Shown: piece by piece, positions 1 to 64,000 of the stretch
How positions within the stretch are numbered: position 1 is the stretch's first letter
How the letters are laid out: each line of letters begins with the position of its first letter
Assembly: GCA_964017185.1 (NCBI GenBank)
Contig: OZ024874.1
Span: 48,636,856-48,700,855, forward strand
DNA length: 64,000 nucleotides
Direction of reading: 5' to 3'
Origin: Rugalucina vietnamica
Taxonomy: Eukaryota; Mollusca; Bivalvia; Lucinida; Lucinidae
Made by a program: the position numbers and the translations under genes
Notes under the pieces: model-generated
Database searches by the model: none
What the model saw: only the letters and a program-made list of their open reading frames with translations
What the model was told of the DNA's origin: nothing

Positions 1-125
1 TATTGCGATTGACACGCGATGTTAGAGGGCAGATTTCGATGTATTAATTCACGACGGTGGAGCCGGAGTGAATTATCGCATTTGCCCGACAACATCACGC
101 GTTAGTCGCGATAATAAACAGTTGA
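1..125. repeat. Imperfect palindrome, possible MITE end
   Basis: The first 125 bases fold back imperfectly: GGGCAGATTTCGAT near 28 matches ATCGCATTTGCCC near 75-87 in inverse, and the outer arms (ACACGCGATGTT against AACATCACGCG) also pair. This looks like a small palindromic element cut by the window edge. No gene is recognised between here and 540; a run of about 35 A lies at 410-445. Confidence 0.35.
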
Positions 126-404
126 ATAAGAAAACTTACTTAGATTCTTACACGACTAATAGTACAGTAATACTCACATTTTTGCAGCGTTTTCAAGTGG
201 ACTCATTCTCTTCGGACGTAAATGTTCGACGTCACATAAGCGCGCTCTTTCGCACGCAATAACGCTGTAGGGTAAATTATCGTTTGTTTTCGCACACTGG
301 CGTTCCCATTTGGTTCAATGGGAGAAACGATAACGACTTGTTAGAATATTATTAAATTTGAATTTTTGACGTTTCGATGACATGACCTTATATAAAGGTG
401 ATGC

Positions 405-446
<42 letters not shown>

Positions 447-539
447 ACACACCGTTGAACTTCGTATTTTTTCTGGAAAAACTTATTAGCACTCTTATCA
501 TTGTTTATTGTTATTATTAGCATCATTTTATTTTATAAT

Positions 540-543
540 AATA

Positions 544-583
<40 letters not shown>
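540..583. repeat. (ATT)n microsatellite
   Basis: Roughly 44 bases of ATT trinucleotide repeat. It is flanked by AT-rich sequence with no gene seen. Confidence 0.8.
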
Positions 584-584
<1 letters not shown>

Positions 585-767
585 CAAGTTCAAAGTGATT
601 TATGTTGATATATTTATAACAAAATAAGGAAACTAACAAAAATTATAAGAATATCAGTTTAAATTGCTATAATATTCAAAAATAATGATTTTGCGATATA
701 AGCACAGTCGTCGTCGTGTGAGGTTCTATTTTCCTTTTCAGACAAAGACTTCCAAAGACGTTTATAC

Positions 768-972
768 GAGGAGCGCGGTGGCTCAGTGGTACAACGTCGA
801 ACTTCGGATCTAGAGGTCTTCGGTTCGAATCCACGAGCTTCATTTCGTGTTTCCCCCAACAAGACACTTTAAGCTCCCCAAAGTACTGGTTAACTACCCA
901 GGAAGCTGTGGCTCCGTCCCGGCATGACTGAAAAATTGTTGACCGGGACGTAAAACTACAACCAAACCAAAG
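768..972 (+). mobile_element. tRNA-derived SINE, family 1, diverged copy
   Basis: The head resembles a tRNA: an A-box-like GTGGCTCAGTGGTA and a B-box GGTTCGAATCC about 50 bases on. A body shared with 13800-14006 follows, including ACTGGTTAACTACCCAGGAAGC, the CCGTCCCGGCATGACTG block and GTTGACCGGGACGTAAA, then an ACAACCAAACCAAA-type tail. It is a Pol III retroposon rather than a tRNA gene, because the acceptor stem does not close and a second copy shares the body. Confidence 0.75.
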
Positions 973-1850
973 ACATCCATGGCCAAATTACAACAAAACC
1001 TACAACCAATTGCAAGCATTCAAACTTACTCATTTACTGGTGTTTACCTGCTTATACAAATATATGCAATTATGTACGTTTTTTCAATGAAAATCCATTG
1101 CGTAGATTGAATTTTATAAACTTTTGCCGAAGTGCACTGTATGTCAAATTGACGCATTTATTGCGATTTACGATCACAAAATCTCGCACAAATGTTACTG
1201 TTTATTAACAATTGGATATATGTAAAATGTGCCGTATTATTCGTGTTCTTCAACATTTGAGTACCTTTCAAATCAATGAAAAGAGTTACATTTGGTTAGT
1301 TCTAAACAACACGTCAAAACATATGTCTTGTCCACGTTTAACGTTCTTTCCTATACTCTTTTTTATTTAGAAACGCATGCATTTGCAGCACAACTTCAAT
1401 GCATCCAAATGCGATAAAAGAATACATCTTTGCGAAAACAATGTGAAGTACCTGAAATATTACAGCACAACAGTATTTCCGAAACATTTTTTGATATACA
1501 CAAAGATAACATTTTACAAGCTTTTACGATGCCAAGTTGAGCTAGCATGCGCAGTGTACACTCAATGCCTGCAAACTAATACGTAAATGTGCAGGTTTAA
1601 AAGGTAGTGATTTTTTGAAATTTTGTTAATTTTGTTATATGTGATAAAACCTTGTGAATGATGAAATTTTTATATGATTTCCAAGTCTCTTGCATTTTAC
1701 GCAAAATGCGGTAGTTATGATCTTTGCGATACGACCGCAATAGGTCAAACCATTATGTTTTCGTATGTGCAAATGCAAGGCAAATTCTCGCGAATCAATT
1801 GTAAATGTATGGAAACCCTAATAAACTTTGGCGGTTCCAAATGTTTGAAT
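973..1850. other. No gene recognised
   Basis: AT-rich, unannotated sequence, presumably intronic or intergenic to the minus-strand sushi gene. Short open frames here have no recognisable domain. Confidence 0.5.
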
Positions 1851-2554
1851 TGTGTTTGAGGCATTCGTAAATCGGACTTTTCATCCAGTGAGAATAATTT
1901 TGATGAGAAGACAAGTATTTTTGTTTTATGATACATTAATAAACACTAACCTGACAACCGCTTTAGAAAGTAAAAATATATCGAGGACACGTGTTTGCCT
2001 TTGTCGAAGCAACAAAGACACGCAAAATACTGAGCTGTCGGACAAAACTAAAATCATAAGTCTAAACAGACTTTACTGCATAGATTACAAAATAATTATT
2101 TGGATTATTGACATTATTTTCAAAATCTAAATAACTATACTTTGTTAAAACAAAAGACGAGTCCGATTTGTGTCATAAACTGGAAAAATCAGATTCAGAG
2201 CAAGAGGTATAATCTATTGTATTTGGTTTGAAAGATGCATGTTATAGTTCAAGGCGATACGTTTGCTGTGGTTCGTTTTGTTTTGTGTTTTGGGGTCGAA
2301 TGTTTATGCCGTTTGAACCTTATTTGAAGAGTTCAAAATAATTTGGATTATTGACATCATTTCCATATCAACGTAACTATAAGTGTACATAATTATCATG
2401 GAAGTCGATTCAAATTTGTGTCACTCAGTGGAAAAAAAATCAGAATATAGCGTACAATTTGTTTATTTGGTTTGAAAGATGGTTGTGCTTTAAAGCTAAG
2501 AATCACCACATATCGTTTGCCAAGTTTTGAGGGTATCTTTACATATGAACCTAC

Positions 2555-2737
2555 GGTCACAGGTCGGTGTTGCTCCTGACAAATTGCCAGTATCTTCACA
2601 TGTTCTGGTCTGAGAACCACTCAACTGGTAGCCAACGTTGCAAGTATATTTCACGTCAGTATTGTAGTCGACTGTTGCTGTATCTGGGCTCTTGGATAAC
2701 AAATTAGCTATACTGTCATCATTAGGGCACGTCACAA
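2555..2737 (-). CDS. Sushi (CCP) exon, copy 2 of a secreted mosaic protein
   Basis: A 183-nt exon bounded by a TTCTAG acceptor and a GTAGGT donor, phase 1-1, encoding 61 residues. It begins with TCPNDDS and contains YTCNVGYQLSG, then TCEDTG and PTCD, the four-cysteine pattern of a complement control protein module. The usual tryptophan before the last cysteine is not seen; that position reads LSGATPTC. Such modules mediate extracellular protein binding in complement regulators, adhesion proteins and many mollusc immune proteins. Its neighbour at 3932-4114 is nearly identical, so the two arose by tandem duplication. The rest of the gene to the left is outside the window. Splice borders are inferred by eye; no start codon is expected here. 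Confidence 0.75.
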
Positions 2738-3931
2738 CTAGAAGTAAACCAATAAGTGGACAATAATTATAATAGCACGACAAGTATTTTTGTTTTATGA
2801 TACATCAATAAACACTAACCTGATTAACGCATTAGCAAGTATAAATATATCGAGGACACGTGTTTGCCTTTGTCTGAGCAACACTGACACGCAAAACACA
2901 AAGCTGTCGGACAGAACGGAAATCATAAGTCATAACAGACTTTACTGAATAGAGTCTGACGAGATTTAATCAAGCCAGTATTATATATGCTGTTAATCAC
3001 AACAAGTATAGGGCTCTACAATGTTCAAAATAATTATTTTGATTATTGGCATTATTTCCAAAATCTAAATTAAAATACATTGGTAGAACAAAAGACGAGT
3101 CCGATTTGTGTCACAAACTGGAAAGGTTCTGAGCAAGGAGTACAATCTATTTATTTGGTTTGAAAGATGCATGTCAGTGTTCAAGGCGATACGTTTGTTG
3201 TGGCTCTATTTGTTTTGTGTTTTGAAGTAGAATGTTTATACTGTTTGAACCTTTTTTACGTTTTCATAGTTTTTTGCGTTTTCATAGATTAAGTTCCGGA
3301 AACTGAGTGGCAGCCTTTTGGGAAATAGCTGTTCACTCGGCTTATAATATGTTTTCTAACTATTCATAACAATCTGCACATTAAATTTATTCCCATCTCG
3401 GTATTTGGTGTGTGAATTTCTTTCTGAATCCACTTTTTTCCTTATTACTGTATTATTGTATTATAAGTGGAGAATAATTTTGATATCGAGACAAGAATTT
3501 TTGTTTTATGGTTCATCAATAAACACTAACCTGACAACAGATTAAGCAAGTAAAACCATGTCAATGACACATGTTTGCCTTTGTCGAAGCAAACAATGCT
3601 GAGCTGTCGAACGGAAGCGAAACATAAGTTTAAACAACCTAAATTATATGGGCATTATTTTAAGAAACCACTATACATGTTGCTTATCTAAATAAGGATA
3701 GGGCTCTGCAATGTCAAAATGATTTGTATTATTGACATTATTTTCAAAATCAAAATACCTAATGTACATAATTATCATGGAAGTTGATTCAGATTTGTGT
3801 CACTCGATGGGAAGATTCAGAATATAGCGTACAATTTGTTTATTTGGTTTGAAAGATGGTTGTGCTTTAAAGCTAAGACAAACTACATATCGGTTGCCCA
3901 GATTTGGGGGTAACTTTACATATAAACCTAC

Positions 3932-4114
3932 GGTCACAGGTCGGTGCTGCTCCTGACAACCTGCCAGTATCTTCACATGTTCTGGTCTGAGAACCACTCA
4001 ACTGGTAGCCAACGTTGCAAGTATAATTCACGTCAGTATTGTAGTCGACTGTTGCTGTATCTGGGCTCTTGGATAACAAATTAGCTATACTGTCATCATT
4101 GGGGCATGTCACAA
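3932..4114 (-). CDS. Sushi (CCP) exon, copy 1 of a secreted mosaic protein
   Basis: A 183-nt phase 1-1 exon with the same CTAG acceptor and GTAGGT donor as its twin at 2555-2737. The 61-residue product differs by only a few residues (VNYTC for VKYTC, TGRLSGAAP for TGNLSGATP), with all four sushi cysteines retained and again no clear tryptophan before the last one. A symmetric phase means the exon can be duplicated or skipped without shifting the frame. In transcription order it lies downstream of the sushi exon at 16037-16207 and upstream of 2555-2737. The 11.9-kb gap to the previous recognised exon is filled by nested retroelements and a MITE. Confidence 0.75.
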
Positions 4115-4241
4115 CTAGAAGTAAACCAAATAAGTGGAGAATAATTTTGATAAGAAAACAAGTATTTTTGTTTTATGATACATCAATTACTATTAAGCTG
4201 ACATAAAACATTAATCTGGCAACCGCTTATGTAGGCGTCAT

Positions 4242-4709
4242 ACCTAGCCGATGTTAACACGCGATGGACACACGATTATGAAAATTTTCAAATTCGGCGG
4301 GGATCGTGAAGACATCGGGCTATTCGTGAGTGCATCGTTACCCATCGTATGTCCATCGGGAGATTTTTTAAGCCTTCGGCAGTACCATCGCGAGCGGCAT
4401 CAAAATCTTTGACATGCCAAAAAAATACAGGAAGGACACACGATGGTTCAATTTCGTGTTGAGTTCGCGAGTACATCTTGGCCATCGTAAAACCATCCTA
4501 AGGCCATCTTCTCACATCGGGACTACATCGTATTTGTGTCGTGTGGTCATCGGCACCATCGGCTAGGTTTTGCTACACGATGGCACTACGAGGGACACAC
4601 GATGCTGCCCGATAGTGTTACGAAGGCAACACGACATCGGGTGGCCTTCGCAACGCCATCGTATAAGCATCGTATTTGAAAAATCTAGAACACGATGGCA
4701 CTAAGATGG
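4242..4709. mobile_element. Non-autonomous DNA element with CGATGG/CATCG subterminal repeats
   Basis: ACCTAGCCGATG (4242-4253) is matched by the inverted CATCGGCTAGGT (4557-4568). The interval and the sequence up to 4709 are dense in CACGATGG, CATCG and CATCGGG words in both orientations, as expected for subterminal transposase-binding repeats. It abuts the 3' end of the Naiad copy at 4711. It may be one element or two halves; no coding sequence was seen. Confidence 0.5.
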
Positions 4710-4710
4710 A

Positions 4711-7188
4711 AAAGGTACAAGTAGGCAAAGATCAGGAAAAGGCGCAATCAGAAAAAGATTCCCACTACAAAAACCGAGGTGGGAAAAAACCAAACTAACA
4801 ATCAGGTACTTATACCATGAAACATATCGTAAGCCGAATGAGCAGCTATTTTCCCAATAGGTGGCCACTCAGTTACCTTAACTTAACTAAAAATATGAAA
4901 ACATACATAAGGCGCCAACAACACAAAAAATGTTATACACCAAGACATAAAACAAAAAGAACCACCACAGAAGTATCGACTTGGAACGATCAGTAACACA
5001 AAGTTACTGGCGGGTTTAAACCGGTTTTACATGGCCATAACCTCACCCTCAGCTTCTGCAGTGGTTCATAACATTTAGTTAGTTATTTGGTCCTCGTGGT
5101 GAATCTCTAACTAGTCAATGAATCATCAAGAACAAACAAATAAATCATGATAAACATCCTGATGAATCAAAAACCAGGACTCACAGACTGAGTAAGCTGC
5201 CTGACGATGGAGATCCCTGGGTGCCGAATAACCTACTAACTCCGGAGCAAAAGAAAAACACCAGTTGGACCCCGGTGGGCCAAGCAACAGACAAGAAGCT
5301 CCGGCCCCAACCAACTAAAATGAATAGCTTTATGTCGGGGCCATCATAGAGTCTGACGCCCGACCCACCGGCGTGCAATTTAAGAAGGCAGCATAGTTAT
5401 CAACCATGATTGGGTTAAAAACTAAGCATGCAGACTGTCGCATAACATTTAAGTTATAACCTACACGTCTGTAACGTGTTATGATTTTTCTGAACTCTGA
5501 ACTGAAAAGAAAAATCATTAATTCCTTTAAGTTTCTTAAATTTGTAAACCAAGTCACCAAAAAATTCAGGTTCCGAAAGGCCCTCACTTAAAAGCGTCTT
5601 TAACCCAACATTATATTTGGAAATCAATTCATAGTGTCTACGATAAAATTTAGAAAATGTTTTTCGAAGTTTATGATACCGATAGCCCTGTTGGAGAAGT
5701 TTTGCCGTTAAACATTTATTTCGAGCGTTGAAGTCTGCAACATGATTGCAGACTCTAGCAAACCTAATAAGTTGCGAAATGTATACACCATAAGAAGCAC
5801 GACGAGGAACGTCACCATCCAAAAAAGGAAAATTTACTATATCAAAATCAAAGTCATCGCGCTTATCATAAATTTTAGAAGAAACAAATCCATTTGCAAC
5901 AGAAAGATGTAGATCTAAAAAGGGGGCTTCAGTATCTGTGATATTGGCTTTGTTCAACTGAAGTTCAGGTGGATAAATTTGATTGACCATACCTTCAAAA
6001 TAAGGGTTGTCAATGTTCAAAAGGTCATCGAGGTACCTAGATGTGGAATTAAAAGCCTCGATAACATCAGCTTGATAATCATGGTTAAGAGAATCCATGA
6101 AATCTCTTTCGTAGCAGTATAAAAATAAATCAGCTACGAGAGGTGCGCAATTTGTACCCATCGGAATTCCAACAATTTGTCTGTACAACTTGGTCCCAAA
6201 TCTAATATAAATATTATCAAGGAGATAGGATAAGGCATCGCATACATTCTGACATGACCAAAGTGTATACCGACTTTGGTCAGAGGAAGTGAAAAAAGCC
6301 TTTCTGTCATTACATGCCAAATAAAGTGAACCATAGTTTTTTAATGCCCTTTTGAAGGTCCACTCTATCAAATCCAGAAGTTTTTCTTTTATTAGATTAT
6401 GTGGTAATGTTGTATACAGAGTAGAAAAATCATATGTGGACAAGCTTGTCGCACGGAACCCTCTACACTTCAATTTACTGAGCACCTCACCAGAATTTTT
6501 AATTGACCAAAACCAATTTTTATTTGAAGTTTCATACACTGTCTCACAGTATCTTATAACATGAGATTTGATAGCAGTAAGACAGGAAGTTAATAATTTA
6601 GAAAGTTCAGTGGTAGTACAAGAGCTAGAATTTGCAATAAATCTAGCTTTGTATGGTCTTTTGTGAAGCTTAGGTAACCAATACATCGTAGGAAGTTTGT
6701 CTTGGCCTTCATTGACACAAACAGAAAACTTAACAGGTAAATCGTTTAAGTGGGCATTAACTACAGACACCTCATCAGTATCTGTCTCCAGATAAGCCAT
6801 GGTACCATCAAGCTCCTGTTTTAAGGTGTTAACGTAGTGAAGCCTACAAACGACAACAACATTGTTTGCGGCTTTATCTGCCGGAACCAAGACATACTTT
6901 CTATGAAATTCTTGGATACCCTGCTTCAAATGCCTAAATGACGATTTGGGTTTAGGAGGTAAAAGATTAGTATTTTGTGAATAAAACTTAATACGTTTAT
7001 CCACGATAGTGATGATACTTCTTTTCCATTCTTTAAGAGCATTATCCTCAACACCCTCTCGTTTACACCATCGATTACCGAAATCATTTAATGCAGATGA
7101 AATCTCCTCTCTACATTTGTCGAAATTAATGTAGGAAGGGAATCTATATTTCGGACCTTTAGAAACAATTTTGCGAATTCTAGAATCC
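4711..7188 (-). mobile_element. Naiad-type Penelope-like element, 3' part (copy 1)
   Basis: The 3' portion of an N-terminal-endonuclease-class PLE: RT coding region plus about 620 bp of 3' UTR ending at AAAGGTACAAGTAGG. The same 3' end occurs at 17585, 54424 and 61223. At 7189 the element is interrupted by a LINE and resumes at 10304. The assignment to Naiad rests on the RT sequence style, the CxC linker seen beyond the LINE, and recall of the published description of this clade in invertebrates. Confidence 0.8.
5330..7188 (-). pseudogene. Naiad PLE reverse transcriptase (frameshifted)
   Basis: An open frame runs from the LINE junction at 7188 through a 516-codon stretch; upstream of 7004 the frame stays open (GPKYRFPSYINF and so on). 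Counting from 7004, motif A is DFSTLY at about residues 192-197, motif B GIPMGTNCAPL at about 279-289 and motif C YLDD at about 324-327. LPTMYWLPKLHK lies upstream and YDKRDDFDFDIVNFP downstream. The protein would prime and copy the element's RNA. Near 5490-5507 the copy has a short (about 7 nt) duplication relative to the 54424 copy (GAACTCTGAACTGAA against GAACTGAA). This shifts the frame, and the last ~55 codons (to DSMMAPT at 5330) are read in another frame. No endonuclease is visible in this part. Confidence 0.8.
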
Positions 7189-10100
7189 TTGTTTGTTTGT
7201 TTGTTTGTTTGTTGTTTAACGACGCATCAACCCTGATGGGTCATTAGCGTCTAACAAGGTAAAACGTTAAAATATATTGAACTCGTATTAAAAAGTAACA
7301 CTAAGTAAGATATAAATGTCGTTGTAAAGAAACGATATATGAAATAATAAGATTGGTGATTTAAAAATCATATTTTATAAAACAGATTTACTTGTCTAAG
7401 AAATAATAAAATCTTTCCAACGGGTACATCTTTGAACAATTCTTTCAAGTTATCAGCTCGAAAACAAGAAATTCGCTCTGCTGCAAAGTCAGTGCATTCT
7501 AAAAGAAAGTGTTTAACTGTGAATGGTGTATCACAGCCAATGCATTTAGGTTCATCTTCTCGCTTTAATAAGTGGGAATGTGTTATTCTTGTATGACCTA
7601 TTCGGAGACGAGCAAGAACGATTTCCTCCCGTCTCGAAAGTTTATGAATTGCTTTTGGTCGTTTAACGATCGGTTCGACTTCCCTCAATTTATCAAACTT
7701 CGCTCCGTTCCAGATTGTTTGCCATTTGTCAGAGATGTACTCGTTAATAAAAGGTTTAAAATTGACATAAGGAATTTTAAAAACGGTTTCTTCTAGATTT
7801 AACGATTCTTTAGCGTTCTTATCAACTTTCTCATTTCCATATATACCTATATGACTGGGAACCCAGCAATAGATAATTGTTTTCAATTCCGAGATGGTAT
7901 GATGTTTTATTAATAGTTTTTGTATTTGAGGGTTTTTGGATGATGTATGGTTTAAGGCCTGTAGAACTGACATAGAGTCAGAAAAAATAATAAATTTGTC
8001 CTTTAAGTTACTTTCATTTATGAAGTCTAAAGCTAAGTCTATAGCTTTAGCTTCCGCAGTGAAAATTGAAGAGCCATCAGGTAAACGTAATGTTTTGCAA
8101 TTGCCGTTTGTAAAAGTAGCACAACCAACTTTGTTTTCTTCTTTTGAACCATCAGTATAAATACATTGATAGTCAATAAATTGAGATTGTAGTTGATGAA
8201 AACTTTCTTTTAGAAGGTGTGGATTTGAGTCGGATTTTTTCCCTGTATGTAGAGTCAAATTAACTTCTGGTTTTCTAATGCACCATGGTGGTATTTCTGA
8301 AACAAAATGTTCTTCTATTTTATCTTTTTGGATGTTTGCTGATTCTAAAAGTGGTGCAACCCGTAAACCAAAAGACCGGATAGCCTTTGGTTTACTTTCG
8401 TAAAGCTGTACGACTTCTTCAGAAAAATATGGCGGAAAAGACACCTTATGAACTGGATTTGATGGATTAGCAGCAATTCTAATGGCGTACTGTAGGGCAA
8501 GTTTCTCTCGTCGTAAATATAGAGATGGCTCTTCAGCCTCGACATAGAGGCTTTGTACAGGTGATGTTCGAAAAGCACCCAGAGCTAATCTTAGGCCTTG
8601 ATGATGCACTGTGTCAAGAGAACTGATATATGATGGTCTTGCCGATCCATATACGATGGATCCATAATCTAATTTTGAACGAATGAGGGAACGGTATAGC
8701 TGGAGAAGGACAGTGCGATCAGCACCCCAGTCTGTGTGTGATAATACTTTCAGTAAGTTCAACGCTTTCAGGCATTTGGCTTTTAAGTACTTGATATGTG
8801 GAATGAAAGAAAGTTTACGATCAAAAAGAACTCCAAGAAATTTAAAATCTTCAACTACTGGAATAAGAGAACCATATAAATAAAGTTCGGGATCATTGTG
8901 TACTTTCCGTAGTTGACAAAAATGTACACATTGAGTTTTCGACTTGGAAAATTTGAAACCATTATGTGAGGCCCAGTTTTCTATTCTGTTGATGCACTGC
9001 TGTAAGTGCCTTTCGATAGTTCTCATACTTTTTGACCTGTAACACATACAGAAATCATCTACATATAATGATCCATCTGTTTTAGGATCCAAACAATCCA
9101 TTATGCTATTTATCTTAATATTGAACAATGTTGTAGACAAGATGCTCCCTTGTGGGACACCCTGTGCTTGGTCGAACTTTTCGGATAAAGTCGATCCAAC
9201 ACGAACCTGGATCCAACGATCCGCAAGGAAATTTTCGATAAATGTAGCTAATCTGCCTCGTATTCCGAGATCATGTAGATCTCGCATAATACCATGTCTC
9301 CAGGTGGTATCATAAGCTTTTTCCAAGTCGAAAAACACAGCAACAACATGCTCTTTTGCAACAAAGGCATCACGAATAAAGGTTTCCAGTCTTACTAGAA
9401 TGTCGTTGGTACTTCGTTCAGAACGGAAGCCCGACTGAAAAGGAGATATTAGGTTATTACTTTCTAAGTACCAAACAAGTCTTACATTTATCATTCTCTC
9501 TAAAGTTTTGCAAAGACAACTTGTAAGTGCTATCGGTCTATAGCTGTTTGGTTCTGCATGGTCTTTTCCAGGTTTAGGAATTGGTATTATAGTGGCTAGT
9601 TCCCAACTTTCGGGAAACTTTCCAGTTTCCCACATATCATTAAATATATCTAAGAGAGCAAGAAGTGATTTTGGTGGAAGATGTTTTAACATTTGATAGT
9701 GAACTTCGTCGGGACCTGTTGCTGTATCATGGGCTTTACTGATGGCGTCTTTTAGTTCATCCAAATTAAAAGGAGTATTGTATTCTTCATTATTTGAGGA
9801 CTTAAAGTTTAACTTAGTCTTTTCTTGTTCTTTCTTATATTTTTGAAATTCCTCAGAATAATGACTGGTTGAGGAATTTGAACAAAATTGTGATGCCAAA
9901 GTATCTGCTATATCTTGTTTTGTGGAAGCTGTTTCGTTCGCATTGTTGAAATTGTAATTAAGATGGTGATAAGAAGCAGATTTAGATTTACCGGATATTT
10001 TCCTAACCATGTCCCAAACTTTTTTAGTGGGTGTTTTATAATTCAAATTCGATACGTATGTTCTCCATGATTTGCGTTTTGCAGACTTTATAGTCCGACG

Positions 10101-10293
10101 GGCTTTTGCTCTAGAATTCCTATAACTATTTAAATTTTCATGCGTTGGGAACTTGCAGAACTTCGACAAAGTGTCTTTCCGTTGTTTGATAGCTTCTTTA
10201 CAATCGTCATTATACCATGGGTTACTTTTCTTTGGGTTCGTCGAGGTTTTGGGAATACATTTCTCAGATATATTTATTAAAGAAGAGGTGAAG
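7189..10293 (-). mobile_element. 5'-truncated I/Nimb-type non-LTR retrotransposon
   Basis: A 3.1-kb LINE, minus strand, flanked by a 10-bp direct repeat TCTAGAATCC (7179-7188 and 10294-10303). Its 3' end on the minus strand reads GTTAAACAACAAACAAAC, a short (ACAA)n tail. The 5' end is cut inside ORF2, so the AP-endonuclease domain is missing. It sits inside the Naiad element and is therefore younger than it. The 3' tail resembles the SINE tails in this window, so a LINE of this kind could mobilise them; that is inference. Confidence 0.85.
7368..10293 (-). CDS. LINE ORF2 fragment: reverse transcriptase plus RNase H
   Basis: An uninterrupted frame of about 975 codons from the 5' truncation to a TAA at 7368; the first ATG would give 933 residues. 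Upstream of that ATG the frame contains NPWYNDD, the linker between endonuclease and RT. With the ATG as residue 1: RT block SYRPIALTS (209-217), FFDLEKAYD (279-287), GVPQGS (337-342) and catalytic YVDD (369-372). RNase H has YTDG (671-674), TAEAKA (705-710), FSDS (729-732) and GNEKVDKNAK (778-787), so its DED-D residues are present. A C-terminal CX2C...H...C knuckle lies near residues 885-901. The frame lacks stops and looks recent. Lacking the endonuclease and the promoter, this copy should be immobile. Confidence 0.9.
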
Positions 10294-10303
10294 TCTAGAA
10301 TCC

Positions 10304-10485
10304 GAATCCGAAATTATTTTTAAATTTCCAGTAACAATATGTCCAGCGGGTTGATAAACATATTTTGAATCTTTACAATCTCAAGACTTAGGAGTATTAG
10401 CATGGATATCAAGATCAGAAACAAGTTTATTGAAATTAAAAATTGTATTTCTGATTGGTTTGAAACACGATATTAACCAAAACTG
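10304..10485 (-). pseudogene. Naiad PLE linker with UGA in the CxC motif
   Basis: Beyond the LINE the Naiad reading frame resumes without a shift. Read on the minus strand it gives FKPIRNTIFNFN, then SDLDIHANTPKS, a TGA codon at 10381-10383, then DCKDSKYVYQPAGHIVTG, joining the RT frame at 7188. In this clade a CxC motif sits exactly here between the N-terminal GIY-YIG nuclease and the RT, so the TGA replaces its first cysteine. Naiads of clams are reported to be selenoproteins, which makes Sec readthrough plausible; a plain nonsense mutation is the alternative. A TAA in the same frame at 10486-10488 and loss of recognisable homology upstream suggest 5' truncation or decay. Confidence 0.7.
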
Positions 10486-10730
10486 TTATAATACTTCCCC
10501 GGATAACGTGGACATACAAGACAAAAACAATTAGCACCCACACAACATTTTCTCAGAAGCCTCAAGTGGAATACTTTTAAATCATGGCGTATTTCGATGA
10601 AAAAAATAGGAAAAAGAAGCTACATGTAGGCATGAGTTTAAGAAAAAACAACTGGGGTCTTCTCTTGTAATATGAAAATATGCTCTGAAATACTCTGCAT
10701 TAGACAGTTCTATCTACTCTCTCTCTCTCT

Positions 10731-10778
<48 letters not shown>

Positions 10779-11040
10779 TGCCACCAAACTGTACCCAGAT
10801 TTAAAATTTTTGGTGCTCAAAAATGGTACACTAATGTGGATTTCATTTATACTGCTCGGTTGTCTTCCTTGATACTGTAATATCAAGCATAAGATATATT
10901 TATGGGCTTAGTAATGAAATGTGTGAGACATTTGAACGATGTGTGGCACGAAAAATAAAGAATTGTCTTTAAATATGTTAAACCAAACTTTGTAAAAAAA
11001 TAGTTTTGGTTATTAAAAATTAGTTCAGTGTCTTTTAGAA
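10486..11040. other. No gene recognised; contains poly(A) tract
   Basis: No recognisable endonuclease or other coding domain was found upstream of the Naiad fragment. A CT run followed by about 45 A lies at 10717-10776. The rest is AT-rich, unassigned sequence. Confidence 0.5.
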
Positions 11041-11044
11041 AAAA

Positions 11045-11232
11045 ATATTGTGGCAGATGGTTTGGTTCCGCAATATATTAGTGACTTATTCAATCGAAGA
11101 TCTGAAATCACACATGGGACGTCCCTGATATATTTTCTTTGTTGTTATAATATTGCTATGATTGAGGGTCCTATGGAAGATTGGTGAAAGCCAAATGGGT
11201 TACCCTCTTTAAATAAAGAACTTACTTACATG

Positions 11233-11262
<30 letters not shown>
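11045..11262 (+). mobile_element. 3' end of a CR1/L2-like LINE
   Basis: A decayed C-terminal RT segment reads LVPQYISDLFNRRSEIT. It is followed by a 3' UTR ending GGGTTACCCTCTTTAAATAAAG and a (CTTA)n tail at about 11222-11262. Such a 3' end plus microsatellite tail is typical of CR1/L2-type elements. No intact frame remains. Confidence 0.6.
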
Positions 11263-11266
<4 letters not shown>

Positions 11267-12016
11267 ATACAAGTATACATGCATGTAATAGTACCGCCAT
11301 AATCATAACTTGTTTTCTCGGGATATAAGGTCGAGTGTTCTAGAGCAGGCGTCGGTGGTGCACATTCTTTACTGTGGCAAGTAATTATATTTTCCTTTTG
11401 TTTTTTTGTTTTTTTTAAATCAGCAATGGTATTCTGAGAAATCAAAAAATTATTGTCGGTTTAGATTCATTTTCAAAGCAAGGTTTAATATATCTGGCCC
11501 ATTTGGATTATACTAGTCTTTGTATCGACTACACTGCTGAAGGATTCAAAATTACAATAATTCTTTTTAGCTCCATGTTGCCGAATCTATAGGGTCACTA
11601 AAAAGGCTTAAGAAGCGAAATCGCGGTATTGCCCATCCCCTTTCTCTGTTCACTGATTTTAAGTAATCTTAGTGTTATTTTTATTCGATGCAACAGTGCA
11701 TTGCTTTCCCCTTTTTCGAATTTCAGGATTCGAAAAATGATGTAAAACCCACTTTTCAAAACTGATTTAAATTTATAATTTTGACCTGCCTTTTACATTT
11801 TCGGATTTTTGTTTTCACAGATAACCCTTTGTTGCATTCTGACATGGTTTGAATTCTTCTGTTTGGATTTCTGTAGGCCTAAACTAAATTTTACACATGA
11901 AAATTCGGACCCCGGTCAAACTTCGACTCGAACGTTTCTGTCAAGTCATTTGATAACAACCGTAAAACGTTTATTGATTTGACTTTCTGACATTTTTCGT
12001 CATCTAGATGTGCATG
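11263..12016. other. No gene recognised
   Basis: Unassigned AT-rich sequence. No domain, splice-bounded exon or repeat structure could be recognised by eye. Confidence 0.45.
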
Positions 12017-12829
12017 TACTCGCATGCGAGCAATTGTCGGCGCCTAGTAAATCTCGGCACATGCCCTAGAACGACGCGTTGCGCCTGTTTGTTTTTCCTT
12101 CGACACTAAAATATCAAGGAATTTCATCTTTTAAGCCAATAGACAAAGAATCAGTTCATAAAAACCTTAAATGTTCGAAAAATTGACATATGTTTGTTCC
12201 GTGTTTACGTTTTCTTATATTTACATCCGGGGGCTCGTGACGTCATGCGGAACGCTCGCGATGACGTCATTTAATTGGGTCAATTAAATGCAATAATTTA
12301 TCATCTATCCAAATATCAATGGGTAACAATGACGTAAAAAATATATATATATATATTGCTAAGAAAAACATATAAGCATTCGCAACAATTAGGTTGTCCG
12401 CGACGGCCCACTAAATGCAACGTCAAAGTTGTGTTATAAGACGTCAAGGTAATCATTGAATAGGGTTCATAAAACGCGAGACAAAGTTTTGAAAGTAATC
12501 ATAAAATTTAATGAAAAATGGCTCTTACTTTAATGTATAGAAAAGAAAAGCATTTCATAACAAATAAAATTTGCTGTTCTTAATTTGGAGATGATAAAAC
12601 AAGTTATAACATATGTGCCGAGAAGTGTCACTAATTGGACCAATAAGTGTAGAGTGACGACTCCCGCAGCGCGCGCTAATCTAAAAATAGATTTGCAAAA
12701 AATACGTCATAAGTTTACAAATGTGGCATAGTTAGTATTTCCGTGATCAATTGCGTATGAATTCCAATTTCTCTGAAGAAAAATGAAAAAATAATGATGA
12801 AAACGCCGAGAATTGCTCGTATGCGAGTA
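12017..12829. mobile_element. MITE-like element with 26-bp terminal inverted repeats
   Basis: TACTCGCATGCGAGCAATTG... at 12017-12042 is matched in inverse by 12804-12829 (ending ATGCGAGTA), with about two mismatches. The ~0.8-kb interior is non-coding and contains GACGTCA words and a short (TA)n at about 12341-12356. The direct repeat at the borders is not clear. Confidence 0.5.
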
Positions 12830-12947
12830 TGATAGAAAAATCAGTTTTGTTCATTATGAACATGAAGTAAAGGTATTGTCTCGGGATACTTGTTTTATCG
12901 GGAGATAAGGACGAATGTTATACAGCAGGAGATGACACATAACATTT

Positions 12948-13079
12948 GAGCCTCCTCGGGGAAAACCAACAATGTGGTTTCCGAACAGGTCCGACAAAAG
13001 CCGGGCTGTACAAGCACATAAGATGGTTAGAGACTGGAAATTTTGGATTCAGAAAGACGAGGAATTGTACTATCCGTGT

Positions 13080-13132
<53 letters not shown>

Positions 13133-13216
13133 GCTGATCAGCTTCGCAGTTAAGGCGAAGCTGATCTGCTCCTTCTTTTTCGCAAATGCATATTGTTGGT
13201 TTTCTCATGAGGCAGC
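12948..13216. mobile_element. Palindromic MITE, copy a, with embedded poly(A)
   Basis: One member of a family with TIR-like ends (GGGGAAAACCAACAAT at one end, ATTGTTGGTTTTCTCATGAGG at the other), the block GGTCCGACA...GCCGGGCTGTAC, and a core GGCGCTGATCAGCTTCGCAG / GGCGAAGCTGATCTG. In this copy the left half of the core is replaced by about 49 A (13082-13130). Other copies are near 33793, 45224, 46720, 52045, 56411 and 61068. Confidence 0.7.
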
Positions 13217-13444
13217 TCAATTTAAACTGTGGAAATACGGAAATTCTATTTACCAATAGGCATTGATATATGTATCTATAAGGGCATTGTCACAAGTTTA
13301 AGTATGACGCTTATCATGCAACTACCGATTTTTCTGAAAATGAATGTGCAATACCGAGCGCGAGTTAATGTTTTGGTTTACCGTATCATTATTATTGAGT
13401 TATAATAGTTACATGAATTACTACGCTTGGGCGACTTTGCAAAG
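13217..13444. other. No gene recognised
   Basis: Short unassigned stretch between the MITE and a diverged Naiad 3' end. Confidence 0.45.
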
Positions 13445-13712
13445 AAGTAAAAGTAGGCATGCGCAATGATCAGGTAATGGCGTAATCACTTAAAAAACCG
13501 AGGCGGCAAAAGAACTAATTCATCACTTAGGTACTTAAATGAAGAAAACATATTGTAACCAAGTGAGAAACTATTTCCCAATAGACGGCCACTCAGTTAA
13601 TACCCAAACTTAACTAAAAACGAACATAAACGCACATAAGGTGCATACAGCACAAAAATGCGACACCCATATATAAAACAATAAGAACCACTACAGATGT
13701 ATTGCCTTGGAA
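13445..13712 (-). mobile_element. Diverged Naiad 3'-end fragment
   Basis: It follows the same order of blocks as the other Naiad 3' ends but with many substitutions: AAGTAGGCATGCGCAATGATCAGG, AAAAACCGAGG, AGGTACTTA, CGGCCACTCAGTTA, CATAAGGTGC, ACATAAAACA-like, AAGAACCACTACAGA. It is an older insertion, 5'-truncated, with no coding sequence. A G run follows at 13734-13747. Confidence 0.65.
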
Positions 13713-13799
13713 TGATAAGAAATAAATAATAAAGGGGGGGGGGGGGTAAACTATACGTTTTGCCTTTTTGGCTAAGTTTGATACAAACTTTAACTCTTA

Positions 13800-14006
13800 G
13801 GGAGCGCGGTGGCGTAGTGGTAGAGCGTCGGACTCCGAATCTTGGGGTCCTGGGTTCGAACCCCACAAGCGTCACCGTGTTGTGTCCTTGAGCAAGGCAC
13901 ATCTACTCCCTACAGTACTGGTTAAACCCAGGAAGCGTTGGCTCCGTCCCGACATGACTGAAAAATTGTTGACTGGGACGTTAAGCCTCAACACAAACAA
14001 ACAAAC
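13800..14006 (+). mobile_element. tRNA-derived SINE, family 1, well-preserved copy
   Basis: The head GGAGCGCGGTGGCGTAGTGGTAGAGCG carries an A box, and TGGGTTCGAACCCC a perfect B box. It is followed by TTGAGCAAGGCAC, ACTGGTTAAACCCAGGAAGC, the CGTCCCGACATGACTG block and GACTGGGACGTTAAG, ending in (ACAA)n. The tail resembles that of the I/Nimb-type LINE here. Being head plus body plus tail, it is a SINE, not a tRNA gene. Confidence 0.85.
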
Positions 14007-14213
14007 TTTAACTCGCTGCTCACTTCGATGTAGTAACCATCATTTCAAGCAAATCATACTTTTGAAAACATCCGAACAATGACAACTTCGGTGCAACATT
14101 GGTTATGCAAGCCTTGACAAAATACATGACACTATCAGCAAATATACGCTGCTATCTACAGAAATGCCATCTCAAATATTCTCGAATTTGTTATTACATG
14201 TACCTCTCTTTGT

Positions 14214-14258
14214 TATGCCCCCAACTTTGAAAAAGTTGGAAGGGCATATTGCTTTCGG

Positions 14259-14291
<33 letters not shown>

Positions 14292-15719
14292 GTGTCTGTC
14301 TGTGAGTTAACTTTTGAATGGTGAATGCTAGGGTTTTGAAATTTCATATGCACATTCCTCATGAAAAAATAGTTGACCCGTATTTTTTTCATGTCCGAGT
14401 TACGCCCCTTTTCTGAGTTATGTCCCTTTGAAAACAAAATTTGAAAATCTTGTGTGCAAGATATCTCAAAAAGTATTTTAGCTAGAGCCTTCATATTTGG
14501 TACACTTGTTGGGGCTGAAGAGTAGATGACCTGATTGACTTTTGAGAACTTTCCATCAAATTTTTACAAAAATACGGAATTTTGAAATTTTGATTGATTT
14601 TTCCACTTTTCGGGGAAATTGGAAACTTTTGAACGGTGAGTGCTAGGGTTTTGAAATTTCATATACACATTCCTCATGATAAAATAGTTGACCCGTATTT
14701 TTTTGTATGGCCAAGTTGTGCCCCTTTTTTGAGGTATGTCCCTTTGAAAACAAAATTTGAAAATCTTGTGTGCAAGATATCTAAAAACGTATTGAAGCTA
14801 GAGCCTTCATATTTGGTACATCTGTTGGAACTGAGAAGTAGATGACCTGATTAACTTTTGAGAACTTTCTGTCAAATTTTTACAAAAATACGGAATTTTG
14901 AAATTTTGATTGATTTTCCCCTTTTTCGGTGAAATTTGAAACTTTTGAACGGTGAATGCTAGGGTTTTGAAATTCCATATACACATTCCTCATGATAAAA
15001 TAGTTGACCCGTATTTTTTTGTATGGCCAAGTTATGCCCCTTTTTTGAGTTATGTCCCTTTGAAAACAAAATTTGAAAATCTTGTGTGCAAGATATCTAA
15101 AAAAGTATTGAAGCTAGAGCCTTCTATTTGGTACACCTGTTGGGGCTGAGGAGTAGATGACCTGATTAACTTTTGAGAACTTTCCGTTAAATTTTTACAA
15201 AAATACAGAATTTTGAAATTTTGATTGATTTTCCCCTTTTTCGGTGAAATTTGAAACTTTTGAACGGTGAATGATAGGGTTTTGAAATTTCATATACAGA
15301 TTCCTCATGAAAAAATAGTTGGCCTGTATATTTTTTTCATGTATGTGTTATGCCCCTTGATGGAATAATGTCCCTTTGAAAACAAATTTTGAAAATCTTG
15401 TGTGCAAGATATCTCAAAACGTATTTGAGCTAGCTAGCTAGAGCCTTCATATTTGGTATGCTGGTTGGGACTGAGAAGAAGATCACCTGATTAACTTTTG
15501 AGGAATCTCTGTCAAATTTTGACAAAATTACTCCATTTTTAATGTTTTACTTTATTTCTAGCTCGCCTGCAAAACAGCTTACATTCTGTTTCTGGATGGA
15601 GGTCAAAACAGACGCAACCGAACAGCTTCTTCAGGAAATTAAATTTGACTGCATTCGAATGAAATAAATGAATCATACAAACTGCCAGTTTAGGGACAAG
15701 CATACAGTTGGGGGCATAG
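14214..15719. mobile_element. DNA element with 12-bp TIRs and four 315-bp tandem units
   Basis: TATGCCCCCAAC at 14214-14225 is repeated in inverse as GTTGGGGGCATA at 15708-15719. Inside, after a (CTGT)n tract (14262-14306), four tandem units of about 315 bp begin at AACTTTTGAA(T/C)GGTGA (about 14309, 14625, 14940, 15254). Each unit has the words TAGGGTTTTGAAATT, TGTCCCTTTGAAAAC and AAAATCTTGTGTGCAAGATA. Units 2 and 3 are most alike; unit 4 is the most diverged. Short frames in the units are shadows. It is probably a non-autonomous DNA transposon. Confidence 0.7.
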
Positions 15720-16036
15720 TGTTTTACAAACACGCATTTCTAGTTTCAAATAAGAAAAGCGTGGGAGCCGTTATTCTGACAGAACCAGACGTGATGTATT
15801 ATTTCCGTTACCTGGAAATGTTAGGTATCATTCCAAATTTCATTTCTGTAAATGTAATGAACAAATTGTCATGGAGTTTTCAGGCTACACAATCTTAAAT
15901 AATATCAATGGGGTTTTACATGTATTGCTACTGACTAAAACGTTTTCGTCTGAGCATATTTCTGGAGTTAATCTCTAAAACACATCTAAGGTTATAGATT
16001 TATAACAATCCGCATTACAATTAATTATTATATTAC
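15720..16036. other. No gene recognised
   Basis: Presumed intron between the sushi exon at 16037-16207 and downstream exons of the minus-strand gene. Confidence 0.45.
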
Positions 16037-16207
16037 TTAAGCATCTTGGTGCTGTTCCATTCCACGTTCCATCTGTTCTACACTGTACCACAGAATTTCC
16101 ATCTAAATTATAGCCGGTGTTACAGGAATAAGTTGCTGTATTTCCTGCAGTTGTCCCTGCTGATGTATCGACTGTTCCATTTGTAGGGTTCGTAAGTGGG
16201 CCACAGT
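16037..16207 (-). CDS. Sushi (CCP) exon
   Basis: A 171-nt exon (57 codons) with a TTATTTAG acceptor and a GTAATA donor, phase 1-1. The product reads DCGPLTNPTNGTVD, then TATYSCNTGYNLDG, VVQCRTDGTWNGTAPRC: the four cysteines, the conserved Y.C..GY.L.G and the tryptophan before the last cysteine are all present, so this is a canonical sushi module. Like the other exons of the minus-strand gene it is symmetric phase 1. It lies about 0.87 kb downstream of the Cys-rich exon 17075-17161. Membership of one gene with 3932-4114 and 2555-2737 is inferred from strand, phase and module type. Confidence 0.8.
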
Positions 16208-17074
16208 CTAAATAAGACATGGCGTTTAGATATATGCTGAAAATCAAACGTCTTGCCTCACCTGTGTTTGGTATTTTTCATTATTAATTAGATTGTGGTT
16301 ATTTCCGACATATGTGTGGTTAATTCCAATATCAATCTTTGATTTTGCAGCAAACGGAAGAGTGTTGATGATTTTGCAAACGTTTGGAGCCAAAAAGTGT
16401 GATTTTCAGTACATCTTAGTATTATTTTACTTTGAAGCTGTAAAAGTACAATACACATTACAAAAGTGCTCACTGGGTAAACAAAAATTGATGGTTAAAT
16501 GGGTGGGAGAGATTCTACTGTTATAAATGGATTCAACAGCCTATCATTCGTAATCCTGTTCATCTACTTTTGATGGAATGGATATAAGAGCTAATTCGAC
16601 ATATCGTACGTACCTCAAATGGCTCTTGCGAGGAATAAAGGTAAATATAGAGTGGAACACGCGTGGATTTTGCGAGGAATAAGAGAGGGTTTTGCGTGGA
16701 TTTTAATCGTGCGTGAAAGCGAATGGTATAAAGATTACGCTGTCTCTACTGTGCTATATTCAATGATTTTCTGCCCTGTACGTGTACGTATCAACACTGA
16801 ATCAACATGTATCAGTTAGTCATAAAATTGACACATTAAAAAACTTAAAATTAGCAGTTCTAAAATTGTCGTTTACAGATTATTTCTATAACATGCTAAT
16901 GGCTCTGCCAGACATGACGAAAACCGCGTCAATATCAACAATCTTGAACACAAATAAAAGACTGAGGGTTTTATTTTAGGTACGTCTACAATAGTTGTAC
17001 ATGTATAAGGTTCAAGGTAAAAACATACATTTTACATTTAACACCCCCTAATTCAACAAAAATGTACAGCTTAC
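16208..17074. other. Presumed intron; no feature recognised
   Basis: AT-rich sequence between two minus-strand exons. A weak local repetition of TTTGCG(A/T)GGA words is seen near 16627-16700. No coding module was recognised. Confidence 0.45.
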
Positions 17075-17161
17075 CACATCCTACAGTGTCATCCACACAC
17101 CTATATGTACCATCTCCATGAGGACAAGCTACTAGACCTTCATTACAAGATGTATTATCAC
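17075..17161 (-). CDS. Short cysteine-rich exon of the sushi gene
   Basis: An 87-nt exon (29 codons), TTTCAG acceptor and GTAAGC donor, phase 1-1. It encodes GDNTSCNEGLVACPHGDG followed by TYRCVDDTVGC, with four cysteines in 29 residues. I do not recognise the module; the compact C-x7-C-x8-C-x6-C spacing suggests a small disulfide-stabilised extracellular unit. Its phase matches the sushi exons downstream and supports one mosaic gene. The exon model rests on splice sites alone, so it needs transcript support. Confidence 0.55.
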
Positions 17162-17268
17162 CTGAAACATAAATGGTCATCCTTGTAAACGACCTTCGAT
17201 AATTAATACAGAGGTTCAGAAATAGGATTTACATCGTCGACTGGGCGCTATACTGTTCCATCTCCATT

Positions 17269-17580
17269 TTAGCTCACCTGAGCCAAAGGCTCACAGGTGA
17301 GCTTATAGTATACCCATGCTCCGGCGTCCGTCCGTCCACAATTTCAAAGATTTTCTCCTCTGAAACCGTGGGCCAATCAAAGCAAAACTTCATATGGAGC
17401 ATCCTTATGAAGGGGGAACGAAAGTTTGTATAAATGGTCCAGGTCACATGACCCAGATGGCCGCCATGACTATAAATACATGTAGCAAAATATTGCTATA
17501 AATACATGTAGCAAAAAATGAATCATTTCTTGCTAAGCCATTCAACACATTTTTCGGAATTATCATGGGATGGCATTTCG
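17269..17580. mobile_element. DNA-element terminus with strong hairpin
   Basis: AGCTCACCTG at 17271 pairs with CAGGTGAGCT ending at 17303 around AGCCAAAGGCT, giving a nearly perfect terminal hairpin. It is followed by CCGGCGTCCGTCCGTCCAC, a common start of non-autonomous elements in bivalve genomes by recall. The partner end was not placed with confidence. Confidence 0.5.
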
Positions 17581-17584
17581 TTAA

Positions 17585-17696
17585 AAAGGTACAAGTAGGC
17601 AAAGATCAGGAAAAGGCGCAATCAGAAAAAGATTCCCACTCCAAAAACCGAGGTGGGAAAAAACCAAACTAACAATCAGGTACTTATACCATGAAA
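17585..17696 (-). mobile_element. Naiad 3'-end fragment (112 bp)
   Basis: Near-identical to the first 112 bases of the 4711 copy, then stops abruptly after CCATGAAA. This is an extreme 5' truncation, consistent with target-primed reverse transcription that ended early. Confidence 0.85.
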
Positions 17697-17744
17697 TAGC
17701 GATCCTCGAGTGCGAATGAAATTCTTATTGCATAACGTGCGAAT

Positions 17745-18050
17745 ATCAACAAAAATAGCCTGAAGTAACGTTTTAGCTATGGCCATGCCGGGATGTTGCC
17801 TCCAGTTTATGGGACCTTCAAAATGAGGATGTCATGACATCCAACAAGAGCTTCAAAAGCCACAAACGGATTACAGGTATGGATGGTTTGACGTGAACCA
17901 CTTTTCCCGGACAGACTAAAACAAGAGCGGTTAACCAGTATTCAGATGGACATTCAATAGGACATATGAAGAGAATATTCGAAAGAAACAAACACATTAT
18001 TATAATTAAAAACAGTCTACCCGGGATCGAACCTCCATATGCTGAAATAC
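17745..18050 (-). mobile_element. tRNA-derived SINE, family 2
   Basis: On the minus strand: a B box GGTTCGATCCC near 18020, a long body containing AACCATCCATACC and GACATCCTCATTTTG, then the tail block CCCGGCATGGCCATAGCT. It shares the last part with 19660-19865 and 22271-22460. Confidence 0.6.
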
Positions 18051-18144
18051 GAAAATTGCGGCTGAATTAATGCTTGTATGCCTTTACATCAATACAAACA
18101 CATAAACTAAACTTTAATGATAATTCAATAAGAGCTGTCGCAGG

Positions 18145-19064
18145 ACAGCGTAGCTCGCCTGCCTTGTGCTTTGCCACTAAATCTATTAAATCTATGACCA
18201 AAGACATTGACCTCAATGTCACTCAGGTGGGTCGTGATACTTCAGACCAATATCTACCAACATGCTAAGTTCAACTTGATCCATCTACATATTTGATATA
18301 GACTTATAACATAAAATCTAATTCTGTGACTTTGACCACAGGTGAGTCAAGATGCTACAGCATAATAAAAGAATAATATCTAACAGCAAAGTATCGACTA
18401 GATCCATCCATCTGCTCCAGCAATATACAGTTCAAAACACTTTAAGCAAAAACTTTAACATAAAATTTCAAAGTCTGTGACCTTGAACTCAAGGTCACCC
18501 AGATGGATCATGATGGTATTGCATAAAACTTCAGACCAATATCTACCAACATGCAAAGTATCAACTTGATCCATCTACATATGCAAGAGATATAGACTTA
18601 TAAAAACTTTAACCAAAAACTCTAACATAAAATTTCTAAGACCGTAACCTTGACCTCAAGGTCACCCAGGTGGGTCATGATGGTATAGCATAAAACTTTA
18701 GACCAATATCTACCAAGATGCCAAGTATCAACTTGATCCATCAACAGCTTCAAGAGATATAGACTTATAAAAACCTTAACCAAAAAACTTTAACACAAAA
18801 TTTCTAAGTCCGTGACCTTGACCTCAGGGTCACCCAGGTGGGTCATGATGGTACAGCATAAAACTTCAGACCAATATCTACCAACATACAAAGTATCAAC
18901 TTAATCCATCAACAACTTCAAGAGATATAAACTTATAAAAACTTTAACCAAAAACTTTAACACAAAATTTCTAAGTCCGTGACCTTGACCTCAAGGTCAC
19001 CCAGGTGGGTCATGATGGTACAGCATAAAACTTCAGACCAATATCTACCAGCATGCAAAGTATT
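18145..19064. repeat. Tandem array of about 167-bp units in a DNA element, left part
   Basis: After a terminus-like GCAGGACAGCGTAGCTCGCCTG, at least five units follow, each with CCTTGACCTCAAGGTCACCC, AGGTGGGTCATGATGG, CTTCAGACCAATATCTACCA and TATCAACTTGATCCATC (near 18206, 18481, 18648, 18816 and 18983). The array stops at GCAAAGTAT (19056-19064) and its last unit appears to resume at 22792, so it is probably split by an insertion. Confidence 0.65.
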
Positions 19065-19439
19065 AGTCCGACAATCGGGCTTTCGTTCCGTTCACTTCAT
19101 TTATTTTGTTGGTCGTGAACTCCACTGACGCCCGAATGGCGTATGTTTCATTTTGGATCAAAATTTCACCCAGTGCCCATTCATCGAATAATATTGCATT
19201 CGATCGGATGATTTCCAAGCAACAAAAATCGAAAATCACTCAAAAAGGGATTTATTTTCACGATTGTGCCATCAAAATTCAAAGATACCATTCACAAAAC
19301 GTGATTTATTGATATTTTTTCAAGACTGTCTCTTTAAAATGTAAATAGCGTCACGTGAGCGTTGTCCGGTGCGAGCAATAATTCGCTCCCAAAGAAATTT
19401 ATCCGCAAATTACTAAAAGCCGGAACAGCGGAACTCATT

Positions 19440-19470
19440 TTATTTTTATTTATTTATTTATGAATTATTT

Positions 19471-19525
<55 letters not shown>

Positions 19526-19560
19526 TTTTGTTTATTTATTTACTTATTTATTTATTTGTT
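19440..19560. repeat. (ATTT)n microsatellite
   Basis: About 120 bases of ATTT repeat with a few interruptions. A complementary-type (AAAT)n run lies at 20066-20110. Confidence 0.8.
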
Positions 19561-19659
19561 GTGTATTTCCTTGCAAATGGGAAAATATGAAAATTTAGGG
19601 CTACTTTTCCGTTCCAGTATAATGACGTTTTAGACGTCATTGTAACTTGTGCCATAGTT

Positions 19660-19865
19660 TGTTGTTTGAATTGATGCTTAACGTCCCAGTCAACAGCTAT
19701 GGTCATGTCGGGACGCGGCCTCCATTTTATGGGACTTTTATTGATCCAAAATTACATTCAGAAAGTGCTTAAAATATAAGCACCAATGTAAACCACTAAG
19801 GCGGTATGGATGGATTGACTTAAAACCACTTTTCCTTGGCAGGCACAGACCTGAGTGGTTAACCT
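19660..19865 (-). mobile_element. SINE family 2 fragment
   Basis: The minus strand ends CGTCCCGACATGACCATAGC, TGACTGGGACGTTAAGCATC, AATTCAAACAACAAA, the tail shared with the other SINEs. The tRNA-like head is missing or decayed. Confidence 0.6.
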
Positions 19866-20064
19866 GTAATCTATTGTCAGTCAGTAGCGTATAAGCGTTG
19901 CCTGAAGGAACAAGTAGGTCATCTTTTTATTAGGCCCCAATGGGAGGTGGCCCATTTCGGAGCTTGTTGTTTACATTTACGGTGGCCCCGGGACGGGGGC
20001 CTAGAGAACGCACGCAATCTCTATGTGTTGACAAGCATGATTAAATAAAGAAATATTTTCGCCA

Positions 20065-20066
20065 AA

Positions 20067-20097
<31 letters not shown>

Positions 20098-20110
20098 AAA
20101 ATATAAAAAT
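20065..20110. repeat. (AAAT)n microsatellite
   Basis: It follows GATTAAATAAAGAAATATT, so it may be the tail of a LINE 3' end. Short tract. Confidence 0.6.
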
Positions 20111-20242
20111 AAATAACAAATAAATGAAAAAAATACCCTTTTTTGAGAAGGATTCTACATGATTATGGAAACATTTTGATTTTTATTTATTTTTTTAATT
20201 CAATTTTAGGCCCCTTTCAAGATTATTTTAGCTCATATGAGT

Positions 20243-20445
20243 AGATGGGCGAAAACAAAGGAAAACCCGAGACAAAACTACTTGTCACACCCGCAAGCAG
20301 AACTTTGCTTGCCTCACATGTGGCCCATGCGGGGCTGGCTCGAACCCACTGGATGAACAAGTAGGCACAGCGGTGAGATGATCGAGTGATTAAGAAACAA
20401 CGCTCAATTAACCGCTCGCCCACGGGGGCCGCTACACAGTGGGTG
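20243..20445 (-). mobile_element. tRNA-derived SINE, family 3
   Basis: On the minus strand GTGGGCGAGCGGTTAA (A box) is followed about 70 bases later by GTGGGTTCGAGCC (B box), spacing like a tRNA with a long variable arm (Leu/Ser type). The sequence then continues into a non-tRNA body ending CTTTGTTTTCGCCC. A SINE is the best reading. Confidence 0.6.
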
Positions 20446-20914
20446 TTCATGTTTCTTTAAAAATAGCTAATTAAAGCCGTCACCGACCCCTGTATGTTAT
20501 ATGTGAATTAAAAATGAATGTTCGACATATTGAGCACATGGACGCAAAACGGTTTATCACTATATACATTTCGTATGAGAGTTTTATTATAATTATACTG
20601 ACTGGCTTTTCTTTTGAGACGCAAATTAAATAACTGTTTAATGTCTAGACTTGATCTAAAATCAGACTTACAAATCTACGATCATAGTAACATTCTGGTA
20701 GATCTACATGTCAGGATAAGAATGTCCATGGAGTTAGTTCCACATCATCCCTCTTTAACCCCTCCCCATTTCACGACCCACCTGACTGTAATGTTCAAGT
20801 GTCGACCGCGCATCGAGGCACATACGGACTGCTTGGTTTAGTATGGTCAATGCAAAATGGTCACCAGAAAAAATGACCAAGTAATAACGCGCGCCCTTTC
20901 GTAGAAAATTTCTG

Positions 20915-21070
20915 TGTTAGCGAGAAGGTCTACGGGTAGAGTACAGAACCCTGGAGCGAGAGGTCCTGAGTTCGATAGCTACGCCAATTAGCAAGACACT
21001 GCAAGCTCTCCATAGTCACTGGTTAACGTGTACAGGAAGAGGGGGCCCACCAAGAAATCAAAGAAAAAAG
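20915..21070 (+). mobile_element. Degraded tRNA-derived SINE
   Basis: GGTCTACGGGTAGAGTACAG (A-box-like), GGTCCTGAGTTCGATAGC (B-box-like), AGCAAGACACTGCAAGCTC and ACTGGTTAACGTG follow the order of SINE family 1, with heavy divergence. Confidence 0.5.
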
Positions 21071-21079
21071 ACTGCGTGG

Positions 21080-21520
21080 TTAATGCATTTGTATCCCCCC
21101 CCTAGGGCCGGGCAACAGCGGGGCTTTCAACTTTTCAATTTGTAAAGCCCGACTAAAAGCCCAGCACTGCCGGGCCAGATGTGTGGTAAAATCCCTGCTA
21201 AAAGCCCCGGCTCCCCGGAGGCTGACACTAACGTGCAACAACAGCTGGGAATTGTTCTGCTGAAACTGAAACATGAGAAAATGGCTCCAATTTGCGAATT
21301 TTTGTGAATGTCTAGGAGCATTTGCAAATCAAATACATACCATAAAACTAATTAAAATGTTAAAAATACCATTAATATCTAATTTGAATTAATGTGACCG
21401 TGTATCGGCAGGAAATGAAAACCTCGGTAAAATTCCCGGCACTGCCAGGACTCATCAGAGGTTAAAGCCTGGTACTTTAGCCCCGCATTGTCCCCGCTAT
21501 CCCCGGCCTAAGGGGACGGG
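21080..21520. repeat. GC-rich low-complexity inverted repeats
   Basis: A local GC-rich stretch has recurrent CCCGGC/GCCGGG words and inverted GGGCCGGGCAACAGCGGGGC against GCCCCGCATTGTCCCCGCTA. It looks like a DNA-element pair of ends (about 440 bp) without coding sequence. Confidence 0.35.
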
Positions 21521-21849
21521 GAAACAAATGGCTGGTGCATAAGCAGAAACTAAACCAAGACAAATCAATTTTGAGATGCTGTGGATGGAAATTTAGATGC
21601 AGTCATGCTCATTATTGTATTAATTGACTTCAATATATGAATGAGTTTAATGTTATACGGTCTTGGCATCGTGACTCTTCCCTATAGTCGATCACTGTTA
21701 CAGAAAACGTGGCATATCTTCCCCCACCATACGCACGCCAAATTTAAACACTGCTATAAGAATCGCGTCATTGTGATGCAAGCCTCAAGCACCATACTCA
21801 TGTAAATCATTCTTGTGATTTAAAATGACTCGTTCTTTTACTTAACAGT

Positions 21850-22110
21850 GTAACTTTATAGTCAATATTTCTTTTTTATCTTATGTTTAATGTTTTATAT
21901 TTTCCAACTATTTGACAAAATATACACATATTTTTGGTACATGCTGTCATCCTGTAATTTTCTCTTTCGGAACTTTGATACTTCAGGGAAATGAACTTCA
22001 TAAGCCATAGGCTTTCGTTCTGATCCCAATTTATACTGTATGTATTTATATGTGTTGCTTATTTGCTTGAGTTCAAATATATAAAGTTTAAACCAAATGA
22101 ATATATTATA
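21850..22110 (+). repeat. Dispersed repeat, LINE 3'-UTR-like
   Basis: The block AACTTCATAAGCCATAGGCTTTCGTTC followed by TGTATGTATTTATATGTG and AAAGTTTAAACCAAA recurs at about 53600-53716. The AT-rich end with a terminal TTTAAACC suggests a LINE 3' end. No coding part is seen. Confidence 0.4.
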
Positions 22111-22270
22111 TGTTTTAAAATTTCCACAGAAAACGACCCCTGAATGCTGATAAGGGGCCTCACTTAATCAGAAAATAATGTCACCTCCCAGGGGAGGTGA
22201 GGGACGCAAAATTGCTTCTGGGAGCAAAACTACACCCGGGTTCAAATACTGTACATGAACATGGCTTTAT

Positions 22271-22460
22271 TTGTTGTTTGAATTGATGCTTTACGCCCCA
22301 ATCACCAACACTGGTCATGTCGGGACGTTACCTCTATTTTATGGGACTTCTACCCAACATCAGGATGTCATGACACTCGAAATTTGCTTCATAAATATGT
22401 AACCACCCAGTCAAACCATTAAGGCTTATATGTATAGATGGTTTGACTAAAACTAATCAT
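22271..22460 (-). mobile_element. SINE family 2 fragment
   Basis: The minus strand ends with GTCCCGACATGACCAGTG, GATTGGGGCGTAAAGCATC and a CAATTCAAAC tail, colinear with 19660-19865. Confidence 0.6.
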
Positions 22461-22791
22461 TCATAAGGCCGAAGCCGATATTTTTAAACTTAACAGAAAG
22501 ATAAAATGATCCCTAAATATCAATCCCGTGCCCATTTTATCACACTGTTGTCATACTACATCATTAATTCGACTTTTGACCCAACCCCGTCATTTGAGCA
22601 TGTCTGTACGCTTAGCTGCAACTATACAGAACCATACGCTGCAAATCGCAGAAAAAAATGACAAATGTACGATTAGCTGCAAATGTAAAAATAGTTTATC
22701 ATATCTGAATTTACGGAAACAGTCAGTCGGACAAAGCTGGAGAGAATGGTACCCGGCTCGGAGGCGGCGGACGACTTGTAGATCTGCAGTT

Positions 22792-22966
22792 AGCAAAGTA
22801 TCAACTTGATCCATCCACAATTTCAAGAGATATAGACTCATAAAAACTTTAACCAAAAACTTTAACATTTTGAGCAACGCCGACGCCGACGCTAACGCCG
22901 ACGCCGACGCTGGGGTGACTGCAATAGCTCTTCCTGTACTTTCGTACAGGCGAGCTAAAAAGCATT
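22792..22966. repeat. Right end of the 167-bp-array DNA element
   Basis: It begins GCAAAGTATCAACTTGATCC, the continuation expected after 19064, then runs through CGCCGACGCCGACGC words and a terminal hairpin CTGTACTTTCGTACAG next to GCGAGCTAAAA. The CGAGCTA end mirrors the TAGCTCG at 18157. Confidence 0.55.
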
Positions 22967-24489
22967 GTAATAAGGATATACCATTTTTCGCACGAACAGG
23001 TAAATAACGGTAAATAAATGCGATCAGTAGTCTAAGAGACAAGCTCTAAAACTTTGGATAGCATTGCACATTAAAATAAGCCATAATATATTAAAATTTG
23101 CAGTAAATACGTCATACCTGTAAACCTTAAAACGCGGGTGAGTCGATGTTCTTTGTTAATAACGGTTTCCTTAGATCTTTGAACGATTTATAAGTCCGTT
23201 AGTTTTGCCAAAAATATTGGTCTCTTATTTCGGAAAGTAAACGCGTTCGTTATAACGGTAAATTATTGTCATTCTAAGTGAACTCAAGAGTATAATGCAC
23301 GATAAGTGCACTTTTTACTTTTCAGTCCCCACCAAATAGAAACCTTTTGGACACGTGACTAAGATAGTGGTGGCGCGATAGAAGGTTGAAGGACAGAAAT
23401 TACTCTTCCCTGAACAGATTGAAAAAAGAACGATACATATACTATAGAAGCCTAACTATCCTGCTTTTTATTTACGCCAATCTGCTAACCTGTGTTAAAA
23501 GAGCTTGTCATGTTGCTCTTCTGTGTTGCTATGTTTGTTGTTACGACTTGTGTTGCCTGTTTCGTTGAATCAGATCAGAATCAGAATAATTGACTGGTGA
23601 AACGTCAAATTGACAATACCAAACCAAGTGGCGCCCGGGTTGTGAGTTTTATTCACGTGTGTCAATTCCTGTACCGGGTTATATTTTCGTAATTGTATGC
23701 CAATAAATGTGTTTTGCATATACATTTACGAGAAACAAAAATTTAGCATAAATTCCATAGTCATATATATCCTTGTGGTTCAGTGTAAAGAATATTGTGG
23801 TACATGATGCTGGACGAAAAACGGAACTGCCCTATAGATTCATTGTATCCCATAGAATTATTGTATTTGACAAATTCAGTGAAGGAGCTTATTTGCAAGA
23901 CAATTGCGAGAGAGTGGAACGTATTTTGCATTTATTTTAATCAGACACCTTTCTGCACCATATTGTTCACAATATTTCATGGTATGACCAAATTAGCGCA
24001 AAAGCTGTCCATGGAAGCATATGGAAAGCACACATTTTGGACGATATTCGTAAGAAAGCACGCAAGTACTCTTCTTGTCTTCAAATTAATTTTGACGAAA
24101 ACAGTTTTTTTCCTGGAGTACGGGATACCTTGAAAACTTCTACAATCCGGAATGACGGCATGTTGATATGATTTGACGATTTATATGACGAAGTTCGAAC
24201 ACACTCTTTCATACACAAATGTACCAGTGTTATATACTATTAGACAAAATTGTTAAGTGTGAAATCTAGCTACAATGAATAAACATTTTTTGCTATTTTT
24301 CCGCGCATTTCAGGCACACACCACATAAGTGTGATTTGCAGCTTGGTAAGGTATTCTAAACGTTATTCCATACTTCCCGGTAAAGATTTAAAAGAATACA
24401 AATAACAAAATGGGTTACTTCTTTCCAAGGAATAAACCAATCAGAAAAACGTTATCAGCAGGTTGTTAACAGACACATCATAGGTAACA
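22967..24489. other. No gene recognised
   Basis: Unassigned. A 112-codon open frame at 23795-24133 has no recognisable domain and compositionally looks like chance. Confidence 0.4.
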
Positions 24490-25242
24490 ATAGACATTAG
24501 GAATTCGTGTCTGGGGGCCTTTCAAATGCCAAATATCATCTGCTAAGCTGGCTATGCAGTGAATGCAATGACCCACTATGTAAAAACTCGAATCAACAAA
24601 ACACATGCTCTTCAATATCCAATACCGTACTGCTTCAAGAAAATGTACCTGGCAACATAACAACAAATACTATTACAAACAGCACACTTTCTGAATCCTC
24701 AAACACAAGTCGCGATACAAATGAACACATAGCGTGTAGAAATCATGACGACGGCAATATAACAGCTGTGTCACAAGAATTTTTTAAATGAGTTCAAATT
24801 TAGTCGTAGGGGCGTCCATATAGCAAACTTTAACATACGTCACCTAAAACCTAAACTTGATCAAGTAAAATTTATGCTACAATGATCTGCTCTTGATATT
24901 TTCGGCGTTTGTGAAACATTTTTAAACAAAGCAATAAATGATGAAACACTTCATGTTAATGGATATACACACGAAAGAAAGGATAGAGAAGATTGTTCAG
25001 AAATTTCATCCAATAATGGCGAGGGATTCTTATTTATTTAAGAGAGGGACTTGACTATGTTAGAAGAAACGACATTGAAACGTCGGACGTAGAATCTATT
25101 TGGATTGAGGTCAAAATTCCTTCTAGTTATGTTCGGCATATCGTCCACTTTCATCTCCAACAGAATGGACAGATAAATTTTCAAGACAAATCGAAAAATC
25201 ACTTACTTTCACCGATGAAATTTATCTCATGGGTGGCTTCAA
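24490..25242 (+). pseudogene. CR1/L2-like LINE, 5' part (AP-endonuclease), split
   Basis: Decayed N-terminal coding region of a non-LTR retrotransposon. WLCSEC precedes a Ser/Thr/Asn-rich stretch, then after a frame change comes the endonuclease start HIANFNIRHLKPKLDQ, FGVCETFLN, and later [14 protein letters not shown] and [14 protein letters not shown] corresponds to the catalytic GDFN motif with Asp replaced by Gly. Several in-frame stops and frameshifts show it is dead. The frame breaks into (TA)n at 25245, and the next residues of the same domain appear at 31597. Confidence 0.8.
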
Positions 25243-25243
25243 T

Positions 25244-25692
<449 letters not shown>

Positions 25693-26201
25693 AAACTTGA
25701 AAAATGTAAATACAGCGAAATGGCTACGGAATTTTGAAAATGAAGAAATTTGGAAAATTAAACAGAAATTTAACAAAATTATGATTTTTGTGGGCTAATA
25801 CATCTTGGAGAGGTTGGAAACAGTGTTAGAACTGTCAAAGTTGAAAATCAAAAGTACTAAATGGCGTAAAATCGTATAACTGAAATTGAGAGAATTTCGT
25901 GACCGTTCACCTGTAGGATTATCGGAAATCTGAAGCGTCACCTGTAAGATTATCGGATTTCTATAGCGTCAGTCGTTAACACACCGCTACAAATGTAAAT
26001 TATAAGAACAGCTCATAAGTAAGGTACAGGTGAAGGCGGAGTCTCTATGTGCAAAATGAAGGAGTAAAGTCAATCAGGATATGGATAGACAATGTGTAAA
26101 GGGGGATGAAGTCCAAAACGGGACATCAAATCGGATCAAATATCCATGTTAGGCTAACTATACATGCTGGCCTATTGCACTATGCTGTAACACTACTGTG
26201 T

Positions 26202-29060
26202 TTAATCACCTTTATTGATACCATGTGGCTGGAGTGTGTTCAGGCGTCTGATCCAATACGTTTCACGAGCTTTTCTTGCCGAATCAGACCAGTTGATGTC
26301 ATGGTCAAGACAGCATAGAGTAACGTGGCTGTTAAAGTCATGTCCAGGTAAAGTGAAGTGTTCCGCTACCGGTGCCCTTTGAAACCTCCGGTGTTTCCAA
26401 TCAGAGCGGTGACCATTGATACGCTTATGGAGGGGTTGTCCAGTCTCACCTATATACTGCTTGTTGCACTTTGTGCAGGTGATCAGATAAACCACATTCT
26501 TGGATTTGCAGTTTGTTTGATGTTTGAGTTTCACTGGCGCGCCGTTGGACGACTTGGCAACCTGAGTAGGTGTCATGACCTTGCAACAAGAACATGCCCT
26601 TCCCCCACAAGGCTTCGACTCCCCAGGTGGGGTGTTGTCCATAGGGTCTTGTGGTAGTCTAGCTTTGACTAGAAGGTCCCTGAGGCTCTTGGGGCGTCTA
26701 TATGCCATCACGGGCTTCTTAGGAAATACCTTCTTCAGGCGTTCTGAGGAATCAATGATAGACCAGTGTTTGTTGACGATTTCCTTAACTTTGGGTAGTT
26801 CAGGATGATATGTCATAACAAAAGGGGTGGCCGTATCTGTCGACTCCTCTTTGGGTCTGTAAGATAGTAGATCCCCTCGTTTGTGTGATCTGGCTTTGGC
26901 GATAGCAGTACTTATTTCCTGTAAGCTGTAACCCCGTCTTTTCAGATGGCTGGTCAATTCCTTGACCCTGTTCTCAAATGCATCCGTTGTAGAGCATATG
27001 CGTCTGATGCGCAAGGCAAGGCTGTACGGAATGTTACGGCATATGTGTTTGGGATGACAACTGGTGGGAAGGAGGTATTGGTGAGTGTCAGTGGGCTTGG
27101 TATACAAGTCCACCTGGATGCTATCACCTACCAGGGTAGAGTTGGTGTCTAGGAACACATGGTTGTCATTGGAGGTTTCGGCCGTGAACTTTATGGTTGG
27201 GTGAAAGTTGTTGGCCTCCTCCAAGAAGGTCTGGAGATTGTCCCGACCATGACCCCATTTCATGTCGATGTCGTCGATGAACCGAAGCCATGAAAAGGGT
27301 TTTAGTTGTACTGTCCGGAGAAGCTGGCCTTCTAACTTTCCCATGAATATATTTGCATAGGCTGGTGCCATTTTTGTTCCCATTGCAGTCCCTTGTACTT
27401 GAAGGTAATGTCTACCATTGAATTCGAAGTTATTACACTTCAAGATTATTGTGAGAAGCTCTACCAGTGTTTTAGTTGGAGGGTCTTTGACATGTCTCCT
27501 ATCCCATGCCTCCTCACAGGCTTGAATGCCGTCTTGGTGAGGTATGTTCGTATACAGGGCTGTAACGTCAAGGGATACTAGGAGAGTTTCTTGGGAGACC
27601 GGACCCGCTTCGTCCAATTTTCTTAAATAATCTGAGGTATCTTTCAGGTGAGACGGTAGATCTAGGACATGGGGCTGCAAGTGGAGATCTACAAATTCAG
27701 AGATCTTCTCTGTAGGATGCCCATTAGCAGAGACTATAGGGCGTCCAGGGTTGCCAGCTTTGTGTATTTTAGGGAGTAGATAGAATCGTCCGGCTCTTGG
27801 TCGATCAACAATGAGAAAGTCCATATTCTTCTCAGAGATATGACCATCTTCATACATGGAATGAACAGCCAAAGAGACTTTCTTGGCGAATTCATCTGTT
27901 GGGTCATGATCAAGGGGCTTGTAGTGCCTGGAGTCCGACAATTGCCTCTCTGCCTCGGAGATATAGTGCTCTCTATCCATAACAACAACAGCCGAGCCTT
28001 TGTCAGCCGGTTTAATGACAATGTCATTGTTTCTTTGTAGAGAAAAGAGAGCTTGGCGTTCGGCCTTGGTAAGGTTGTCATGTCTTGGATTATTTGGCTT
28101 GTGTGAAGTAATATCTGACTCGACACTTGAAATGAAGGTCTCAAGATCTCGACCCTGCTTGGGAGGTTGCCATGAACTTTTGAGGACAAACTTAGGGTAT
28201 TTCTCCTTTGGGCGATCCGGCATGTTCATAAATGTAGTAAGCTGTGTGGCTATGCTTGCATTAGAATCATCTGGATCGTCATCAGAGACAGAGCTCATGT
28301 CATTTTCTGTGGTTTGTACCTTTGTAAAGTGTGACATGAGCCTCATTCTGCGGCTAAATGCCACTGTGTCCTCAACCAGTTTTCCGCGATCGTAACTTTT
28401 TGGGCGCGGGCAGAAACCCAAACCCTTAGATAGAAGTGCTTCTTCAGGTTTCGATAGCTCTCTACTAGACAAATTTAGGACAAAGTTTGAGGACTTGTTG
28501 TCTTGCTTGTCCTGAACCTTGTTGATTCGTCTGGATCGCCTACTTCTAGGCTTACGTGCATCTGGTGGCTTCTCCGGAGGTATGGAGTTTGATGTGGGTG
28601 GCACGCCTAAGACTCTCAACTTTTTCTCACCTTTGTTTGTGAGAAGTCTTTCTTGTCTTTTAGACTCTATATTGAGTCTGGAGAGCACTCTGTTCAGAGA
28701 TGATTCGCCCGCAGTTTGTTTCAACTCTTGTTTGAGGTCTTCAAGGGTTGTGTTTAAGTTCCGTAAGAGTGCGCAAAATTGGCCCAGCAACAATGTCATA
28801 ATATCGATAGAAGTTTTCGTGAAAATGCCTTCGACACGTTTGTGAAACCGTAATGATGGTTTTCCTGGTCCGTTGATGTGGGCATTGAACTTCAGCCCGT
28901 TCGGGATGACTTTGTGTTGTAAGCATTTGGTCAGGAATTGACACTGATGGCTGTATTTAGCTTGTTTCAGTGTATTGGAGAGCATAGTTTGCTCAAGAAG
29001 TGTGTGGTTGACCCTGTCAGGGGACTTGGTCATTGTAACGAAATTAATGAGGTATAACAC
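26202..29060 (-). CDS. PLE polyprotein: reverse transcriptase plus GIY-YIG endonuclease
   Basis: A 952-codon intact ORF. The N-terminal region (residues 1-330) is basic and low in motifs, including a Pro/Arg/Lys-rich stretch near 155-185 and GLGFCPRP near 214-221. The RT follows: IKPADKGSAVVV (349-360), FYLLPKIHK (426-434), motif A SLDVTALYTNIPH (496-508), motif B GTAMGTKMAPAYAN (557-570), motif C FIDD (594-597). A Cys-rich linker (CGGRACSCC) leads to a GIY-YIG nuclease at 855-952 (VVYLITC, QYIGETG, KRINGH). RT first and nuclease last is the canonical Penelope/Poseidon/Neptune order, opposite to the Naiad arrangement. It would copy and insert its own RNA in the nucleus. No stops or frameshifts, so it may be active. 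Confidence 0.92.
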   Translation of the reverse strand: MLYLINFVTMTKSPDRVNHTLLEQTMLSNTLKQAKYSHQCQFLTKCLQHKVIPNGLKFNAHINGPGKPSLRFHKRVEGIFTKTSIDIMTLLLGQFCALLRNLNTTLEDLKQELKQTAGESSLNRVLSRLNIESKRQERLLTNKGEKKLRVLGVPPTSNSIPPEKPPDARKPRSRRSRRINKVQDKQDNKSSNFVLNLSSRELSKPEEALLSKGLGFCPRPKSYDRGKLVEDTVAFSRRMRLMSHFTKVQTTENDMSSVSDDDPDDSNASIATQLTTFMNMPDRPKEKYPKFVLKSSWQPPKQGRDLETFISSVESDITSHKPNNPRHDNLTKAERQALFSLQRNNDIVIKPADKGSAVVVMDREHYISEAERQLSDSRHYKPLDHDPTDEFAKKVSLAVHSMYEDGHISEKNMDFLIVDRPRAGRFYLLPKIHKAGNPGRPIVSANGHPTEKISEFVDLHLQPHVLDLPSHLKDTSDYLRKLDEAGPVSQETLLVSLDVTALYTNIPHQDGIQACEEAWDRRHVKDPPTKTLVELLTIILKCNNFEFNGRHYLQVQGTAMGTKMAPAYANIFMGKLEGQLLRTVQLKPFSWLRFIDDIDMKWGHGRDNLQTFLEEANNFHPTIKFTAETSNDNHVFLDTNSTLVGDSIQVDLYTKPTDTHQYLLPTSCHPKHICRNIPYSLALRIRRICSTTDAFENRVKELTSHLKRRGYSLQEISTAIAKARSHKRGDLLSYRPKEESTDTATPFVMTYHPELPKVKEIVNKHWSIIDSSERLKKVFPKKPVMAYRRPKSLRDLLVKARLPQDPMDNTPPGESKPCGGRACSCCKVMTPTQVAKSSNGAPVKLKHQTNCKSKNVVYLITCTKCNKQYIGETGQPLHKRINGHRSDWKHRRFQRAPVAEHFTLPGHDFNSHVTLCCLDHDINWSDSARKARETYWIRRLNTLQPHGINKGD

Positions 29061-29260
29061 AGAAGGTTGAAGTGACTTAAAAAGGTGCTGGTGAAACTAA
29101 GGATCTAAAAAAATAATTGAAGCGGTTGGATACAGAAAAAAGAAAAAGGGAAAAAATTCTAACTACTGAGCTAAGCTATAAAACTACTCAACTAAATATG
29201 AAATGTGACCGGGTTTAATTGGATCGCAAGGATACAAGATGTATATAAATTAATAGTAAA

Positions 29261-29584
29261 ATATGAGATTTAGGTAATATACATCAAACAATCAAACCCT
29301 GTCGGTAGCACTGGATCCAAGTTGGATGCTAAAATGATATGCGGTAAGTATATATGGAGATTTTATCATCAACAGTGCAAAATCCTATTTGTGCCTGAGC
29401 GCGCTTTCGCCTTTCGGCTTCTTCAGAGGCTTACTAAATACTACATAATAAGAGTGTGATATCTACATCTGCCTGACATAGGCAGTCCAAAACTAGGAGA
29501 CAAAATGTAATCTAAAAATTCTACATACTACTCATAACATTGTAAAACCTTATATAACTACATAAGAAATAAACACACCGCTAC
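29261..29584 (-). repeat. PLE pseudo-LTR, right copy (5' of the ORF)
   Basis: Direct repeat of 25369-25692 at an offset of exactly 3892. It ends at CCGCTAC, where the sequence switches to the inverted copy through a 3-bp overlap (TAC). It contains the hammerhead motif at 29393-29430. Confidence 0.85.
29393..29430 (-). ncRNA. Hammerhead ribozyme motif in upstream pseudo-LTR
   Basis: Identical in layout to 25501-25538. Lying upstream of the ORF on the coding strand, it could define the 5' end of processed element RNA, the role suggested for such ribozymes in other retroelements (inference). Confidence 0.7.
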
Positions 29585-30290
29585 TGCTATCGCCAAAGCC
29601 AGATCACACAAACGAGGGGATCTACTATCTTACAGACCCAAAGAGGAGTCGACAGATACGGCCACCCCTTTTGTTATGACATATCATCCTGAACTACCCA
29701 AAGTTAAGGAAATCGTCAACAAACACTTGTCTATCATTGATTCCTCAGAACGCCTGAAGAAGGTATTTCCTAAGAAGCCCGTGATGGCATATAGACGCCC
29801 CAAGAGCCTCAGGGACCTTCTAGTCAAAGCTAGACTACCACAAGACCCTATGGACAACACCCCACCTGGGGAGTCGAAGCCTTGTGGGGGAAGGGCATGT
29901 TCTTGTTGCAAGGTCATGACACCTACTCAGGTTGCCAAGTCGTCCAACGGCGCGCCAGTGAAACTCAAACATCAAACAAACTGCAAATCCAAGAATGTGG
30001 TTTATCTGATCACCTGCACAAAGTGCAACAAGCAGTATATAGGTGAGACTGGACAACCCCTCCATAAGCGTATCAATGGTCACCGCTCTGATTGGAAACA
30101 CCGGAGGTTTCAAAGGGCACCGGTAGCGGAACACTTCACTTTACCTGGACATGACTTTAACAGCCACGTTACTCTATGCTGTCTTGACCATGACATCAAC
30201 TGGTCTGATTCGGCAAGAAAAGCTCGTGAAACGTATTGGATCAGACGCCTGAACACACTCCAGCCACATGGTATCAATAAAGGTGATTAA
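29584..30290 (+). pseudogene. PLE C-terminal fragment with GIY-YIG endonuclease
   Basis: About 235 codons, open to the junction, matching the last quarter of the 952-codon ORF with at least one substitution (KHLSIID for KHWSIID). The nuclease motifs YLITC, QYIGETG and KRINGH are intact, but there is no RT and no start of its own. It is a by-product of the compound insertion rather than a gene. Confidence 0.85.
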
Positions 30291-30953
30291 ACACAGTAGT
30301 GTTACAGCATAGTGCAATAGGCCAGCATGTATAGTTAGCCTAACATGGATATTTGATCCGATTTGATGTCCCGTTTTGGACTTCATCCCCCTTTACACAT
30401 TGTCTATCCATATCCTGATAGACTTTACTCCTTCATTTTGCACATAGAGACTCCGCCTTCACCTGTACCTTACTTATGAGCTGTTCTTATAATTTACATT
30501 TGTAGCGGTGTGTTAACGACTGACGCTATAGAAATCCGATAATCTTACAGGTGACGCTTCAGATTTCCGATAATCCTACAGGTGAACGGTCACGAAATTC
30601 TCTCAATTTCAGTTATACGATTTTACGCCATTTAGTACTTTTGATTTTCAACTTTGACAGTTCTAACACTGTTTCCAACCTCTCCAAGATGTATTAGCCC
30701 ACAAAAATCATAATTTTGTTAAATTTCTGTTTAATTTTCCAAATTTCTTCATTTTCAAAATTCCGTAGCCATTTCGCTGTATTTACATTTTTCAAGTTTG
30801 TAGCGGTGTGTTTATTTCTTATGTAGTTATATAAGGTTTTACAATGTTATGAGTAGTATGTAGAATTTTTAGATTACATTTTGTCTCCTAGTTTTGGACT
30901 GCCTATGTCAGGCAGATGTAGATATCACACTCTTATTATGTAGTATTTAGTAA

Positions 30954-30991
30954 GCCTCTGAAGAAGCCGAAAGGCGAAAGCGCGCTCAGGC
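30954..30991 (+). ncRNA. Hammerhead ribozyme motif in inverted PLE copy
   Basis: GCCT 30954-30957, CTGAAGA 30958-30964, stem II GCC/GGC 30966-30975, GAAA 30976-30979, stem III GCGCGC 30980-30985, UC 30986-30987 (predicted cleavage after 30987), AGGC 30988-30991. Confidence 0.7.
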
Positions 30992-31028
30992 ACAAATAGG
31001 ATTTTGCACTGTTGATGATAAAATCTCC

Positions 31029-31105
<77 letters not shown>
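31029..31105. repeat. (TA)n microsatellite, right border of PLE insertion
   Basis: About 77 bases of TA with one interruption (ATATTATAT near 31050). With 25245-25367 it brackets the compound PLE, matching the reported preference of PLEs for microsatellites. Confidence 0.9.
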
Positions 31106-31106
<1 letters not shown>

Positions 31107-31109
<3 letters not shown>

Positions 31110-31596
31110 AGATTTTATCATTAACGGTGCAAAATTTTATTTGTGCCTGAGCTAGCTTTCGCCTTTCGGCTTCATCAGAGGCATACTGATTAGTGCAAGT
31201 TTACAGAAAAATAGAAGGTGAGACGGCGAAAATGGCCGTCCTCGATTTTTGAGATAAGCATAGTATACTGTATAGTAGTGTTACTTTATTAGTTAATCTT
31301 TTGACTCAATGATTAACTAATGGAGTAACACTACTATACAGTGGAAACAAGGGACACTATATAGCTATTCAGCTTGATGCGTACCCATATGAATGTTTTC
31401 CTGTTATAAAATATTTCTATAAACAATTATAAAATACTAAAAAACGTTACGTTTCTTTGATATTAATTTTCGCGCGTTGACGCCGGAAATAGTATCACTG
31501 ACGTCGTAACGTAAATAACATTGCTTGAAAATTCCAAGATGGATGAAACCGGTAGCAATAAATGAAAAGAAAGTTCCAGTGTGTCTTTTTTGACTT
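31107..31596. mobile_element. Second, diverged PLE terminal fragment plus unassigned sequence
   Basis: It starts ATGGAGATTTTATCATTAACGG, colinear with the pseudo-LTR in minus orientation for about 80 bp, then diverges. At about 31271-31343 a hairpin with roughly 28-bp arms (TAGTAGTGTTACT / AGTAACACTACTA) is present. The remainder up to the LINE border at about 31597 is unassigned. Confidence 0.6.
31145..31182 (-). ncRNA. Hammerhead ribozyme motif, diverged copy
   Basis: On the minus strand: GCCU, CUGAUGA, A, GCC-GAAA-GGC, GAAA, GCUAGC, UC, AGGC. Same 38-nt architecture as the other three, but with the fully canonical CUGAUGA core and a changed stem III loop (UA for GC). Flanking sequence has diverged while the fold has not. 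Confidence 0.7.
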
Positions 31597-33640
31597 TTGA
31601 ATTATATATATATAAAGAACAATTATGCAACACTAAATGGAAACATGCAATTGAAATTAATGACTTAAAACAGCTTATCAAAGAACCAACGCGAATCACA
31701 GCTAATTCCTAAACAATCATAGACCATTTTTACGCATCCAAACCTGATTTTTAAAATTAGTAGTTGATTTATCGGTACCTAATATTGCAGTTAGTGACCA
31801 TTTTCCTATACAATTTACACGTGCTACCAGAAAATCTAATATAAAACGAAATATGCATACGATACAATACCGGTCATATAAGGCTTTCAACGAAGAACAT
31901 TTTCTCTCAGATATGACAGGCACTATGACAAATATCAATATTTCTCCTGTGAGCTCGTATCAAACTTTTGAAACTTTTATCCAAAAAATTATGACTGTAT
32001 TTGACAAGCATGCCTCAATCAAGACAAAACGGGTGAACAAAAAAGAATCTCAACCAGACTGGTATAACGAGGATATCAAATTTGCTAATAAACAGAGAGA
32101 TATGTACCATAAGTCACGAAACTGGCCTCAGTTCAAACATTGGCGAACTAAAACCATACAGTTAATACGAACTGCATAAAAAGTTTTTTTTTTTTGCAAA
32201 GTCAATTGCCGAAAATAAAGACAATACATATTTGTGGAAACATATAAAAGACATAAATGGTAATTCAAAACAAAAAGAAAATAAGCTTTCCGATGAACTG
32301 ACAGTAAACGGAAATTCTACGACTGATCCACAAATTATTTCAGAATGCCTGAATACCTTCTTCTCAACAATAAGCGATAAACTAAAGTCTGAAAACCCAC
32401 AACACAATGCACAGTTTGAGACAAGTACTCTCTTGATAATTACATAAAAACTAAAATACCATATACAGTCCAGTTTGGCATTCCTCTCATGAAAATGACC
32501 AATCCCATAACATCTTTGAAGTCGCTTGATGTAACAAAAGCTACGGGTCTCGATGGCATTACTCCTAGAATTTTGAAGACATCAGCCGAAACAGTAGCAC
32601 CAACTCTGTTAGAAATAATAAATTTAAGCCCGATCAATGGCCAATTCCCGGAATCACTTGCCAAAATCAAACCGATTCATAAAGGAGGTACAAAATTGGA
32701 CCCTTGAAATAATCGTCCTATCTCAGTTCTCCCAGTAATATATAGAATAATAGCAAAACATATTACATGTACAAAGCACCTGTTCGCCTATCTAGAAACG
32801 TTTGACATTCTACACAAGTCTCAGTCAGGGTTTAGAAAAAATCATTACTGTGCAATACTGCATTACTAGGCTTACTAGACAAATGGCTGAAAAATATTGA
32901 GAAAGGAGAACTCACAGGCGCAGTTTTCTTTGACCTAAGAAAAGCATTTGATGTTGTTGACCATGAAATTTTACTAATGAAACTTAAGTCCCACAAATTT
33001 GACAATCGCACTATGGAATGAATGACATCGTACCTGGCAAATAGAAGACAATGCATTGTAGATAAAACAGCAACCTCTTCTTTCCAGCAAGTTACATCTG
33101 GTGTGCCACAGGGCTCTGTACCAGGCCCAGTGCTTTTTCTTATTTTCATTAATGACACGCCTTTATACATCAATGAGGCATATGCCGAAATGTATGCGGT
33201 TGATACAACTGCCCATACAGCTCATCAAGATCAAAATGTTGTTCAAGTAAAACTCCAGGGTAGTTCAACTGATTTCAAATTTTGGTGCATTGTACACAAA
33301 ATGTTTGTAAACGTAACCAAAACATATTCTATGTCTATAGGAAGTGGGCAAAATTTATCCAATTATGATGAATTAAATATTACAATTGATAATGAAGATA
33401 TCTCAAACGTTAACAACCAAAAACTGCTGGAGATAATCATCGATAAAACGCTCTTCTGGGATAAACAAATCGACTCTGTTTGTCTTATTGTCACAAGACG
33501 AATAACTCTTTTAAAACTACTATTCAAATATGTGGACATGCCCAATCTCAAGCTTTACTATAACTCCTATATTTTACCTATCTTTGACTATGACTGCATG
33601 ATTTGGGGACAGTGTTCAACATACAATATCAACAGACCGT
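31597..33640 (+). pseudogene. CR1/L2-like LINE, 3' part (end of endonuclease plus RT)
   Basis: Continuation of the LINE at 24490-25242. It resumes with KEQLCNTKWKHAIE, LIKEPTRIT, IDHFYASKPD and VSDHFPIQF (the endonuclease SDH motif). The linker contains QPDWYNEDI. RT: TGLDGITPRIL, NRPISVLPVIYRI, GAVFFDLRKAFDVVDH and SGVPQGSVPGPVLF; the catalytic FADD is degraded to YAVDTT. Stops occur for example after GGTKLDP and DNRTME, and a T run near 32184 breaks the frame. It was dead or dying before or soon after the PLE inserted. Confidence 0.85.
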
Positions 33641-33792
33641 ACAAATGTGTCCCGAAGCACACCCGTACCAAAACTACCTCCAATGTACCCCCAATATGAT
33701 AATCATAACAATACTTACCCATACACATCGTTCTAGCTGCCTGGCCACAATTGAGTTTGAGCTGTACAGATCCACTAATTTCTGAAAATAAT

Positions 33793-34025
33793 ATGAGCCG
33801 CCGCATGGAAAAACACCAACAATCTGCATACTATAATAGGCGAAAACAAAGGCACAGATCAGCCAGCTTTGCAGGAAGTGCACAGCTGATCAGTGCCTTT
33901 GTTTTCGCTACACAAATAGTACAATCCTTGTTCTTCTTCAATCCAAAATTTCAAGTTTCTAGCCTGCTTCTGTGACTGTACAGGCCGGTTTGTGTCGGAC
34001 CTGGTCAGAACCCAATTTACTGACG
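33793..34025. mobile_element. Palindromic MITE, copy b
   Basis: GAGCCGCCGCATGG end, AACACCAACAATCTGCAT, core GGCGAAAACAAAGGCACAGATCAG paired with CTGATCAGTGCCTTTGTTTTCGC, then ACAGGCCGGTTTGTGTCGGACCTGG. It lies just downstream of the CUB-exon stop. Confidence 0.75.
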
Positions 34026-34248
34026 CCTTGCTTCGAGGTTGTTTTGGTTTGTTTGTGACTTTATCAAACGTCAAATGTTCTGCCTTTTCGGGACAACGTT
34101 TCTTAACCATCTCTCTGTGAAAACAGTCTTCCTTGTTGTTGTTTTGTTTAATTTTGCTATCTATACTCATATCGTAAGTTAATAACATACATAGTATGCA
34201 AGATGACTCAGTCATCATATGAAGGCATCATCTCTATTGTCCAAAATG

Positions 34249-34688
34249 TTAAAACAATGATTGTTCGCTATCAAAAGGATATGCCTTCTTGTAATTTTTT
34301 ACTACAACTTTACCTTCGAATGCTATCCAAAAGTATCCACCTGCTATGCCTTTAGGATTATCTAACGTTACGGACATGTAATTGGACGAACTTGTAAGAA
34401 TCGACGTTATTTCATACCCGGTGTTATTAGAACACGTGTATTCATGATCAGTCCCATTATCATTTATTTGGATCTTTTGAGTTCCTGGACATCCTCCACC
34501 GTCGTTTAGTTGAAAATGAACAAAAGAAACTTTGATTTGTGAGGAGCAGTTGAGAGCTTCAACAGAGCATGAACAACTCAACGATGATGAATCAATTGCG
34601 TATACAGGATAATTTAAGTTTTCGATGTAAAGAGGTTTTCCCATAATCGTTGATGAACCGGGACCACACATAGGAACGATTCGCGACT
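34249..34688 (-). CDS. Terminal exon with CUB-like domain
   Basis: A 440-nt terminal exon: acceptor TTACTTTTCAG, phase 1 start, stop TAA at 34249-34251. It encodes SRIVPMCGPGSS, then YIENLNYPVYA, SLSCSCSVEALNC, IKVSFVHFQLNDGGGCPG, KIQINDNGT, YTCSNNTGYEITSI, SSSNYMSVTLDNP and GGYFWIAFEG. The alternating hydrophobic strands, the FVHFQL(N)D strand and the C-terminal (G)FWIAF strand fit a CUB fold; assignment is by pattern only. Such domains bind proteins or glycans outside the cell. In transcription order it follows the SUEL-lectin exon 36858-37187 in matching phase, 2.2 kb apart. No membrane segment follows, so the product is probably secreted. A possible ATTAAA signal lies about 100 nt after the stop. 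Confidence 0.7.
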
Positions 34689-36070
34689 CTGAAAAGTAAC
34701 AAAAGTCTCTACAGATATCTCAAGGGGATACACAGAAATTCCAAGTATTTATATTACGCGAGATATGAATAAAATAGCCAAATTTGGCACAGACATTCGG
34801 GCCATTTACAATAGACTGTGCAAAAAAAAAGGTTGGTGGGTGGGTGGCACTGGGGTATTGCCATTTGTCCATTTACAAGAAGCGATACACAGTTTACATT
34901 ATAAATTAATCGGTGACAGAGAATGTTAGTAACAAATTGCAAAAAGCATTGTCTATTCAAAATAAATGTGTGTTTCTGGTTTCACGACCTACCCTATTTT
35001 TCCACTCTAAAGATTTTATTACATATGTAGGTTCTCTAAGAAAAAATGTGGGCGCGACCGACCGTAATTCAAAATTCCAATCTCCCGGATTCTAGTGTCT
35101 CGCGATCATTTTTGCTCGCTGTTTTTATTTTGATTGGACGATCTGGCCGTTTTTATTAGTTTCCGGTGTAGCATGGTCGGGTATGAAGACCCAGGCCGAG
35201 CCGATCTGCCGAGTTTACGACATGTTTAAATGGTATTTATGGGTCGAATTGCTTTTGACAATCTAAGAGTTGTTAATTTGCAAATAATTGGTGGGGTGTG
35301 AAATAGGCCAAGCCTGCGAACTAAAACATTGGCGAAGGAGAAGTTTTGAATCATATAACATCTTTTGTTAATGAGGTGATTTAAAAATATCAAGTAACGG
35401 AGAAGAGAAGAGAATATTATGAATTCATTTATCGAACTATCTGAAAGTGTGTGGGTTGTCCGCAAAGTTTTGAGACATGTGCATGTTTTCCCAAACGCAA
35501 AGCAGTAGCCAATCAACATTTGGAAAAAGTGAATAGTTGGTTTCTTGATAGGTTTATTTGGTGCAAAACATGACAATAATTTCGGCGACATAACCACTAC
35601 AGTTACATAGGAGGTTATTTTAAATGCTCAAACAGACTGGTCCTGGTTTTGTCCTCCACACTTTTAGCCGACAGTATAATTGTGGCGCTGAAATCAATTC
35701 ATAGCCTGGTTTACTCAACTAGCAAATTACCAAATTATCCTTATTTTTCATAAAATAACTACTAATGGATGTCCATAGTATGGTTGTAAGTGTGGAATAT
35801 TTAGCTTTACATAATAACAGAAATAGCTTGCTGATCATGATCAAGCAGATTGCAAAATTGGAAGTTTCGAATTTAGTTTTGGGATATTTGATCTGCTTCG
35901 TTTAAGCCTATTTATTAGCCTAGATTATCTTTACGAAAGTAAATGTATGTAAAGTATGCAATAAATGGCAACTTCATAACACCTGCATCGCTGCACTGGG
36001 TGTACCAGTGTTTTAAACGCTACTGATTTATAAAGAATATACCCTATCTAGAAGGAGTTTTCAGAGGAAA
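34689..36070. other. Intron; no further feature recognised
   Basis: Intronic sequence of the lectin/CUB gene. No repeat family shared with the rest of the window was recognised, apart from AT-rich tracts. Confidence 0.45.
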
Positions 36071-36073
36071 ACA

Positions 36074-36634
36074 TATGTCCCCCCCTCTCTGCCCCACTTT
36101 TAATTTTGTAATTTTTTACATATAACCCTGAAAAATATATACCAACATTCATTTTAAATTAGAACCAATATATACCAACAGACATTTTAAAATATCACAT
36201 GCTTCAGCTTTCCATATTTATAAAGTTTGAAGTTGCACAAAATTTACCCATCTACAATCCCAAACAAATCCTTGCCGGTATCAACTAATATGCAAAGTTT
36301 GAAGAAAATAGGTAAAAAACTACTCAAGCCATAAGTCTAAGGTCACTTGACGAAAAATACACATATACAATCCCAAGCCACTCCTTGCCGGTATCAACTC
36401 ATATGTAAAGTTTGAAGAAAATCTTGAAAATTAGGTCAAGGTCATCGAAATCTAATCACTCTATTTGGCTGTCCCAATGAAGTTTCTCTGCCAGTTTGGT
36501 CTAAATCCATCCAGTGGTTCAGGAGATATTGTGCAGACAAAAAGCTACGCCGCCGACGCTGACGCCGACGACGCCGACGGGATCCACACCAAAATCTTTA
36601 TGTCCCCCACCGCTTCGGAGGGTGACATAAAAAC
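36074..36634. mobile_element. Non-autonomous DNA element with TATGTCCCCC-type ends
   Basis: It starts ATATGTCCCCCCC and ends GGGTGACATA, an imperfect inverted pair, with a terminal hairpin CCCCCACCGCTTCGGAGGGTG. The interior has two copies of a CCTTGCCGGTATCAACT(A/C)ATATG block (about 36273 and 36386) and GCCGACGCTGACGCCGACG words, as in the element ending at 22966. Confidence 0.5.
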
Positions 36635-36682
36635 TTTCTTACCTTTGAAAAAGAAAAGAAAAAGAAACCGACCTACCTAACC

Positions 36683-36683
<1 letters not shown>

Positions 36684-36734
<51 letters not shown>
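36684..36734. repeat. Poly(T) tract
   Basis: About 50 T, following a short A-rich (GAAAAAG) stretch. Its length may be unreliable in assembly. Confidence 0.7.
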
Positions 36735-36737
<3 letters not shown>

Positions 36738-36857
36738 TGAAACAAGAAACACACATATTTTGGCCTTATGTACAAAAACAGTTCACATTCTCAATCTGAC
36801 TAGACCATTTGAAGATAAAGTTAACATCATCTTTCTATCTATTCAACCTACATGTAC

Positions 36858-37187
36858 CTGGTACGCAATAGTACTCCATCGTCAAGTAATTACTTAAAAT
36901 AGGATAATCCGATCCACAACTAGTGGCGTCCACTACTGTCGGGAAATGCGGCAGGCATATCTGCTTCCCGGAACAATCTTGGTGTAGGGCAGTGCCATCG
37001 TAACGTAACAGACAGTCTCTATCGTCATATACACAACAGTCATAGCCAGAACAGCTCCCGGTCAGTTTAGTACCATACTGTGTATTTCGAACGGCAATGA
37101 CTTCACCAGACACACATGGCGGTTGAAAACTTGAATGGGCACATGCAGTAAATCTGTCAGATGTGACCTCCGACGATATAGCAGTCG
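36858..37187 (-). CDS. SUEL-type (rhamnose/galactose-binding) lectin exon
   Basis: A 330-nt exon (110 codons), acceptor ATTTTACAG, donor GTACAT, phase 1-1. Residues read FTACAHSSFQPPCVSGEVIAV, QYGTKLTGSCSG, CCVYDDRDCLLRYDG, CSGKQICLPHFP and SCGSDYPILSNYLTMEYYCVPG. The early GEVIAV strand, YG, C-G-(x)-Q-C, the late C-G-(x)n-YL(x)M-Y-C and the many cysteines match the SUEL/RBL lectin domain, which binds rhamnose or galactose on microbes or eggs. The canonical YGR reads YGT here. It is followed in the same gene by the CUB-like terminal exon. The exon carrying the start and signal peptide was not found. Confidence 0.7.
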
Positions 37188-37631
37188 CTGTAAAATAATC
37201 TAATAATAAGTGTTCTGACAATAATTCAATATAACAGAATGTTTAACACCTTCTGTAACAATGACACCAACTTACAGAGTCAGGAAAGTACAGCTGTACT
37301 TCTTCCAATCTTTGTGGAATCTGACGGTTTCTGGATGAATAGATGCCATAAAGTCTTAAGACGGACATATTGAACTTTGTACAAATGTATATACCTAGAT
37401 AATTCCATATACAGTTTTGCTTTCATTTTTGCTGTAGGTAGGTTGTTGAATATTTTGACAATGGTTTATTAACTTCTGAAGGGTGACAAGAACGTTTGAA
37501 GGTTTAAGCTATCATTGATTTTTACTTGATTTTTGGGTTTAGCCATTTGGAACTGTACTACGTACCTTACCAGTGGCGCTTGACTTGATTAAAACATACA
37601 ATTCGATAGAAGTTAAATGGAACTATTAATT
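37188..37631. other. No gene recognised
   Basis: Presumed upstream intron or flank of the lectin gene, up to the foldback element. Confidence 0.4.
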
Positions 37632-40600
37632 AGCATTCTCCCTAAGAATCATGCAGGTCCTATAGAAATGGTGATAAGTGACTAGTCACAGAAATCATTT
37701 AATTCACCATCATTTAATCAGACTTGTTGAAAAACTTTCACAAAACGAAGCATTTCTTTTTTCTGACAACGGTTGCCATGGAAACCAAAAATCAAAATTT
37801 CAAGGAGATTGGCAGAAAATCATTCAATGAAAAAATGCAAATTGACACTTTTTGAGGTGGTATTTGAGATATGTTCACTGTTTAGAATGTCTATATTAGT
37901 ACTTATATCAATAGCACGTCATGACTTTTATATGAAATTGTATTAAAAATTGAAAAATGAAATTTGCAATTCGTTGCCTAGCAACGTAAGTACCACCACA
38001 TAAATCAAATTTTCAAACTTCCAATTTTAGACATTTTCAAACCAAATTATCTCCTAACAGCATGAGTGTATACCAGTTATACATATAGCGCCTTAACAAC
38101 CAACACTTGTTGTTGAAATGAAAAGAATAAAATAACTCAAAATGTTTCTATTTTTTGTAACCATGGCCACCAAACAATGGAACCATCAGCAATTTTGCAA
38201 AAATGACATTTTCAAACCAAATTATCTCCTAACAGCACATTTGTATATGAATTATGCATATAGTGCCTTAATGACCAACACTTGTCTTTCAAATGCAAAG
38301 AATAAAATAACTCAGAATGTGTCTATTTTTTGTAACCATGGCAACCAAACAATGGAACCGTCAACAATTTTACAAAAAAATGACATTTTCAGACCAAATT
38401 ATCTCTAAACAGCACAAGTATATATGAATTATGCATATAGTGCCTTAATCATCAACACTTGTTTTTGAAATGCAAAGAATAAAATAACTCAGAATGTTTC
38501 TAATTTTTGTTACCATGGCAACCAAATAATGGTACCTTCAACAATTTGTCAAAAATGACATTTTCAAACCAAAGTATTTCCTACCAATAAACAAATATAT
38601 GAACAGTGTATATGTTGTCTTAATTCAGAATTTTGGTGTTTTTTTTAAACAAACAAATATTCCATAACTGAAAGCATTTCTGACTTTTGTAACCATGGCA
38701 ACCAAATCAAGCATGGCAACCAAACAATGGAACCGTCTGCAATTTTCCAAAACAAAAATAAAAAAAAATGACATTTTCAAACCACATTATCTCCTAACAG
38801 CACAAGACAAGTGTGTGTGAATTATGCATAGTGTGCCTTAATAACCAACACTTGGTTTTGAAACGCAAAGAATAAGATAACTCAAAATGTTTCTTTTTTT
38901 TTTGTATCCATGGCAACCAAACAATGGAAGAGTCTGCAATTTTACAAAAACTGACATTTTCCAACCAAATTATCTCTTAACAGCACAAGTTTGTATGAAT
39001 TGTTATTTTAGTGCCTTAATAGTCAGCACTTCTTATTGAAATGAAAATAATAAAATAACTTTGAATGGTTATAATTTTGTTACCATGGCAACCAAACAAT
39101 GGAACCCTCAACAATTTTGCAAAAATGTGACATTTTCAAACCAAAATATTTCCTAACAACAAACAAATATATGAACAGTGTATATGTTCACAGTTGTCTT
39201 AATTAAGAACTTTTTTTTTTTTTAAACAAAAATAAAATAACGCAAAATACATCTGACTTTTGTAACCATGACAACCAAATCAAGCAGCCATCTGCGATTT
39301 TGCAAAAATGAAACGAAAATATCTTTTTACAAACAAAAAAGTACAATGTATATATTGCCTAAATTGCTGTCATTTGGTAATTTAATGCCAAAAGCAAAAT
39401 AAGCGAAAATTGTTTCTTTCTAATTTTTGTAACCATGGCAACCAAACCACAAAACCCTTAGCGATTTTGCTAAAAAATGACATTTTAAACCAAATATATC
39501 TCCTTACAACAAAGGTTTATAAGAACAATGTCTGTGTTGCAACGATGACAGACCTTTTGATTTTCAAAAGCACAAAATGAAATAACTCAAAATGTTTCTA
39601 CTTTTGTAACCATGGTAACTAAACTATGAAAATTTCAGTGATTTTAGAAACAAATGACATTTTCGAGCAAAATTATTTCATTGCAGCATAGATGTATATG
39701 AGGCATGCATATAGTGCCTTAATAACCAACACTTGTTTTTGAAATGCAAAGAATAAAATAACTCACAATGTTTTTAATTTTGTAACCATGGCAACCAAAC
39801 AATGGAACCGTCAGCAATTTTACAAAAATGATATTTTCAAACCAAATTATCTCCTAACAGCACAAGTGTATATGAATTATGCATGTATTGCCTTAATAAC
39901 ACTTGTTAAGATGCCAATAACAAAATAACTCAGAATTGTTATATTTTTGTTACCATGGCACCCAAAAAATGGAACCCTCAATAATTTGACAAAAATGACA
40001 TTTACAAACCAAAATATGTCCTAACAACAAACAAATATATGATCCGAGTATATGTGTTTTTGTTTTGTTTTGTTCTTGTTTTTGTTGTTTTGTTGTTTGT
40101 TGTTTTTTTGCAAAATCGCTAAGGGTTTCTTGGTTTGGTTGCCATGGTTACAAAAGTTAGAAAGAAACAATTTCAGTTATATTGTTTTTGGCATTAAATT
40201 ACCAAATTGCAGCAATTTAGGCAGTATATACATTGTTCATATACATTGTACACTTGTGTTTGTAAAAAAAAAGATATTTTCGTTTTAACATGTCTCTTTT
40301 TGCAAAATCGCAGATGGCTGCTTGATTTGGTTGTCATGGTTACAAAAGTCAGAAATCGCAGATGGCTGCTTGATTTGGTTGTCATGTCAGAAAGTCAGAA
40401 ATTTTTCGAGTTATTTTATGTTTGTTTAAAAAAAAAAGATCTTAATTAAGACAATATATATACACTGTTCATATATTTGTTTGTTGTTAGGAAATATTTT
40501 GGTTTGAAAATGTCACTTTTTTGTCAAATTGTTGAGGGTTCAATTGTTTGGTTGCCATGGTTACAAAAATTAGAATCATACTGAGTGATTTTATTATTTG

Positions 40601-41033
40601 CATTTCAAAAACAAAGTGTTGATAATCAAGGCACTTTATGCATAATTCATATACACTTGTGCTGTTAAGAGATAATTTGGTTTGGAAATGTCATTTTTTG
40701 TAAAATTGCTGACGAATCCATTGTTTGGTTGCCATGGTTACAAAAATTAGAAACATTTTGAGTTATTTTATTCATTGCATTTCAAAAAAGAAGTGATGGT
40801 TATTAAGGCACTTTATGCATAATTCATATCCACTTGTTCTGTTAGGAGATACTTTGGTTTGAAAATGTCAATTCATGCAAAATTGCATTGTTTGGTTGCC
40901 ATGGATACAAAAATTAGAAACATTTTGAGTTATTTTATTCTTTGCATTTAAAATGTGTTGGTTATTAAGGCACTATATGCATAATTCATACACACTTGTG
41001 CTGTAAGGAGATAATTTGGTTTGAAAATGTGAT

Positions 41034-41066
<33 letters not shown>

Positions 41067-42727
41067 CAAAATTGCTGACGGTTCCATTGTTTGGTTGCCA
41101 TGTTTGATTTGGTTGGCATGGTTACACAAGTCAGAAATATTTTGTTATATAATGGTTGTTTGTTTAAAAAAATAACAACAAAAGTTCTAAATTAAGACAA
41201 CATATACACTGTTCATATGTTTGTTTGTTGGTAGTACATAGTTTGGTTTGAAAATTACATTTTTGTCAAATTGTTAAAGGTTTCATTAGAAGGTTGCCAT
41301 GTTAACAAAAATTATAACCATTCAAAGTTATTTTATTCTTTGCATTTCAATAACAAGTGTTGGTTATTAAGGCACTACATGCATAATTCATACAAACTTG
41401 TGCTGTTAGGAGATAATTTGGTTTGAAAATGTCATTTTCGTAAAATTGCAGACGGTTCCATTGTTTGGTTGTCATGGATACAAAAATAGAAACATTTAAA
41501 GTTGTTTTATTCTTTGCATTTCAAAACCCAGTGTTGGTTATTAAGGCACAATATGCATAATTCATATACACTCATGCTGTTAGGAGATAATTTGGTTTGA
41601 AAGTGTCTTTTTTTTTCAAAATTGCTGACGGTTCCATTGTTTGGTTGCCATGCTTGATTTGGTTGCCATGGTTACACAAGTCAGAAATATTTTGAGTTAT
41701 TTAATGTTTGTTTGTTTAAAAAAAATCATAAGTTCTGAATTAAGACAACATATACACTGTTCATGTATTTGTTTGTTGGTAGGACATATTTTGGTTTGAA
41801 AATGTCATTTTTTGTCAAATTGTTGAAGGTTCCATTGGTTGGTTGCCATGGTAACAAAAATAAGAAATGTTCTGAGTTATTTTATTCTTTGCATTTCAAA
41901 AATCAAGTGTTAAGGCACTCTATACATAATTCATATATACTTGTGCTGTTCAGTGATAATTTGGTTTAAAAATGTCTTTTTTTTTTTTTAAATTGCAGAC
42001 GGTTCCATTGTTTGGTTGCCATGGTTACAAAAATTAAAAACATTCTGAGTTATTTTATTCTTTGCATTTGACAAACAAGTGTTGGTTATTAAGGAACTAT
42101 ATGTATAATTCATAAACACTTGTTCTGTTAGGAGATAATTTGATTTTAAAATGTCATTTCTTGAAAATTACTGATGGTCCCATTGTTTGGTTGCCATGGT
42201 TACGAAGAATAGAAACATTTTGAGTTATTTTATTCTTTGCATTTCAACAACAAGACATGGATGTTAATGCGCTATATATATATATAGCTGGTATACACTC
42301 ATGCTGTTAGGAGATAATTTGGTTTGAAAATGTCCAAAATTGGAAATTTGAAAATTTGATTTATCTGGTAGTACTTACGTTGCTAGGCAACAAAATGCAA
42401 ATTTTGTTTTTCAATTTCTAATACAATTTCGAATAAAAGTCATGACATGCTATTGATATAAGTACTAATAATAGACATTCTAACCGATAATCATATCTCA
42501 AATACCACCTCAAAAAGTGTCAATTTGCATTTTTTCATTGAATGATTTTCTGCCAATCTCTTTGAAATTTTGATTTTTGGTTTCCATGGCAACCGTTGTC
42601 AAAAAAAAGGAATGCTTTTTTTTTTCGAAGTTTTTCAACAAGTCTGATTAAATGAAGGTGAAATGAACGATTTCTGTGACTAGTCACTTATCACCATCTG
42701 CATGATTCTTAGGGAGAATGCTAATTA
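37632..42727. mobile_element. Foldback-type element with arms of tandem repeats
   Basis: TTAGCATTCTCCCTAAGAATC at the left border and GATTCTTAGGGAGAATGCTAA at the right are inverted copies, both next to TTAA. The next several hundred bases also match in inverse (for example AACGGTTGCCATGGAAACC near 37766 and GGTTTCCATGGCAACCGTTG near 42582). Inner arms consist of 150-250-bp units containing CCATGGCAACCAAACAATGG and AAATTATCTCCTAACAGCAC, forward on the left and inverted on the right. The left arm is shorter. The interior around 40060-40105 is TTTTG-rich; no coding sequence was found. Confidence 0.75.
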
Positions 42728-43757
42728 AGTGTTTGCATGTTAAAATAAGACTTTAGTTCAAATCAAATTTATAAAAAATGAGGGAATGTAGAAAATTTAA
42801 TATCCTTTAATTGTTTTTGAATAAAGTAATCGAATTTATTTGGCATGAACGCACAAAGCAAGTCCCCAAATTTGTCTCATATTCATATTTAACTATCCCA
42901 TTAAACATTGCTAATTACTAAGCATGAGAACAAATATAAACCCAATTGATACCGTCCAACACGTATTGAGCGCTTGAAGCACATTATAAAAAAAATTTAC
43001 ACGGAAGACACACACACACGCGCTCGCGCGCGCGCGCGTCTCACCTTTGGATCTTTTTACTACCCAAACAACGAAACAACCGAAGCATGTTCGAAATATT
43101 TTATCCATCATCTAGACTAAGATGTATTGAAAGTCCGTCTAAATTTTCGTTTTACGTTTGTGGTCTTATAATTTCAAACTTCCGCAATATTCGGTTACGT
43201 ACACGAAAAAAAAAGATTTTAAATGATGGATGGGTGAAATGTGCAAAAGAAATTAATAGCTAGTCATTCGCTTTTTAATGTCTTTGTTAAGTAAGAAAAG
43301 AATGCACACAGATTGTACAATCAAACATAAAATCTTTGTAAAACCGCATAAAGGAAAAAGGCGCCTTTGCGATGTTCACTTGAATCTTTCCCCTGCAGGA
43401 AAGGAACTAAATAAGCAGTATTGCTTTCTTTCCGATACTGTTTGATTGTGTATATTCATGTTATCAAATTGAATAATAGGCTTTAATTAAACTGTTCTTC
43501 CTTTACTCAAGTGTGTGTGTGTGAATGTGAACGGGATGTTCCTAAGCTGATTTTATTTTAAACAATATTGTTAAAATATTTTTTTTTTCTTATTCCTAAG
43601 TACAGGCCTTTTCGCAAACATGATAGCGGAGCATACTAAAGTAAACAGGGAAAACAGGTTATTTGCCGTTCATAAGGAGACGATGTAATTGAAATCTCAG
43701 TGGTATCAAAAAATCATTAAGCATTTGTCTACCTCATGCTATAGGATGCGAAATATA
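42728..43757. other. No gene recognised; (CA)/(CG)n tract
   Basis: AT-rich sequence with an alternating ACACAC-GCGCGC run at about 43008-43039, potentially Z-DNA-prone. No exon was recognised. Confidence 0.45.
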
Positions 43758-44374
43758 CTACTCAAAATTTGATAAGCATCAAAGTATTATTTTCCATACA
43801 GCACAGCGTAAAACACCCCGGGTTTCACCCAAATTTAATGACAATCCCTAAGGAGCAAGAATGACAGTCTCTTTGATTTTTGTTTAAAAATGTATTGAAG
43901 CTACCGACTAAAAGAAATTTGATCCAAGAAACGTCCTAACAAAGTCCATGGAACAGTTCTTCTAAAATTTGAATTTTGACAAAAACAGTGGTTCTTTTAA
44001 AACTTGGCCCACACAGGATTATTACAAGCTAGCTTTCATCCTGCACTGCACACATCTTTTAGAATGCACTTCAGACTGACTCTCATAGAGAAATCAATTT
44101 TAAGTAGAATTTTCGTGCTCCTGTGGGCTTTTAGAAAAATGCAATTATTTCAGGACTTTAAGAAAAATGCAAAGATGGCTGAATGGGCTGTGGTAGGACA
44201 TTTCCTGTTTCAAATTTCTTGTAGCCAGATACGTCAAGACATTATCTAAGAAAAATCAAATGAGACCGATATTTTGGTTCATGGGCATTGTCATTAAGTT
44301 TGGGTCAAACTCGAGGTGTTTTGCATTGTGTTGTATTCAAAATAAATACTTGATGCTTATCAAATTTTGAGTAG
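43758..44374. mobile_element. MITE with ~95-bp TIRs and TA target duplication
   Basis: CTACTCAAAATTTGATAAGC at 43758 is inverted as GCTTATCAAATTTTGAGTAG ending at 44374, each next to TA (TATA on both sides). Similarity extends inward about 95 bp (AAACACCCCGGGTTTCACCC against GGGTCAAACTCGAGGTGTTT). A TA duplication and this size suggest a Tc1/mariner-type non-autonomous element. The 81-codon frame inside has no known domain. Confidence 0.7.
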
Positions 44375-44659
44375 TATACGATTTATGTGGGTTTCAGTGA
44401 AAAGTTGTATGAGGGTCCGAATACCAATATTTCCTCCTTTTTAAAATAATTTTTGTTCCAGCGATATTTTTGTTTTTTCAAATCATGTTTAAGTTTTTAA
44501 TTTGTATTCATATGATCGTTTTGTTACATGCACTTTAGAGTTTTATATAGCACATGATTTGAATTTTACATTACGAAAACATGCCCGTACAATATACAGT
44601 GATTTTTAAATTTGTAAAAAATGAAAATTTTTAGTAGAAATGTTTTGACATTTTTCTTA

Positions 44660-44760
44660 TTTTTGCTCAAAACATATATTGTGGGTACACGTTAGAACCG
44701 CCTCGCCGAGGCGGTTCTAACGAGTACCCACAATCTATGTTTTGGAGCAAAAATAAGAAA
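44660..44760. repeat. Long hairpin (AACATA..TGTGGGTAC..GCCTCG)
   Basis: Arms meet at CCGCCTCGCCGAGGCGG (44699-44715). The hairpin is related to the more perfect one at 51288-51400 and marks the left end of the 1496-bp duplication. Confidence 0.75.
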
Positions 44761-46200
44761 AATAGGTATACCCCTGCATACCCCAGTTCTTCTACATAAA
44801 AGTGGGGTTTAAGGGGGTATACATTGTACGGACATGTTTTCCTGATGTCTTCACAAACGTCTACGTGGGTGGGGCATAACATTATGATTGTGTGGTTTAT
44901 TCAAGAAAGATATTTCTTCAACGTGAGTGTTTTATAGTGGAAGGACTAAATGATTCTTAGCTGATCCGCGAGTAGACTAAGATGTACGTGCATATTTGTA
45001 AAGAAAGCATTATCAGCTTGTCTTTGCACCTTTCTTTCACCACTATTTACGGATTTCAGACAAAACTATCAACATTTTTTCTAATGAAAATTTTCATTTT
45101 TTGCAACTTTAAAAATCTCTGTACATTGCATGGGATGTTTTCGTAACGATCTCGTTCACAAAAGTGAATACTTACTGCTGCATTATCCATCACACTACGG
45201 ACAGTGATACTTTGATCTTAAATGGGCCTGTGCATGAGAAACCCAACAATTTGGGTTCCGACCAGGTCCGACACAAACCGGCCTGTACCGTCACCGAAGC
45301 AGGCTAGAAACTTGGAATTTCTGATTTTAAGAAGAAGAGGGATTGTTCTATCTGTATAGCGAAAACAAAGGCGCTGATCAGCTTCGCGGTGACCGCGAAG
45401 CTGGTCTGCGCCTTTGTTTTCGCATATGCAGATTGTTGGTTTACCCATGCGGCGGCTCATATTCGAATGTATACATCTTAAAGAAAATCGACTCATCAGC
45501 GTTTTAGGGTTTTTTTACAAGTTTGGCGTATTTACTACAAAGTTTTAAATATCACTGCTTATTTCAACGTGCAACGCTATTCATGGTGCTAGAATGCATC
45601 GGTACTGATTACAGTTGACCTGTTCCTGGGAAAATGGCATGATAACCTTATTACCATGCATCTATGAATAGACTGTATACAAAATAATGGTCATTTTGCA
45701 AACAATAAATACCCCCGTTCACAGCAGAACTTAAAGTGTACGTCGGTTTCGTGATAAAAACGAATGTCAGAGGAACTGTGTGCATTGTCAAGTCCAAAAG
45801 AAACAAACTATCGTTACAACCGAATGTGCATTAGGAAAACTTGCAATATACAGAGCTTTTAATTTTTCAGCTTTAAAACTGAAATTTTGATTGGAATAAT
45901 ATGATATTTTTAATATTTTTGCTCAAAACATTAATTGTGGGTACACGTTAGAGCAGCCTTAGCGAGTATCCACAATCTATGTTTTAGATGAAAAATTAAA
46001 TAGGTATATATACCCCTGCTTACCATAGTTTTGCTGACTGGTCAGCCAAAATCAGATGACAATTTTAAATTTACCAAGTGTTATTTGGTTGTGTAACAAA
46101 TACCGCAGCACTAACATGCTTAAGTTTAATTACAGGATGTCAGGATCAAGTATATCTCGCTGGCTTAAACATTAATGTTGATTGGACAAGCAATTTTGTC
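44705..46200. repeat. 1496-bp tandem duplication, unit 1
   Basis: It begins GCCGAGGCGGTTCTAACGAG at the hairpin centre and ends CAAGCAATTTTGTC. It is essentially identical to 46201-47696, with a handful of substitutions and a one-base indel. It contains a palindromic MITE (45224-45460) and a partial hairpin at about 45914-45990. Confidence 0.9.
45224..45460. mobile_element. Palindromic MITE, copy c
   Basis: The core 45359-45423 is an almost perfect palindrome: GCGAAAACAAAGGCGC...GCGCCTTTGTTTTCGC around GCTTCGCGGTGACCGCGAAGC. The ends are TGAGAAACCCAACAATTTGG and CCCATGCGGCGGCTCA. Confidence 0.8.
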
Positions 46201-47696
46201 GCCGAGGCGGTTCTAACGAGTACCCACAATCTATGTTTTGGAGCAAAAATAAGAAAAATAGGTATACCCCTGCATACCCCAGTTCTTCTACATAAAAGTG
46301 GGATTTAAGGGGGTATACATTGTACGGACATGTTTTCCTGATGTCTTCACAAACGTCTACGTGGGTGGGGCATAACATTATGATTGTGTGGTTTATTCAA
46401 GAAAGATATTTCTTCAACGTGAGTGTTTTATAGTGGAAGGACTAAATGATTCTTAGCTGATCCGCGAGTAGACTAAGATGTACGTGCATATTTGTAAAGA
46501 AAGCATTATCAGCTTGTCTTTGCACCTTTCTTTCACCACTATTTACGGATTTCAGACAAAACTATCAACATTTTTTCTAATGAAAATTTTCATTTTTTGC
46601 AACTTTAAAAATCTCTGTACATTGCATGGGATGTTTTCGTAACGATCTCGTTCACAAAAGTGAATACTTACTGCTGCATTATCCATCACACTACGGACAG
46701 TGATACTTTGATCTTAAATGGGCCTGTGCATGAGAAACCCAACAATTTGGGTTCCGACCAGGTCCGACACAAACCGGCCTGTACCGTCACCGAAGCAGGC
46801 TAGAAACTTGGAATTTCCGATTTTAAGAAGAAGAGGGATTGTTCTATCTGTATAGCGAAAACAAAGGCGCTGATCAGCTTCGCGGTGACCGCGAAGCTGG
46901 TCTGCGCCTTTGTTTTCGCATATGCAGATTGTTGGTTTACCCATGCGGCGGCTCATATTCGAATGTATACATCTTAAAGAAAATCGACTCATCAGCGTTT
47001 TAGGGTTTTTTACAAGTTTGGCGTATTTACTACAAAGTTTTAAATATCACTGCTTATTTCAACGTGCAACGCTATTCATGGTGCTAGAATGCATCGGTAC
47101 TGATTACAGTTGACCTGTTCCTGGGAAAATGGCATGATAACCTTATTACCATGCATCTATGAATAGACTGTATACAAAATGATGGTCATTTTGCAAACAA
47201 TAAATACCCCCGTTCACAGCAGAACTTAAAGTGTACGTCGGTTTCGTGATAAAAACGAATGTCAGAGGAACTGTGTGCATTGTCAAGTCCAAAAGAAACA
47301 AACTATCGTTACAACCGAATGTGCATTAGGAAAACTTGCAATATACAGAGATTTTAATTTTTCAGCTTTAAAACTGAAATTTTGATTGGAATAATATGAT
47401 ATTTTTAATATTTTTGCTCAAAACATTAATTGTGGGTACACGTTAGAGCAGCCTTAGCGAGTATCCACAATCTATGTTTTAGATGAAAAATTAAATAGGT
47501 ATATATACCCCTGCTTACCATAGTTTTGCTGACTGGTCAGCCAAAATCAGATGACAATTTTAAATTTACCAAGTGTTATTTGGTTGTGTAACAAATACCG
47601 CAGCACTAACATGCTTAAGTTTAATTACAGGATGTCAGGATCAAGTATATCTCGCTGGCTTAAACATTAATGTTGATTGGACAAGCAATTTTGTCA
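46201..47696. repeat. 1496-bp tandem duplication, unit 2
   Basis: Second unit, directly adjacent. Differences noted by eye include GTGGGA for GTGGGG (about 46300), TTTCCG for TTTCTG (about 46816), AATGATGG for AATAATGG (about 47180) and GAGATT for GAGCTT (about 47350). Confidence 0.9.
46720..46956. mobile_element. Palindromic MITE, copy d (duplicated with the unit)
   Basis: Copy of 45224-45460 carried by the segmental duplication, so not an independent insertion. Confidence 0.8.
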
Positions 47697-48930
47697 CAGT
47701 ATAAGTTTAAATAACCAAAACATACCCCCAAAAATAGGTGTTGTACTGTCCAACTTGAAAATTGCTTTTTTTGTGTGTAAGATGATTAAAATGACACTTT
47801 ATGTGCATATAGAATAGTCTGTAGCTAGTAAGCATTCATATCCCCCTTTATTATACCGTTTATTTGAATAGGCTACGACTATTTGTTTTTTTTAGCTATG
47901 CCATGATTACTAAAGCGTCTGACATGTGCCAAACGGAGGTATTTTAAAGTGATAAAGGAGTAACCTACCAGAAAAGTGAGACTGTAACGTCCAATACTAC
48001 TTGCAGTGGGTTATAAACAATATTTGGACATCCATGATTGGTAAAAATAACCTTTCGCGTCGCTTACTATTATCACTGGCTAAAAATGTGTATCCTAAAT
48101 TACTGAGGATAATGTAACAAAAAGTGTCCTGTACATACATATGATGTCACATACTTCTTGGAGTTTAAAGTCAAACTGGTGAATGGAGTCTCCAGAACTG
48201 ATAATTGTCATATGAAAAATATTATACCAATACCAATTATAACAATGTAGAATTATGGAAATAATAATTTGGTAAAAAAAATGTTCTCTCTAAAGTTTGT
48301 CCGTAGAGAAGCAATCTACAACAAAAAGTTCAAAATTTCTGAAACCAATAAACCCAGAGCCGTCAAATGTCACATGGCGCATATTTTTAGCGGGACAAAA
48401 GTTTAATAAGAATATAATGTGGAATGGATCAAAACTCTGATTAATATGGCAACCGATATGCCCCTTAGGGTTATAATGGCGAAAACAATGTTCTTATTTT
48501 CTAGCTAGCTATTGAACTGATCCCGATCAAACTTATGTGTAACAAGGATATACACATCAGCTTTAATTATCTTCAGTTTCTGCCAAATCCGATTCCTTGG
48601 TTATTAATTATCTCCCCTTCCTAAATTTTTCACCATTTTTCAAGTTGAAATAGTATTTTGGATATAACGCAATTCTGTGGCATAGAGTGATAAAAAGGTA
48701 TATTTTCCGAAACTATTTAACCTTTAGATTTTAGAAAAAGTGAAACAAAGCCAAGGATACAACTTTGACAAAACACCTCTGAAACAAAAAATGCATCTGA
48801 TCGTAGCTGAGACGTATATAAAGGTGGGGTTCAAGGGGAATACATTGCACAGACATTTTATCCTACTGTCAAGTGCCGTTAACAGGAGCGCTTATGATTG
48901 GCAAATAGAAACGCGTTAAATAGAAACGTC
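47697..48930. other. No gene recognised
   Basis: AT-rich, unassigned. No exon, hairpin or shared repeat was recognised. Confidence 0.4.
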
Positions 48931-48948
48931 CATTAGAAGATTTTATTG

Positions 48949-49094
48949 TCCCCCGCCTTTGCGAATCTCCGCCTTTTCGAAGAAAAACAGAGGGACATAG
49001 TTTTCGACTTTTCGTCCTTTCGTACGTCCGTCCTTCCGTCCCCTATAGTAGTATGTACATGTGTACCTTGCGTGTCCTCCCACAGTTTTATTCC

Positions 49095-49137
<43 letters not shown>
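48949..49137. repeat. TGTCCCCC-type element end and poly(T)
   Basis: TTGTCCCCCGCCTTTGCG at about 48949 resembles the ends of the elements at 36074 and 36634. It is followed by TCCGTCC-rich sequence and about 39 T at 49099-49137. Confidence 0.4.
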
Positions 49138-49140
<3 letters not shown>

Positions 49141-51180
49141 TTTACAGATGTCTTTACCATGCTTTGAAAATATGCATATCATTTGGATATAATCCTCAGA
49201 TTATTTTTTGTGCAATTTGAACTTAGCCATTTTTATGGCATTTGTACAATGAAAGTGAATGGACAGTGGATACCTTGTGTGCGCAACTCTTCCTACAGTT
49301 TTATTCCGACTATGCTTTAAAAATATGCATGTGGTTAGGATATACTCGTAAGATTATTTTTGACACTTTTTTGCAGTTTGAATGTAGTCATTTACTATTA
49401 TGTAGTATAGACATACAGCAAGCAGACAGTATGAAAAAGATGAGTAAAATGATAAGCTTTTGTCATTTTTCTGTAGCTGAAAACACCATATCATAATTTC
49501 TTAATTTTGTTAAGGTAACATATGTAACAGGCTCTTACAGGATAACGCCCCAACGCTCATGGTGCAAACATCTCTTATTCTACTCAGCTTGAAGTGTTTT
49601 TTAAGATAGGATTTGTCTGCAAAATTCCCTAGGGGGTGGAGTGGGGGGGGCAGCAATCGACCCACTGGCTAGCAGCTAGATCAGCTGGCTAACTGTCACT
49701 CCGCTCCACTTCGGTACCTCGTTCCACTTGGAGAGGTGTAACGGAATACCGATGGAATTATTCCGTATAGCTAGCAGCTAGTGAGAAGAAATGGCAATGT
49801 AATTAATTTACTAATTTAAAATCATTTGCATAATTTTTTACATAATGACTAGTTATAACAAGTATAAGCTTTTGATAAAAAGCTTGGTCTACGCTTCGTA
49901 TATATAAACTAGAATGTCAAAGAATCTTACCGTACTCCCATTTCATCGTGGTTCATGTAACTGAACAGAAATAAAACGCTGCGCGGTCAAAGCATTCATA
50001 CCTGACAGTCGACCGTCAAAATACTGTCGGTTCATTTCATTCCGTTGTGGCTTGGATAGAATATAATTGGCTACACGGCAGGTGAGGCGCATCATACCTG
50101 ACCATATAGCGTCACAATACTGTCGGTTCATTTCATTCCGGTGTTGCTTAGATAGAATGCAATCATGCACAATTTCCACGAATTTAAACAATTTGCCCTA
50201 TGTTTGGTACATACTGCACTATTGGTACAAATATTACCAACCAAAGGGAGGTTTGCATGGGTGTTTTGGGTGTTTGCACGGTCCTTGGCGAAACGATCCG
50301 GAATCCTACTAACACGATGGTCAAGCCACTAGACTCAAACGTACAGTTGCAGTTGTACAGAGGTGTATGAGTTGTTTTGTAATTTAACAAGAAACATCTT
50401 TAAAAAAGATAATTGTCGAAGATTAATATCTGTTCTGCAATAGGGTACAGGATGCAGGACAGACAGACAGACAGACAGAATCAGACAGACAGTATGACTC
50501 TTGCAGAGCCAACTCCAGACATGACTGAGAGGAAATGCTTTTCAAATGTCCTTACGACGAGAGTCCTTAAGAGTCGCTGGACCGAAACGACTCGTTCTGT
50601 TGAGCAGAGCATTTGATCCGAACACGCCTATATTTAATGGAGAAAATCCGAACGCATCTTATCTACGATGGCCTGCATGGATCATAAAATTTCAAAATCC
50701 ACAGATTTTAGATTTTAATTTTTCTTTGCAAAAGCTTTCGTCACACAAAAAGCGATTAAAATGAATAACAATAAGGACCAATGATTGCTTGTATAGTGAA
50801 AAACATCATCTTAAAGTACTTTTTAAAGAGATGCAGTTTGTTGCCTTTTTCATCTTCCATATGGGAAAAACCCGGATGCAGGTCAAAAATGATCTGAGAT
50901 GTCTTCGACAAATAATGCAAGTAGGCCAGTCTCAAACTTTAGAGTAGTCTACGCGCTGGAGCGTTGGTCAAAGGCAAAAATATTGCTATATTGCTAGTGT
51001 AGCCGAATATTGTTTCGCATAGCAACGACATTCATCATAATCTACACATTTACATGTATACAGTTTGAGCGTTTTCGTTTTGTTTCGTAAAAAAAATAAA
51101 ATAATAATAATAAAAATAAGAAAATGGGAAGTGACGATTTTTTAATTCTAATGGGTAAAAATACCCCTCATGTCTACCAA
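49138..51180. other. No gene recognised; local tandem pair
   Basis: A 95-bp spaced pair containing ATACTGTCGGTTCATTTCATTCCG lies at about 50021 and 50116. A (CAGA)n run lies at 50457-50490. Otherwise unassigned. Confidence 0.45.
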
Positions 51181-51189
51181 ATGGGTTAG

Positions 51190-51410
51190 TTTCTATTGCA
51201 GTATCATCAGGAAAACATGTCCGTGTAATGTATACCCCCTTATACCCCAATTTTGTATAGCAAAACTGGGGTATGCAGGGGTATACGTATTTTTCTTATT
51301 TTTGCTTCAAAACATAAATTGTGGGTACACGTTAGAACCGCCTCGCCGAGGCGGTTCTAACGTGTACCCACAATTTATGTTTTGAGCAAAAATAAGAAAA
51401 ATATCATTTT
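51190..51410. repeat. Near-perfect ~56-bp-arm hairpin and flank
   Basis: Arms run from about 51288 to 51344 and 51346 to 51402 around a single central C (CCTCG-C-CGAGG at 51341-51351). One extra T in the left arm is the only break I see. The left flank (GTATACCCCCTTATACCCC, CAGGAAAACATGTCC) is the inverse of the flank at 44765-44850, so both belong to one dispersed element. Confidence 0.8.
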
Positions 51411-52044
51411 TTAAATGAAATTTTCACATTTTAGAATTGAAAAAAATCCCTGTTTATTGCATGGACAAGTTTTCGTAATGTATGGAAACAGTTCTTTTTT
51501 ATTTTTAAAAATACATGTGAAGTCGTACTCGTATTAGTATATGCATACACTCGGGTTTGTTACTGGAATTTATATTATGTTTGCTGTGTAGCTTACGAAC
51601 TGTTCAAATTACCTCCAAATATGCCAATACGTGTACAGCTGTACATTTATTTTTCTTTTCGGAGCTTTTGGAAGTTCCCTGGAATGTAATAACTGAATAT
51701 CGCTTCTTGAATCATAATGTGACATTTTAAAGTAGCTGAGTTCAACCAGCTACATGTACAATGTAAGTCCCCGATATGCTGAGCCATACAACGCTGAAAA
51801 TCAAGCTCAATGATTCATTAAGATGAATGGTTCCAACTATCATATGTATTTGCGTTATTTGCGTATTCAAATACATGATTGTATAAACTCAGCATGACTG
51901 GTAATCTGGTAAAAGAGGTCTACTCGTCCAAAAGAAAAAGATACAACAGAATTTTATTCAAGATGCGGGTAAAAATGCAAAACTGAACCTGTAAAGAGCA
52001 CAATCAAAAATGAATGCAAGCATATTGATTAATGCATACATCAC
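51411..52044. other. No gene recognised
   Basis: Unassigned AT-rich sequence between the hairpin and MITE copy e. Confidence 0.4.
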
Positions 52045-52268
52045 CAGAGCCGCATCCTGAGAAAACAGGATATTTGCCTATGTGAAAACAAAGACGCAGA
52101 TCAGTTGTGCAGTAACTGCACAGCAGATCAGCGCCTTTGTTTTCGCTACAAGGATAGTAAATCTCTCCTCTTTTTAAATGCATAATTTTTTCTGTGACTG
52201 TACAGCCCGGTTTATGACGGACCTGGTCGGGAACACCGAAGACCGGTTTCCTCTCGTCGCGGCTCATA
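52045..52268. mobile_element. Palindromic MITE, copy e
   Basis: AGAGCCGCATCCTGAG end, core GTGAAAACAAAGACGCAGATCAG / CTGATCTGC type pairing with GATCAGCGCCTTTGTTTTCGC, ACAGCCCGGTTTATGACGGACCTGG, and GTCGCGGCTCA at the other end. Confidence 0.7.
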
Positions 52269-52342
52269 ATGATAATGCATCACTTGAAAGAGGCACATAT
52301 GATTCTATAGATCTTAGAATCGATAAAAAAAAATACCGCTCA

Positions 52343-53447
52343 AGCTGGGTTCACACTGCCGATCAGATCAACTCGATCGTTTCGATTGTCAAAAGTTCCC
52401 GACCGAGCTCGATAAAGGGTCTGAACACGACTTTTACTCGAGCGCTTCTCGAACATACCCGATAGCCGCACGAGCACTCAAGACTCCTACACGACTTCAA
52501 CCCGACTGACAACCCGATCACTGCTCGAGCATGCCGATCTCAACAGGACCCCTACACGATCTGTTCACGAACACCGTGATAATTACACGATTCTTACACG
52601 AACAATTCCAGACAAACTAGACCATTACTCGATCGCTTCTCGATCTCTACTCGACCGCAGTACAACTATTTTGACATTGAACCCTCGACCTGCACACGTC
52701 AGTGTTGTGATTTGTGCAGCGAAGAAGATATAAAGAAGGTCTAGCAGTAGAGTCATCGCGGGAGTCATCGACTTCAACTGGCGTTGGTGCTGACCACTGT
52801 TTTCCCTTTTTAGCCTTCTGGGGGGCTGGGTTCTGGCGAAGCCGTAGCTGCTAACACAGCAGCGACGGCAAGATGCGCCTTTTTACCTGTTCGCGGGATC
52901 ATTTTCTACTTCTGTCTTCAAGTACCGAGCGACTGATGACAGACGGATTAACTTGATATCTTCGGGCATTTTTGATGGAACGTATTGAAGCCCATTGCCT
53001 TGTGCAAAGTCGGGTAGCGATCGGGTCCACTCGAGTATCGATCGGGTATGCTTATGAAGTGATCATGTATGATCGGGTAGAGATCGAGTGAGATCGAATG
53101 GGATCGGGTATGGATCTGGGAGCGATCGAGTACGGTCGTATGAAGATCGGCTTGATTTCGGCAAATATTTCAATCCCGATCTAGGTAAATCTCTACACGA
53201 TCGCTACTCGGCCGACCCGACCCCTTCTCGACTGTTTCTCGATTCGCTCTCGATCGCTTCCCGAGTGGTTTGCTACACGATCTCTACTCGAATATTTTTG
53301 ACATGTCAAAAATTATCGGGAAGGAAGCTTGAGTGATGCCGACCAAAGACGACCGTCCAGACCACTCCCGCCGATCAAGCTCGATCAACCCCCGACCGCA
53401 TGATCGGGTCTGATCGGGTTGATCTGATCGGCAGTGTGAACGCGGCT
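52343..53447. mobile_element. 1.1-kb DNA element with GATCGGG subterminal repeats
   Basis: AGCTGGGTTCACACTGCCGA at the left is inverted as TCGGCAGTGTGAACGCGGCT at the right, continuing through GATCAGATCAAC. Both ends are flanked by TCA (52340-52342 and 53448-53450), a candidate 3-bp target duplication. The outer ~350 bp on each side are packed with CTCGATCG, TACACGA and GATCGGGTA words. The centre (52690-52910) has a short minus-strand coding-like stretch. Confidence 0.7.
52700..52897 (-). pseudogene. Short coding remnant inside the GATCGGG element
   Basis: On the minus strand ATGATCCCGCGAACAGG starts a frame reading MIPRTGKKAHLAVAAVLAAT. After a shift another frame reads KAKKGKQWSAPTPVEVDD then SRDDSTARPSLYLLRC. 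The Lys/Ala/Pro-rich, then acidic composition looks like the N-terminus of a nuclear or transposon-encoded protein, but no domain is identifiable. A deletion relic of an autonomous parent is the favoured reading. Confidence 0.35.
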
Positions 53448-53450
53448 TCA

Positions 53451-54423
53451 GGTATGAGACAGCCCAGGAAAAGTAAACTGCCTAGTGTGGTCCGTCAAGA
53501 CATCATCATCATTATCACTAGACCTCCTTATATAAAAAAGGTACAACGACACTAGGATGTAACACAAACCATATTGTATCATATGAAAAATTATCTGTTG
53601 CTTAGGAGATGAACTTTATAAGCCATAGGCTTTCGTTCAAATCCTATTCTTTTGATATTGTATGTTTCATATATATGCATGTATCATGAATTTGAAATAA
53701 ATACGTTTAAACCAAGACAACGCAACCTCTTGAATTTCTGTATCACATTTAATTGTAAAACTGTTCATTACACACACGAATTGCATTCTTTGGCTATAAC
53801 TTGCACTTTAAATCGATTCTGTAAATGGAAACAGAGACGTGCTACATGCATTTTAACAAGCAATGGGTCAGATAAATACAGTTCCTTTCACTCGAGTTTG
53901 CCGTTTGAGCATTTAGGTCAATCAAATTTGTTCACTCGAGTTTGCCGTTTGTTTGTAAATCAGGTAACTTTTTATTCTATTTTAGAACTGAAACAGTGTC
54001 CCAGGTGCCAGGTGTTCTTAAAATCTATTCAGCATTTATCTTTAGGTAATGATGTCACCTCTTCTGATAAAAACATTGTAATGCTTGGTTAAAGCACATT
54101 TTTATTTCAAAATTCTTTGCAAAACATATACAATGCATATTAAGAACACACATTTGTAACAGGATAGAGACAAAAGCAGAATTTCTTCAATTTAAGCAGT
54201 TACCTGATCGGTATCTACATGGCGAAAATTCCACATAGGAAGTTAAAAATTTCACTCGAGTTTGCCGTTTTTAGAGGTCATTTAGTTTGAAGCTGTCACT
54301 CAAATCAGCAGATCAATCAATCCAGATGTCTTTGAGGACAACATGAAAAGAAACTCAGATCTTCGGAACACATGGTCTTCTTGTGTGAAAGGGGTAACCA
54401 TGCAAGTTTTACAGATCGTGAAA
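53451..54423. other. No gene recognised; dispersed repeat and a thrice-repeated 20-mer
   Basis: The block at 53600-53716 is shared with 21980-22095. TTCACTCGAGTTTGCCGTTT occurs exactly at 53887-53906, 53931-53950 and 54251-54270. The 146-codon frame at 53652-54092 spans these repeats and shows no domain. Confidence 0.45.
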
Positions 54424-56115
54424 AAAAGGTACAAGTAGGCAAAGATCAGGAAAAGGCGCAATCAGAAAAAGATTCCCACTCCAAAAACCGAGGTGGGAAA
54501 AAACCAAACTAACAATCAGGTACTTATACCATGAAACACATCGTAAGCCGAATGAGCAGCTATTTTCCCAACAGGCGGCCACTCAGTTACCTTAACTAAA
54601 AATATGAAAACATACATAAGGCGCCAACAGCACAAAAAATTTTAAACACCAAGACATAAAACAAAAAGAACCACTACAGAAGTATCGACTTGGAACGATC
54701 AGTAACACAAAGTTACTGGCGGGCTTAAACCGGTTTTACAGGTACCTAACCTCACCCTCAGCTTCTGCAGTGGTTCACAACATTTAGTTAGTTCTTCGGT
54801 CCTCGTGGTGAATCTCTAACTAGTCAATGAATCATCAAGAACAAACAAATAAATCATGATAAACATCCTGATGAATCAAAAACCAGGACTCACAGATTGA
54901 GTAAGCTGCCCGACGATGGAGATCCCTGGGCGCCGAATAACCTACTAACTCCGGAGCAAAAGAAAAACACCAGTTGGACCCCGGTGGGCCAAGCAACAGA
55001 CAAGAAGCTCCGGCCCCAACCAACTAAAATGAATAGCTTTAAGTCGGGGCCATCATAGAGTCTGACGCCCGACCCACCGGCGTGCAATTAAAGAAGGCAG
55101 CATAGTTATCAACCATGATTGGGTTAAAAACTAAGCATGCAGACTGTCGCATAACATTCAAGTTATAACCTATACGTCTGTAACGTGATATGATTTTTCC
55201 GAACTGAAGAGAAAAATCATTTATTCCTTTAAGTTTCTTTAATTTGTAAACCAAGTCACCATAAAATTCAGGTTCCGAAAGGCCCTCACTTAAAAGTGTC
55301 TTTAACCCAACATTATATTTGGAAATCAATTCATAGTGTCTACGATAAAATTTAGAAAAGGTTTTTCGAAGTTTATGATACCGATAGCCCTGTTGGAGAA
55401 GTTTTGCCGTTAAACATTTATTTCGAGCGTTGAAGTCTGTAACATGATTGCAGACTCTAGCAAACCTAATAAGTTGCGAAATGTATACACCATAAGAAGC
55501 ACGACGAGGAACGTCACCATCCAAAAAAGGAAAATTTACTATATCAAAATCAAAGTCATCGCGCTTATCATAAATTTTAGAAGAAACAAATCCATTTGCA
55601 ACAGAAAGATGTAGATCTAAAAAGGGGGCTTCGGTATCTGAGATATTAGCTTTGTTCAACTGAAGTTCAGGTGGATAAATTTGATTGACCATACCTTCAA
55701 AATAAGGGTTGTCAATGTTCAAAAGGTCATCGAGGTACCTAGATGTGGAATTAAAAGCCTCGATAACATCAGCTTGATTATCATGGTTAAGAGAATCCAT
55801 GAAATCTCTTTCGTAGCAGTATAAAAATAAATCAGCTACGAGAGGTGCGCAATTTGTACCCATCGGAATTCCAACAATTTGTCTGTATAACTTGGTCCCA
55901 AATCTAATATAAATATTATCAAGGAGATAGGATAAGGCGTCGCACACATTCTGACATGACCAAAGGGTATACCGACTTTGGTCAGAGGAAGTGAAAAAAG
56001 CCTTTCTGTCATTACATGCCAAATAAAGTGAACCATAGTTTTTTAATGCCCTTTTGAAGGTCCACTCTATCAAATCCAGAAGTTTTTCTTTAATTAGATT
56101 ATGTGGTAATGTTGT
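54424..56115 (-). mobile_element. Naiad PLE, 5'-truncated copy 2
   Basis: Colinear with 4711-6410, a few per cent different. It begins at the shared 3' end (AAAGGTACAAGTAGG) and is cut at ATGTGGTAATGTTGT (56101-56115), in RT motif A. Confidence 0.9.
55039..56115 (-). pseudogene. Naiad reverse transcriptase fragment
   Basis: About 358 codons open to the natural stop. Motif B GIPMGTNCAPL and catalytic YLDD are intact; motif A is lost at the truncation (the frame begins TTLPHNL). Unlike copy 1 it has no 7-nt duplication, so the C-terminus (FGKIISRYRRIGYNLN ... DSMMAPT) reads in frame and shows the original end of the protein. No promoter, no CxC linker, no nuclease. Confidence 0.9.
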
Positions 56116-56410
56116 GGTAACCGAACTTACTGACAATATTGGCAGTGCAAGGGACCAACCAAAGACGATTTCATGCTCTTATTTTGGCTACTTCTGTTAC
56201 ACGTGATTCTGAATTGACACTTTTGTTTTTGTTAGTTTGTTTGTTTGTTTTTTTCTGACGTCCTACTTCTAAGAATGCGTGCAACATGGCGTATTTCGTT
56301 TCGAGAGAAACGAATCAAAGAGCACATTGTAGTCAAAATAATAAAATCTTAATGTGTGATAAAATGTTTGCATTAAAATGAAATCTGGTGTGAACGTTTG
56401 TGTTAGACTA
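56116..56410. other. No gene recognised
   Basis: Unassigned flank of the truncated Naiad copy. It contains a short (TTTG)n run near 56236. Confidence 0.4.
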
Positions 56411-56650
56411 TAAGCCGCCGCATGGGTAAACCAGCAATCTGCATAGGCGAAAACAAAGGCACAGATTGGCTTTGCAGTAACTGCGAAGATCATCAGCACC
56501 TTTGTTATTGCTACACGGATAGTACAATTTCTCTACTTTCTAAATTCAGAATTTCCAGCCTCTAACCATCTTCTGTGACCGTAAAGCCTGATTTGTGTCG
56601 GACCTGGTAGGAAACCAAATTGTTGGTTTTGTCACGCACAGGCTCATATC
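56411..56650. mobile_element. Palindromic MITE, copy f
   Basis: AAGCCGCCGCATGGGTAAAC end, core GGCGAAAACAAAGGCACAGAT, then GTGTCGGACCTGG and CCAAATTGTTGGTTTTG near the other end. Its core palindrome is more diverged than in copy c. Confidence 0.7.
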
Positions 56651-57839
56651 ATAAAATAATGTCTTGCGATTTCACGTTTGTTCAGTATATTTTGACAGTA
56701 AAAGTTAATTGTACATAAGTGCAAATTATGATTTTAGATTCACAAGCATTTCTTCCAACGATAATGAATTTGTAATAATACAATGTACCACCTCAACTCA
56801 TCGATAGTAGCCAAAAGCATGAATGCATTTTAATAGAATCAATACTAATCGTTATCTGCCACGGCGAACACTGTGATTCACGGTTTCGATTTAGCAGTGC
56901 CGAGAAACATAATTAACATCTGCGTTTAAGGCAAATAAAATTCGGGGTGTGCCACGGCTAATACGATGGTACACGCCGTGAATTTTGAACACGCTTGTAG
57001 TGGAAATTGGACAAAACGTGTCACGCCTGCCACGCAGTTGTCAAGCAAACCGTGCAGCGAGACATTTAGGAAAGTCACGAAAGCTGTACTATATTACATG
57101 CATCTGTAATCGATTCCACCAAAATAACAATGCATCTAGTCTTTTCGAACAATTTGATAACATTTGTTACATTATGTTGTACCAATAAGGAAGTTTGAAT
57201 CAAAAGTTTCAAAATATACGAAAACAAAAGGCAAAAATAAAATATACTTAAACGCAAACGTTTCGCAAAACAAACACTTAAAAGACTAACTTATTTTTTT
57301 AAAATCCTATTTTGACTTTCAGTGACGACATAATCATCAGTTCCGTCATTTGTCTTTTATACACTAAGTAAATCATAATGCCGGCGCTTATGGCTATCAA
57401 AGTGCAAATTTACTGCATGCCATCCTGCTTGTCGAGTGTGTTGTCGAAAACATGTTTTGAGATGTATTTTCTTTCACGCTTGGTGTTTTTGTTGCCTTGA
57501 GACTTTAGATTTAATAGCAACGATTCCTGGTCCCTCTATCCTTACTTTACCAGCTTTTACAGTGTCGCGCGAATCAAACTCAAATTGACAACACGGTTTT
57601 TAAAAGCACATGGTTAGGCAAAATCAATGATTTGCAGATTTCATAGCTCGATTGCCATTTGGACTACATGCGTCTCTATTTTTGACATATGTTGGCCGTT
57701 TGTAGTCAAACGAAAAAAAGAGCAAGTCAAACTCATTTGGTGCCAAAAAGATAGTCCCAAACAAATAATACAGGTCAAATAAGTTTCGTGATATGATTTG
57801 CCTTACTCTCGTAACGGTCGTTGGTAGATCATTATTTAC
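56651..57839. other. No gene recognised
   Basis: Unassigned. It has a weak inverted pair around 56860-56980 (GCCACGGCGAACAC / GTGTGCCACGGC words) and otherwise unique sequence. Confidence 0.4.
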
Positions 57840-59034
57840 AGGTCCGTTTCATTAATAACATACCCCTGCAATGTCGCAAAATAAATTGACCCCGCACCCT
57901 GCATTGCATGGCTCATTGCTGGATGGTTATTAGTCTGGCCTGGATGAAACTTCTAAAATTTGTGTATACATTTATGTGTGTTAAAATGGTAGTTTGTTTA
58001 TATTGATCGTGAGCAGTACGATTGGACAGGAGGCTGTTTTCGGCTTGTACCAAAATTCCGACAGAATTAATGTCAAGTTTTCAACTTTCGGCGATTGGTA
58101 TTATGTAAGTACTGTGAATACTGCCACTTTCTGACCTGAATGTTATTCATTGACATCTATTTGATATACATTAAAACTTGCACCGCATTCGCAATACATA
58201 TAAAGTTCAGAAATAATGATTAAATAGACGCTATTTCCTTCATTACAGACATATTTCAAGGAAGCAAAACTGCTCTTAATGTCTATTTCCATCTTAGTGT
58301 TCTCTCGCGCGTTTAATATTTGATTCGTTGAAGTTTCTCTTGGATGATTACTAATATAAGCCGTCTTGTTAAAATCGCCAGTCACACTGTTTCAATCAAT
58401 TGTATTCAAAAACCATCAAATGTCCTTAATAAATATATGTTTAAGAATGTCATTACATAACTTAAAACATTGTCATAGGCAGGTACACATTGCATTAGAT
58501 ACAAGGCTATCGTAACTCTCTTTAAATAATCATGTCAACTGTTAATGATATTCTCAGATGTCCAGTTTTTAAATTTGATAAATTTTCAGACAATTTATGT
58601 GCTGAAAACATACATTTGCATGGTAGCATTATACAGGGTAGTAGGTATAGTTAGATATTCCATTTCTACTTCAGTACTTTAGCGAATGTGATGTAAGTTT
58701 TAAGGTATCTACAATAGATGCCAATGAACAACATTCATGTCAGAAACTGGCAATATTCACAGTACTTACATAATACCAATCGCCGAAAGTTGAAAACTTG
58801 ACATTAAATCTACCAGAATTTTGGTACACGCCGAAAGCAGCTTCCTGTACAATCGGACTGCTCACGATCAATATAAACAAACTACCAGTTTAACACACAT
58901 AAATATATACACAAATTGTAGAAGTTTCATCCAGGCAAGACTAATAACCATCCAGCAATGAGCCATGCAATGTAGGGTGCGGGGTCAATTTATTTTGCGA
59001 CATTGCAGGGGTATGTTATTAATGAAACGGAGCT
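57840..59034. repeat. Inverted repeat, ~320-bp arms, just upstream of the EGF gene
   Basis: The left arm 57842-58160 starts GTCCGTTTCATTAATAACAT; the right arm about 58718-59031 ends ATGTTATTAATGAAACGGA. Arms share CAATGTCGCAAAATAAATTG, GGATGGTTATTAGTC and CTTTCGGCGATTGGTATTAT with about 90% identity by eye. The ~560-bp spacer holds an 80-codon minus-strand frame (58143-58385) with no recognised domain. It could be a long-TIR MITE or an inverted duplication of promoter-region DNA. Confidence 0.7.
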
Positions 59035-59206
59035 GTATTGTACAGGAACATTAAATATGGTTTTCAAATGTACTCATATGAATCAAGTATATGGCAACGA
59101 CAATGCAATTGCAAAACGGTGTACTTCTTTTGCCTTTAAGTATATAATGAAACCACAATATTTGTCAACTTTTTCGAACATGCCTGAACATTTTGTCGCA
59201 CACAAA

Positions 59207-59694
59207 ATGAGTAAACTGTATTATTTCTATTTACTTGGAATCGTGTTTTTCAGTGGGACATGTGACATGTGCTTACCAGGGTACTATTACTCTGCCTTTA
59301 ATATTTGTGAACCTTGTCCATCGACATGTCTTCAGATCAACGCAACAGACAACCAAACCTGCGATCCAAATGATCAGCTTGGTACCTGTTTATATGGATG
59401 TATAGATGGTTGGTATGGATATGATTGTTACGCACAGAACATATGTTCTCCCGGGTACTATTACTTCAATAAGCTGTGTGAACCTTGTCGAGGGACCTGT
59501 CTTCAGCTCAACGCAACAGATGAATATACCTGCGATCAAAATAATGGTACTTGTTTATATGGATGTATAAATGGTTGGTATGGGGAACTATGTCACAGGG
59601 GATGTTCTCCATTATGTATCGACAAGACGTGTAACAGAGATGACGGCTGTTGTGCAGTTGACAACTGTAAATACGATACCCATGGCGGATGCAA
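59207..59694 (+). CDS. MEGF/SREC-like EGF-repeat protein, first recognised exon
   Basis: The ATG at 59207 starts MSKLYYFYLLGIVFFSGTC, a plausible signal peptide, so the product enters the secretory pathway. Two homologous ~55-residue EGF-like units follow: CLPGYYY...CEPCPSTCLQINATD...GTCLYGCIDGWYGYDC and CSPGYYY...CEPCRGTCLQLNATD...GTCLYGCINGWYGELC. A third, CSPLCIDKTCNRDDGCC, is incomplete. C.YGC..GWYG..C is the hallmark of the MEGF10/PEAR1/scavenger-receptor EGF family (engulfment and adhesion receptors). The donor GTAAGT at 59695 is in phase 2. Upstream ATGs in frame reach 59003 but lie in the inverted repeat. TTTTTCAG at 59247-59254 could alternatively be an acceptor, so the start is not certain. 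Confidence 0.75.
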
Positions 59695-59750
59695 GTAAGT
59701 ATTGTCACCGTAAAGTAGAATATTGCGATCACTTTGCATTTATCATTCTT

Positions 59751-59769
59751 CTTCTTCTTCTTCTTCTTC

Positions 59770-59817
<48 letters not shown>
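59751..59817. repeat. (CTT)n(ATT)n microsatellite
   Basis: Compound trinucleotide repeat at the start of the intron, 55 bp after the donor site. Confidence 0.8.
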
Positions 59818-59819
<2 letters not shown>

Positions 59820-60057
59820 GGTAAACCGCATTATAACGCTATATTTGGATCCATAAAATCAGACCGTGTTACAACTGAACCATGTTTTAATAAATGCTTA
59901 AATAGACAAATTAAAATAATCATTTTGGGAGCCATACTATAGCTGTGTTATATAACAACATTATAATAAAGGACATTGTTATATACCTAATGTATCTCTA
60001 CAATAGAAACTGGCCGTGTTGTAACGGACAACACTTTCTGCTGTTTTAAGCGTCGTA

Positions 60058-60612
60058 GGGCATTAATACCATTAATGCCCTGAGATGACGTCATAGCAGG
60101 GCAATAATGGTATTAATGCCCTGAGATGGCATGATAGCAGGGCAATAATGGTGTTATTGCCCTAGGGCAATAATGGTGTTATTGCCCTGAGACTATGACA
60201 AATACCGGTTTACATGCTATAGGCACTGGCATGTGTTCATTTCATCTAAATTTAACTTGACGTGTGTATGTACATTTCAGATGTATATTTCATCTATTAT
60301 GGTGTCACTTTGATGCTAATCACTGACCTATCAATGGCTGTGTGATTGTCGTTATGCGCGATTTCAAAGTCAAAATTGCTTCTCTTTAGGGCAATAATGG
60401 TGTTATTGCCCTGAGACTATGACAAATACCTGTTTACATGCTATAGGCACTGGCATGTGTTCATTTCATCTAAATTTAACTTGACGTGTGTATGTACATT
60501 TCAGATGTATATTTCATCTATTATGGTGTCACTTTGATGCTAATCACTGACCTATCAATGGCTGTGTGATTGTCGTTATGCGCGATTTCAAAGTCAAAAT
60601 TGCTTCTCTTTT
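60058..60612. repeat. GGGCAATAAT palindromes and 224-bp tandem duplication
   Basis: Consecutive palindromes of the form GGGCATTAATACCATTAATGCCC, GGGCAATAATGG(T)...GCCC lie at about 60058-60190. The unit starting AGGGCAATAATGGTGTTATT at 60164 is repeated at 60388 almost exactly (period 224). The palindromic words look like MITE ends piled on one another. Confidence 0.7.
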
Positions 60613-60635
60613 ACACAGGATATAAAATTCTGAAT

Positions 60636-60677
60636 AAATAAATAAATAAATAAATAAATAGATAAATAAATAAATAA
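60636..60677. repeat. (AAAT)n microsatellite
   Basis: AATA tetranucleotide tract of about 42 bases with one AGAT interruption. Confidence 0.75.
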
Positions 60678-60721
60678 AATGTGCGTGTGCCGAAGAAAAG
60701 GTATATAACAATGACGATATA

Positions 60722-60812
60722 ATATTCTTTTCCACGTGCATTAACGTTTGCCAAGCCCTCGGGCAATAATGTGTTGCAGCCCGAACCGCTACGTTAATGC
60801 ACGGAAAAGAAT
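60722..60812. mobile_element. Short MITE with ~23-bp inverted ends
   Basis: ATTCTTTTCCACGTGCATTAACG at 60722 pairs with CGTTAATGCACGGAAAAGAAT at 60792-60812, enclosing CTCGGGCAATAATGTG, again the GGGCAATAAT word. Confidence 0.6.
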
Positions 60813-61067
60813 GTTTTATCCTCTTATTATAATAAGTTTAACTGTTTTATTATTGTCGATGCTGCTGCTGTTCGTCATAAAAATCAATTATTCATATAGT
60901 ATGACAAGCCCTAGATCAACGAGATTGGAAATTTAACTAAGACACGTGACTATTGTTCATAGATTCGAATTTTTACTGGCTTATCTGAGAGAAAACCAAC
61001 AAAATAAGATGAAGATATTTGTTTTAAAGCAAACCCAAAGTTACTTGCTTACGTTACATTTCATTTG

Positions 61068-61222
61068 AGCCAATGCACAAGAAAATCAACAATCTCCATA
61101 TGCAGAAAAAAGCGCAGATCACCTTTGCAGTAACTGCTCGGGTATTACTTCTACTTAAAAAAAAATCAAGCTTTCAGTGTTCTGCTGTCACTACGAGCTG
61201 GTTTGTGTCGGACCTGGTCAGA
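61068..61222. mobile_element. Palindromic MITE, copy g (partial)
   Basis: GAGCCAATGCACAAGAAAATC end, AGCGCAGATCACC core remnant, GAGCTGGTTTGTGTCGG and ACCTGGTCAGAAAA. Its right end is directly joined to the Naiad 3' end at 61223, so the Naiad probably inserted at or into this MITE. Confidence 0.65.
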
Positions 61223-61980
61223 AAAGTTACAAGTAGGCAAAGATCAGGAAAAGGCGCAATCAGAAAAAGATTCCCACTCTAAAAACCGGGATGGGAAAAA
61301 ACCAAACTAACAATCAGGTACTTATACCATGAAAACATTTCGTAAGCCGAATGAGCAGCTCTTTTCCCAATAGGTGGCCACTCAGTTACCTTAACTTAAC
61401 TAAAATATGAAAACATACATAAGGCGCCAACAGCACAAAAAAAATTAAACACCAAGACATAAAACAAAAAGAACCACCACAGAATTATCGACTTGGAACG
61501 ATCAGAAACACAAAGTTACTGGCGGGTTTAAATCGATTTTACATGGCCATAACCTCACCCTCAGCTACTGCAGTGGTTCATAACATTTAGTTAGTTCTTC
61601 GGTCCTCGTGGTGAATCTCTAACTAGTCAAAGAATCATCAAGAACAAACAAATAAATCATGATAAACATCCTGATGAATCAAAAACCAGGGCTCACAGAT
61701 TCAGTAAGCTGCCCGACGATGGAGATCCCTGGGCGCCGAATAACTTACTAACTCCGGAGCAAAAGAAAAGCATCAGTTGGACCCCGGTGGGCCAAGCAAC
61801 AGACAAGAAGCTCCGGCCCCAACCAACTAAAATGAATAGCTGTAAGTCGGGGCCATCATAGAGTCTGACGCCCGACCCACCGGCGTGCAATTAAAGAAGG
61901 TAGCATAGTTATCAACCGTGATTGGGTTAAAAACTAAGCATGCAGACTGTCGCAAAACATTCAAGTTATAACATATACGT
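61223..61980 (-). mobile_element. Naiad PLE, 3' fragment (copy 3)
   Basis: Colinear with 4711-5466. It contains the 3' UTR and about the last 40 codons (61835-61980), then ends abruptly before CATAGTTGGG. It lies in the intron of the EGF gene in the opposite orientation. Confidence 0.88.
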
Positions 61981-62372
61981 CATAGTTGGGAGTTCTGTGT
62001 TGATACTGCCAAAAGAAGTGCGACACTCATACCGGTTATAGAAAAAATAATGCACTTAATCGTAATGCAAAATCTTTCAAATGAAAGAACAAGGTATAAC
62101 TGAAACCTAGATTGTTGTTTTTCTGGTGCGGCGGATCATTTTAGTATACGTATCCAGTCGAAATTTGGTTTGAAAGCTAATTCGAATATCTGAGTAAACA
62201 AAAGTCTTTGATTTTTGAATATTTTACTGATTCAGTTATATCCTGCACTATACCATACCTTTGGGCCCCATTTAGGACCATTTCGAAGAAACGCTAGAAT
62301 TTCTTTTAATCGACGTCATATTTAACCAATATATCATCGACTTCCCATGTTTTTTTCTCCTTTTCAACCCAG
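61981..62372. other. 3' part of EGF-gene intron
   Basis: No feature except the polypyrimidine tract TTTTTTTCTCCTTTTCAACCCAG that forms the acceptor at 62372. Confidence 0.6.
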
Positions 62373-62596
62373 GTGCATGACACCTTGCAACTCAAATTGT
62401 GCAGCAAGAACTTGTCACAAGAATATGACCTGTAGTCAAGGCTGCAAGCTCAATACATGGGGTTTCGACTGTAGCCAAACCTGTAGTACCAACTGCAAGC
62501 ATACCATCGACAATAACACGTCATCTTGTGACCGACAGGGACATTGCCTTTTCGGATGCGAGGCAAATTTTACTGGGATATTCTGTAACGAGACAG
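62373..62596 (+). CDS. MEGF/SREC-like EGF-repeat protein, second exon
   Basis: A 224-nt exon: the acceptor CAACCCAG leaves one base that completes the Lys codon (AA|G) of the previous exon. The donor after GAGACAG (GTCAGT) is phase 1. It encodes CMTPCNSNCAARTCHKNMTC then SQGCKLNTWGFDCSQTC, STNCKHTIDN, TSSCDRQGHCLFGCEANFTGIFC: another EGF-like unit ending in the CLFGC....G.FC motif, plus a partial one. The exact phase match to 59694 is the main support that both exons are one gene. Later exons, and any membrane and cytoplasmic part, would lie to the right. Confidence 0.78.
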
Positions 62597-62879
62597 GTCA
62601 GTACATTGCACAGGGGATGACATTGTACATTTATTATTTACTTCTTCTTGCGTTTTTACCTTAATACGCTCATAAACAGAAATGAGTACATGTCTGTCAC
62701 CACTGTTTTAACACACTTTCTCCTCCACACCATACGCGACAAAAGCAAACCAATTGTATCACGGACATCTCAGACATTTTTATAATCCAAATGGGGCCAA
62801 ATACATTAAACGCTGGTTAGACAATGAATCTAAACCGATGATAATTTTCTAATTTGTTTTGTTTTCCTGTCACTCCCAT

Positions 62880-63190
62880 CAATCGATTTCTGAATATTCT
62901 TGGGAGGTGTACTCTGTACACTCCGGTGTGTTTGCAGCATGAGCCTACATGCATGACAACAGAACCTTTGTACGGAACTTTAAAGAGCACAGGGGATGAC
63001 TGACCCTGCACAGGGGGACTCCAGTCAACGGCCCGATCCGAAGGACGGCGCACTGTGTTCATGTAATACAGTAACTGCCAATGAAACGAAGGGAAGCGTG
63101 TTCGGACCACCAAAGTTTTCTCGCCGCCGGCGGGCATTGAACCCGGGACATCTAGCACCAAAGGCCATTGCGCTAACCACATAGCTACCG
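62880..63190 (-). mobile_element. tRNA-derived SINE, family 4
   Basis: On the minus strand GTAGCTATGTGGTTAGCGCAATGG (A box) and CCCGGGTTCAATGCCC (B box) about 40 bases later. An unrelated body of about 230 bp follows with GATCGGGCCGTTGACTGG and CTCTTTAAAGTTCCGTAC. An adjacent CGCGGTAGCTACGAAGC duplication lies at 63182-63220. SINE rather than tRNA gene, because the tRNA 3' half does not close. Confidence 0.6.
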
Positions 63191-63272
63191 CGCTTCGTAG
63201 CTACCGCGCTACGTAGCTCTCAGAATACCCTCGCTGTTCTCAAAGAATCAAAAGGGAAACATAATCTACACT

Positions 63273-63530
63273 ATGGATGCTGTATGGGGAGACTTTTCAG
63301 GGCCGCCACACGGCACAACACCAGCTGCATTAATGGTGAACAAAAATAAATCTGTTTTAGAATTAAATTGTTGCATAAGATTATTCGCTGATGACACGAG
63401 CTTGTATATAGTTGTAGAGAACCCAAATACATTAGCTATTCTACTAAATTCGAGTATCAGCACCATTCATTCATTGGCTGAATATTGTTTAGTTGACTTT
63501 AGTGCCCCTAATCGGACGCTATGGTTTTAA
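63273..63530 (+). pseudogene. LINE reverse-transcriptase fragment
   Basis: The frame contains CCIRLFADDTSLYIVVENPN, the catalytic FADD block of a non-LTR RT, then LLNSSISTIHSLAEYCLVDFS, matching the following RT segment, before a stop. Upstream and downstream RT motifs are missing, so it is a short relic, distinct from the copy at 31597-33640 where FADD is destroyed. Confidence 0.7.
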
Positions 63531-63599
63531 CAAGAAAACAAATTAAACCTTATCACCCATCGCTAATCATGGATAATGTTGTTATAACGGAAGTACATG

Positions 63600-63775
63600 T
63601 AGTAGAGTGAAAACGCTGGAAGATTTATATATACTGAATATGAATGAAGCTGCTATGGCGCTAGATGATGATGTGAATATAGAGATGCAAAGGCTATGCA
63701 CAGATGCTGCCTTAGAACTGTGTTATGTTCCTCTGTATAAAATCGGATCAGTAACCCGAGGGCCAATGGTTCTGT
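63600..63775 (+). other. Possible terminal exon or chance frame with nearby poly(A) signal
   Basis: A short frame reads TLEDLYILNMNEAAMALDDD, VNIEMQRLCTDAALELCYVP, LYKIGSVTRGPMVL then stop; AATAAA lies at about 63812. I recognise no domain. It could be a terminal exon of an unknown gene or part of a repeat; the EGF gene is a possible but unsupported owner. Confidence 0.25.
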
Positions 63776-64000
63776 AAACACTCACCTGAGATCTACTGTA
63801 TACATGTATATCAATAAACGTTTGAATATTATAAATATACTAATGTCCAATGAAAACGTACCACCTACAAAAGTGTAAAAAAATATGTTTTTGACTGAAA
63901 ATTTCAGTTTGTCTATTTGATATTTCGGTACTGTGATAAGCTGTCCAAATCATGACACGTTCGCAAATCTGTCTGATAAGTGATGCTCCGAGGATAAAGC

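Follow-up and report, generated by a model that had tools for sequence, protein, structure and literature searches.

The locus raises the question whether the TGA at 10381-10383 on the minus strand, an in-frame stop at the first cysteine position of a CxC motif in a retrotransposon, is a codon for selenocysteine (Sec) or a product of decay. The analysis covered the window, that is, the whole 64-kb stretch of DNA in which the locus lies, and copies of the same family throughout the genome. Very probably, the site is a dead copy from a young Penelope-like retrotransposon (PLE) family of the Naiad type, which is very abundant and encodes a selenoprotein, with three UGA codons standing for Cys; since the three UGA codons fall at Cys positions and the family has a SECIS element, its copying enzyme is very probably a selenoprotein. 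From the comparisons that follow, we infer Sec insertion, the activity of the protein, the mode of insertion and the role of Sec. Use of the 21st amino acid is rare among transposable elements.

The truncated copy and its reading frame

The features of this copy, and of further family copies in the window, are as follows.

10381-10383, minus strand: TGA, the third UGA codon of the family (UGA3), at the first Cys of the CxC motif; TGA in 704/711 places
10304-10462, minus strand: 5'-most surviving piece, a linker with the UxC motif (KPIRNTIFNFNK...PKS-U-DC...GHIVTGNLKII), delimited by comparison with sister copies
10294-10303, minus strand: target repeat TCTAGAATCC, copy 2
7189-10293, minus strand: LINE inside the element, with RVT_1 and RNase H-like domains
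7179-7188, minus strand: target repeat TCTAGAATCC, copy 1
5490-7188, minus strand: reverse transcriptase (RT) part of the ORF, open in this copy; YLDD and PADK motifs recognized by eye
5490-5496, minus strand: 7-nt frame-shifting insertion, place approximate; absent from the copy at 54424-56115
5330-5587, minus strand: C terminus of the ORF, read in the shifted frame (...AAFLNCTPVGRASDSMMAPT), with TAA at 5330-5332
5288-5355, minus strand: SECIS element (RF00031), 37.4 bits (gathering threshold 35)
4710-5287, minus strand: remainder of the 3' untranslated end; the stretch similar to the copy at 54424-56115 starts at 4710
54424-56115, minus strand: second copy, 5'-truncated, 97% identical, C-terminal frame open to the TAA
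54997-55064, minus strand: SECIS element of the second copy, 39.0 bits
61221-61981, minus strand: third, shorter copy; A-rich motif of the SECIS mutated from AAA to ACA
17584-17696, minus strand: 113-nt fragment of the family 3' end, 99% identical

On the minus strand, a direct reading between 10485 and the LINE junction gives QFWLISCFKPIRNTIFNFNKLVSDLDIHANTPKS-TGA-DCKDSKYVYQPAGHIVTGNLKIISDS, and the residues DIHANTPKS stand directly before the TGA, the last five of them as given in the preliminary description. The 159-nt core (10304-10462) was 100% identical in all 39 non-self matches scored (the best 40 of 767 candidates); each of these matches begins at 10462, and the sister loci that were read diverge from the window upstream of this position. 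Since the sister matches start at 10462 with other sequence upstream, positions 10463-10485 of the stretch first described lie outside the element. A CT-rich run followed by a long A run (approximately 10716-10776) precedes the truncated copy, about 250 bases before its start.

The LINE is flanked by the two 10-bp target repeats that had been described for it, and the frame was said to run without a shift once the LINE is removed; this holds in the relatives, since all 11 readings of LINE-free sisters keep the frame, which continues as GNLKIISDSRIRKIVSKGPKYRFP. The open RT frame of the window copy comprises 564 codons (5490-7181) before the 7-nt insertion, in agreement with the more than 550 codons to about 5490 reported earlier. 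It matched the RT of a canonical PLE in the window (26895-28019; BLASTP, E 4e-15); in a Pfam search this frame had no match, RVT_1 itself included. The window copy is dead: it is 5'-truncated, interrupted by a LINE and frameshifted, and therefore should not be active.

The clearly dead state of this copy would suit ordinary decay, that is, a nonsense mutation of TGT or TGC peculiar to the window copy; the state of the codon across the family argues against it. When a 34-base pattern with exact flanks and a free codon was searched in the whole 1.09-Gb genome (47 contigs), the UGA3 codon was TGA in 704 of 711 places and TGT or TGC in none, with the qualification that exact-flank tallies, here as for UGA1 and UGA2 below, lean to young copies. 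With up to three mismatches allowed, the pattern was found in 1,451 places and the reversed control in none. Because TGA is common to 704 of the 711 copies, chance is excluded and ordinary decay was rejected; we lend it virtually no credence. The preliminary description had named a majority of TGA among sister copies, together with a conserved SECIS, as support for Sec, and TGT or TGC throughout the sisters, with no SECIS-like fold, as evidence against it; the TGA majority was found, and the TGT or TGC pattern was absent.

Three UGA codons and their cysteine counterparts

The protein of the family has three in-frame UGA codons, two of them upstream of UGA3; UGA1 and UGA2 are missing from the window copy. 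UGA1 (SDLD-U-KSMDLVY) stands just ahead of the GIY-YIG match, UGA2 (VYVLT-U-NTNNCRMQYVGQT, with the residues VYVLT-U-NTNNC) within the start of this match, and UGA3 (PKS-U-DCKDS) at the first Cys of the CxC linker. Among the 100 matches listed for each pattern, UGA1 was TGA in 99 and TAA in one (of 519 places), and UGA2 was TGA in all 100 (of 439 places). De-duplicated loci, picked by their UGA3 region, without alignments below 200 nt and perhaps with two copies merged at some loci, had TGA in 34 of 34 cases at UGA1, in 34 of 35 at UGA2 (one gap) and in 58 of 58 at UGA3. UGA2 would correspond to the first Cys of the CCHH motif in PLE endonucleases, and UGA3 to that of the CxC motif; two of the Sec residues in this family would thus replace Cys of presumed metal-binding motifs. 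Sec is seldom reported at the Cys of metal-binding motifs. In this family, the role of Sec would probably be to replace Cys ligands of metal-binding or structural motifs.

Upstream of 10462, the sister copies continue into the GIY-YIG domain, and the endonuclease piece matched PF01541 (GIY-YIG) at 26.9 bits (cut-off 22.6); this match was obtained with the shorter piece only, and Pfam and PDB searches with the whole ORF gave nothing useful. Twelve upstream sequences were chosen from 30 distinct ones, and 11 of them keep an open frame between UGA1 and UGA3, TGA aside, the exception (L036) having a 1-nt difference. L037 first suggested a frameshift between endonuclease and RT, which was considered and rejected as a feature of the family; it is a 1-nt difference of L037, shared by L036, against the other long upstream sequences. 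Downstream, six of 11 readings (L040, the first copy of L041, L045, L046, L047 and L049) run from UGA3 to ...DSMMAPT-TAA with TGA as their only stops, one additional TGA being peculiar to L047; in the other five the reading is disrupted by a shift, a rearrangement or an insertion. The L047 ORF has 1,077 codons counted from the first ATG. The domain order in the single ORF is thus an N-terminal GIY-YIG domain, then the linker, then the RT.

Relatives in the same genome have Cys at the positions of the UGA codons. The canonical PLE in the window has an open frame of 964 aa (26202-29096, minus strand) with RVT_1 (E 5.6e-9) and GIY-YIG (E 3.6e-9) domains, and UGA1 and UGA2 both align with Cys residues of this protein (NCKSKNVVYLITC; tblastn, E 5e-11). 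In this alignment 43 of 149 columns are identical; two of the 43 identities are built in, as the query had C written at its stops, and the E value does not depend on them. An inverted partial second copy of the endonuclease end of the canonical PLE lies nearby (29538-30290, plus strand). The UGA3 position is occupied by Cys (VCSC) in L080, a separate lineage of the same genome (TPVCSCNSSKFCYQPVGHVITGD), and by TGA in L081, a diverged member of the L080 lineage. The CxC motif that had been expected between nuclease and RT is therefore found as UxC in the family and as CxC in L080. Two other relatives, at C1:77689346 and C12:53434230, have long open frames and a stop-free CxC region, and are candidates for Cys-bearing source lineages.

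Since exact flanks favour young copies, the family state at UGA3 was checked a second time with the Cys-bearing relative as query, in a six-frame search of the genome with 32 aa from L080 (P0001). Exactly one TGA was present in 138 of the 150 scored matches (the best 150 of 1,409 candidates), and TAA or TAG in none of the 150; the matches are short and singly weak (non-self E values 1e-4 to 5e-3), and their stops were counted, not placed. The remaining 12 matches are stop-free, one being the query itself and four starting one residue past the Sec position; two of the 12 stand in open frames of 594 and 674 aa. These stop-free matches, and the existence of the L080 lineage itself, favour an alternative in which the family is non-autonomous: its TGA codons would be real stops, and its copies would have been mobilized in trans by an enzyme from a Cys-bearing relative. 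This alternative leaves it unexplained that three stops fall exactly at Cys positions in better copies free of TAA and TAG, that the frame is otherwise open in most upstream and in six of the 11 downstream readings, and that a TGY version with the exact flanks of the family was found in none of the 711 places; we consider it highly improbable, and prefer a family that encodes its own selenoprotein.

The SECIS element and the stop codon within it

Rfam RF00031 (SECIS_1) matched above the gathering threshold, on the right strand and downstream of the UGA, in two of the window copies; no other Rfam match in the 64-kb window exceeds gathering, and in the third copy none does. A SECIS search of 4711-5329 on the minus strand had been proposed; the element is present, but its position at 5288-5355 lies only partly inside that stretch. 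All ten sister loci searched have a SECIS above gathering (13 matches), which is unexpected for a defective family spread in trans, and the absence of a SECIS-like fold from the family, named in advance as evidence against Sec, did not occur. An old, decayed copy in L006 (83% identical) no longer scores as a SECIS. The fold of 5280-5365 is more stable than 200 of 200 shuffled sequences (z -3.5), and of 24 windows of 68 nt compared along the element the SECIS varies least, with 0.0031 differences per base from L047 (0.0035-0.061 in the others) in a small sample of about 14 copies at the SECIS.

These results also bear on plain readthrough, in which UGA would be translated as Trp or another residue, or recoded, without Sec. 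The stop in the frame of the better copies is TGA, as with a leaky UGA; yet readthrough accounts neither for a SECIS that scores above threshold and varies least along the element, nor for relatives that have Cys, and not Trp or Arg, at the UGA positions. This explanation is almost certainly wrong, and Sec remains the preferred reading of the three codons.

The SECIS (5288-5355) spans the last eight codons of the ORF and its TAA (5330-5332), and does so likewise in the sister copies; within the SECIS, the final codons ATG ATG GCC CCG ACW TAA form the AUGA core, 5' arm and A-rich motif. A half-SECIS pattern with 29 fixed bases occurs in 8,615 places in the genome, and TAA was present in 65 of the 68 matches listed with their letters, the others having TAG, CAA and TTT, one each. 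The family therefore departs from the location wholly within the 3' UTR that is usual, though not defining, for a SECIS. In the relevant passages of two papers, cellular SECIS elements are described as 3' UTR elements, with the fowlpox GPX4 gene as the exception, whose SECIS lies in coding sequence and was shown to be functional (PMC8310308, PMC6769590). The family resembles this gene, as described there, in that its SECIS overlaps coding sequence; it differs in that the viral GPX4 enzyme is unrelated and its SECIS lies within the ORF, whereas the overlap in the family comprises the last eight codons and the stop only. For a cellular gene, a UAA within the SECIS would be unusual, and it could impair function; since the coding-sequence SECIS of fowlpox GPX4 works, the overlap of stop and SECIS should not prevent it.

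It is possible, though on balance doubtful, that the element has fused its stop and Sec signals, with the UAA formed by the A-rich motif, and that a ribosome, in order to terminate, has to move into the SECIS on which the following ribosome relies. If so, Sec decoding, termination and the use of the RNA as a template for reverse transcription would be linked, and transposition would depend on the host's selenium status. With its stop codon inside the SECIS, the family offers a clean test case for the mutual tolerance of SECIS and termination. Elsewhere in the 3' end of the window copy, a weak twister-P1-like Rfam match is found at 4958-5022 on the minus strand (23.2 bits, gathering threshold 67.2, E 0.25), with outer pairs that appear poor by eye.

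Host machinery, spread and placement of the family

The genome contains two tRNA-Sec matches above the Rfam cut-off of 47 (79.0 and 71.2 bits). A further 22 tRNA-Sec-like matches are sub-threshold (40-46 bits), several of them clustered on C2 near 27.8 Mb, and are possibly tRNA-Ser or tRNA-derived repeats. Since a control search returned some tRNA-Sec match in 14 of 14 named genomes and passed the cut-off in only five, only the two strong matches count. Together with the TGA majority, the SECIS, the two further TGA codons at Cys positions and the Cys-bearing relative, the tRNA-Sec upholds the original proposal of Sec for Cys in place of decay. From its position at the ORF's 3' end, the SECIS would recruit the Sec machinery of the host (tRNA-Sec, and presumably SBP2 and EFSec); all three UGA codons would be read as Sec, and translation would end at the UAA inside the SECIS. 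The product would be an endonuclease-RT with Sec in its Cys motifs, which would copy RNA into new sites by target-primed reverse transcription and leave mostly 5'-truncated copies.

The number of places per pattern is 8,615 for the half-SECIS, 711 for UGA3, 519 for UGA1 and 439 for UGA2, with patterns that differ in length and content; the fall in counts from 3' to 5' would fit 5' truncation in target-primed reverse transcription. With the 29-base SECIS part at so many places, expressed copies could conceivably compete with host selenoprotein mRNAs for SBP2. Hundreds of copies in this genome have Sec codons, thousands have part of the SECIS, and a Cys-bearing relative is present as well; the genome is thus a natural collection in which the passage from Cys to Sec, and a possible advantage of Sec in a mobile enzyme, can be studied.

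The order of the domains and the motifs suggest placement among the Naiads. Craig, Yushenova, Rodriguez and Arkhipova reportedly described selenoprotein-encoding Naiad PLEs of clams and spiders in 2021 (Mol Biol Evol 38:5005); as Sec-encoding Naiads are thus already published, the present family adds to a known group. With the selenoprotein Naiads, as these are reported to be, it shares the N-terminal GIY-YIG domain, the CxC linker and the PLE-type RT, as well as several Sec codons, very high copy number and perhaps the tandem arrangement of copies. Among the papers listed in a literature search, the coverage of which did not include that paper, none dealt with selenoprotein PLEs. The family also has RT and GIY-YIG domains homologous to those of canonical PLEs with a C-terminal endonuclease (Penelope/Poseidon type, e.g., 26202-29096). 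In contrast to these, its GIY-YIG domain precedes the linker and the RT, the canonical order being reversed, with GIY-YIG after RT; the canonical PLE of the window also differs in having Cys codons at the first two Sec positions.

Copies of the family recur in head-to-tail tandem with a spacing of approximately 4,223-4,279 bp, at C1:83.95 Mb, C2:64.83 Mb, C2:6.83 Mb, C3:25.25 Mb and C3:25.77 Mb, which may reflect the tandem arrangement with pseudo-LTRs that is a feature of Naiads. Within the window, short pieces at 13487-13716 and 3285-3354 share 76% and 83% identity with the 3' end of the element, and perhaps represent related older families.
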